DNA of 36,026 nt from Methanoculleus methanifontis (GTDB lineage Archaea > Halobacteriota > Methanomicrobia > Methanomicrobiales > Methanoculleaceae): assembly GCF_030464365.1 (NCBI RefSeq), contig NZ_VCYI01000020.1, forward strand, positions 1 to 36,026, written 5' to 3'. Both the position numbers and the translations under genes were made by a program. The notes under the pieces are model-generated. The model saw nothing but the letters and a program-made list of their open reading frames with translations. It was not told the DNA's origin and did not search any database. Positions within the stretch are counted from its first letter, which is position 1, and the number at the start of each line of letters is the position of its first letter. Below are positions 1 to 36,026 of this stretch, in pieces.

Positions 1-136
1 GACGGGAGCGTGAGCACCGAAGGTGCGAGCCGCGACTGTCCACAGGACGGGAGCGTGAGCACCGAAGGTGCGAGCCGCGACTGTCCACAGGACGGGAGCG
101 TGAGAAGCCGTAGGCTTCGAGCCGCGAAGGACGCAA
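1..136. repeat. Tandem REP-like palindromic repeats
   Basis: Three units with a 45-bp period start at 1, 46 and 91. Units 1 and 2 are identical and carry the stem GCACC-GAA-GGTGC. Unit 3 keeps the flanks (GGGAGCGTGAG on the left, CGAGCCGCGA on the right) but has a different stem, GAAGCC-GTA-GGCTTC, so pairing is kept while sequence changes. The array lies just beyond the end of the antiporter operon. Related palindromes recur at 12881-13068, 14575-14620, 16937-17031 and 20222-20260. There are no CRISPR-like unique spacers. Confidence 0.8.
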
Positions 137-231
137 AGGCAAGATAGAAACAGCAACCAAACTTTTCGCGCTCTTCGCGTACGGCTGGCGTTCAACCCCT
201 CACACCCGCAAAAGTAAGGTGAAGTGGTCTA

Positions 232-2031
232 CTACCTCGTTATATCGATGATGAAGTACAGGAACGCAACGATGCTGATAAAGATGAGCCCGTATCCGCC
301 GCCCCAGATGGTCGTCTGAACGTCCGGATAGTGATCTTTCAGGAACATGAGCTCCTCTTCATACGCCCGTGATGTTTCCGAACCGGAAAATGCCCGCACG
401 AACGGCAGAGCGACGGTTTTACCCGCGATCTGAAAGGCGACCGTCGGGTTTGCCGAAATGTGTTTGAACCGCCCCACCACGCGCTCGATCGCGCTCCCTA
501 TCGCATCCGCGGCGTGTACGAGCGGGTGTGACGAGAACCAGACGACCCCATGCCCGGCCCGGATGTAGAGGGCGTCGATGTCGGTTTCAACCCCGGTCCA
601 GGGGCGCCTGAGGGGAGGCACCAGGAGCAGGAGGGCTCCTGCGGCAGCGAAGATGCCCACCGACTCCAGCAGGTGCGCCGGGGCGAATGCGTGGGCGGCG
701 GTCCCGCCGGGCAGGAAGTCCGTCAGGAGGTGCGGGAAAACCCCGATTGCAAGGCAGAGGAGGGCGGTAGCGCCCATGGCAACCAGCATCGGGACCGGCG
801 GATCCTTCGGGAGGAGGCCTTCCCGCGTTCCGGCGGCCGGCCGGAAGAACCCGAGGTAGAGGAATCGGAAGACGTAGATGACGGTTACCACGGCCGATAC
901 CAGGAGGAGGGGTGAGAGGTAGGGGACTGCGCCCGCCGCTTCAATCGCCATCCCTTTGCTGACCGCACCGTTCAGGCCCGGCAGTCCCGCAAGCGCGAGG
1001 CCGCCGACGACGGCACAGAGGGTGGTCGCGGGCATCGTCCTGAGAAGGCCCCCGAGGTCCGAGAGGCGCTGCAGGCCCGTCCTGAGGATGACCGCGCCCG
1101 CCGCCATGAAGAGGAGCGACTTGAAGAGGATGTCGTTGACCATATGGGCGAGCCCTGCATCGATCCCGGCAACCGATCCGGTCCCGATGGCCGCGACCAT
1201 GTAACCCACCTGGCTGACGATCGAGTAGGCGAGGAGGCGGCGGATATCGTCCTGCATCAGCGCAAAGACGGCGCCGTAGAGCGCCATCGCTCCGCCCATG
1301 TATGCCACCGCAACCCCCCATCCCCCGATTGCAGCGAGGAGGAAGACCGCGGCTTTCGTCGTGAAGATGGAGAGGGCGACCGACCCCACGACGGACGCTC
1401 TCGGGTAGGCGTCCGGCACCCAGGTATGGAGGGGAATGAACGCGGCGTTCACGCCGATCCCGGCCAGCATGAAGAGGAGACCGGCTCCGTCCGCCACCGG
1501 GCCGACCGCGGCGCTCCCTGTCGCGACCGTCGTGCAGGCGATCCCGCCAAGCAGGCAGGCACCCCCGAAGATATGGAAGAGGAGGTAGCGGTAACCTGCA
1601 CCGGACGATTCGGGCGCCCTGGAAAACCAGATGATCGCGAGCGATGCAAGGGCGAGGAGCTCCCAGAAGACAAAGACCGTGATGAGATCGCCTGCGTAGA
1701 CGATCCCCATCGCCGCCCCGATCGACGCGAGGATGCCGATCGTCTCCGCTGCCGGAAGATCCCGGTACGCGGCATAGGTGAGAGCGATGAGCCCCGAGAC
1801 GGCGAAGATGCCGCCCGCGAGATGCCGCATGGGATCGACCGTCAGGAGAACCGTCTCGATACCGGGGATGAACCCAAACGCCAGGTCCGGCGCTGTGGAC
1901 GGGAGCGAGACGGCCAGGAGAAGGCCTGCAACACCGACAACCAGAGCCCATACCTTCCTGGCCCCGCCGGTAAGGGCGGGGAGAAGGAGGAGGCCGAGGA
2001 GATAGACGAACGCCGGAGGTATCTCGATCAT
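232..2031 (-). CDS. Proton-conducting antiporter subunit, MnhD/NuoL type (third copy, last gene of operon)
   Basis: 599 aa polytopic membrane protein of the MnhA/MnhD/NuoL family, the ion-translocating subunits of Mrp antiporters and complex I. Seen: the TM5 glutamate in VFVFWELLALAS, the PLHTWVPDAYPRA loop, a lysine in the next helix (FTTKAAVF), and HMVNDILFKSLLF. The usual lysine just before PLHxWLPDA (present in both sister subunits as IKVAFFPLH and VKAAWMPLH) is asparagine here (VNAAFIPLH). The C-terminus is about 100 residues longer than in the sisters and ends in a last membrane helix. Its start overlaps the previous gene's stop by 4 nt, so it is probably translationally coupled. It may be a structural or altered channel rather than a canonical antiporter; the family call is firm, the ion carried is not known. 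Confidence 0.93.
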   Translation of the reverse strand: MIEIPPAFVYLLGLLLLPALTGGARKVWALVVGVAGLLLAVSLPSTAPDLAFGFIPGIETVLLTVDPMRHLAGGIFAVSGLIALTYAAYRDLPAAETIGILASIGAAMGIVYAGDLITVFVFWELLALASLAIIWFSRAPESSGAGYRYLLFHIFGGACLLGGIACTTVATGSAAVGPVADGAGLLFMLAGIGVNAAFIPLHTWVPDAYPRASVVGSVALSIFTTKAAVFLLAAIGGWGVAVAYMGGAMALYGAVFALMQDDIRRLLAYSIVSQVGYMVAAIGTGSVAGIDAGLAHMVNDILFKSLLFMAAGAVILRTGLQRLSDLGGLLRTMPATTLCAVVGGLALAGLPGLNGAVSKGMAIEAAGAVPYLSPLLLVSAVVTVIYVFRFLYLGFFRPAAGTREGLLPKDPPVPMLVAMGATALLCLAIGVFPHLLTDFLPGGTAAHAFAPAHLLESVGIFAAAGALLLLVPPLRRPWTGVETDIDALYIRAGHGVVWFSSHPLVHAADAIGSAIERVVGRFKHISANPTVAFQIAGKTVALPFVRAFSGSETSRAYEEELMFLKDHYPDVQTTIWGGGYGLIFISIVAFLYFIIDITR

Positions 2032-3521
2032 GGGATCACCGATCCTGTAATCTCTGCAATTGCAATATCAACCAGGTCCATAAACGGCATCGACGGAGAG
2101 AGGAAGATCCAGACCGATACCGCCACCGTCAGGACGATCGGGATGAGCATCACAAGAGGCGGCTCGGTGACGGAGTCGAGCGACCGCTCGTCGTCCGGCC
2201 GCTGCAGCAGCATCGTGTGGATGATCGGGAGGAAGTATGCGGCGTTCAGGACGGTGCTCGCGATGATCACCAGCAGGAGGATCGGCATGCCCCCCTCGAA
2301 CGCCCCGAGCGCGAGGTAGATCTTACTGATGATACCCGCAAGCGGGGGCAGACCGCAGATCCCGAGTGCGGCCGCCGAGAACATGAGGGCTGTCACCGGC
2401 ATCTTTCTGCCGATGCCCTTCATCTCGGAGATGCACTCTTTCCCGGCGGAGACGATGACCGCTCCTGCAACAAAGAAGAGCGTGATCTTGAGGAACGCGT
2501 GAATCGGGATATGCGCCATCGCCGCGGTCATCCCGGCGATCGAGAGCATGGAGACGCCGAGCAGGATGTAGGAGAGCTGGCTCACGGTCGAGTAGGCGAG
2601 CCTCCGCTTGAGGTTGTCCTCGGTCAGGGCGAAGAGGGACGCGGTTACGATCGTAAACGAGGCGATCGCGGCAAGGAAGATGCCGAGACCGAGCGAGGCC
2701 ATCAGGTCCATGCCGTAAACCCAGCCGGCGATCCGGACGATCCCGAAGACGCCCGCCGTGACGACGGCGACCGCGTGGAGGAATGCGCTCACCGGCGTCG
2801 GGGCGACCATCGCCGCGGGGAGCCAGCCGTGGAGGGGCATCCACGCCGCTTTCACGAACCCGACCATGAAGAGGAGGAAGAGGACCTGCAGGATGAGCGC
2901 GGAACCCGATCCCGCCAGGAACCCGCCGGGAACAAACACAGTTGTCCCCGTGAGGATATAGGTCAGGATGACCGCGGCAAGGAGGAAGATTCCCCCGACG
3001 AGGAGGTACGCAAGGTACTTCCTCCCCGCCTTCATCGCCGCCGGCGTCTCGACATGGACGACGAGCGGGTAGGTGATGATCGTCAGGATCTCGTAGAAGA
3101 CGAAGAGCGTCAGGAGGTTCTCCGAGAAGGCTATCCCTACCGCAGCAGCGATTGCAACGGCGAAGCAGAAGAAGAACCTCGTCTGTGCGTGCTCTTTCAG
3201 CGACCGCATGTAGCCTATCGCGTAGAAAGAGTTCAGGAGCCAGAGAACGGCGGCCGTGAGGGCAAAGACCATCCCGAAGGCATCCACCCGCAGGGCAAGG
3301 TCCCCGCCCGGAACCATCGGGAGGAGCGAGATCGTGATCCGGCTGCCGGAGAGGACCGCAGGAAGCATCGCAAGGACGGAGCCGAGCATCGCCACCGCGG
3401 CCGCTATCGTGACCCCTTCCCGTATATTCTCGTTCCTCCCGACGATCGGGATCAGCACCGCCGCCAGGAGCGGGATGGCTATGGTTACCGCCGGAAGCAG
3501 ATCTGCGTCCATATCAGGCAC
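2028..3521 (-). CDS. mnhD: Proton-conducting antiporter subunit, MnhD/NuoL type (second copy)
   Basis: 497 aa, about 14 membrane helices, NADH-quinone oxidoreductase/Mrp antiporter family. The TM5 glutamate (LFVFYEILTIITYP), the TM7 lysine (VKAAWMPLHGWLP) and the NuoL-like TPVSAFLHAVAVVTAG segment are visible, so the proton path residues look complete. In the related Mbh/Mbx complexes such subunits couple ion movement to an attached module; here no such module is encoded nearby. The gene overlaps its upstream neighbour by 8 nt and its downstream neighbour by 4 nt. Calling it MnhD rather than an MnhA N-terminal-like subunit rests on its length of just under 500 residues. Confidence 0.93.
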   Translation of the reverse strand: MPDMDADLLPAVTIAIPLLAAVLIPIVGRNENIREGVTIAAAVAMLGSVLAMLPAVLSGSRITISLLPMVPGGDLALRVDAFGMVFALTAAVLWLLNSFYAIGYMRSLKEHAQTRFFFCFAVAIAAAVGIAFSENLLTLFVFYEILTIITYPLVVHVETPAAMKAGRKYLAYLLVGGIFLLAAVILTYILTGTTVFVPGGFLAGSGSALILQVLFLLFMVGFVKAAWMPLHGWLPAAMVAPTPVSAFLHAVAVVTAGVFGIVRIAGWVYGMDLMASLGLGIFLAAIASFTIVTASLFALTEDNLKRRLAYSTVSQLSYILLGVSMLSIAGMTAAMAHIPIHAFLKITLFFVAGAVIVSAGKECISEMKGIGRKMPVTALMFSAAALGICGLPPLAGIISKIYLALGAFEGGMPILLLVIIASTVLNAAYFLPIIHTMLLQRPDDERSLDSVTEPPLVMLIPIVLTVAVSVWIFLSPSMPFMDLVDIAIAEITGSVIP

Positions 3522-5004
3522 CCCCTAAGAGGAGCATCGCTGCAGGCCTGACGGCCTCCATCACGACCTCGACGAAGACGCCGAGGAAGAGGCAGAGGAG
3601 AGCGAGACCGACCATCGGGACGAGCATAGAGACGGGGCCTTCGCGCGCCGGGGCCTGACGGCGGTCTTCAGCGTGGTGGTCCCCGAAGTAGGCGATCTCG
3701 ATGAACCGCCAGATGTATCCGGCCGCAAGGAGCGAGCCGAGCAGGAAGACGGCTGCATAGATCCACTGGCCCGCTTCGAGTGCCCCGAGGACGAGATAGT
3801 ACTTGCTCGCGAACCCGATCGTGGGGGGGATGCCGATCATCGACGCTCCGGCAAGGGCGAACGCGGCGCAGGAGATCGGCATCGTCTTCGCGATTCCTTT
3901 GAGGTCGGAGAACCGCGACGTTCCCATCCGGTAGATGATCAGTCCTGCGACCATGAAGAGACAGCCTTTCATCACGGCGTGGCCGAGGATGTGCAGGAGG
4001 CCGCCTTCCAGCGCAATCTGGTTGGCAACGCCGAGCGCGAACATGATGTAGCCGATCTGGCTGATGCTCGAGTATGCGAGCATCCGCTTGAGATCGTTCT
4101 GTGCAATGGCAAGTATCGCTCCGGCAATGACCGCGACCGTCGCGATGAAGAGGATGAACCCGGTCACCGGGAAGGTGTCGATGACGTATGCCGTCGTGAA
4201 GACCGTGAAGACGATCCGGAACAGCGCGTAGACGCTCACCTTTGCCATCACGGTCGAGATGAGCACTGTCACTGCAGAGGGCGCTTCCGTATACGCGTCG
4301 GGCAGCCAGAGGTGAAGCGGGAAGAACGCAACCTTGATGGAGAACCCGATGAGCAGGAAGAGGAACGCGGTATGAACCGTTGCAAGGCCGTAGGACGCAG
4401 GGAGCAGGACCGCGAGGTCCGCCATATTCAGCGTCCCGGTCGCGACGTAGAGGTTCCCGATGCCGAGAAGGATGAACCCTGCCGCAATGGACCCGAGGAC
4501 GAGATAGTTGAAACTTGCCACGTACGAGCGCGGCCTCCTGGCTGAGGCGATCAGGGCGTATGTGGCGATCGACGATATCTCGAGGAAGACATAGAGGTTG
4601 AAGATGTCGCCCGTGATCGTCATGCCGGCAAGGCCGGTTACGAGAAGCTGGAAGAGGACGTAGAACGAGACCCTCTTCTCCGGGTCTATCTCCTTTTCAA
4701 CGCTTCTTCGGGCATAGACCACCGTCGCTACAGAGAGGAACAGGATAACTGCCAGGATGTAGCTGTTGAAACTGTCGATGACGAGTTCGATCCCGAGCGG
4801 CGGCGCCCATCCACCGAGGTGGTACCGGACCGTTCCTTCCCGCATCACCTCAACGAGGATGGCGATCGCGGCTCCGAACTGGAGAAGGATCGTTATGAGC
4901 GATATGGGGTAGCAGAACCTCCGGTCATACCACCCGACCAGAAGTATCAGGAGCGCCGAAAGGATCGGGACGGCAATCAGGAGGGGCGGAAGATGGTCGA
5001 TCAT
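3514..5004 (-). CDS. mnhD: Cation/proton antiporter subunit MnhD (first copy)
   Basis: 496 aa integral membrane protein, the standard MnhD/MrpD subunit by length and motifs. Seen: the TM5 glutamate in FLEISSIATYALIA, the TM7 lysine in IKVAFFPLHLWLPDAYTEAP, a second lysine in VMAKVSVYALF, and LGHAVMKGCLF near the middle. It directly follows mnhC (4-nt overlap), the order found in Mrp operons and in mbhG-mbhH of archaeal membrane-bound hydrogenases. It should act in the cytoplasmic membrane in the antiporter complex with the other subunits of this operon. Confidence 0.95.
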   Translation of the reverse strand: MIDHLPPLLIAVPILSALLILLVGWYDRRFCYPISLITILLQFGAAIAILVEVMREGTVRYHLGGWAPPLGIELVIDSFNSYILAVILFLSVATVVYARRSVEKEIDPEKRVSFYVLFQLLVTGLAGMTITGDIFNLYVFLEISSIATYALIASARRPRSYVASFNYLVLGSIAAGFILLGIGNLYVATGTLNMADLAVLLPASYGLATVHTAFLFLLIGFSIKVAFFPLHLWLPDAYTEAPSAVTVLISTVMAKVSVYALFRIVFTVFTTAYVIDTFPVTGFILFIATVAVIAGAILAIAQNDLKRMLAYSSISQIGYIMFALGVANQIALEGGLLHILGHAVMKGCLFMVAGLIIYRMGTSRFSDLKGIAKTMPISCAAFALAGASMIGIPPTIGFASKYYLVLGALEAGQWIYAAVFLLGSLLAAGYIWRFIEIAYFGDHHAEDRRQAPAREGPVSMLVPMVGLALLCLFLGVFVEVVMEAVRPAAMLLLGGA

Positions 5005-5378
5005 CGGCCCCTCACCACCTGCATCAGGTCGTCCTCATCGATGACACCGTACTCTTCGTAGATCCGGACGATGAGCGAAAGCCCGACTGCGGTCACGCTC
5101 ACCCCGACGACGATCGCGGTCAGTATGAGCACGTGCGGAAGCGGGTTGACGTAGAGGGCGTCCACCCCTTCGGGAAGGTAGATCGGCGCGGTGCCTCCCT
5201 GCACCTCTGAAAACGAGATGTAGAAGAGGAATATCGCGGTCTGGAAGATGTTGAGTCCGATAAGTTTCTTCACCAGGTTCTGCTTCGCAATCAATGCGTA
5301 GAGCCCGATCAGCATCAGGATGATTGCCATCCAGTAGTTGTACCGCGAGAGGAAAATCTCGTAGAACGCCTCTATCAT
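5001..5378 (-). CDS. mnhC: Antiporter subunit MnhC (MbhG/NuoK-like)
   Basis: 125 aa with three membrane helices, homologous to MrpC and NuoK. Typical features are the LIGLYALIAKQNLVKKLIGL segment with its conserved gene-family lysines, and NPLPHVLILTAIVVGVSVTA in helix 3, where NuoK-type subunits carry the proton path. The ATG at 5378 is chosen because it overlaps the previous gene by 4 nt and gives the usual length; the open frame upstream (to 5609) is antisense-like arginine-rich sequence and is not part of the protein. Confidence 0.95.
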   Translation of the reverse strand: MIEAFYEIFLSRYNYWMAIILMLIGLYALIAKQNLVKKLIGLNIFQTAIFLFYISFSEVQGGTAPIYLPEGVDALYVNPLPHVLILTAIVVGVSVTAVGLSLIVRIYEEYGVIDEDDLMQVVRGR

Positions 5379-5806
5379 GAAGATTCGCCCCCTTTGTCGG
5401 CCATATCGCAGATGATCGACGTCATCACCGCCATCACGGTGATCCCGATCCCGATCTCGACTGCGTCGAGAAGGTAGCCGTGGAGGTGCGGTATACCGAG
5501 GATCGTCTCGATCACCCCGTACTCCAGGTAGTTGCCCCCCATGAGGAGGCAGAGGAGCCCGATTCCAGCGTAGATGGTGATCCCGAGAACCGAGTACACC
5601 ACGATCCATTTGTTGCTGAGCCGCTTTCTGACGCTGGTAAGGCCGAAGGCGACGGTCATCAGGATGAACGACGCGGCGAAGACCACTCCTCCCTGGAATC
5701 CCCCTCCCGCCCCCAGTGCGCCGTGCACGATGACGTACAGCGCAAAGACCTGGATAAACGGCACCGCAATCCGGGATACGGTCCTGATAACGACGTTCTC
5801 TCTCAT
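5375..5806 (-). CDS. mnhB: Antiporter subunit MnhB (MbhF-like)
   Basis: 143 aa, four membrane helices, MnhB domain. The conserved motif GALGAGGGFQGGVVFAASFIL is seen at about residues 29-50. In Mrp and Mbh complexes this subunit sits with MnhC and MbhD/E to form the antiporter half. It overlaps both neighbours by 4 nt, consistent with one transcript and translational coupling. Confidence 0.95.
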   Translation of the reverse strand: MRENVVIRTVSRIAVPFIQVFALYVIVHGALGAGGGFQGGVVFAASFILMTVAFGLTSVRKRLSNKWIVVYSVLGITIYAGIGLLCLLMGGNYLEYGVIETILGIPHLHGYLLDAVEIGIGITVMAVMTSIICDMADKGGESS

Positions 5807-6078
5807 AGCCGTCCTCCCCGTCTGAGCAGGAGGGTGACCGATATCCCCGCGGTGAAGATCACCACGACCTCCCCGAGCGTATCGAATCCACGGTAACTGG
5901 CAAGTATTGCGGTGACGATGTTGTCGATCCCGATATCCGGGAGGACCGATTCGACGTATAGTTTGCCGGTGTATTGCGTGGCCGGAGCCTGTGGATCGCC
6001 GAACGCCGGCATATCCTCGACCGTCCAGAAGAGGATGATGCCGATGAAAAGAACCGCAAGCAGAGCTTTGACCCTCAA
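5803..6078 (-). CDS. mbhE: MbhE-like antiporter subunit
   Basis: 91 aa. An N-terminal membrane helix (LLAVLFIGIILFWTV), a loop with the conserved YxxxS..D-GIDNIVTAILASYRGFDT pattern, then a second helix (VVIFTAGISVTLLL). This is the pattern of MbhE and of the last part of long MnhA proteins. Together with the gene before it (MbhD-like) it replaces the C-terminus of bacterial MnhA, which is split into separate proteins in archaea. Overlaps of 4 nt on both sides. Confidence 0.9.
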   Translation of the reverse strand: MRVKALLAVLFIGIILFWTVEDMPAFGDPQAPATQYTGKLYVESVLPDIGIDNIVTAILASYRGFDTLGEVVVIFTAGISVTLLLRRGGRL

Positions 6079-6320
6079 TCTGATGAACTCCTTCTGGTTC
6101 GTGCTATGGCTGCAATAAAGAGGACGGTGGTTATCCCGGCCCCTACCGCCGCTTCGGTGAAAGCGACGTCGACGGCGTTCATCACCGACCAGAGCACCGT
6201 CATGAGCAACGAGTAGGCGGCAAGTACGATCGTCGCGTGGAGGAGGTCGCGGACGGTGATCGCCGCGATGGCGCAGAGGATCATGAACAGGAGCAGGGCG
6301 AAGTCAAGTTCCCAGATCAT
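6075..6320 (-). CDS. mbhD: MbhD-like antiporter subunit (DUF4040)
   Basis: 81 aa, three membrane helices. The pattern VRDLLHATIVLAAYSLLMTVLW followed by AVDVAFTEAAVGAGITTVLF matches MbhD and a central part of MnhA; the TEAAVG glutamate lies in the NuoJ-like helix. The ATG at 6320 overlaps the stop of the gene before it by 4 nt. The longer open frame reaching 6659 is a shadow of the neighbouring genes. It is part of the same coupled operon. Confidence 0.92.
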   Translation of the reverse strand: MIWELDFALLLFMILCAIAAITVRDLLHATIVLAAYSLLMTVLWSVMNAVDVAFTEAAVGAGITTVLFIAAIARTRRSSSD

Positions 6321-6631
6321 CGCCGTGCATCCCCCTTCTTCCACGGTTCGATCCCGCGAGCCCGGGCAAAGTGCACGAGGGCGTGGACCGCCGTCGGCGA
6401 CGTGATGTAGATGAAGATCACGAGGAGCAGAAGTTTCACCGCAACCAGGCCCGGCCCCTCGTACAGGATGAACCCGACGAGCATCATCCCCTCTCCGAGG
6501 GTGTCGCACTTGCCGCTTGCATGGGCGCGGGTATAAAAGTCGGGCAGCCTGACAAGGCCGACGGCACCGACGACCATGAAGAAGAGGCCGATCACGATGA
6601 AGATCAGGGCCAGCGAATTCAGCAGACGCAT
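6317..6631 (-). CDS. mnhG: Antiporter subunit MnhG (MbhC-like)
   Basis: 104 aa, three membrane helices, PhaG/MnhG family. Seen: GAVGLVRLPDFYTRAHASGKCDTLGEG, broken here as the GLVRLPDFYTR signature at about residues 24-34 followed by AHASGK. It overlaps mnhF by 13 nt. The E-F-G order is the same as mbhA-mbhB-mbhC in Thermococcales hydrogenases. Function in the Mrp complex is structural and assembly related. Confidence 0.94.
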   Translation of the reverse strand: MRLLNSLALIFIVIGLFFMVVGAVGLVRLPDFYTRAHASGKCDTLGEGMMLVGFILYEGPGLVAVKLLLLVIFIYITSPTAVHALVHFARARGIEPWKKGDARR

Positions 6632-6882
6632 CCCCTCCCGAGGTACTTGGCGATCGCAAGCGTTGCGATGAAGTTGATCATCGCATAGACGATTGCAATG
6701 TCCAGGAAGATCGGCCGCTCAAGGATGAGACCGATGAGGACAAGCAGGATGATCGTCTTTGTCCCGACGGTGTTCACGGCAATCAGGCGGTTCTCCACCC
6801 CGGGGCCAAGGAGTACCCGGTACAGGCAGAGGAAGACGGTCAGGATCAGCACGATCACGCTGGCGTAGAAGACGTCAATCAT
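6619..6882 (-). CDS. mnhF: Antiporter subunit MnhF (MbhB-like)
   Basis: 87 aa, three membrane helices, MrpF/PhaF family: the signature GPGVENRLIAVNTVGTK is seen at about residues 24-40. The ATG at 6882 is preferred over longer in-frame starts because it gives the family length and overlaps the mnhE stop by 8 nt; the 29 extra upstream residues would only retranslate mnhE sequence in another frame. Confidence 0.94.
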   Translation of the reverse strand: MIDVFYASVIVLILTVFLCLYRVLLGPGVENRLIAVNTVGTKTIILLVLIGLILERPIFLDIAIVYAMINFIATLAIAKYLGRGCVC

Positions 6883-7396
6883 CGCGCTCACCAAAGATCC
6901 GTGCCAGACTGTTCTGAATGCCCCTCTTTTCGAGGAGGTCTTCTTCCGCCATCTCCCGCACGAGGGCATGCACGATGAACGTTCCCCCGGTGACGTCGAC
7001 CGTCACCGTGCCGGGCGTCAGGGTCATCGCATTCGCAAACGATGTTCTCAGGACATCGTTTCGAAACGATGTCTCGATGGTGATGAGCGCGGGATCGATC
7101 GGCATCTTCGGGTGAAGGATCCGGTATGCGACATCGATGTTGGCGTAGAGGATGGCCACCATCAGCCTGGGGATATAGAGAACGAACCTGACAAATGTCC
7201 GTGCGGATCGAATGACGCTCGTGTCGGATCTGAAGATGAGATCCCCGGAGACGAGCGTTACGATACCGCAGCATACGATCCCGGCACCGATGTAGAACGG
7301 ATCAAGCTGTCCTGAAAGCGTATACCAGAAGACCATCAGTATTGCAAATACGAATATATATTGAGATACCGACGGCTCTTTGTTACCTGAAGACAA
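6875..7396 (-). CDS. mnhE: Antiporter subunit MnhE (MbhA-like), first gene of the operon
   Basis: 173 aa. Two or three N-terminal membrane helices followed by a cytoplasmic domain with the conserved LTPGTVTVDVTGGTFIVHAL stretch, as in MrpE/MnhE. The start is a TTG at 7396 with GAGAGGG about 7 nt upstream; no ATG gives a better length. The codons just before the LTPGT motif hold a 22-bp perfect palindrome at 7052-7073. It is the first gene of the ten-gene antiporter operon and has a clear TATA box upstream. Confidence 0.92.
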   Translation of the reverse strand: MSSGNKEPSVSQYIFVFAILMVFWYTLSGQLDPFYIGAGIVCCGIVTLVSGDLIFRSDTSVIRSARTFVRFVLYIPRLMVAILYANIDVAYRILHPKMPIDPALITIETSFRNDVLRTSFANAMTLTPGTVTVDVTGGTFIVHALVREMAEEDLLEKRGIQNSLARIFGERDD

Positions 7397-7443
7397 CGCA
7401 TACCCTCTCTGTACGGTGATTTACTCTAACTTGGAGCGGGCAA

Positions 7444-7452
7444 CTTATAAAT
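7444..7452 (-). promoter_or_regulatory. TATA box of the antiporter operon
   Basis: On the minus strand this reads ATTTATAAG, close to the archaeal TATA consensus. Transcription would start about 25 nt downstream near 7422, leaving a leader of about 25 nt with the GAGAGGG ribosome site before the TTG at 7396. This position fits an archaeal promoter well; no transcript data support it. Confidence 0.6.
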
Positions 7453-7721
7453 CTGCGTCTCGGGAAGTTGCAGCATCGAAATCACTATTATTTCCCGGGA
7501 TCCTCCACCCGGAGCCTATGAGCGCGTATTTAAAATGCCCGCAAAGAGGGAGGACATTCTGCTTCTCCGGGCACACCCGGGTGATATTTTGTTGTGTATG
7601 TTGCATGAACGTGGAAATGCCGTTAACCTCCCCATCTCCAAAGAGATCTGAGAGGCGGTCGTTCCGGTGCAGGATACGGTGGCGCGCATGGGATCTATTG
7701 AGGGAATATTTGCCGGTTCTT
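7453..7721. other. Intergenic region between antiporter promoter and glycosyltransferase relic
   Basis: No convincing gene. The only candidate is a 38-codon plus-strand ORF at 7535-7651 (starts MPAKREDILLLRAHPG) that I cannot assign; it lacks a visible ribosome site. The rest may be the decayed 3' flank of the glycosyltransferase pseudogene. Confidence 0.4.
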
Positions 7722-8319
7722 TTACGGTACGGGCGGCTGTATTATCGAAAAGGACATCCGCGGCCGCGGGGGGTCGGTATCCGCACGTGCAACGAGGTAG
7801 AGAAGCATGAACCGGACGTGCCACCACCCGTCGGAGAAGCTCTGCAGGTTCGAGGGGGCGACCCGGGCGTGGTAGGTGATCGGGACTTCGTCGATCCGGA
7901 GATTGACCTTCGCCGCCTCGATGATCATCTCGCTTGCAAACTCCATCCCTCCGGCAGGATCTCCCCCGGAGACGGGAGCAGGGGGCCATGTCGACGCCGG
8001 CATCGAGCAGGGCGAGGAGTTTGGGGATCTCGAGGAAGTCGTAGGTGTCGTCCGCATCCTCGATGACGATATAGCGCCCCCGGGCGCGGGCGAGCCCGGC
8101 GAGGTAGGTGTTGCCGTAGCCCCGTTTCTCCGGCCGGACGACCCTGGCCCCGAGGTCCCGGGCGATCGCCGCCGTCCGGTCCTCAGAGGAGTCGGCGATG
8201 ATGACCTCGCCGTCGATCTCGAGATCGGCAAAGACCTTGTGGATCTTTCTGATGCATTCGCCGATGGTGGCTTCCTCGTTGAGCGCGGGGAGGACGACGG
8301 AGAGGGCGGGGGTATTCAT
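7722..8319 (-). pseudogene. GT2 glycosyltransferase, internal deletion, truncated
   Basis: From ATG 8319 the protein starts like a dolichyl-phosphate-sugar synthase type GT2 enzyme: [18 protein letters not shown], then [14 protein letters not shown], then the metal-binding [11 protein letters not shown]. After SRLRG (near 7960) the frame is lost; in another frame similarity resumes with [16 protein letters not shown] and [11 protein letters not shown], the end of the catalytic domain. Roughly 50 residues that normally lie between these motifs are missing, and the C-terminal part after FMLLY is gone. Family members transfer sugars to polyprenyl phosphate; this copy should be inactive. The deletion size is estimated from family knowledge. 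Confidence 0.85.
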
Positions 8320-8611
8320 GGGATTCTCGGAATAGTATCGGGCTTTCGCCGTATAGGGCGTATCGATTGGGGTGCGGGGAGATGAGGGCGAGAGGGGGAG
8401 GAGTGCCGGGCGATCCCGGAGCCGAAGTGGGTGAGGGGGCTGTGTGGATCCGGGCACCCGGCGACGATCGCCGGGCGGAACGTCGCGGAACGGTGAGGAA
8501 CTCCGTCTACCGGCGGTAAGAGCCGGCACACAGTACAGTTAACTACCCCGCCCAAAAGACGCGAGGAAATTCACAAGAAGTTTTATCGAGGCTACGGGCG
8601 AATCATCTCCA
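8320..8611. other. Intergenic region, nothing supported except a promoter
   Basis: GC-rich sequence with no convincing gene on either strand. At its right end AGTTTTATCG (8577-8586) lies about 27-33 nt before the hepT ATG and could be a TATA box giving an almost leaderless transcript. Confidence 0.4.
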
Positions 8612-9043
8612 ATGGAGGCTCACGATATTCGAATCAGGGAGCGGATATTGCAGAAGATGGAGGTGCTCATCGACCGGATCGAGTTTATCGAGCGCCATCT
8701 GTCTGATGCTGTGGTGAGCGACCGCATCCTGCGCAAGGCACTCTACAAGGAGTTTCAGGAGGCCGTGGAGGCGGTTACGGATATATCTGCGCTCGTCCGC
8801 CGGATGCTCCACTCCTCCGCACAGGACGATTACACCAATCTTGACTATCTGGTGACAGAAGAGATCATCGATCCGGAGACCGGGAGGGATATGAAATCTG
8901 CGAACGGGCTAAGAAACCGTCTGGTTCACGAATACGACGGTGTCAACGACCACATCGCGTATGCCGCGATGCAGCGGCTTATGCCTCGCCTGCGCAGGTT
9001 TTCGGAGGAGGTGCTGATATGGCTGAATGCAGACAGGACCTGA
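8612..9043 (+). CDS. hepT: HepT-type HEPN ribonuclease toxin
   Basis: 143 aa, all-helical HEPN (DUF86) protein. The HEPN RNase motif RX4HXY is seen near the C-terminus as RNRLVHEY (about residues 103-110). In the characterised HepT-MntA systems this RNase is the toxin, and the nucleotidyltransferase partner inactivates it by adding AMP to the tyrosine of this motif; both motif and tyrosine are present. It overlaps the next gene by 25 nt, the usual coupled arrangement. Length fits the family. Confidence 0.9.
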   Translation: MEAHDIRIRERILQKMEVLIDRIEFIERHLSDAVVSDRILRKALYKEFQEAVEAVTDISALVRRMLHSSAQDDYTNLDYLVTEEIIDPETGRDMKSANGLRNRLVHEYDGVNDHIAYAAMQRLMPRLRRFSEEVLIWLNADRT

Positions 9044-9411
9044 TCCTGGACCACTTCCGGGAGATCCTCCCCTCGATCAGGGCCATTCTGCTCTTCGGCT
9101 CGCGTGCCATGGGCTACGCGGCCCCTGAATCCGATATCGACCTCTGCCTGATCCTGAACGATGGGGCGGACAGGACTGCGGTGTATGAGAGAATGCTCCT
9201 CGCCCCGGAGGGATACGATATCGTCGTATATGACGAGATCCCCTGGTATCTCCGGGGAGGGATACTTGAGCGGCACTGCATCGTATACGCAGAGGACCCC
9301 GGCGACCTTGACTTCTGGCTCTATAAACAACGCCGGATCTGGTCAGATATGAAGCCGCGTCAGCAGAAGGCGTCTGCCGGGGATCTTCTCAGGCGCATCG
9401 GGCACTCCTGA
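9019..9411 (+). CDS. mntA: MntA-type nucleotidyltransferase antitoxin
   Basis: 130 aa minimal nucleotidyltransferase. The motif GSX10DXD is exact: GSRAMGYAAPESDID at about residues 29-43, giving the metal-binding aspartates. A third acidic position is likely in YDIVVYDE (about residues 70-77). It follows hepT with a 25-nt overlap, so the pair is a type VII toxin-antitoxin module in which this protein is expected to AMPylate HepT. The C-terminal helical tail is of usual length. Confidence 0.9.
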   Translation: MAECRQDLILDHFREILPSIRAILLFGSRAMGYAAPESDIDLCLILNDGADRTAVYERMLLAPEGYDIVVYDEIPWYLRGGILERHCIVYAEDPGDLDFWLYKQRRIWSDMKPRQQKASAGDLLRRIGHS

Positions 9412-9503
9412 CCGGTTCACACGCATCCCGTTATGGGCAACGAAGCAGGCGCGGAAGATGCAATTAATATGGTGCCCGGTAAGACTCTACCAGAGGAAAG
9501 GGA

Positions 9504-10105
9504 ATGCGGATTGCGAGTGCTCCCGACGGCACCATCCACATCGATGGAAAGGTTGTAACCGCACTGGACCATTTTGTGGCCTCGGTGACGGAGATCATCG
9601 AGCGGTATACCCGCTACGTGATCGTCAGCGGATACGTTGCAATCCTTTTTGGAAGGGCCAGGGGTACGGAAGATATCGATCTCTTCGTCGACTACATGGA
9701 CCGCGATACATTCATGTCGTTCTCCGAAGACCTCCTGGAACAAGGGTTCTACTTCCTGAATTCCGACGACATCGGCGAGATCTACTCGATGCTCTGCGAC
9801 AGGCTCGCCGTGCGGATCGCCGGGGCAGGCAGGATCATCCCGAACATCGAGATGACGTTCAAGAAAGACGACTTCGATCGGTATGCGATGTCCAGAGCGA
9901 AGAGGGTACAGTTTGACGACATCCGGTTCTTCGTATCGCCCATCGAGTTGCAGATTCCCTATAAACTCTATCTCGGGAGCGACAAGGATATCGAGGATGC
10001 GTCTATCTCTGGATGTTGTTCCGGGAGACGCTCGATACCAATCTCCTGCAATCGTTCATGGAGCGCCTGGAGGTCCGGGGGGAGCAGTATGGAATTGAGG
10101 TTTGA
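9504..10105 (+). pseudogene. DUF6036/AbiEii-like nucleotidyltransferase with one frameshift
   Basis: ATG 9504 is preceded by GAGGAAAGGG. The N-terminal part has a nucleotidyltransferase motif, GYVAILFGRARGTEDIDLFV (about residues 47-66), with the DID metal-binding pair. After SDKDIEDA the zero frame turns into low-complexity residues; shifting by one base near 9997-10001 restores a convincing helical end (VYLWMLFRETLDTNLLQ ... YGIEV) and a stop at 10103. One base seems lost. The restored gene would be about 200 aa and overlap the next ORF by 17 nt. Recent inactivation, a sequencing error, or frameshifting cannot be told apart here. The family assignment is by motif only. Confidence 0.7.
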
Positions 10106-10313
10106 TCGCGAGAAGAACCGGCAGGAGCGGCTGGCCTTTGTCCGGAGACATGCCCTCCGGGTCAGGGAAGTCCCGAACGAGGTCTGGAGCCGCGAGCAGG
10201 CCGACCTGATCGACGCGTTCTTTGAAAATGCCGAAAACTTCGCTCTTTCCAGGTCCGAGTACCTCCGGATGCACCGGGCCCGGCGGGGCCGTCCCGAACC
10301 GGTGCACGGGTAA
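10089..10313 (+). CDS. Small partner protein of the NTase gene
   Basis: 74 aa, rich in Arg and Glu, predicted helical, with NEVWSREQADLIDAFFENA and LSRSEYLRMH segments. Its ATG lies 17 nt inside the end of the frame-restored nucleotidyltransferase gene, so the two were probably coupled like a toxin-antitoxin pair. I do not recognise a named family. In the uncorrected reading it would be fused to the NTase frame; the overlap argues for a separate protein. Confidence 0.55.
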   Translation: MELRFDREKNRQERLAFVRRHALRVREVPNEVWSREQADLIDAFFENAENFALSRSEYLRMHRARRGRPEPVHG

Positions 10314-10410
10314 CTTCGGGTGGGGCAAAAGGAGAGCGGTCGCTGCATGGCGAGTGTATCCGTTCCGGTCGGAGAGCGAATGTGGCCACGGTCGACGCAC
10401 TCCCGCCACC

Positions 10411-10956
10411 TCATAGGCGAGCCCCTCGAACAAGCATGTGGTTTTGCAGGACGCTTGCGGCAAACGGGTCGCCTTCCTCTTTCATCCGCTCCCACCGGTA
10501 GTAGGGGACGACCGTCAACTGCACCTCCCGATCGGTCTCCGCCTCCAGTGCCGGCACCCGGCCGTGGTCGACCTGGCTCTCGTCGCCGATGATCAGGATG
10601 TCGATGTCGCTTCCCTCATCGAAGGTCCCCGCCGCAGTGCTCCCGTAGACCGCGACCGCGATGCTTTCGGGCGCGAGGTCCTCGATGCCGGCCCGGACGA
10701 GGAGGAGGGCCATGCAGGCCCGCTTTAACTCCCGGACGGCAAAGGCGTCGTTGTCGAGGGAGAGGAGCCGTGCGGTGCCGAGGCGCGTGACGGTGATCAA
10801 CCCGTCGCGCTCGAAGGCATCGGCATACGCTTTGACGCTTGCCGGACTGACCCCGATCTCCCGGGCGAGTTTATTGATGTGGATCTCGCCCGTGGGGTGG
10901 GTGAGGAACCAGGCAAGGACCCGGAACCCGACGAACTTCTCGAACTCCCGGAGCAT
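10411..10956 (-). CDS. Winged-helix/nucleotidyltransferase fusion protein
   Basis: 181 aa. Residues 1 to about 75 form a winged helix (HINKLAREIGVSPASVKAYADAFERDGLI, seen in parts: recognition helix SPASVKAYADAF). The C-terminal half is a minimal nucleotidyltransferase with the exact GSX10DXD motif (GSTAAGTFDEGSDID). ATG 10956 is chosen because it begins the winged helix and lies about 28 nt from a TATA-like box, giving a leaderless message; a longer frame to 11061 reads through the promoter. Such proteins occur as stand-alone regulators or antitoxin-like NTases in methanogens. Its own promoter carries a palindrome, which suggests autoregulation. Confidence 0.8.
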   Translation of the reverse strand: MLREFEKFVGFRVLAWFLTHPTGEIHINKLAREIGVSPASVKAYADAFERDGLITVTRLGTARLLSLDNDAFAVRELKRACMALLLVRAGIEDLAPESIAVAVYGSTAAGTFDEGSDIDILIIGDESQVDHGRVPALEAETDREVQLTVVPYYRWERMKEEGDPFAASVLQNHMLVRGARL

Positions 10957-10962
10957 ATAATG

Positions 10963-10988
10963 TATTGAATGATTGTTCAATATATTAA
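10963..10988 (-). promoter_or_regulatory. Operator palindrome and TATA box of the winged-helix/NTase gene
   Basis: TATTGAA (10963-10969) and TTCAATA (10976-10982) form a perfect 7-bp inverted repeat with a 6-bp gap. Next to it 10981-10988 reads TTAATATA on the minus strand, a TATA-like box about 28 nt before ATG 10956. A dimer bound to the palindrome would cover the start region, so the gene product's winged helix is an obvious candidate repressor. Confidence 0.6.
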
Positions 10989-11015
10989 ACGGTTGTGGAG
11001 CACGAGCTCCCGCCC

Positions 11016-11119
11016 CGGGCGTCGCGGTGGTGGAGGTGGTCGGGGAGATAGGTGAACTCAAAGACGTCGGGGTCGTGAAAGAGGGTCTGGTCGCTGCGGA
11101 GAAGGGGCGAGTGCGTCAT
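11016..11119 (-). pseudogene. 5' remnant of a second cdc6 gene
   Basis: From ATG 11119 the minus strand reads MTHSPLLRSDQTLFHDPDVF and continues to about HLHHRDA, nearly the same as the first 34 residues of the intact Cdc6 gene (start 21912). Similarity stops near 11016, where the sequence runs into the promoter region of the winged-helix/NTase gene. The ATPase domain is absent. It marks the left edge of a duplicated segment. Confidence 0.85.
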
Positions 11120-11197
11120 AGAAGAGACTGGAGAAGAGGTAGTAAATAACAAGGAGGCGTGCGCGGGTTGAACGTGAAGGGGGGAAGAGTCCCCGCT

Positions 11198-11704
11198 TCA
11201 GTCGAGCGACGTGATGTCGTCGGCCCAGGTCTCGACCGCGTCCCTGATGGCGTCATCCTGGTAGGACGAGAGCCGGACGGTCTTTCTGGTGAAGGTGACG
11301 TAGTAGTCATCACCCGAGGGGTCGTGGCACCGGAGCTGCGCGTAGTAGGTCTCGCGGGGGCCGTTCCGGACGACATCGGTTGCGCCCATCGCGGTCTTGA
11401 GGGCCGTGTTCGCGAGGACCTCGGCGGCGTTCGCGTCGAACGCGGCGATCGAGGGGGAGTTGAGCGAGACGGTCCCGACCCGCTTGCCCGCGTCGAGGAA
11501 GTCCACCTTCGCGATGTAGTGCTCGCGGTTGAGGACGATCGGGTCGACGGTCTGCCCGTCGCCGTCCGTATACCCGACGCACCCGAAGGGGTTGTCGTCG
11601 ATGACGGACTGGACGAGGGTGTTAAACGACGTTACGTCGGCGATCGGGACGGCGAGGTCCCGGAGCGCCGTTTTGTTGACGGTGGTCTGCACGAAGTCTG
11701 CCAT
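11198..11704 (-). CDS. Conserved 168-aa protein of the replicon module (copy 1)
   Basis: 168 aa, no signal peptide or membrane helix, unknown function. It is roughly three quarters identical over its full length to the protein at 21990-22496, with the same length; the C-terminal part (HDPSGDDYYVTFTRKTVRLS onward) is best conserved. The start ATG 11704 fits both copies. Both copies lie just upstream of a cdc6 start on the same strand and have almost the same promoter, so the product likely serves the replicon or its carrier. Substitutions are mostly conservative and the frame is open, so this copy is probably functional. Confidence 0.75.
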   Translation of the reverse strand: MADFVQTTVNKTALRDLAVPIADVTSFNTLVQSVIDDNPFGCVGYTDGDGQTVDPIVLNREHYIAKVDFLDAGKRVGTVSLNSPSIAAFDANAAEVLANTALKTAMGATDVVRNGPRETYYAQLRCHDPSGDDYYVTFTRKTVRLSSYQDDAIRDAVETWADDITSLD

Positions 11705-11722
11705 GGGGTTTCACTCCATTGC

Positions 11723-11745
11723 GGCACAACGCTCTCGGTTGTGCC
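11723..11745. repeat. Leader hairpin present only in copy 1
   Basis: GGCACAAC-GCTCTCG-GTTGTGCC is a perfect 8-bp stem with a 7-nt loop, in the leader between the conserved promoter block and the ATG of the 168-aa gene. Copy 2 lacks it, and its promoter-to-ATG distance is about 30 nt shorter. A weaker hairpin at 16392-16410 shares the AACGCTCTCGG core. Confidence 0.55.
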
Positions 11746-11760
11746 TGATGCCTGCATGCT

Positions 11761-11820
11761 CCCGGGAATATGACAGACACTTATAGGGTATACCCGGGAG
11801 GGGATTAGCCTGACTTTATC
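11761..11820 (-). promoter_or_regulatory. Conserved 60-bp promoter block, copy 1
   Basis: By eye only three of 60 positions differ from 22524-22583, upstream of the paralogous gene, although the coding regions have diverged much more. It contains CCCGGG at 11761 and 11793, the perfect palindrome GGGTATACCC at 11786-11795, and a TATA-like CCTATAAG on the minus strand. Confidence 0.65.
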
Positions 11821-11845
11821 GGGGTGGGCGGATTGGGCCTGGATT

Positions 11846-11940
11846 CGTGAATATAAGCGTTACGGCCAGATTTTTCTCTCTGGCATCCTGCTGGCCCCGG
11901 GAAGGCTCCCGGGATGACCGGAGAGATGACCACCCGAACA
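11846..11940 (+). pseudogene. 5' fragment of the small membrane protein gene
   Basis: The leader (ATATAAGCGTTACGGCCAG, TTTTCTCTCTGGCATCCT) and first codons (ATG at 11914, then GAC/ACC-rich codons for MTGEMTTR) resemble the leader and start at 12735-12835 and 23365-23470. Similarity ends before hicB. So HicBA seems to have landed in, or next to, a copy of this gene. Confidence 0.55.
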
Positions 11941-11992
11941 CGTCGGTCAGTATTATCACCACAAAGAGAGATGCTATTCTATCGGTGAGATC

Positions 11993-12205
11993 ATGAGGAC
12001 GTTCACGGCCGTGCTCTACAGGGAAGAAGACATGTACATCGCGGAGTGCCCGGAGGTCGGCACCGTCAGCCAGGGTCGGACAGTAGAGGAGGCGGTAGCC
12101 AACCTCAAAGAGGCTACAGAGCTGTACTTAGAAGAATTCCCGCTGGAAGACGGGAGAAGGCCGATCATCACGACGTTCGAGGTGGCCGAGGGTGCCCGGG
12201 CTTAA
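11993..12205 (+). CDS. hicB: HicB antitoxin
   Basis: 70 aa HicB-type partial RNase H fold: FTAVLYREEDMYIAECPEVG, then the TVEEAVANLKEATELYLEEF helix (about residues 30-49). GGTGAGATC just before the ATG is a strong ribosome site. It overlaps hicA by 14 nt, antitoxin first. HicB binds and masks HicA and in many systems represses the operon; this short form has no C-terminal DNA-binding domain, so repression by it alone is doubtful. Confidence 0.93.
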   Translation: MRTFTAVLYREEDMYIAECPEVGTVSQGRTVEEAVANLKEATELYLEEFPLEDGRRPIITTFEVAEGARA

Positions 12206-12422
12206 GCCGGTATCGGGCGAGACCGTGATAAAGATACTCTCAAAACAGTATGGATTCGTCGTCAGCGGGCGGACCGGGAGCCATGTGCGTATGTCAAAGG
12301 CGATGCCCGGCGGTAAGGTGGGGACAGTCGTCCCGTTGCACGGCGAACTGAAGGTCGGCACACTCCGCGGTGTTCTGAAGTTGGCGAAGATCGATCCCGA
12401 CGATTTTGCCCGGCATCTCTGA
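12192..12422 (+). CDS. hicA: HicA mRNA interferase toxin
   Basis: 76 aa, dsRBD-like HicA fold. Seen: KPVSGETVIKILSKQYGF, the GSH active-site histidine (GRTGSHVRM, H31), and the VPLHGELKVGTLRGVLK helix end. HicA cleaves mRNA during translation and is blocked by HicB. All key residues are present and the gene is coupled to hicB, so the module looks active. Confidence 0.93.
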   Translation: MPGLKPVSGETVIKILSKQYGFVVSGRTGSHVRMSKAMPGGKVGTVVPLHGELKVGTLRGVLKLAKIDPDDFARHL

Positions 12423-12433
12423 AAAGGATGCGG

Positions 12434-12671
12434 AATGACCCCGGAGAGATGCACGGAACCCTGCAGGAAGGGAAGACCGAGTTCATGGCGCGGGTAGGGG
12501 ACGAGATCATTGTCGTCAGGGATGTCCCGATCTCACATCTGCGACCGTTGCGGTGAGGCATACTACAGCGCGGAAGTTTCCCAAAAGATCGATGCCGTGA
12601 TGAGAGAGTTCCATAGCGGCAGGCTTTGCTGCCGGCCTCTCGCGGCCGGCGAGGTCGAACTCACCGGGTGA
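12434..12671 (+). pseudogene. Broken YgiT/MqsA-type antitoxin
   Basis: The DNA is close to the intact gene at 23027-23272. Relative to it, about 10 nt are lost right after the first codons, removing the first CxxC zinc knuckle, and one nt is gained near 12530, so the frame breaks before the second knuckle (ICDRC). No DUF4258-type toxin is upstream; hicA lies there instead. It is a decayed antitoxin, and part of the duplicated segment. Confidence 0.8.
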
Positions 12672-12880
12672 GGCCGGGTGGCTTTCGGACCCGGCACCCC
12701 ACCCTCCGGCCGGATGCACAACGCTCCGCCTTTTTTCTGCATATAACCCTTACGGTCAGGCGTTTTCTCTCCGGCATCCTATTGCTCTCCGGGAGGGTTA
12801 CCAGGATGACCGGGGATAAGACCACCCGGGAGCTCGGTCTTACGAGACGAACCGGGACGTGAAGTGGATCTGTAAGACGC

Positions 12881-13068
12881 GATGCTCCATCAGGAGCGGA
12901 GCGGGAGCACCGCAAGGTGCGACTCGCGATGCTCCATCAGGAGCGGAGCGGGAGCACCGCAAGGTGCGACTCGCGATGCTCCATCAGGAGCGGAGCGGGA
13001 GCACCGCAAGGTGCGACTCGCGATGCTCCATCAGGAGCGGAGCGGGAGCACCGCAAGGTGCGACTCCC
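12881..13068. repeat. Four tandem 47-bp REP-like repeats
   Basis: Units start at 12881, 12928, 12975 and 13022 and are essentially identical; the last differs at its end where the gene resumes. Each carries the hairpin GCACC-GCAA-GGTGC flanked by GGAGCGGAGCGG and CGACTCGCG. No spacers differ between units, so it is an expanded palindromic repeat and not a CRISPR array. Confidence 0.85.
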
Positions 13069-13247
13069 TGCAGCGGATGGAGGAGTGGGATGAGGAGTTC
13101 GAGAGCCGGCTCCGGGCGCTAGAGCGGCTCCCGGGCGGAGAAGGCCGGCGAGGAGAAGAGGGTTTCCACGATCAGCGCCGGGGCCGGCGGGATTGTCGGT
13201 GGGGTGGTGGCGGTGATTGTGAAGGTGCTGGGCGGGGGGTGAGGGGG
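13038..13247 (+). repeat. 210-bp direct repeat, left copy
   Basis: Matches 14591-14800 base for base except one difference near 13230 (G here, C there). It comprises one REP-like hairpin plus the 3' half of the small membrane protein gene. The two copies bracket the AT-rich acyltransferase gene. Confidence 0.85.
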
Positions 13248-13316
13248 GCATGCTACCGTTCTTCCCCCTGATCAGTATGGCTTTGTACTTCCAGAGTAAA
13301 CGAAAGAACTTCTATC

Positions 13317-13347
13317 CCACTGAAAATCTTTGCAGTGGCCCTATAAA
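13317..13347 (+). promoter_or_regulatory. Promoter and inverted repeat of the acyltransferase gene
   Basis: CTATAAAC (13340-13347) is a TATA box about 27 nt before ATG 13371, implying a leaderless message. Directly upstream CCACTG (13317) and CAGTGG (13333) form a 6-bp inverted repeat where TFB/TBP access could be controlled. Confidence 0.5.
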
Positions 13348-13370
13348 CAGAGATTATTTTCGATAACCAT

Positions 13371-14525
13371 ATGTTCAGACCTGTGCAACTTAATTTAATG
13401 GAGAATAAGGCGAGATATTTTGATGAAATTAATATTTTGAGAGCTTTTGCAATCCTAGCCGTAATAAGTATTCATGTTTCAGCATATTTCACGCGTATGG
13501 ATGGAATAAACTGGCTAGCGGCGCTATACATGTCGATCGATGTTCTCTCTCACTTTGCGGTCCCGCTCTTCATAGTAATCTCAGGTTTTGTCTTATACAA
13601 CAAATATTCTGATCACATAGACATCAAAAGGTTCTATAAAAAAAGACTGAAGTCCGTTCTTCCACAATATCTCATCTTTTCTACATTCTACCTGGCAGCA
13701 ACTTACATCGGCTCGATTGTGCTTGCTAAACCTGTTAACCTTGATGTCCTGCATATCATTTACCGATACCTGACAGGAGGATGTTTTTACCACCTCTGGT
13801 TCTTTGTCTTGATCATTCAGTTGTATCTCCTTTATCCCGCAATAATATGGCTGTATAATTATTGTGATGCACGAGGAAGAGTATTAGAACTCCTCTTTGC
13901 AGTTTTCCTCATAGGAGTTCTCTACAACGTATATCCTATCCCGGATATATTCATACTGGGCGTATCCACCCAGATATTAGGAGTGGCCACCAAATTCATC
14001 GGATACGTGTTCTACCTGGCATTAGGGATGACCATTCGGAAAAGATACGATGAACTGCTGCTGAGATCTGTGCCTAGAACATCACTCTATTATGCATCAC
14101 TTCCCCTGCTCTGTTGCACGGTTATTGGCATTTTCGGCTACGCTCAAAAGCACTTCAACCTCGATATAACGCAAATCCTGCCTGTGATGGGAGGCTACTG
14201 GCACTGGCTTACTGCTATGATAAATCCGCTATATTACGTGGTTATCTTTGCCTTCTGTTTCTACATCTCCCTGAATATCGTATCCAGTAGATCAGTCGCA
14301 CTCAAATTGCTGGAAAAAATTGGTGCATATTCTTTTGGGATTTACCTGGTTCATGCATTCATATTGTATGTCATGGTTCTGGCATTGCCACGGCTTGGAT
14401 TCGATTGGAATAACTGGTTGTTCTACCCCCTGGTGTGCATTATAACTCTCGTTCTGAGTTATCTCTCCGTGGAGGTTCTGCAAAAATTCCCCTATAGTGA
14501 GTATTTGATTGGTAGCACCAGGTAG
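13371..14525 (+). CDS. Membrane acyltransferase (acyltransferase-3 family)
   Basis: 384 aa with about ten membrane helices. The N-terminal signature INILRAFAILAVISIHVSAY, with the catalytic-type histidine at the end of helix 1, is that of acyltransferase family 3 (OatA/NodX/WecH type), which O-acetylates surface sugars. The SRFVISGFVLYNKY-like segment (seen as FIVISGFVLYNKYS) and KRLKSVLPQYLIF also fit. The base composition is clearly more AT-rich than its flanks, a sign of transfer, and the gene sits between two copies of a 210-bp repeat. Its stop codon touches the truncated right copy. The substrate is unknown; surface glycan or lipid modification, possibly linked to virus resistance, is only a guess. 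Confidence 0.88.
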   Translation: MFRPVQLNLMENKARYFDEINILRAFAILAVISIHVSAYFTRMDGINWLAALYMSIDVLSHFAVPLFIVISGFVLYNKYSDHIDIKRFYKKRLKSVLPQYLIFSTFYLAATYIGSIVLAKPVNLDVLHIIYRYLTGGCFYHLWFFVLIIQLYLLYPAIIWLYNYCDARGRVLELLFAVFLIGVLYNVYPIPDIFILGVSTQILGVATKFIGYVFYLALGMTIRKRYDELLLRSVPRTSLYYASLPLLCCTVIGIFGYAQKHFNLDITQILPVMGGYWHWLTAMINPLYYVVIFAFCFYISLNIVSSRSVALKLLEKIGAYSFGIYLVHAFILYVMVLALPRLGFDWNNWLFYPLVCIITLVLSYLSVEVLQKFPYSEYLIGSTR

Positions 14526-14802
14526 AGAACTCGTCTACGAGACGAACCGGGATGTAAAGTGGATCTGCCGGGTGCGATGGGCCGCAGGGCCGGAGCGGGA
14601 GCACCGCAAGGTGCGACTCCCTGCAGCGGATGGAGGAGTGGGATGAGGAGTTCGAGAGCCGGCTCCGGGCGCTAGAGCGGCTCCCGGGCGGAGAAGGCCG
14701 GCGAGGAGAAGAGGGTTTCCACGATCAGCGCCGGGGCCGGCGGGATTGTCGGTGGGGTGGTGGCGGTGATTGTGAAGGTGCTCGGCGGGGGGTGAGGGGG
14801 TG
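14526..14802 (+). pseudogene. 5'-truncated small membrane protein gene (copy 2 of the bracket)
   Basis: Starts right after the acyltransferase stop at codons matching LVYETNRDVKWIC of the intact gene, then holds a REP-like insert (stems GGCC-GCAG-GGCC and GCACC-GCAA-GGTGC), then the coiled-coil and membrane tail. It lacks a start codon and has only one repeat unit where the left copy has four. Confidence 0.75.
14591..14800 (+). repeat. 210-bp direct repeat, right copy
   Basis: Counterpart of 13038-13247 with an offset of 1553 bp and one visible mismatch. Such close identity points to recent duplication or gene conversion. Confidence 0.85.
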
Positions 14803-15413
14803 ATCGCGGGCAAGGATGACATGGGATGATGACTTCACAATCTGTGCAGATTTCAGGTTGGAGAATATGACAGATCGCCACAATCCTGTCAACATTCGCT
14901 ACACCTACGGTAGATATACCTGCTTCCCCGTCCCATTCCAGGAGCCACCAGGATTTTCGTCAAGGTATCTGCTTCCAGACAGGGATCGAGATCACACATA
15001 CCTGCTGGATTCGATTGCTAACATTGCAGCGCCTATCTCTACACACTTAAGCCAAAAACATTCAGAGGAACCTGAATGGATGCCGCCAAAAATGTGACCT
15101 GTATCGCGTTGCGCATAACAGGTCGCGCCATCAGGATTGACAGAACGATACTGAAAGCAACCGGATGCATGTAAACATCACTCCGGCAACATTAAAAATA
15201 CAATCACAACGCTGAGATACGCAATATTGGAGCAATATATGGTTGGAAGAAGAACATCAAAAAAAATATATAGCCACCAGACGTATTCCGACTTGTTTAA
15301 TGCTTAACGCAAAAAAACACTAATACTGAAATTGCAGACAAGTAAGGACTATCGCCGCGAGTAAATCCTGAAAAATGAAATCTTAAAAATGGAATGTTGT
15401 GTAGTGGTCGGCA
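14803..15413. other. AT-rich intergenic stretch without a supported gene
   Basis: A 93-codon plus-strand ORF at 14816-15097 has no recognisable family, no clear ribosome site and an unnatural composition, so I do not call it. The right part (15180-15400) is A/T-rich with several A-tracts and probably holds the promoter of the next two genes. Confidence 0.4.
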
Positions 15414-15614
15414 ATGCAGAGTGTGCGTGAAGAGATCTGGGACCAGGAATTGCCTCCCATCAGGATAAACAAGGACACCGTCAAAAAGCAGGCAACCAGG
15501 TACAGAATGGGGAGCGTAAGATTAGCATTAGGGCGTATTAAGACGGAAGAAGAGTTTGAAGAAGATAAGCGCGAGATACTAAAGAAGCAATTCCCCAAAA
15601 ATCCCCTGCAATAG
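15414..15614 (+). CDS. Small hypothetical protein, first gene of a two-gene unit
   Basis: 66 aa, charged and helical (REEIWDQELPPIRINKDTVK, then TEEEFEEDKREILKKQF). I do not recognise a family. Its stop codon directly touches the ATG of the next gene, so the two are almost certainly cotranslated. The size and the pairing with a larger membrane-tailed protein recall regulator-effector or antitoxin-toxin pairs, which is inference only. Confidence 0.6.
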   Translation: MQSVREEIWDQELPPIRINKDTVKKQATRYRMGSVRLALGRIKTEEEFEEDKREILKKQFPKNPLQ

Positions 15615-16358
15615 ATGCTCATGGCAGACGATGAGGCTTTTTTACGGCAGGAGTTAGAGATATCGGCGATAGTAACCGGTCTCCATGATACCCTCTCAGA
15701 ACAGGATCTGGAGATCTTGAAAAAGGCAACGGAATGCTACGGTATTCTCAAAGATCTGGCACTTTACGCGGAAGAACTCAATTCAGAATCCTTTTTACCT
15801 CCCATAAATGAAGTCCGAGACGCCTTCGATCACCTCATGCGCATGTACTCCGTCCTTTTCGGGCTTCGCGACGGGGACGGCGGATATATCAAGGAGAATC
15901 TGGATGCCGTGTTCCGCCACGTGTATCGAGCCTCATTCGATTATCTCGACTATATACAGATCTATCAGAAAGATTACATACACCAGAGATTAGAAGGGAT
16001 CTCTCAACAGACGATAGTCAATCTGTTCCCGGAATACTACAGGGAGATCTTGCCCGAGATAGAGAGCTGCCTGGAAGATATCCCCCTCTATAAAGCATCC
16101 AAAGATATCGGGAAGCCGGATATGGAGACGGTCGAGAGGTACCACGCAAAGGTTCTGAAACTGAGAGGCTACTGCGCACAGATCAATAAAATGGCTCCGG
16201 CCCTGATCGAAGCGGAGAGTAAGCTCCGGGGGGAAGCGGAACAGAGGGAGAGGAAAGAGAGTGAGATACGAAGGGCTGAGGCCTGGAAGTACCTGCTCTT
16301 CACCATAATCGGGGCAATTATAGGCGGCATCATCGGGGCACTTGTTTTAGCGGGTTAG
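15615..16358 (+). CDS. Hypothetical protein with C-terminal membrane anchor
   Basis: 247 aa (or 245 from the second ATG, MADDEAF). Residues 1 to about 195 are helical and soluble-looking; about 196-225 form a charged coiled coil (KLRGEAEQRERKESEIRRAE); the last about 22 residues are a membrane helix rich in Gly and Ile (FTIIGAIIGGIIGALVLAG). I do not recognise the family. A soluble N-terminal domain tied to a single tail helix is common in effectors that act at the membrane. It is AT-richer than the replicon genes that follow. Confidence 0.7.
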   Translation: MLMADDEAFLRQELEISAIVTGLHDTLSEQDLEILKKATECYGILKDLALYAEELNSESFLPPINEVRDAFDHLMRMYSVLFGLRDGDGGYIKENLDAVFRHVYRASFDYLDYIQIYQKDYIHQRLEGISQQTIVNLFPEYYREILPEIESCLEDIPLYKASKDIGKPDMETVERYHAKVLKLRGYCAQINKMAPALIEAESKLRGEAEQRERKESEIRRAEAWKYLLFTIIGAIIGGIIGALVLAG

Positions 16359-16470
16359 TATTGCACGAGAGCACGCTCGCGGGCGTTTGAGTGCCGAAAC
16401 GCTCTCGGCAGAGCGGTTATCTATCAACAGCGCTCCTGTTCGTTAGCTTCTCAAGAGGAGTGCCCCCATT

Positions 16471-16671
16471 TCATCTCCGGGCCAGCCGGAACCTCCGGTC
16501 GCCGATGGGTTCCAGGTCGAACTCCGGCGGCTTACCCTTTGTCCAGGGGATGACTCCCTGGTTGAGCAGCCACCTCCCGATCACTGAACTCCTGAGTTCG
16601 GGGCAGGTTGTCCAGAATTTTTCAGACAGCGACACGTCGACGACCTCCCCGTTATCGAGCACGACCTCCAT
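16471..16671 (-). CDS. Small hypothetical protein
   Basis: 66 aa, starts MEVVLDNGEVVDVSLSEKFW and ends GDRRFRLARR. Composition and hydrophobic spacing look like a real small soluble protein, with a CPELRSSVIGRWLLNQGV helix. No family is recognised with certainty. The ATG at 16671 is preceded by AGAGGGACC. It lies downstream of, and on the same strand as, the replicon operon but more than 350 nt away. Confidence 0.55.
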   Translation of the reverse strand: MEVVLDNGEVVDVSLSEKFWTTCPELRSSVIGRWLLNQGVIPWTKGKPPEFDLEPIGDRRFRLARR

Positions 16672-17039
16672 CGAGCCCCGGTCCCTCTGGAAGTAGTGGT
16701 CACGATCACGGCGTTTGATCCCGACACCGTACCCTGCGCCGGTGCGATCGTTCTGGATACCACGGGACCGGATACTCTCACGGCTCTTCTATGCAGGATC
16801 TACCCGGGGCGCCATAACCGCAGGGTATACTGTTACAATGGTTCACCACCCCCGGTTGACGGATTCTCAACAGCCCTTCACCATCTTTTGGGGCCCTCCG
16901 GCTCGCTCACCGCCTCTGGGGTTCGCTCTCCGTTCACACCTGGCGGTGCTCGAGCTCCTTCCCCTTCGGGGAAGTCGTCACTCGAAAACCCTCCGGGTTT
17001 TCTCGAACTCCTGCCGCTCGCGATGCTCGCGCCAGTCGT
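16672..17039. other. Intergenic region rich in palindromes
   Basis: No supported gene. The right half (16937-17031) is a cluster of hairpins of the REP-like family. On the minus strand it follows the primase gene, so transcripts ending here would fold strongly. Confidence 0.5.
16937..17031. repeat. REP-like palindrome cluster with different stems
   Basis: Successive hairpins: CACC-TGGC-GGTG (16937-16948), CTTCCCC-TTC-GGGGAAG (16958-16974), GAAAACCC-TCC-GGGTTTTC (16984-17002) and CGCGA-TGC-TCGCG (17019-17031). On the minus strand the loops read GCCA, GAA, GGA and GCA and the links resemble the GAG/CGAG flanks of the arrays at 1-136 and 12881-13068. It directly follows the stop of the primase gene. 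Confidence 0.75.
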
Positions 17040-19925
17040 TCACCGCACCCCCGCCCGCCCGTTCCACTCCCGGACGAGCCTTGCGTAGCACCCCTCGCAG
17101 ATATTCGTCCGTGCCTCCCGCGAGCGGTAGACCGCCTTCAACTCCTTGCAGACGTCGCACCGGCCGAGGTCGACCTTTGTCCGTTCGAACATCCGGTGGT
17201 CGAGGACCCCGGGGAGCGGCTGCGCCTTCGATCGCTTTGCTTTCTTGAGGCAATCATAGCAGAGGTACTCTCCCCCGCCCCGTCTCACCGACGACGTCGG
17301 CCGCTTGCCGCAGACGTGGCAGGGCTCGTCCTTTGCGGCCGGGAGGGGGATGTAGTCCGCGGGGTTGATGGTGGCAGCAGTGGCAGCACGTTGGCAGCAG
17401 CTGCTGCCAATGAGTGCACCCGCATTCGGGCCTGGAACTGCATTTCCGGCATGATGTACAGGGTTCACCGGTTCATTGGCAGCAGTGCGGAAAACACAGG
17501 CACCCCGGTCGTCATCGGAAGTAGCCTCGCCGGTGCTCTCCGTTCTCTCATTCTGCTGTACATATAGGTACATACATTGATCTCTATCCGGCTCCTGGTC
17601 GCCGTTTCCTGGATCCTCCCCGCTCTGCCCGATCTCTTGTTGGCAGCAACTGCTGCCACTCTGCTGCAACCTGCTGCCATTGCTGCCAACGTCAGGATCG
17701 TCATCCAGCCAGACGGAGGTCCCCCCGCGCCACTGCCGGTAGACCTCGGCGTCGAACGTGAAGTACTGCTCCCGGCGGCGGACCGTGACCCCGTACTCGC
17801 TGTCCTCCGTCACGGTGGCGTCGTAGAGGCTGATCGCCGGGCACTTCTCCAGGAGGCCGGAGTAGGGTGTCCCCCGGCTGACGTAGCCGTTGAGGAGCCG
17901 CCGGGTCTGGTAGTAGGAGAGGCCGAGGGCGCTCTGGAGGTGCCGGACGGTGAAGACCTCGACTCCCATCCGGGCGACGGTTTCGAGCGCCGCCGCCTCG
18001 TTCTTTGTCAGTTTGGTCTCCTGGCCCCCGGCTTCGCCGTTGATGGCGGTATAGAGTTTTGCGGCCGCCGCGAAGTCCTCCTCCCGGGCGATCACCGCCC
18101 CGTCGTCGTCCCGGTCGCGCTGGAGGTAAAAGAGCCGGGCCCGGCACTTGATCAGGTCAAAGAGCATCCCGGGGTTCCGGCGGTTCTGGGTTGTGGAGGA
18201 CTGGATTCGCCGGGCAAACGGGATCCGGACGGGGAGGACCTCGGTTTTGACGGTCTCCCAGATCGCCCGGCAGGTGAGGACGTCGTCTTCGGCCGAGGGT
18301 CGACCGACCGCCTCGACCTCCTTCATGTGGTCGAAGACTCGCTTATCTTGCTCGACGGTATCGTCGATCCAGACCGTGAGCATCCGGTTCATCACCTGAT
18401 CGTCGCCGAGATCCTCGACCTTTGCGAGCCACCAGACGCACCGCTCGGGGATGGTGCAGACCCGGAGTTTGCGCTCGGTCGTGAGGGTCCTATGCTCGAT
18501 CGGCTCGCGGAAGTTCGCGGTCGCGGATTTGAGGACTTCCTGGAGGTCGTCGGAGAGCGAGACGTCGTCGAAGAGGAGGACGGTCCCGGGCCGGAGGTCG
18601 TCGTCGTAGTAGAGCGCTTTGTCCGAGACGGTGCCCTTGAGTTTGTAGGCGTCAGGGATGAGGTTCTGCATCGTTACGCAGGCATGGGTTTTGCCCTTCC
18701 CGGAGTTCCCGGAGACAGCGACATGGAGGCCGTTCGTGTTCTCGACCGATTGCGAGGCAAGGGACATCACCAGGCACTCGGCGACGGTCCGGTCGCCGAC
18801 GTGGGCGTTGTTGAAGGTCTCGAGGAAGAACGTGAGCGGGTCGCCGTCGCGGAGGATCTGGATAGCTCGTTCATAGTGTTCGTCGACGGGAGGAGGGGTT
18901 GGTGGCTTCTCCTCCACGGTTGTCTTCTCTGGAGTGCGGGTTCGCTTTTGCTCATGCATCCCCCGGAGTTCGGGCCAGCGCTGGGCGCCGCCGCCGCAGG
19001 TCTGGTGGTGGCAGCCGGCGAAGATCGCGCCGTTCGCGAACTGGATGGCAAACGCGCCGTCCTTGTGCGCCGAGGAGAAGGGGCACTCCGTGAGGGTGAA
19101 GAGGGTCCCGCCCTGCCAGGGCCGTGTGTTCCGGACGGCGATTCCGTGCTCCGCGAGCCAGGCAGCAAGGTCGATGCCGGGGCTCTTTTTACTCTGCGGA
19201 GGCTCCTTCTGGAGGAGGAGCCCGGCGAGGTGCTCCAGGCGTTCTCGCGGGACGACACTGACTTCGTCCGGTACGGCGAGCAGCCTCGCCCGCCGGTGCG
19301 GCCGCTCCGGCGTGTTGTCGCCCTTCCTCGATGTGGTACCGTAGAGTTTCCAGATCCGGGCGGCGTTGTGGTTCGCGGTGTCGACGGTGACGGTCTCATT
19401 CGAGAAGAGGGCGTCAAGGGCCACAAGAGCCCCCTTGACAACCTCTGTTGCCGCCTCGTCGTTCGGGAGGTCCACCCGGTAGAGGAGGTGGGCGCCGTTC
19501 CCGGAGTCGGCTTTGATGGGCGCGGGAAACCCCTGCTCGGCGAGGTATGCCGCGATCCTTTCTGCGGCAGCGAGCGCCGCGTCGTGCTCGGCGTCGGTCG
19601 ACGAGACCCCGCTCGGCCGAACGGGGTCGATGTCGACCGGGAACCAGCGCCGGCGGAGGATGTCGGCGTCGGCGGTGGTGGCGTCTTTTCTTCCGAGGCG
19701 CATCTTGATCCGGTTCGCCCGGCGGGCGAGGAGCGCCGGGTTGACGGCGTTTAAGGTGACGTAGATCCCGGCGACCGCCGGGTCGGCGTCGAGCGCCTCG
19801 ACCTGCTCTGCGAGCAGGGTGTGGTCATCGAAGTACCCTGAATGGGTGGCGCCGTCGGCGAGCGCCCGGACCTCGATTACGCCGTCGGCGAGGAGTTCCA
19901 CCGCCCGGCGGATCTCCTCACTCAT
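17040..19925 (-). CDS. Replicative primase-polymerase/helicase (PrimPol with P-loop ATPase)
   Basis: 961 aa. Residues about 50-215 are an archaeo-eukaryotic primase-polymerase domain: metal-binding PVDIDP (D98, D100), GNGAHLLYR (H146) and RIWKLYGTTSRKGD. Residues about 281-310 hold a zinc finger like CHC2 primases (C281, H287, C305, C310). A P-loop ATPase follows: Walker A GNSGKGKT (about 406-413) and Walker B VLLFDDVSL (about 449-457). Next come a winged helix (VRHLQSALGLSYYQTRRLL), a Gln/Cys/Ser-rich linker whose DNA carries TGGCAGCA iterons, and two CxxC zinc knuckle pairs at the C-terminus. Such proteins replicate plasmids and viruses of archaea. The start overlaps the gene before it by 8 nt. 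Confidence 0.88.
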   Translation of the reverse strand: MSEEIRRAVELLADGVIEVRALADGATHSGYFDDHTLLAEQVEALDADPAVAGIYVTLNAVNPALLARRANRIKMRLGRKDATTADADILRRRWFPVDIDPVRPSGVSSTDAEHDAALAAAERIAAYLAEQGFPAPIKADSGNGAHLLYRVDLPNDEAATEVVKGALVALDALFSNETVTVDTANHNAARIWKLYGTTSRKGDNTPERPHRRARLLAVPDEVSVVPRERLEHLAGLLLQKEPPQSKKSPGIDLAAWLAEHGIAVRNTRPWQGGTLFTLTECPFSSAHKDGAFAIQFANGAIFAGCHHQTCGGGAQRWPELRGMHEQKRTRTPEKTTVEEKPPTPPPVDEHYERAIQILRDGDPLTFFLETFNNAHVGDRTVAECLVMSLASQSVENTNGLHVAVSGNSGKGKTHACVTMQNLIPDAYKLKGTVSDKALYYDDDLRPGTVLLFDDVSLSDDLQEVLKSATANFREPIEHRTLTTERKLRVCTIPERCVWWLAKVEDLGDDQVMNRMLTVWIDDTVEQDKRVFDHMKEVEAVGRPSAEDDVLTCRAIWETVKTEVLPVRIPFARRIQSSTTQNRRNPGMLFDLIKCRARLFYLQRDRDDDGAVIAREEDFAAAAKLYTAINGEAGGQETKLTKNEAAALETVARMGVEVFTVRHLQSALGLSYYQTRRLLNGYVSRGTPYSGLLEKCPAISLYDATVTEDSEYGVTVRRREQYFTFDAEVYRQWRGGTSVWLDDDPDVGSNGSRLQQSGSSCCQQEIGQSGEDPGNGDQEPDRDQCMYLYVQQNERTESTGEATSDDDRGACVFRTAANEPVNPVHHAGNAVPGPNAGALIGSSCCQRAATAATINPADYIPLPAAKDEPCHVCGKRPTSSVRRGGGEYLCYDCLKKAKRSKAQPLPGVLDHRMFERTKVDLGRCDVCKELKAVYRSREARTNICEGCYARLVREWNGRAGVR
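17372..17688. repeat. TGGCAGCA iterons within the primase gene
   Basis: Nine exact copies of TGGCAGCA or its complement lie at 17372, 17381, 17392, 17402, 17477, 17641, 17651, 17672 and 17681. 17391-17410 is a perfect 20-bp palindrome made of two head-to-head copies. They are read in more than one frame (SCCQQ, QRAATAA), so they are not just a protein repeat. They could be initiator-binding sites. Confidence 0.65.
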
Positions 19926-20310
19926 AGAGGTCCACCCCGGTAAGGGGAAAGAGGGGGGCGCTCGCGGCCTCCCCGCGGGCGACGCGCCGGAAGGAGACGA
20001 GCGGGACGATCCAGGATCCGGCGCGGAGGTGGATCACCACCGCTCTTCCGGCCGGGTTGACCGCGGCGTGCCCCTCGATTGTTATCGCGCCTATCGGGAC
20101 GCCGCGCTCGTGCCGCACCCGCTCCCGCACGACCGGCACCGGCCGACCGGCAAAGATCAGGCTTCTGACATCTTCCGGCGCGATCCGGCAGCGCTCCGCC
20201 TCGACGTGGACGATGAGCCCGCCCGCGAGTCGAAAACCTTCGGTTTTCTCCTGCTCCGGCCCATCGGCCCATCGCACGGTGCAGGCGAGGGTTCCCGCTT
20301 CCGGCGTCAT
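19918..20310 (-). CDS. Small replicon protein A
   Basis: 130 aa, probably an OB- or beta-rich small protein (VPIGAITIEGHAAVNPAGRA, AVVIHLRAGSWIVPLV); function unknown. It sits between protein B and the primase, overlapping B by 4 nt and the primase by 8 nt, so it is part of the replication operon; single-strand DNA binding or an accessory role would fit but is unproven. A decayed homologue lies at 34494-34860. Compared with it, residues about 20-32 (QEKTEGFRLAGG region) are an in-frame insertion that encodes a REP-like palindrome. Confidence 0.7.
   Translation of the reverse strand: MTPEAGTLACTVRWADGPEQEKTEGFRLAGGLIVHVEAERCRIAPEDVRSLIFAGRPVPVVRERVRHERGVPIGAITIEGHAAVNPAGRAVVIHLRAGSWIVPLVSFRRVARGEAASAPLFPLTGVDLYE
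20222..20260. repeat. REP-like palindrome inserted in frame in gene A
   Basis: GAAAACC-TTC-GGTTTTC (20232-20248) with GAG/CTCC-type flanks, the same design as the repeats elsewhere in the window. The decayed homologue of the gene at 34790-34810 goes straight from the codons before to the codons after, without about 39 nt. So the insertion, or its loss, keeps the reading frame. Confidence 0.65.
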
Positions 20311-20600
20311 GGCCGCCCTCGCTCGACGTTTATTGAATACTGGTGGTTGCGGGTCCTTCTGACGTTGATCTCGCGGACGGCTCTCCCGTGGTGCCGGATC
20401 GCGTCCGCCACCGCCCGCGGGACAAGGAAGAGGGGGACCGGGGAGACGTTTATCTCCTCCGGTGAGGATGTACCAGTGGCGGCCTGGCGGAGCGCGTGGT
20501 GGCACTTCTTGTCCGGGCTGCCGCCGCTGGTGTTCGGTTCGGTTCTTCTGGTGTGCTGCATTTCTGATAGCTCCCTGCACCGGGACTCGCTCCGGCGCAT
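20307..20600 (-). CDS. Small replicon protein B
   Basis: 97 aa from ATG 20600, or 84 aa from the internal ATG with GGGAG 9-10 nt upstream (near 20561). The C-terminal part (VADAIRHHGRAVREINVRRT) resembles a small DNA-binding or structural protein; no family is recognised. It is the first gene of the B-A-primase operon and overlaps A by 4 nt. A decayed homologue (DGIRRYGRTVREIHVHR) lies at 34865-34965. Confidence 0.6.
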   Translation of the reverse strand: MRRSESRCRELSEMQHTRRTEPNTSGGSPDKKCHHALRQAATGTSSPEEINVSPVPLFLVPRAVADAIRHHGRAVREINVRRTRNHQYSINVERGRP

Positions 20601-20664
20601 ACACCACCATCGGGGACTGACGGTTAAAAGGGTACGCCGATGGGTTCGGAAAAAGCAACAGGCC

Positions 20665-20675
20665 CCATATAAGCC
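20665..20675 (-). promoter_or_regulatory. TATA box of the primase operon
   Basis: On the minus strand GGCTTATATGG, close to the archaeal consensus, 65-75 nt before ATG 20600. The 154-nt gap between cdc6 and gene B (20601-20754) is the only untranslated stretch in the replicon operon and is also a place to look for an origin; I see no repeated origin boxes in it. Confidence 0.5.
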
Positions 20676-20754
20676 TTACTTTATTGCAAACGTTCAAAAA
20701 ATGAGGATTTATGAGGAATCTCCCATCCGGGGCAGGACCAGGGGTTACGGGATC

Positions 20755-21912
20755 TCAGGATCCGTTCGGGATTTTGCAGGTCTGGTCCGGCGATCTGCAG
20801 GCGGCGGCCACGTCCCCGGCATCGTAGCGGAGCCGGACCTCCCGCCCCCGGCCCGTCCGGGGCACAAGATCGACGATCCCGGCCTTTGCAAGGGCGTTGA
20901 GGTGCTCGTGGTAGGCTGTCTTCCCGACCGGGAGGTACTCCTGTGCCGCTTCAAAGACCGCCCCCGACGCCATATCCGCCCCGTCGCGGGACCGTTCCGC
21001 GATCCAGCGGGCGAGCGCCCGCTCGCCCGCCGAGAGCCCCGCTGCCCGGTTCCGGAGGGCCGGCGCCGTGACCGCCCGGGCTGCTGCGGTGACGTCGGCG
21101 TGGGTGACCCGGCGGCGGCCGTCCTTCTCCGCCCGGTGGGCTGCTTGCCGGACGAGGTCGATCCCGACCCGGACGTCCTGTTCGCCGGCGGCGAACCGCG
21201 CGATCCGGTCGAGGAGCGGCTTCGGCAGCACCCGGGGATAGAGACCCTGCCGGACGCGGTCGGCGAGGATCTCGCGGACCTCGGCCTTTGTGTAGGGCAG
21301 GAAGGTGATCTCGGTCGGGTGGAAGACCGACCGGACGCTTGAGTCGGCCTCGGCTCCGAGGTTCAGGTCAAGGTCGCTCGTGACCGCGAAGACCCCGGCC
21401 TTCCGGACGTCCCACTTCTCGTAGAGCCGGAGGATCTGGTAGAGGAGGGGGTTGTAGGTCCCGGCCACTATGAGGTCGTCGGCGTCGTCGAGGCAGACGA
21501 CGAGCGCGGCGTTACGATCCCGGAGCCGGGAGACGATCCCCTCTTTGACATCGTCGAGGTGCCAGCCGGTCGGGGGCGGGGCGTAGCCGCAGACCTGCTT
21601 GAAGATGCTCCCGTAGACGGCGAGCGGGGTGTGGTCCTGCCGGCAGTTGACATAGGCCGGGATGATCCTCTGCGTCTCCTCCCGGATCATGGTAAAGATC
21701 CGGTGGACGGTGGTGGTCTTCCCGGTCCCGGGCGGGCCGCGGAGGATGGCGGAGAGGGCGCTCCCGCCCCGGAGGGCCGGGCTGATGAGGAAGGCGAGTT
21801 CTTTGACCTGGGCGTCGCGGTGGTGGAGGTGCTCGGGGACGAACGTGAGTTCGAAGACGTCGGGATCTCTGAAGAGGGTCTGGTCACTGCGGAGAAGGGG
21901 CGAGTGCGTCAT
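20755..21912 (-). CDS. cdc6: Orc1/Cdc6-type replication initiator ATPase
   Basis: 385 aa AAA+ protein. Walker A GPPGTGKTT (about 59-67), Walker B ALVVCLDDADD (about 136-146), sensor 1 FAVTSDLDLN, sensor 2 region GEQDVRVGIDLVRQA, and a C-terminal winged helix (SGAVFEAAQEYLPVGKTAYH, LNALAKAGIVDLVPR). This is the domain order and length of archaeal Orc1/Cdc6, which bind origin boxes and load the MCM helicase. ATG 21912 is chosen since the truncated copy at 11119 starts at the same codon. It lies between the 168-aa gene and the B-A-primase genes, so it is probably the element's own initiator rather than the chromosomal one. Confidence 0.9.
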   Translation of the reverse strand: MTHSPLLRSDQTLFRDPDVFELTFVPEHLHHRDAQVKELAFLISPALRGGSALSAILRGPPGTGKTTTVHRIFTMIREETQRIIPAYVNCRQDHTPLAVYGSIFKQVCGYAPPPTGWHLDDVKEGIVSRLRDRNAALVVCLDDADDLIVAGTYNPLLYQILRLYEKWDVRKAGVFAVTSDLDLNLGAEADSSVRSVFHPTEITFLPYTKAEVREILADRVRQGLYPRVLPKPLLDRIARFAAGEQDVRVGIDLVRQAAHRAEKDGRRRVTHADVTAAARAVTAPALRNRAAGLSAGERALARWIAERSRDGADMASGAVFEAAQEYLPVGKTAYHEHLNALAKAGIVDLVPRTGRGREVRLRYDAGDVAAACRSPDQTCKIPNGS

Positions 21913-21989
21913 AGGAGAGACTGGAGAAGAGGTAGTAGATAACAAGGAGCCGTGCGCGGTCTGAAAGTGAAGGGGAAAGAGTCCCCGCT

Positions 21990-22496
21990 TCACTCGAGCG
22001 ACGCGATGCCGTCGGCCCAGGACTCGACCGCATCGCGGATTGCGTCGTCCTGGTAGGACGAGAGCCGGACGGTCTTCCGGGTGAAGGTGACGTAGTAGTC
22101 TTCACCGGCGGGGTCGTGGCACTTGAGCTGAGCGTAGTAGGTCTCGTGGGGCTCGTCGCGGACGGCCTCGCCGCCCATCGCCGTCGCGAGGGCGGCGTTG
22201 CCCATCACGGCCGCTGCGTTCGCGTTAAACGCGGCGATCGTCGGGGACTGGAGCGAGACGGTGCCCACCCGCTTGCCCTCGCCGTCGAGGAAGTTCACCT
22301 TCGCGGTGTAGTGCTCGCGGTTCCGGATGACCGGATCGACGGGGACGCCATCAGAGCCGGTATACCCGACGCACCCGAAGGGGTTGTCCTCGATGACGCT
22401 CTCGATGAGGTTGTTAAACGACGTTACGGTGGCGATCGGGACGGCGAGGTCCCGGACCGCCGTTCTGTTCACGGTTGTCTGCACGAAATCTGCCAT
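21990..22496 (-). CDS. Conserved 168-aa protein of the replicon module (copy 2)
   Basis: 168 aa, unknown function, paralogue of the protein at 11198-11704. The N-terminus (MADFVQTTVNRTAVRDLAVP) and the C-terminal third (YYVTFTRKTVRLSSYQDDAI) are almost unchanged between the copies; the middle varies. No membrane helix or signal peptide. It is followed after 77 nt by cdc6 on the same strand and preceded by the conserved 60-bp promoter block, so it is likely the first gene of the replicon transcript. Constant length with varied middle would fit a structural or dosage protein, but nothing seen decides this. Confidence 0.75.
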   Translation of the reverse strand: MADFVQTTVNRTAVRDLAVPIATVTSFNNLIESVIEDNPFGCVGYTGSDGVPVDPVIRNREHYTAKVNFLDGEGKRVGTVSLQSPTIAAFNANAAAVMGNAALATAMGGEAVRDEPHETYYAQLKCHDPAGEDYYVTFTRKTVRLSSYQDDAIRDAVESWADGIASLE

Positions 22497-22523
22497 GGTT
22501 GGTAGTTCCTGCCTGCCAGGCTT

Positions 22524-22583
22524 CCCGGGAATATGACAGACGATTATAGGGTATACCCGGGAGGGCATTAGCCTGACTTTATC
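22524..22583 (-). promoter_or_regulatory. Conserved 60-bp promoter block, copy 2
   Basis: Same block as 11761-11820 with about three differences: CCCGGG, CCTATAA-type TATA on the minus strand, and the palindrome GGGTATACCC. The TATA centre lies about 50 nt before ATG 22496. Confidence 0.65.
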
Positions 22584-22715
22584 AGAAAACGCCGGAATGA
22601 ACCGCACGAGAAGAACGCCGCATACAGGTACGAGCCAGGAGGCAGCCTCCAGATGCACTCACGGCTAAGAAGGTTTTAGTGTGCAGGAGACAAGATCGAC
22701 AAGGGAAGAGAAGAC

Positions 22716-23030
22716 GTGGATCATAGCAAAGAAGAGATCATCAGATTGGTAGACCGGGATTCAGTCATCGTCTCGCATCATGCCCGGGTCAGGATGTTTG
22801 AGCGCAACATCTCCACCGACGACCTCCTTTCGGCAATCAGGGCTGGCAAGATTCTCGAATCATATTCCGACGATGAGCCCTGTCCCTCCCTGCTCATGCT
22901 CGGCTTTATAGGTGACCACGTGTATCATGTAGTACTCGGGATCTGCGATGATCATCTCCGGGTCATCACCGCCTACGTGCCGGATGACGAGCATTGGATC
23001 GATACGCGAACAAGGAGGAAAAAGGAATGA
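22716..23030 (+). CDS. DUF4258 family toxin
   Basis: 104 aa, GTG start with GGGAAGAG upstream. Seen: SVIVSHHARVRMFERNISTD, then GFIGDHVYHVVLGICDDHLR and VITAYVPD, the pattern of DUF4258 proteins, a RelE/MqsR-like fold. These are predicted RNase toxins paired with YgiT-type zinc finger antitoxins. The stop overlaps the next gene's ATG (ATGA). Toxin-first order is as in MqsRA. The function is assigned by family and context. Confidence 0.82.
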   Translation: MDHSKEEIIRLVDRDSVIVSHHARVRMFERNISTDDLLSAIRAGKILESYSDDEPCPSLLMLGFIGDHVYHVVLGICDDHLRVITAYVPDDEHWIDTRTRRKKE

Positions 23031-23272
23031 TTCCAGAGCGATGCACGTTCTGTAAAGGAACCCTGCAGGAAGGAAAGACCGAGTTCATGGCGCGGGTAGG
23101 GGACGAGATCATCGTCATCAGGGACGTTCCGGCCTTCATCTGCGACCGGTGCGGCGAAGCATACTACAGCGCGGAAGTTTCCCGGAAGATCGATGCCGTG
23201 ATGAAGGATGTCCACAGTGGCAGGCTTTGCTGCCGGCCTCTCGCGGCAGGCGAGGTCGAACTCACCGGGTGA
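23027..23272 (+). CDS. YgiT/MqsA-type zinc finger antitoxin
   Basis: 81 aa. Two CxxC knuckles (CTFC at about residues 6-9 and CDRC at about 39-42) form the zinc site of the MqsA N-terminal domain; the C-terminal HTH of full MqsA is absent, as in many YgiT-type proteins. AGGAGG upstream is a strong ribosome site and the ATG overlaps the toxin stop by 2-4 nt. It is expected to neutralise the DUF4258 protein. A broken copy lies at 12434-12671. Confidence 0.88.
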   Translation: MIPERCTFCKGTLQEGKTEFMARVGDEIIVIRDVPAFICDRCGEAYYSAEVSRKIDAVMKDVHSGRLCCRPLAAGEVELTG

Positions 23273-23439
23273 GGCCGGCAGACCCGCCGGGGAGGTACGG
23301 TAACTCCTGAACCGGCGGCAGAGTATTGCCGCCGGTCGCGGCTGGACAAGCGTTTTTTCTACTGAGATTTCTGCATATAGTCCTTGCGGCCAGCCTTTTT
23401 CTCTTCGGCATCCTATTGCTCTCCGGGAGGGTTACCAGG

Positions 23440-23787
23440 ATGACCGAGGAGAAGACCACGCGGGAGCTGGTTTACGAGACGAACCGGGATGTGAAGTGGA
23501 TCTGCCGGATGTTGCGGCAGATGGAGGCGCAGGATGAGGAGTTCGAGGGCCGGATCCGGGCGCTGGAGGGCTGGCGGGCGGAGAAGGCCGGGGAGGAGCG
23601 GCGGCTTTCGACGGTGAGCGCCGGGGCCGGCGGGGTTGTCGGCGGGGCGGTGGCGGTGATTGTGCGGGTGCTCAGGCGTGCGGGTGATCTCCAGAATCCC
23701 GGGTATGACCCGCCCAGGACCCCAAGACCCCTCTCTTCTGAGAAGAAGTCTGCCATATATCGCCGTAGGGGCGATCTGGCATGTTAA
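23440..23787 (+). CDS. Small coiled-coil membrane protein (intact copy)
   Basis: 115 aa. A charged helix (KTTRELVYETNRDVKWICRM), a coiled coil (QDEEFEGRIRALEGWRAEKA), then a Gly/Val/Ala membrane segment (AGGVVGGAVAVIVRVL) and a tail of about 35 residues. In the broken copies the protein would stop right after the membrane segment, so the tail may be a readthrough extension. Function unknown. GGGAGGGTTACC precedes the ATG. It is the only complete one of four copies or fragments in the window. Confidence 0.7.
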   Translation: MTEEKTTRELVYETNRDVKWICRMLRQMEAQDEEFEGRIRALEGWRAEKAGEERRLSTVSAGAGGVVGGAVAVIVRVLRRAGDLQNPGYDPPRTPRPLSSEKKSAIYRRRGDLAC

Positions 23788-23890
23788 ACGCGTATCAAAA
23801 GATATATCCCAATCGATTCTCCACACATACCTTAAGGAAAGTTAATATTCAGGTTTCGTTTTTTGGAGACGGGGATCGCTTGAGAAGAAG

Positions 23891-25204
23891 GTGAGGGGAA
23901 CGGCAAAGAAGAACAACCACGAGATCAGGGATCCGATCTACGCGTTCATCCATATGAACTCTAGCGAGAGAGAGGTCTTGAACTCAGCGCCGGTCCAGCG
24001 CCTCCGCCATATCCACCAACTTGCGTTGACCAGCCTGGTTTATCCGGGAGCAACCCACAGGCGGTTTGAGCACTCGCTTGGTGTCATGGAACTGGCCACA
24101 CGGATCTATAACGCCGTGCTGGAGAGCGGAGAGACCGAGATCCTGGGGATCGACCGTGGTGAGTACGATGGGATGTACTATCGACGTGTCCTGAGAATGG
24201 CGGCTCTCATCCATGACATCGGTCATGCCCCTTTCTCCCATGCTTCAGAAGACCTCTTTCCCGGGGACTGCAACCATGAGGCGATGACCCTCCGACTCAT
24301 CGAGAGCGACGAGATGGAGAAGATCTGGGTAAAGTTGAAGATCCAGAGCGAAGATGTGGCAAAACTCGCGCTGGGTCGAAATCACCCTAAAAAGAAGACT
24401 TTTTCCAATACTGAAGCGATACTCTCAGAGATCATCACGGGAGATGCGTTCGGTGCCGATCGAATGGACTATCTCCTGCGGGACTCACACCATACCGGGG
24501 TCGCATACGGTAGGTTCGATCACTATCGCCTGATAGAGACCCTTCGGATCCTTCCTAAAACCTATGAGGGCGGATCAAAGGAACCTGCCCTTGGCGTGGA
24601 GTCCGGGGGTCTTCAATCGGCAGAGGCACTCCTGCTGGCACGATACTTCATGTTCAGTCAGCTATACTTTCACCCCGTGCGGCGGATCTATGATATACAC
24701 CTGAAGGAGTATCTTCAGGCATGGCTTCTCGGGGGTCGGTTCCCTGGTGATGTCACAGGGCTGCTCAACCTCACCGATAACGAGGTGATGGCCGGCATAT
24801 GGAGAGCCAGCAGGGATCCAGATCTCCCGGGCCATGATGCTGCAGAGAGGATCGTGATGCGAAACCATTACCGGGTGCTTTATACGAGAAACCCGGACGA
24901 TGTCCTGAAGTGCAGGGAGGCGGGGCTGGCAATCTATACGGTCGCGTGTGAAGTGTTTGGAGAAGAAAACGTACGCCACGATAGGCCGAAGGTATCTGCG
25001 AGTCAGGTGGCGTTCCCCGTTCTCGAACTGGATGAGAGGATCGTATCCTCCCTCCTGAAATCGGATGTGCTTCGGCATATTCCCGAAGTTGCGGTGGATA
25101 CGGTGTACATCCACCCGGAGTTGCTCGATGCCGGAAGGGTATGGCTGAACGAGAACCGCGAAAACATTATCGAGTCTGGATCAGAACCGGAGGATATGAC
25201 ATGA
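23891..25204 (+). CDS. HD-domain phosphohydrolase, SAMHD1/dNTPase-like
   Basis: 437 aa, GTG start. HD metal site: THRRFEHSLGVMELA (H61), ALIHDIGHAPFSHA (H108, D109) and GADRMDYLLRDSHHTG (D190/D193). The early VQRLRHIHQLALTSLVYPGA block and the overall layout match SAMHD1-type deoxynucleoside triphosphohydrolases, which degrade dNTPs and can stop viral DNA synthesis. The C-terminal about 120 residues are specific to this subgroup. The stop overlaps the next gene's ATG (ATGA), so the two proteins are made together. No substrate is shown by sequence; other phosphohydrolase activity is possible. Confidence 0.88.
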   Translation: MRGTAKKNNHEIRDPIYAFIHMNSSEREVLNSAPVQRLRHIHQLALTSLVYPGATHRRFEHSLGVMELATRIYNAVLESGETEILGIDRGEYDGMYYRRVLRMAALIHDIGHAPFSHASEDLFPGDCNHEAMTLRLIESDEMEKIWVKLKIQSEDVAKLALGRNHPKKKTFSNTEAILSEIITGDAFGADRMDYLLRDSHHTGVAYGRFDHYRLIETLRILPKTYEGGSKEPALGVESGGLQSAEALLLARYFMFSQLYFHPVRRIYDIHLKEYLQAWLLGGRFPGDVTGLLNLTDNEVMAGIWRASRDPDLPGHDAAERIVMRNHYRVLYTRNPDDVLKCREAGLAIYTVACEVFGEENVRHDRPKVSASQVAFPVLELDERIVSSLLKSDVLRHIPEVAVDTVYIHPELLDAGRVWLNENRENIIESGSEPEDMT

Positions 25205-25761
25205 AGCAGATACAGAGAGACGGACTGCTAGTTGAGCTCATCGATGAGCTCACGAGCTACGGGAGCTGGTGCGGGGAGACACATATCCAGAAGGCCACCT
25301 ACTTCCTCGAAGCGATGATGGGTATACCCCTTGGGTTTCCCTATGTGCTGTACAAGCACGGCCCTTTCTCCTTCGACCTCTCAGATGAGCTGGCATCGAT
25401 GCGGGCCGATGCTCTTCTGGAATGGGAGATCAAGCCCGAGCCGTACGGGAATGCCCTCAAGACAACGAACGTGAGTGCCGGGTTAAAGGCAAGGGTGCCC
25501 CGGGCGCTCGCGAGATACCGGCCTGCGATATCCTTCGTTGCCGGGAAGTTCGGGACGCGCGGGGTGAAAGACCTCGAGAAGATCTCCACGGCCCTCTACG
25601 TGACAAACGAGGCACCGGGCCGGGGGTGCGAGGCCAGGGCACGGCGGATCACTGAACTCAAGCCTCATATCACCCTTGATGAAGCAAAAGAGGCGGTCAG
25701 CTTCGTTGATGAGATGTTTCGGGAAGCGGAGCCGGTGATCAGGGAGATTGGGGAGACCTGA
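25201..25761 (+). CDS. Partner protein of the HD phosphohydrolase (Panacea/DUF4065-like)
   Basis: 186 aa, soluble. The segment ETHIQKATYFLEAMMGIPLG followed by PYVLYKHGPFSFDL resembles the KL-x-YY..GP.S..L pattern of SocA/Panacea (DUF4065) proteins, a fold used as a general antitoxin domain. The remainder is helical. It is coupled to the HD gene by a 4-nt overlap, which suggests it controls or senses for the HD enzyme. The family call is tentative, since the similarity is to spacing and a few residues. Confidence 0.55.
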   Translation: MKQIQRDGLLVELIDELTSYGSWCGETHIQKATYFLEAMMGIPLGFPYVLYKHGPFSFDLSDELASMRADALLEWEIKPEPYGNALKTTNVSAGLKARVPRALARYRPAISFVAGKFGTRGVKDLEKISTALYVTNEAPGRGCEARARRITELKPHITLDEAKEAVSFVDEMFREAEPVIREIGET

Positions 25762-25848
25762 GACTCTGGAGTTTGGCGGCCATCGGTGTTCAGGGTGAGG
25801 TGCATCGCCACTTTGTTCCACTATCTACCGGGGAGGAAAACCCCCCTA

Positions 25849-26970
25849 TTACCTATCATTGTGGTTTATTCGAGATTTTGCCACCAGACAACCTGTGAAC
25901 ATGAGTTCAGTTCCGACATCCGGAATCCTAACATCGCCATCCTCCGAGAAATACGTAGAACAGAACCAGTTGTGGTAACAGGCCAACCAGAGATACTTTC
26001 GAAAGATCGCAGGATTGTCCTTAAACTCCGCCAACCGTTTCTTGATATGATCTCTATGCTGATGAAGTTCAGAGATCGCTGCGGGAAAGTAAGGTCCTTC
26101 AGATACAGGGAGTTTTTCACCATAGCGTTCCATCATGCCCATCATATCATCACTGAACCACCTGAGGACGTACAAATAGTTGATAAACCATGTGCCGTCA
26201 GGATCGATGACGACCATATCATTAAAGTGACAAAATGCCGGGGCACGATACCACTCTAGATATCTTAGGAGTTTTTCTTTAGCAGAACTCTCAAGGATGA
26301 TCCGGGGAAAATAGGCGTTTTTTTCAATACCTTCCGCATCTGCGAGAGCTGGACTAAACACAGTCACCTCATCGCAGTAACATCTCTCTAAAACGATACC
26401 TCCCCGAACAAAATACCCTCTTATAGCCAGTTCTAACTGATACATCGCGATCTCATCGAGTGCCCGCCCAAAATCCGGTTCACCTTCAGTTTGATTCTCC
26501 AGTTCAGAGATAAACAATAAGTTATCGGTATATACGCGCACATGACAGATACGCCTCCAGTTGAACTTGTGCCTCCTCTCTGTCATTGATTTGATACTGG
26601 AAAATGCGGATCTCAGGGCACTATGATAGTGGTTAAGCACTTCATCGAACTTGGACTCGCTTTTTTTGGCCTCAGTGAGCAATGACTTAAATCCAAGGAT
26701 ATCCACATGGGCAATAACAGATTCTTTGCCGAAGACAGGTATGATTCCCTTTAATCCCTCAATAAAGACTTTCTCTGGGATCCCACCCTGACAAAGAGCA
26801 GACCGGAGGATGGCTCCATGGACTTTAGTTCTGTTGGGAATTGTGATCACTATACTGTCATCAGCATGTCTGAGGTGAATATAGCGATCACTTCTTTGCA
26901 TCTCAGAATAATCAAATTCCCGCAATAGATCGATTACCGTCTGAAGAGGTAAGTCAGGAAGCCGCGACAT
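25849..26970 (-). CDS. HicA-like domain fused to a nucleotidyl cyclase-like domain
   Basis: 373 aa. Residues 1-75 follow the HicA pattern: LPLQTVIDLLREFDY, then RSDRYIHLRHAD where HicA has GSHxxM, then IPNRTKVHGAILRSALCQGG and VFIEGL. The usual GSH is replaced by SDRYIH, so RNase activity is uncertain. Residues about 85-230 look like a class III cyclase fold: AHVDILGFKSLL (D90), VRVYTDNLLFIS (D149), RGGIVLERCYCDEVTVFSPA and YFPRIILESSAKEKL. The last 140 residues are unassigned. Only 3 nt separate it from the HicB-like gene before it. It may make or bind a nucleotide signal; this is inference. Confidence 0.65.
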   Translation of the reverse strand: MSRLPDLPLQTVIDLLREFDYSEMQRSDRYIHLRHADDSIVITIPNRTKVHGAILRSALCQGGIPEKVFIEGLKGIIPVFGKESVIAHVDILGFKSLLTEAKKSESKFDEVLNHYHSALRSAFSSIKSMTERRHKFNWRRICHVRVYTDNLLFISELENQTEGEPDFGRALDEIAMYQLELAIRGYFVRGGIVLERCYCDEVTVFSPALADAEGIEKNAYFPRIILESSAKEKLLRYLEWYRAPAFCHFNDMVVIDPDGTWFINYLYVLRWFSDDMMGMMERYGEKLPVSEGPYFPAAISELHQHRDHIKKRLAEFKDNPAIFRKYLWLACYHNWFCSTYFSEDGDVRIPDVGTELMFTGCLVAKSRINHNDR

Positions 26971-26973
26971 CAG

Positions 26974-27243
26974 TTATCTCCCACATTGTTCCCGGAGTGC
27001 TCGATCAAAATCTCTCATCTGCTCTAAGATGCTTTTGACAGCACTGATATGCTCTCTGATCGCTTGCTTTAAATTTTCAACCGCCTCAGCCTCTGTAGAA
27101 CCCACTTCTGTCATATGGGTAAGATAATCAACCGCGACAAAGCAATCGGCATCTCTCGATATCCAGATCAGATCATTGAACACACGATCGATTGCTTCGA
27201 AATCCGACAAACGATCCATGCTTTCCTCATTGTTCAGGGTCAT
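26974..27243 (-). CDS. HicB-like antitoxin of the HicA-cyclase fusion
   Basis: 89 aa. The core DCFVAVDYLTHMTEVGSTEA followed by AVENLKQAIREHISAVK is the HicB pattern (a strand pair with the Gly-x-Thr turn, then the EAxxNLKxAI helix). The N-terminal about 30 residues are extra. The gene lies 57 nt downstream of the STAND NTPase gene and 3 nt upstream of the fusion gene on the same strand. It most likely binds the HicA-like domain of its partner. Confidence 0.75.
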   Translation of the reverse strand: MTLNNEESMDRLSDFEAIDRVFNDLIWISRDADCFVAVDYLTHMTEVGSTEAEAVENLKQAIREHISAVKSILEQMRDFDRALREQCGR

Positions 27244-27300
27244 AGTACACCTTTTTTAAGCAGGTTAAACAGTCTATGTTTCATCTGCACCCTCTCGATG

Positions 27301-30300
27301 CTACCTCTCCACAAGATCCTCTTCATATTCCATTTTTACACTCTGAATCTCAGCATCAACCCCTTGTAACGCCTCGCGAAGAACTGCCCGGAGGCTTCCC
27401 GGGGGTGCAAAGCTCAATAAACGGGAAATGGCCTCTTTTTTGCGCTCAAGTTCAGGTGAATGGCCGCCCATGAACGTGATTACATCATACCGGATGTATC
27501 CACCAAATAGTCTCCTGAGATCATCTCTTTTACCAGCGGCAATCGCATCACCCAGGATCTTGAGGATGGTTCCCTCGGTTCCGGGTTGGGAGAGGAGGAC
27601 GGAGCAGAGGAACAGGGCGTCATTCACCTTACCTCCACCCAGCAGGTGCTCGGCATACTCTTCAAGGCATAACTTTCCTGACACCTGGTGTTTCAAAGAT
27701 GCAATTGATCTCAATTGAACAGAGAGTTGCTCACGATATATGAGTCTCTCGTTCATAAGAGTGAACAGTTCATCAAGGATAGGCTCTAATTCAGCGCACT
27801 CTTTTACGTTCATCAAAAATGAAACCCCATTCAGAGGAAGTATCTGGTAATTACGTGCATTTCGCTTCCTCTCAGCCCTTTGGCGGATAAAATCCAGAAT
27901 ATCCTCTTTCTCGGTGAGAATGTAATTTATTAACGTCTGAACATGATGTTCAGGACCGTTCCCAAGCGAAGAAGTAGCGATTAGTTTCTCCTTGAAGCAA
28001 CTTTTGATTGACTCTTTCTGATGGCTATCCAGACGGTCTTCATTCTCTTTCAGATCGTGTAATACATACGTAGCAATAAGATCAAGGAGTTTTTCATCCA
28101 TCGTCTCGTAGTAGCTCAAGATATCCAGATAGGACGTTACGCAGATCTCGTAATTCTCAAGGCGGGAGGAAAACAACCATAGATTATAGAGAAGTGTCAG
28201 GTGGATCTCTCTTTCACCAGTATCGATCAGTTTGGTCAGCCAATCTCTGACTCTAGCCTCATCTGGAGGATACCTTGTCATGAGCCATATAAAGCGCTCT
28301 ATTCTTCTGGAGTCTACGTGTTGAGAAGCAACCAGCACTTCACCCGCAAAGGAATCTAATTGTTCTGGATCATGAGTGCACAGCCCGAGATCAATGGCAT
28401 TTTTGAATCCGATCGGCAGCTCGCTCCAGGTATGCTCCCGATCGCGCAATTCGAAGAATATGTCTGGATCCTTCGCGATCCAGGCAGACAATAGAGAGTC
28501 CAACAGGTGATAGTTGATATTTGCATGCTCCTGGTACGCCTGAAGGTCCTGGAGCAGGGTGATGACTGAACTAGCATCCGGGTATGTGGTAGAGAGGAAA
28601 CTCAAGATAGGTTCACTAAATTCGGTAAATATATTCTCTGGAATTGCAAAACCAAGTTTCACGCCTGAACACCACTTACGCCTCTCCTCCTCGCCCGAAG
28701 GTATCGTCTCCGGGTTGAATGAGAGGAGCAGCGGTCTCGAGTAGAATAAAAATCCATAGATGATATACTCCATGGGACGCGGAAACGCCTTTAAAATTGA
28801 CTCAGCATCTTCCGTACCTGAAACTTTGTACTCCCACCACCGGAAGAGGAGACTCTCGATATTGCATAATACCCCATAGTCAGTCTCACGCGGGATTAAC
28901 TGCTCGAGTTCCGCTAAAATGATCCTCCGCTCCTCTGCAATCCTCTCTGAGAGTGAGAATTCTCCATCTCCAAACTTAGATCCGATCTTCCCGGAGGTCT
29001 CAACAGCCTTTCTTCTTACATGCACTGATTGATGGCAAAGCACCCTCTTTAGTATCGAGATTGCGTGTTCCCGGGTTTCAAGGACAGCAGGAGTGGCTGG
29101 AAGTGGTCGTACATCCCTGGTTATCGTGTAAGGCGATGATAGGTAACTTATCTCATGGTCTGCTCTCAGTGCCTCTGAGAGGGCCTTCCCAAGCGCAACG
29201 ATGGAAAATTCGTTCTCCGCGTCAAGCCTACTCTCTAGTAGAGTCAATGTTTCACGTATCTTATCAAGTGTATTGTAAAAAGGAGAGACGGTCTCAGTGA
29301 CCATGGATTCCACCATATAATTAGAGTACTGTCCACTAGGGACATTTTTATAGATGTGCTCAAGGAGATCGAATATCTCTTCCCGTGAGAACCCAGCATG
29401 GATCAGACGAATCACTACAGTTCCGTAGGTATCCTGAGTCGGAGACAGGATAGCATCATCTTCGTCTCCGGGAGGGGGAGTGTCGATATAGGTGTACATG
29501 AGGTCGATCGACTCTTCAGGAACCTGATAGCAGAACTTGGAGAGAGCCTCCAGACACTCTGTCCGGTGATAGCCCGAGAGATCTTTCGACTCTGCAATGG
29601 CTTTACGGATCCACGAGGCGAAGTAATCCTTAATGACATCTTCTTCACAGAACCCTGAAGCCGCCTCAAGATTTGTAAGAATTTTGTCATTAAAACGTGG
29701 TTCCCAAGACTCTATCCACTCGCTCAACGCGTCAAAGTTACGGATCTGATCAATGTAGTGCGCAAGGTAGAGATCGCCCTTCATATCCGGATTGAACCTT
29801 ATCGAGTAACCAACCTCCCTGAGGACGCCATTTTTTACCATCTGATCGATCTGGGCCTGTATTGTCTCTTCAGTAAGACCAAATTTCCCCTTTAGCAGCG
29901 AGAGGACAGCCCTATCGTTTCGCCTAAAAGGCCCTATCAGCGCAAGACCCGCCAGAAGTTCACCAACTCTTCCTTTATCGAATTCCGGTATGAGCGATCG
30001 GGTGGTCTCAAACTCCAGATCATCAGCGAATTTTCGCCGCAGTCTTTCAACTGTAATCCCTGGGTCTCCGTTGATGATATTTCCAGCCCAGACGATGAGA
30101 TAGGGATTCGGGAGCATCGAAACAATCAGTCCCTCCTTATTATGGTGTCTGCCACCGAGAACAAACCGTAACAGTTCTCTGAGGTCATCCTCGCTCCTAT
30201 TTCCGATCCTAATCTCTTCAGTCAGATCTTGGCAAAACTGTTCGTTAAGAACGGTCTGGATGCCTCGTAGGCCCGCAGTTCGTGTTGTGAGGATTATCTT

Positions 30301-31248
30301 CACGTTCGAAGACTGATATTTTACATACGCAAAGAGTGGAGCGAACTCCTTATGCCATCTGTCTGCATCGTCAAATAGCAGGAGATATCGTCTGTCGCCA
30401 TCCAACTCGCCCGGGAGGGCACTCTCCAGGTTCGGGTAACCTGGTGTTACTGAGAGTATGATATACTCTGGATGCCTTTCTTCGAGATCGAACGCGATCT
30501 GACGGAGCAGGTGTGATTTTCCAGACCCGCCCGGAGCATGGAGAACAAGGATTTTATTGTGGTTGTCAGCCAAGAACTCCTTTACTATATTCAGGTAGTA
30601 CCCAGTCTGCTTTAACCGGGGTCCTGTATCCAGGGGCATTAAATGCTGTTCAACGCGACTGAAATATTCCTGCCACCGGATGAATTTCTGAATTTGACCG
30701 CCTGTAGAGCGCTCAGCGGATCGCTGGAGTTCCTCTATCCCCACTTTGATCTCCCTGTGCTCCTCCTTTTCCTCCTTGCGCTGCAATACACGGAGACGTT
30801 CAATCGAGACAGGATTTCCTTCTCTTGCTTTTACAGAGAGAAAAGATTTGAATGCTGATTTCAGCACATTAAACAACCAACGGGCAAATTCAGGATTTCG
30901 AACTTCAGAATCCGGAATATAGCCTTCAAACGCTGCAACAAACTTTTCTTTAAGTTCAGACAGGCTCTTATCATTCTCTTCGAAGACTTGCTCTAGAATG
31001 AGTGGCACTATATCAGAAGGAAAGAACTTAGCTAGGACCGCAAGATTGGGAACAGGTTCTGGAGGTGTTTCAGAGCGTACCTTCTTGTCAACGAATTCCG
31101 CAAAGTCGGAGGATCTCATCCAGTCGCTGATGTCTTTCTCACGAAACGCATTCGCACCGAATTTTTTAGCCCATTCTATCAGTGCCGCAGCTATGAGGCT
31201 ACCCATTATCCCCTCAATCATCCATGCCCACCATGAATGATCTATCAT
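27301..31248 (-). CDS. Membrane-anchored STAND-type NTPase with repeat C-terminus
   Basis: 1315 aa. An N-terminal helix (about residues 6-27) can anchor it in the membrane. Residues about 238-246 are Walker A (APGGSGKSH), 287-295 Walker B (YLLLFDDAD), and KIILTTRTAG (about 315-324) a sensor motif; a winged-helix region follows (FGLTEETIQAQIDQMVKNGV). The remaining about 800 residues are helical with HEAT-like repeats (QSVHVRRKAVETSGKIG). This is the plan of STAND ATPases, many of which are phage sensors whose C-terminal repeats bind a viral protein. The N-terminal effector here is only a membrane helix plus about 190 residues of unknown fold. It is AT-richer than the replicon genes and heads a likely operon with hicB and the HicA-cyclase fusion. 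Confidence 0.78.
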   Translation of the reverse strand: MIDHSWWAWMIEGIMGSLIAAALIEWAKKFGANAFREKDISDWMRSSDFAEFVDKKVRSETPPEPVPNLAVLAKFFPSDIVPLILEQVFEENDKSLSELKEKFVAAFEGYIPDSEVRNPEFARWLFNVLKSAFKSFLSVKAREGNPVSIERLRVLQRKEEKEEHREIKVGIEELQRSAERSTGGQIQKFIRWQEYFSRVEQHLMPLDTGPRLKQTGYYLNIVKEFLADNHNKILVLHAPGGSGKSHLLRQIAFDLEERHPEYIILSVTPGYPNLESALPGELDGDRRYLLLFDDADRWHKEFAPLFAYVKYQSSNVKIILTTRTAGLRGIQTVLNEQFCQDLTEEIRIGNRSEDDLRELLRFVLGGRHHNKEGLIVSMLPNPYLIVWAGNIINGDPGITVERLRRKFADDLEFETTRSLIPEFDKGRVGELLAGLALIGPFRRNDRAVLSLLKGKFGLTEETIQAQIDQMVKNGVLREVGYSIRFNPDMKGDLYLAHYIDQIRNFDALSEWIESWEPRFNDKILTNLEAASGFCEEDVIKDYFASWIRKAIAESKDLSGYHRTECLEALSKFCYQVPEESIDLMYTYIDTPPPGDEDDAILSPTQDTYGTVVIRLIHAGFSREEIFDLLEHIYKNVPSGQYSNYMVESMVTETVSPFYNTLDKIRETLTLLESRLDAENEFSIVALGKALSEALRADHEISYLSSPYTITRDVRPLPATPAVLETREHAISILKRVLCHQSVHVRRKAVETSGKIGSKFGDGEFSLSERIAEERRIILAELEQLIPRETDYGVLCNIESLLFRWWEYKVSGTEDAESILKAFPRPMEYIIYGFLFYSRPLLLSFNPETIPSGEEERRKWCSGVKLGFAIPENIFTEFSEPILSFLSTTYPDASSVITLLQDLQAYQEHANINYHLLDSLLSAWIAKDPDIFFELRDREHTWSELPIGFKNAIDLGLCTHDPEQLDSFAGEVLVASQHVDSRRIERFIWLMTRYPPDEARVRDWLTKLIDTGEREIHLTLLYNLWLFSSRLENYEICVTSYLDILSYYETMDEKLLDLIATYVLHDLKENEDRLDSHQKESIKSCFKEKLIATSSLGNGPEHHVQTLINYILTEKEDILDFIRQRAERKRNARNYQILPLNGVSFLMNVKECAELEPILDELFTLMNERLIYREQLSVQLRSIASLKHQVSGKLCLEEYAEHLLGGGKVNDALFLCSVLLSQPGTEGTILKILGDAIAAGKRDDLRRLFGGYIRYDVITFMGGHSPELERKKEAISRLLSFAPPGSLRAVLREALQGVDAEIQSVKMEYEEDLVER

Positions 31249-31505
31249 TATTAGAGCAGTATGAAATACGTTCGTACTCAGAATAGTCGCCCAGCAAAGG
31301 TCTGGAACGATTTAGTGTCATGCAACTCAAGCAAGAACGAACTCATAGAGTGAAAAGTACTGGATGAGAGCGTTAAATCTAGACAGGCATTTCTCAAATC
31401 ATTCCTGGCAATTACGTCCATATGGTCGAAGGATAAAGAGAATTAAATGGATAAATTGAAGTGTTCCAAACTCTACTCAAAGGTTAAGCAAGGGATTGTA
31501 TCGGT
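31249..31505. other. Divergent promoter region between STAND NTPase and PIN genes
   Basis: 257 nt, AT-rich, no gene supported on either strand. It must hold both divergent promoters; I see several A/T-rich stretches but none that clearly outranks the others as TATA box. Confidence 0.4.
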
Positions 31506-32744
31506 ATGACAAAAATATTCATAGATACTAATATATTTCTAGGACTTTATGAATCAAATGAAGACACAATTGAGATTTTTAAAGATATTGAAAAAGTTAA
31601 AGATAAATCGGTCTTTCCACGTCAAGTATACGATGAGTTTCTTCGGAATCGAGATCAGAAATTACGCAGGCTAAAATCCAATATAAAAACAAACTACAAA
31701 ATTGAGATACATCCAACGTCATTGGTCCGATCTTCTACAGAATATAATCAACTTGAAAAGATCAAAGAGGATTGCATTAAAATAAAAAAATCTCTAATTC
31801 AGAAAATTGAGGAAATGATCGTTGATAGTTCAAAAGACCCTATTTTCAGCCAATTCATTCAGTTGTATAATAGCGCAAGTGTCATGAAAATCGAGAGAAG
31901 TGATGCTTTAATTCAAAAGGCGTTTTTCAGGAAACTAACTGGGAATCCACCAATAAGTTCAAAAAAAGATTCACTCGGGGATGGAATCATTTGGGAGTCA
32001 CTGTTGGAACATGTTACAGACGACTTGATCCTAATTTCTCGGGATGGGGATTTTAAAGATTATTCAACATTCCTTATTGATGAATATCGAAGCAAGACAG
32101 AAAAATCTCTATTTATTGTTGAAACTCTATCTGAGGCCTTGAAATCTGTTGGGGAGGAGCCTTCAGACAAATTGGTTCAATTTGAAGAAGAACAAAAAAA
32201 GCGAATCCTATATGTGGCTACCGATTTGAGCGATACTCTTGAAGGATTAAACAGTTTAGCTAGAGCAATAGATAGGTCGCATATTGCAGGCTTAAGTAGC
32301 CTAGCCGAAGAAGTAAATAAGTCATATGTGGCAAGCCTAGGTAGCATAGATGAAGCAACTGAGAGATGGAACAGTTTAGCCAGAGCAATAGATTGGTCAC
32401 ATTTTGCAGGCTTAAGTAGCCTAGCCGAAGAAGTAAATAAGTCATATGTGGCAAGCCTAGGTAGCGTAGCTGAAACAGCTGCGAGATGGAACAGTCTAGC
32501 CAGAGCAATGGATATATCACCTTTTATGAGGCAGAGTGACATGGTTGAGAGACTACTGGATAGCCCATCTAGGAATTTAAACTACCTGTCCACAGGGTAT
32601 GATTCTGAGACTAGCGAATGGCTTGAAGGAGACGTAAACGAAAATCAAGAAGAGAGTGCTCCAGACGAATCTTCTCAGAAAAAAGACTACACCACCGAAG
32701 AAACTCAAGTTGAAACTAAGGCGGATAAAGATATAGAACAATAG
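31506..32744 (+). CDS. PIN-domain ribonuclease-like protein with tandem C-terminal repeats
   Basis: 412 aa. PIN-domain acidic residues are visible: FIDTNIF (D7), VYDEFLRN (E44), DSLGDGIIWESL (D155, D159) and LISRDGDF (D180, D182), as in the DUF4935 group. PIN proteins are Mg-dependent RNases and often toxins. Residues about 247-345 hold a 40-residue repeat (NSLARAID, then GLSSLAEEVNKSYVASLGS) in two full and one partial copy, and the tail is acidic and Gln/Glu-rich. Codon use is strongly AT-rich, unlike the GC-rich flanks, so transfer is likely. No antitoxin-sized neighbour is coupled to it. Confidence 0.82.
   Translation: MTKIFIDTNIFLGLYESNEDTIEIFKDIEKVKDKSVFPRQVYDEFLRNRDQKLRRLKSNIKTNYKIEIHPTSLVRSSTEYNQLEKIKEDCIKIKKSLIQKIEEMIVDSSKDPIFSQFIQLYNSASVMKIERSDALIQKAFFRKLTGNPPISSKKDSLGDGIIWESLLEHVTDDLILISRDGDFKDYSTFLIDEYRSKTEKSLFIVETLSEALKSVGEEPSDKLVQFEEEQKKRILYVATDLSDTLEGLNSLARAIDRSHIAGLSSLAEEVNKSYVASLGSIDEATERWNSLARAIDWSHFAGLSSLAEEVNKSYVASLGSVAETAARWNSLARAMDISPFMRQSDMVERLLDSPSRNLNYLSTGYDSETSEWLEGDVNENQEESAPDESSQKKDYTTEETQVETKADKDIEQ
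32252..32520 (+). repeat. 120-bp tandem repeat in the PIN gene
   Basis: Two full copies and one partial copy with a period of exactly 120 bp; the core at 32288-32346 is nearly identical to 32408-32466. Near identity at DNA level means recent expansion. Each unit encodes 40 residues. Confidence 0.85.
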
Positions 32745-32770
32745 ACTTCCAGAGTTCCGGTGGAGCTTAA

Positions 32771-32820
32771 CCTCGTCGACATTCTTTGAATCTCCGATTC
32801 CAGCGATAGTGTTGACGAGG
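32771..32820. repeat. Inverted repeat after the PIN gene
   Basis: CCTCGTCGAC (32771-32780) and GTTGACGAGG (32811-32820) pair at 9 of 10 positions around a 30-nt loop. It could be a transcript end or the mark of a lost element. Confidence 0.4.
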
Positions 32821-32871
32821 GTTTATCCTCATCGTCGCATCTGCAAAATAAAGTAGTAAAGTCAATCTTGA

Positions 32872-33246
32872 TTGGATGTAGTTTTTGGAGCCAGTCCTCG
32901 GGCGTTAAACTCTAAAATTGCTGATTATATCGTGCGAAGTTGTTCAATAGCATACTGTTCCGGCGACATACCATTAAATATTCCTCAGAGGTACCCGATC
33001 CTAACGAGTGACGCTATTGACGCTTTGGGAAAATTTCAGACCAGAAATCGGGATCCGCGGGAAGGATTCGAAACGTTATGCAATCAGTTGTTTGAACGCT
33101 GGTGCATGCGCGAGTACCGCGATACGGTCCACCAAATCCATATTGTCAACGGAGCCGGGGGAGATGGGGGTGTCGAAGCATACGCAATAAGTGAGAGCAC
33201 CTATCGGGAGGGGTTTCTAACACCTCTAGCATTCAGAAACCCCTAA
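32872..33246 (+). pseudogene. Fragment of a restriction endonuclease-like protein
   Basis: The open frame encodes FQTRNRDPREGFETLCNQLF and then VNGAGGDGGVEAYA, the pattern of the start of a PD-(D/E)XK Mrr-like domain (GDGGV motif with the first acidic residue). The frame ends about 25 residues later, before the E-x-K motif, so the catalytic domain is cut. A TTG start at 32872 is the only one available and the N-terminal part may not be native. Confidence 0.5.
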
Positions 33247-33271
33247 ACGGCCCCACCGCCATAATCTCTTC

Positions 33272-33655
33272 ATGCGCTACATCGTCACCGGCGGGGCCGG
33301 CTTCATCGGCTCGAACCTTGCCGACACCCTGGCACAAAATCACGACGTCGTCATCATCGACAACCTCGCCACCGGGCGGCGGGAAAACATCGAGCACCTC
33401 CTCGATCATCCCCGGGTGAACTTCATCGAGGGGAGTATCACCGACCTCGACTTTTTGATGGAGGTCCTCCCCGGCGCGGATGGCATTCTGGCCGGCCCCC
33501 CCGGTGCCCCGGTCGGTGTAGGATCCTGCCTCGAACGAGGCGAACGTGACCGGAACACTCAATGTACTCGTCGCGGCGAAAGGTTGCAGGATGCTGGCCG
33601 TGGTTGCGGCATTCTCGGTCTACGGTGATACCCCCTGTCCGAGACCGTGGGACGT
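33272..33655 (+). pseudogene. NAD-dependent sugar epimerase/dehydratase, truncated
   Basis: Starts as a perfect GalE-type Rossmann fold: YIVTGGAGFIGSNLADTLAQ, VVIIDNLATGRREN, FIEGSITDLDFL. The frame is lost after GADGI near 33485, and similarity resumes in another frame (ANVTGTLNVLVAAKGC, AFSVYGDTP) with an in-frame stop, then ends near 33650. The catalytic YxxxK part and the C-terminal domain are absent. No function is expected. Confidence 0.85.
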
Positions 33656-33789
33656 TCGGGTTTACCACAAGCGGGAAGTTTGATGGGACCTTCACGCCGT
33701 CGGTTTCTTCCCGACGCCAACCGGATCGCCTGCATCGCCTTCTCCAGGTCATCCGCAAGAGGGGCCCGGAGTCCGGCAGCATGCTCACA

Positions 33790-34305
33790 CTATCGGTATT
33801 CCATCTCCAGCAATTTGTGATAATCCATATACATATGGACCGGATCGGTGGATCTTCTGGTTGCTCGTTTGAACCCGAATTTCTCGTAAAATCCCACAGA
33901 TTCCTGTTTTGAATCCACAGTGATGATCCTGCACCCGACATATTTTGATATATTCATCGTGAGCGCCAGAACCTCACCGAGCATCAGAAACCCGATACCG
34001 ATTCGTTGATATTTTGAGGAGGTTGCCAGCCGGGCGATCTTTAGAGCGGGGTATTTTCGGTAAGGGTACCCTCGTCTCCCATCCTCCGTGGCTACCTGCT
34101 TGACATCAATGCAGTCGGTGACGAGGGTGAAAAACCCAACCAGTTCAGAGTCGATATACGCAAGATGGGTTACCGACAGCCGCTCTTCCTGATACTCCCT
34201 TGAATCCTCGATCAAGAACTCATCCAGATCGGCATGACCACACCTGAAGGCTGATACATCCAGGTCACTGGAAAGCGGTAAAAAATGGAGTTCCGGGAGA
34301 GGCAT
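33790..34305 (-). CDS. GNAT-family acetyltransferase toxin
   Basis: 171 aa GNAT fold of TacT/AtaT-type length. Seen: FRCGHADLDEFLIEDSREYQ near the start, ARLATSSKYQRIGIGFLMLG (acetyl-CoA loop, here YQRIGIG), and VGFYEKFGFKRA near the end. Toxins of this family acetylate charged tRNAs and stop translation. ATG 34305 lies 4 nt after the stop of the small gene before it with a GAGG ribosome site; a longer frame would overlap that gene. The pairing supports a toxin-antitoxin role. Confidence 0.85.
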   Translation of the reverse strand: MPLPELHFLPLSSDLDVSAFRCGHADLDEFLIEDSREYQEERLSVTHLAYIDSELVGFFTLVTDCIDVKQVATEDGRRGYPYRKYPALKIARLATSSKYQRIGIGFLMLGEVLALTMNISKYVGCRIITVDSKQESVGFYEKFGFKRATRRSTDPVHMYMDYHKLLEMEYR

Positions 34306-34309
34306 ATCC

Positions 34310-34456
34310 TCACAGACGCTGATGTTGCGCTCTGTGCGCCGCAAACCGGATCAGTTTCCGCGCGTCGTCGGTATAGGTGGGCCTCTCCATGTACTCATGG
34401 AAACGCCGGGCATCTTCGCCCTCAAGGGTAAGCCCAAGTTCGATTGGTTTCGCCAT
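34310..34456 (-). CDS. Small antitoxin of the GNAT toxin
   Basis: 48 aa, starts MAKPIELGLTLEGEDARRFH and ends LIRFAAHRAQHQRL. The beta strand (IELGLTLEG) plus helix layout fits a short ribbon-helix-helix-like or DUF1778-like antitoxin. GGTGGAGTG lies just before the ATG and a TATA-like ATTATATC (34479-34487) about 27 nt upstream. The stop is 4 nt before the GNAT start, so the pair forms one coupled unit. It is shorter than most such antitoxins. Confidence 0.75.
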   Translation of the reverse strand: MAKPIELGLTLEGEDARRFHEYMERPTYTDDARKLIRFAAHRAQHQRL

Positions 34457-34478
34457 TGTCACTCCACCTCTGGATACG

Positions 34479-34487
34479 ATATAATAA
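34479..34487 (-). promoter_or_regulatory. TATA-like box of the antitoxin-GNAT unit
   Basis: On the minus strand the region reads GATTATTATATCG; the box centre is about 27 nt before ATG 34456, the archaeal spacing for a nearly leaderless message, though a ribosome site is also present. Confidence 0.45.
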
Positions 34488-34493
34488 TCGTGG

Positions 34494-34965
34494 CTACCAC
34501 AAATAGGTTTCGTCAGGTTCCCGGGTTACCTTTCTCCGAGCTTTCCGGCTCCACTCATCACCCCGGATGCAGGGGATCTGTGCATTGGTGGATCTCCTTA
34601 CCCAGGTTGTGCAGAGACCATAGCACTGCCGGCGAGCGTTCCCTCTCCGGTTCTGCCGAACCATTCGCCGTTTGACCGTGGATGACATCGTCCCCACCGG
34701 GTGTCGTACGTCGCACCTGATGGTGCTCCCGCTCCGGCGGACCATCGCGTCTCCACCCTCAATCCGGTAGCGCCCGGCCTCGACGGAGATCCTGAGCGGT
34801 CCATCCATGCCGTGGCTGAAGGTACCCACCTCCCGGGTCATGGCCGCCCCCGCTCGATGCCGGCCGTATACTGGTGGTTCCAGGTCCCCGGTGGACATGG
34901 ATCTCGCGAACGGTTCTCCCATACCGCCGGATCCCATCCGACTTTGAGCCACTCCGGCGAGGCAT
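34494..34965 (-). pseudogene. Relics of replicon proteins A and B (third copy)
   Basis: 34494-34860 resembles protein A (REVGTFSHGMDGP, then RISVEAGRYRIEGGD and HPVGTMSSTVKR against HVEAERCRIAPED and VPIGAITIEGH). 34865-34965, in another frame, resembles protein B (DGIRRYGRTVREIHVHR). The start codon region of A, GTCATGGCCGCCC on the plus strand, is conserved. Frames are interrupted, so these are decayed. It lacks the REP-like insertion present in gene A at 20222-20260. Confidence 0.75.
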
Positions 34966-34974
34966 CTTCCGTTC

Positions 34975-35130
34975 TACCGGATCACCTCATCCCGCCCGTT
35001 CCACCCCCGGACGAGCCTTGCGTACCACGGATCACAGGGGTCTCCAACGAGCGGTAGAGCCCTCGCCGCAGACATGCCGGGTTCGACCTTCGTCCGGTGG
35101 TCGAGGGCTCCGGGCAGAGACTCTTGCAAC
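34975..35130 (-). pseudogene. Relic of the primase C-terminus (third copy)
   Basis: LPGALDHRTKVEPG and YARLVRGWNGRDE match the last part of the PrimPol-helicase (LPGVLDHRMFERTKV, YARLVREWNGRAGV). The zinc knuckles between are largely lost. It directly follows the B relic, an order opposite to the intact operon, where A and B lie beyond the primase N-terminus. So the relic comes from a rearranged or tandem copy. Confidence 0.75.
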
Positions 35131-35358
35131 ATGGGCCCACGCTTTGTACCTGTTTTCAGCACGTTGCAGCCGGCGATGCCACTCAAAGGGTGGCGTTGGG
35201 GCGTTCGATCCTGATTTCCACCCCGCGGAGGTGGTATCGTGAGATCTCTTCCGGCATTCTGGCTTTCGCGCACACCCGCACACCCACTCACCCCGGCGCC
35301 GGTACCGGTAACGTCTCAGATTTTCTGTAATTTGCCTGAGCCCTGTCTCCTTGCCTGA
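35131..35358. other. Flank of the IS element, nothing supported
   Basis: No gene. The insertion sequence should end somewhere near 35310-35340 (a stretch around TCAGATTTTCTGTAATTTGC is a candidate end), but the other end is outside the window so no terminal repeat can be checked. Confidence 0.35.
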
Positions 35359-36026
35359 TCATTCCTTCTGCATGGTCAAATACCTTCTTCCGGTGACCCA
35401 CTCCTCGTTGATGTCCATCAGGATGGATCCGACCAGCCGGAGGAGGGATTCCTCGTTCGGGAACGCTCCTACGACCTTGGTCCTTCGTTTGAGTTCCTTA
35501 TTGACCCGTTCCATCATGTTCGTTGTTCGGATCCGCTTTCCGTGCTGTTTTGGGAATGCCGTGTAACTCATGAGCCCGGGGAGGAATCGTTCGATGGTGT
35601 TTGCGGCTTTTCGGTATCCCCGGGCATTCAGGTCATCAGCGAGATCCTGGAGTCTCTGCTCATTCCCATAGGCCTCCTTCAGCCCCTCTACAACCTCCTT
35701 CTGGTGTTTCCGGGGAATATTCCTCAAGACGGCTCGGGTACAATGAACCTGACACATCTGCCAGGATGCACCGAGGAAGGCGGCTTCAGCCGCCTTCTGG
35801 ATGCCGGTATGCCCATCCGAGATGACCAGTTGAACCCCGGCAAGTCCTCGTTCTTTGAGGTCCTCGAAGAGTCCCGACCAGAATTCTTCATTCTCACAGT
35901 CGGTGACTCTCGCGCCCAAGATCTCCCGGTAACCATCCTCGCGCACTCCGGCGACCACCAGGACCGCCTTGGTGACGTACCGTGCTCCGTCCCGGATTTT
36001 GTAGTAGGAAGCATCCACGAAGAGAT
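35359..36026 (-). mobile_element. IS256-family (Mutator-like) transposase, partial
   Basis: The last about 220 residues of an IS256-type DDE transposase; the N-terminus is beyond the window edge. Seen: VDASYYKIRDG (first Asp), LVISDGHTGIQKAAEAAF (second Asp), CQVHCTRAVLRNIP (the C-x2-H block typical of the family), and NMMERVNKELKRRTKV (catalytic Glu). The visible frame is intact, so the element may be active. Its insertion next to replicon relics fits a region of repeated insertion and loss. Confidence 0.92.

Follow-up and report, generated by a model that had tools for sequence, protein, structure and literature searches.

Organization of the locus

The window (the whole stretch of DNA that was analyzed, 36,026 nucleotides) contains a gene coding for P0001, a protein in which a primase, an AAA+ ATPase, a winged helix-turn-helix (wHTH) domain, and a zinc-ribbon region are combined. 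An array of short repeats lies within this gene, and two small conserved genes and an Orc1/Cdc6-type gene are found next to it (Table 1).

Table 1. Positions of the genes, domains, and repeat sites discussed in the text.
Feature	Position	Strand	Remarks
Primase / AAA+ ATPase / wHTH / zinc-ribbon gene (P0001, 961 aa)	17040-19925	-	Open frame; contains the array
wHTH domain, residues 640-735	17721-18008	-	Proposed reader of the array; AlphaFold model, mean pLDDT 82; winged-helix element order
Recognition helix, residues 671-679	17889-17915	-	Tracks the word, as does the following loop
Codon of residue 672	17910-17912	-	Tracks word bases 2-3
Codon of residue 683 (Ser)	17877-17879	-	Tracks word base 6
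Codon of residue 723 (second wing strand)	17757-17759	-	Tracks word bases 2-3
C-terminal zinc-ribbon region, Cys872 to Cys946	17088-17312	-	Keeps the frame open through the array
Array	17372-17688		Nine exact TGGCAGCA sites in both orientations; read as iterons and probable origin
Arm 1 (5' in the gene)	17641-17688		Steps of ~10 bp; layout as in 29/43 arrays
Arm 1 sites	17681-17688(-), 17672-17679(-), 17651-17658(-), 17641-17648(+)		Exact copies
Arm 1 degenerate site	17662-17669	-	Reads TTGCAGCA
Single middle site	17477-17484	+	Exact copy; register +205 of the shared layout
Stretch between the arms	17530-17610		Candidate unwinding region; ~50-53% GC vs 65-70% nearby
Arm 2	17372-17410		Contains the 20-bp palindrome TTGGCAGCAGCTGCTGCCAA (17391-17410)
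Arm 2 sites	17402-17409(-), 17392-17399(+), 17381-17388(+), 17372-17379(+)		Exact copies
orf130	19918-20310	-	Conserved partner of unknown function; 8-bp overlap with the primase start; homologues beside 59/66 arrays
orf97	20307-20600	-	Conserved partner of unknown function; homologues beside 61/66 arrays
Orc1/Cdc6-type gene	20755-21993	-	NCBIfam/Pfam matches; linked in part of the family only

The best matches of the N-terminal fold of P0001 were all archaeo-eukaryotic primase (AEP) proteins, namely RepB' (E=1.3e-3), PrimPolC, LigD, and CAPP, and LigD_Prim-Pol was a weak Pfam match in one homologue. The prim-pol part is followed by a P-loop ATPase part (GNSGKGKTH) with weak AAA matches in homologues; this part was poorly modelled, and its helicase class is unsettled. 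In Foldseek, the top matches of the wHTH were TFIIE and MarR-type winged helices, all of them weak (E > 1e-3). The linker between the wHTH and the zinc ribbons is poorly conserved. Cysteines 872, 889, 923, 926, 943, and 946 are invariant in an alignment of the 961-aa protein comprising 12 homologues, in which invariant motifs were found. No match of the primase to O-type initiators was obtained in Pfam, NCBIfam, or PHROG, and Rfam gave no match.

Elsewhere in the window, a segment at 34992-35117(-) resembles the C-terminal zinc ribbon of the primase (43% identity) and lies close to a Mutator-family transposase at 35359-36018. The stretch 26000-33000 is low in GC (0.38-0.48) and contains genes for a STAND NTPase (27301-31248) and for a PIN-domain protein (31506-32744); HD/dGTPase-like and DarG-like genes occur to its left, and the region is possibly a defence island.

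The repeat array within the primase gene

The sequence-only reading had reported nine exact copies of an 8-mer (TGGCAGCA, or TGCTGCCA on the opposite strand) in both orientations and in different reading frames, together with a perfect 20-bp palindrome, and all of this was confirmed. The copies occupy more than one reading frame of the primase ORF, in the linker between its conserved regions, and a near copy of the palindrome lies at 17640-17659. The claim that chance is unlikely also held, as shuffles of the whole 36 kb gave an expectation of 0.68 copies and a maximum of 3, against 9 in the array. Only a tenth copy (13693) is found in the window outside the array. The genome-wide count that had been suggested as a check showed the 8-mer to be rare elsewhere: the 2.61 Mb genome holds 63 copies, 9 of them within the 317 bp of the array and ~54 outside it.

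Genome-wide, the arrangement TGGCAGCA-NN-TGCTGCCA is present three times, twice in the array and once on another contig (C27). The latter contig carries, near 17862 (L003 1500-1760), a decayed linker copy of the primase gene with six TGACAGCA and one TGGCAGCA palindrome. The genome has thus held elements with two words.

Arrays in homologous genes

Matches to the primase gene were found in 129 of 199 Methanomicrobiales genomes, often several in each. The 3' parts (tails) of 94 distinct homologues were surveyed, and 74 of them carry an array in the same linker, but with differing words. A word of the form TNNCANC is repeated in 66 tails (codon-shuffle p<=0.01) and another 8-mer in 8 further tails, while by these two tests no array was detected in the remaining 20. 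The words include TGGCAGCA, TGACAGCA, TTTCAGCA, TTACAGCA, TTGCAGCA, TTGCAACA, TTGCACC, TTTCATC, and others. The word is uniform inside one array and different between lineages, and the copies again lie in both orientations and several frames. Changes that extend to every copy of an array, whatever its orientation and frame, indicate selection on the DNA. As judged from these sequence comparisons, the array is thus selected as DNA and not as peptide.

The outcome that would have refuted the sequence-only reading, a conserved protein repeat with varied DNA, was not met: homologues keep the DNA repeat, and the word changes in all copies. The idea that the repeats are a low-complexity peptide repeat, with DNA similarity as a by-product of codon use, draws on the poor conservation of the linker and its richness in S, Q, C, and N. 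However, the residues altered by one and the same word change depend on the frame, and the repeat counts were not reproduced by codon shuffles. Together with the two orientations and several frames, these results refute the peptide reading, to which we assign practically no probability.

The sites also share a layout. A common register (0+, 9+, 19+, 30+, 41-, 205-, 279+, 290-, 301-, 311-) was recognized in 29 of 43 well-filled arrays, with 192 of 300 sites matched against 92.5 expected. In these 29 arrays the sites form two mirrored arms with steps of 8-11 bp, and the helix-phase spacing criterion of iteron origins is met. The TTGCAAC group has a layout of its own. Over the 43 arrays, the mean GC content reached a minimum of 0.45 at +80 to +140, compared with 0.66 in the gene core, and the corresponding value in the window was ~0.50. 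In most pairs of related copies, only ~3.2-3.7 kb are common, comprising the orf97-orf130-primase unit, and the surroundings are unrelated, as expected of a replication module.

Two homologues (L110 and L111) have arrays of 14 and 17 sites through an in-frame repeat of ~153 bp, which makes a natural series of iteron numbers. In L008, L010, L013, and L016, the first zinc ribbon is absent from the 3' end of the primase gene, and cysteines encoded by the array (VCTHVCTPLC etc.) are found near its place. Only some lineages have a GGAACGGAGAGC piece midway through the linker.

Co-evolution of the word and the wHTH domain

When words and proteins were aligned, the recognition helix and the loop that follows it were found to track the word. 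Among 676 columns outside the linker, residue 672 ranked first in covariation with bases 2-3, and for base 6 the top column was residue 683. Co-change was then evaluated on a tree of residues 1-620. Of the 13 branches on which residue 683 changes, 12 also show a change of base 6, which changes on 15 branches in all (p=2e-13, rank 1 of 453 columns). Bases 2-3 share 12 branches with residue 672 (p=2.5e-7) and 11 with the wing residue 723 (p=1e-7), while the tree-based test gave no co-change for the cross pairs 672/base 6 and 683/bases 2-3. With other trees, and after thinning to <90% identity, 683 was still first (p 2e-11 to 7e-15), and 672 ranked first to fourth, with a weakest p of 0.005. These p-values treat branches as independent and carry no correction for the number of columns; residue 683 survives any such correction, and residues 672 and 723 do so in most trees.

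A residue-to-word rule was written down before 60 further regions were examined, and 16 loci with both an array and a prediction formed the held-out set. The rule gave the exact word for 11 of the 16, two of which had a choice of two words, compared with a mean of 3.0 under permutation (p=5e-5). Base 6 was correct in 15 and bases 2-3 in 12. The rule for bases 2-3 is ambiguous for residues YQ, which allow GG or TG. The misses were L267/L268, which have a distant helix, L265, and the broken genes L223 and L247. Since the held-out set includes relatives of training loci, what was tested is the rule rather than independence from phylogeny.

The same covariation could arise from linkage without any contact if the wHTH and the array were swapped as one cassette. 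The wHTH adjoins the array, and further wHTH columns also co-change with the word, more weakly. Linkage predicts that all variable wHTH columns behave alike, whereas here single residues dominate and are divided by base, 683 with base 6 only and 672 with bases 2-3 only; moreover, held-out words were predicted by the residue rule. We therefore regard cassette exchange as very unlikely.

The sequence-only reading had named the Cdc6 and PrimPol proteins as candidate binders. The second of these is supported, in the form of the primase's own wHTH, by covariation and co-change; the first is not. An origin bound by the neighboring Orc1/Cdc6 protein would fit the position of that gene upstream in the same gene cluster. 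However, a Cdc6 gene was found upstream of only 16 of 66 arrays and is missing there in 28 arrays for which enough sequence was available, and none of its 102 columns co-changed with the word beyond p=0.035. An archaeal Orc1/Cdc6 origin (ORB) calls for such a gene to be linked to the repeats and to match them, and on these data that criterion is not fulfilled. Cdc6 was accordingly rejected as the binder, and an Orc1/Cdc6 origin at the array seems extremely improbable. The products of orf97 and orf130 are encoded by near-constant neighbors of the array, but they were rejected as well, no column co-changing with the word beyond p ~0.02. Taken together, the word co-evolves with defined wHTH residues, and the evidence supports the primase's own wHTH as the reader, although binding is indicated by co-evolution only.

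Probable role of the array in replication

We interpret the array as iterons bound by the wHTH of the protein encoded around it and, most likely, as the replication origin of the element, with a probability of about 0.82. Several independent tests support selection on the array as DNA and co-evolution of its word with wHTH residues; physical binding, DNA opening, and use as an origin are inferred. In the proposed mechanism, the primase-helicase would be produced from its operon, and its wHTH would bind 9-11 helically phased sites, arranged in two mirrored arms, within the gene itself (codons 746-852); the stretch between the arms, with its lower G+C content, might then open. One archaeal gene would in that case be a complete replicator, with primase, ATPase, DNA reader, and an origin in spacer codons, and word and reader would have diversified together across the methanogen order by a simple code, in which residue 683 specifies base 6 and residues 672 and 723 specify bases 2-3. 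We consider this wider proposal reasonably likely, with less confidence than the origin itself.

The same pair of protein and array might instead serve regulation, copy-number control (handcuffing), or partition, with the origin located elsewhere. Covariation is evidence that the DNA is recognized, but not of what this serves; the two mirrored arms could form a loop or bring copies together in pairs, and the size of the array varies, as in the homologues with 14 and 17 sites. On the other hand, the partner is a primase-ATPase and not a partition protein, and the center between the arms is richer in AT. Word density was 10 per kb in the tails, 0.15 upstream of the operon, and 0.06 downstream of the gene, with 0.12 expected; the lack of enrichment on either side makes promoter control unlikely, and autoregulation through the promoter was rejected. 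A role other than origin thus remains possible but improbable, and we favor the origin reading. A GC-skew analysis, which had been suggested as a check for an origin, lent it no support, as no switch was found at the array. No plasmid or phage record with a full-length relative was found, and autonomous replication is thus undocumented.

Incompatibility, in the sense of co-resident copies carrying different words, was also considered and rejected: the word is the same in 22 of the 51 pairs of copies within a genome, where permutation gave a mean of 21.6, and no avoidance was detected.

These results locate a probable origin, and name its reader, for a large and little-studied family of mobile elements of methanogens. 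They place in an unrelated primase-helicase of archaea the arrangement known from phage lambda, where the origin forms part of the initiator gene. Words and their matched readers make up a natural series that offers a recognition code for a winged helix, ready-made and open to testing, and the elements are candidate replicons of distinct specificity for methanogens.

Comparison with known replication systems

In phage lambda, the iterons bound by the initiator O lie within the O gene, in ori-lambda with its AT-rich part, and the protein becomes longer when iterons are added (PMC7466680, PMC4488673, PMC5043065). The array is similar to lambda and its lambdoid relatives in having repeats inside the initiator's own coding sequence, although recognition is deduced here from covariation only. 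Lambda O recruits primase and helicase. It is a dimeric initiator that has neither activity itself, whereas P0001 is a primase-helicase, and no sequence relation was found. Furthermore, lambda has four 19-bp inverted-repeat iterons, while more than 10 words occur here, in an archaeal host. By analogy, the archaeal array would work like a lambda-type origin in an initiator gene, but it does not belong to the lambda family. For archaea, the open-access literature that was searched gave no account of an origin within its own initiator gene, most subscription papers lying outside the search.

In iteron plasmids such as P1, RK2, pSC101, and R6K, the iterons lie in non-coding DNA. Their origins are helix-phased arrays of initiator sites beside AT-rich DNA, mostly direct repeats (PMC5043065). 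The present arrays are likewise helix-phased; they differ in using both orientations and in lying within a coding sequence. The satellite initiators P4 alpha and SaPI Rep/Pri join or link initiator, helicase, and primase functions and are directed to their own origin (PMC7145576); they are like P0001 in these combined functions, and no sequence relation was found.

Among archaeal proteins, ORF904 of pRN1 combines a primase, an SF3 helicase, and a wHTH, and the origin adjoins the gene (PMC4234260). It resembles P0001 in joining prim-pol, ATPase, and wHTH in one replication protein. However, pRN1 has as its putative origin a 100-nt stem-loop that lacks iterons and lies past the stop codon (PMC4234260), and thus outside the gene, while the iteron array here is inside it. 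Proteins of the two kinds are placed in different arCOGs (PMC4158269). In the integrated elements of arCOG07809, with Mpal_2033 of Methanosphaerula palustris, a single protein unites primase, helicase, HTH, and Zn finger, and iterons are not mentioned in that report (PMC4158269). This architecture matches P0001, as judged from the published description and not from an arCOG profile, with the helicase class unsettled.

Arrays in distant relatives

Distant relatives from IMG/VR have only the primase domain in common with P0001 by the profiles used. The idea that a C-terminal extension engulfed an array once located 3' of the gene is therefore no more than conjecture. Two of these contigs, L030 (ORF nt 2095-2258) and L036 (ORF nt 2540-2696), have arrays inside their primase genes, with the unrelated words CCGCTAAC and CCGTCACC and ~41-48% identity in the primase domain. 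In other distant relatives, arrays (ATGGATAC, AGTGTCGA, CCGTACAA, AGGTTACA) lie beside the primase gene and not within it, directly past the stop codon in L027, L082, L071, and L072, and ~500-850 bp upstream in several of L039-L051.
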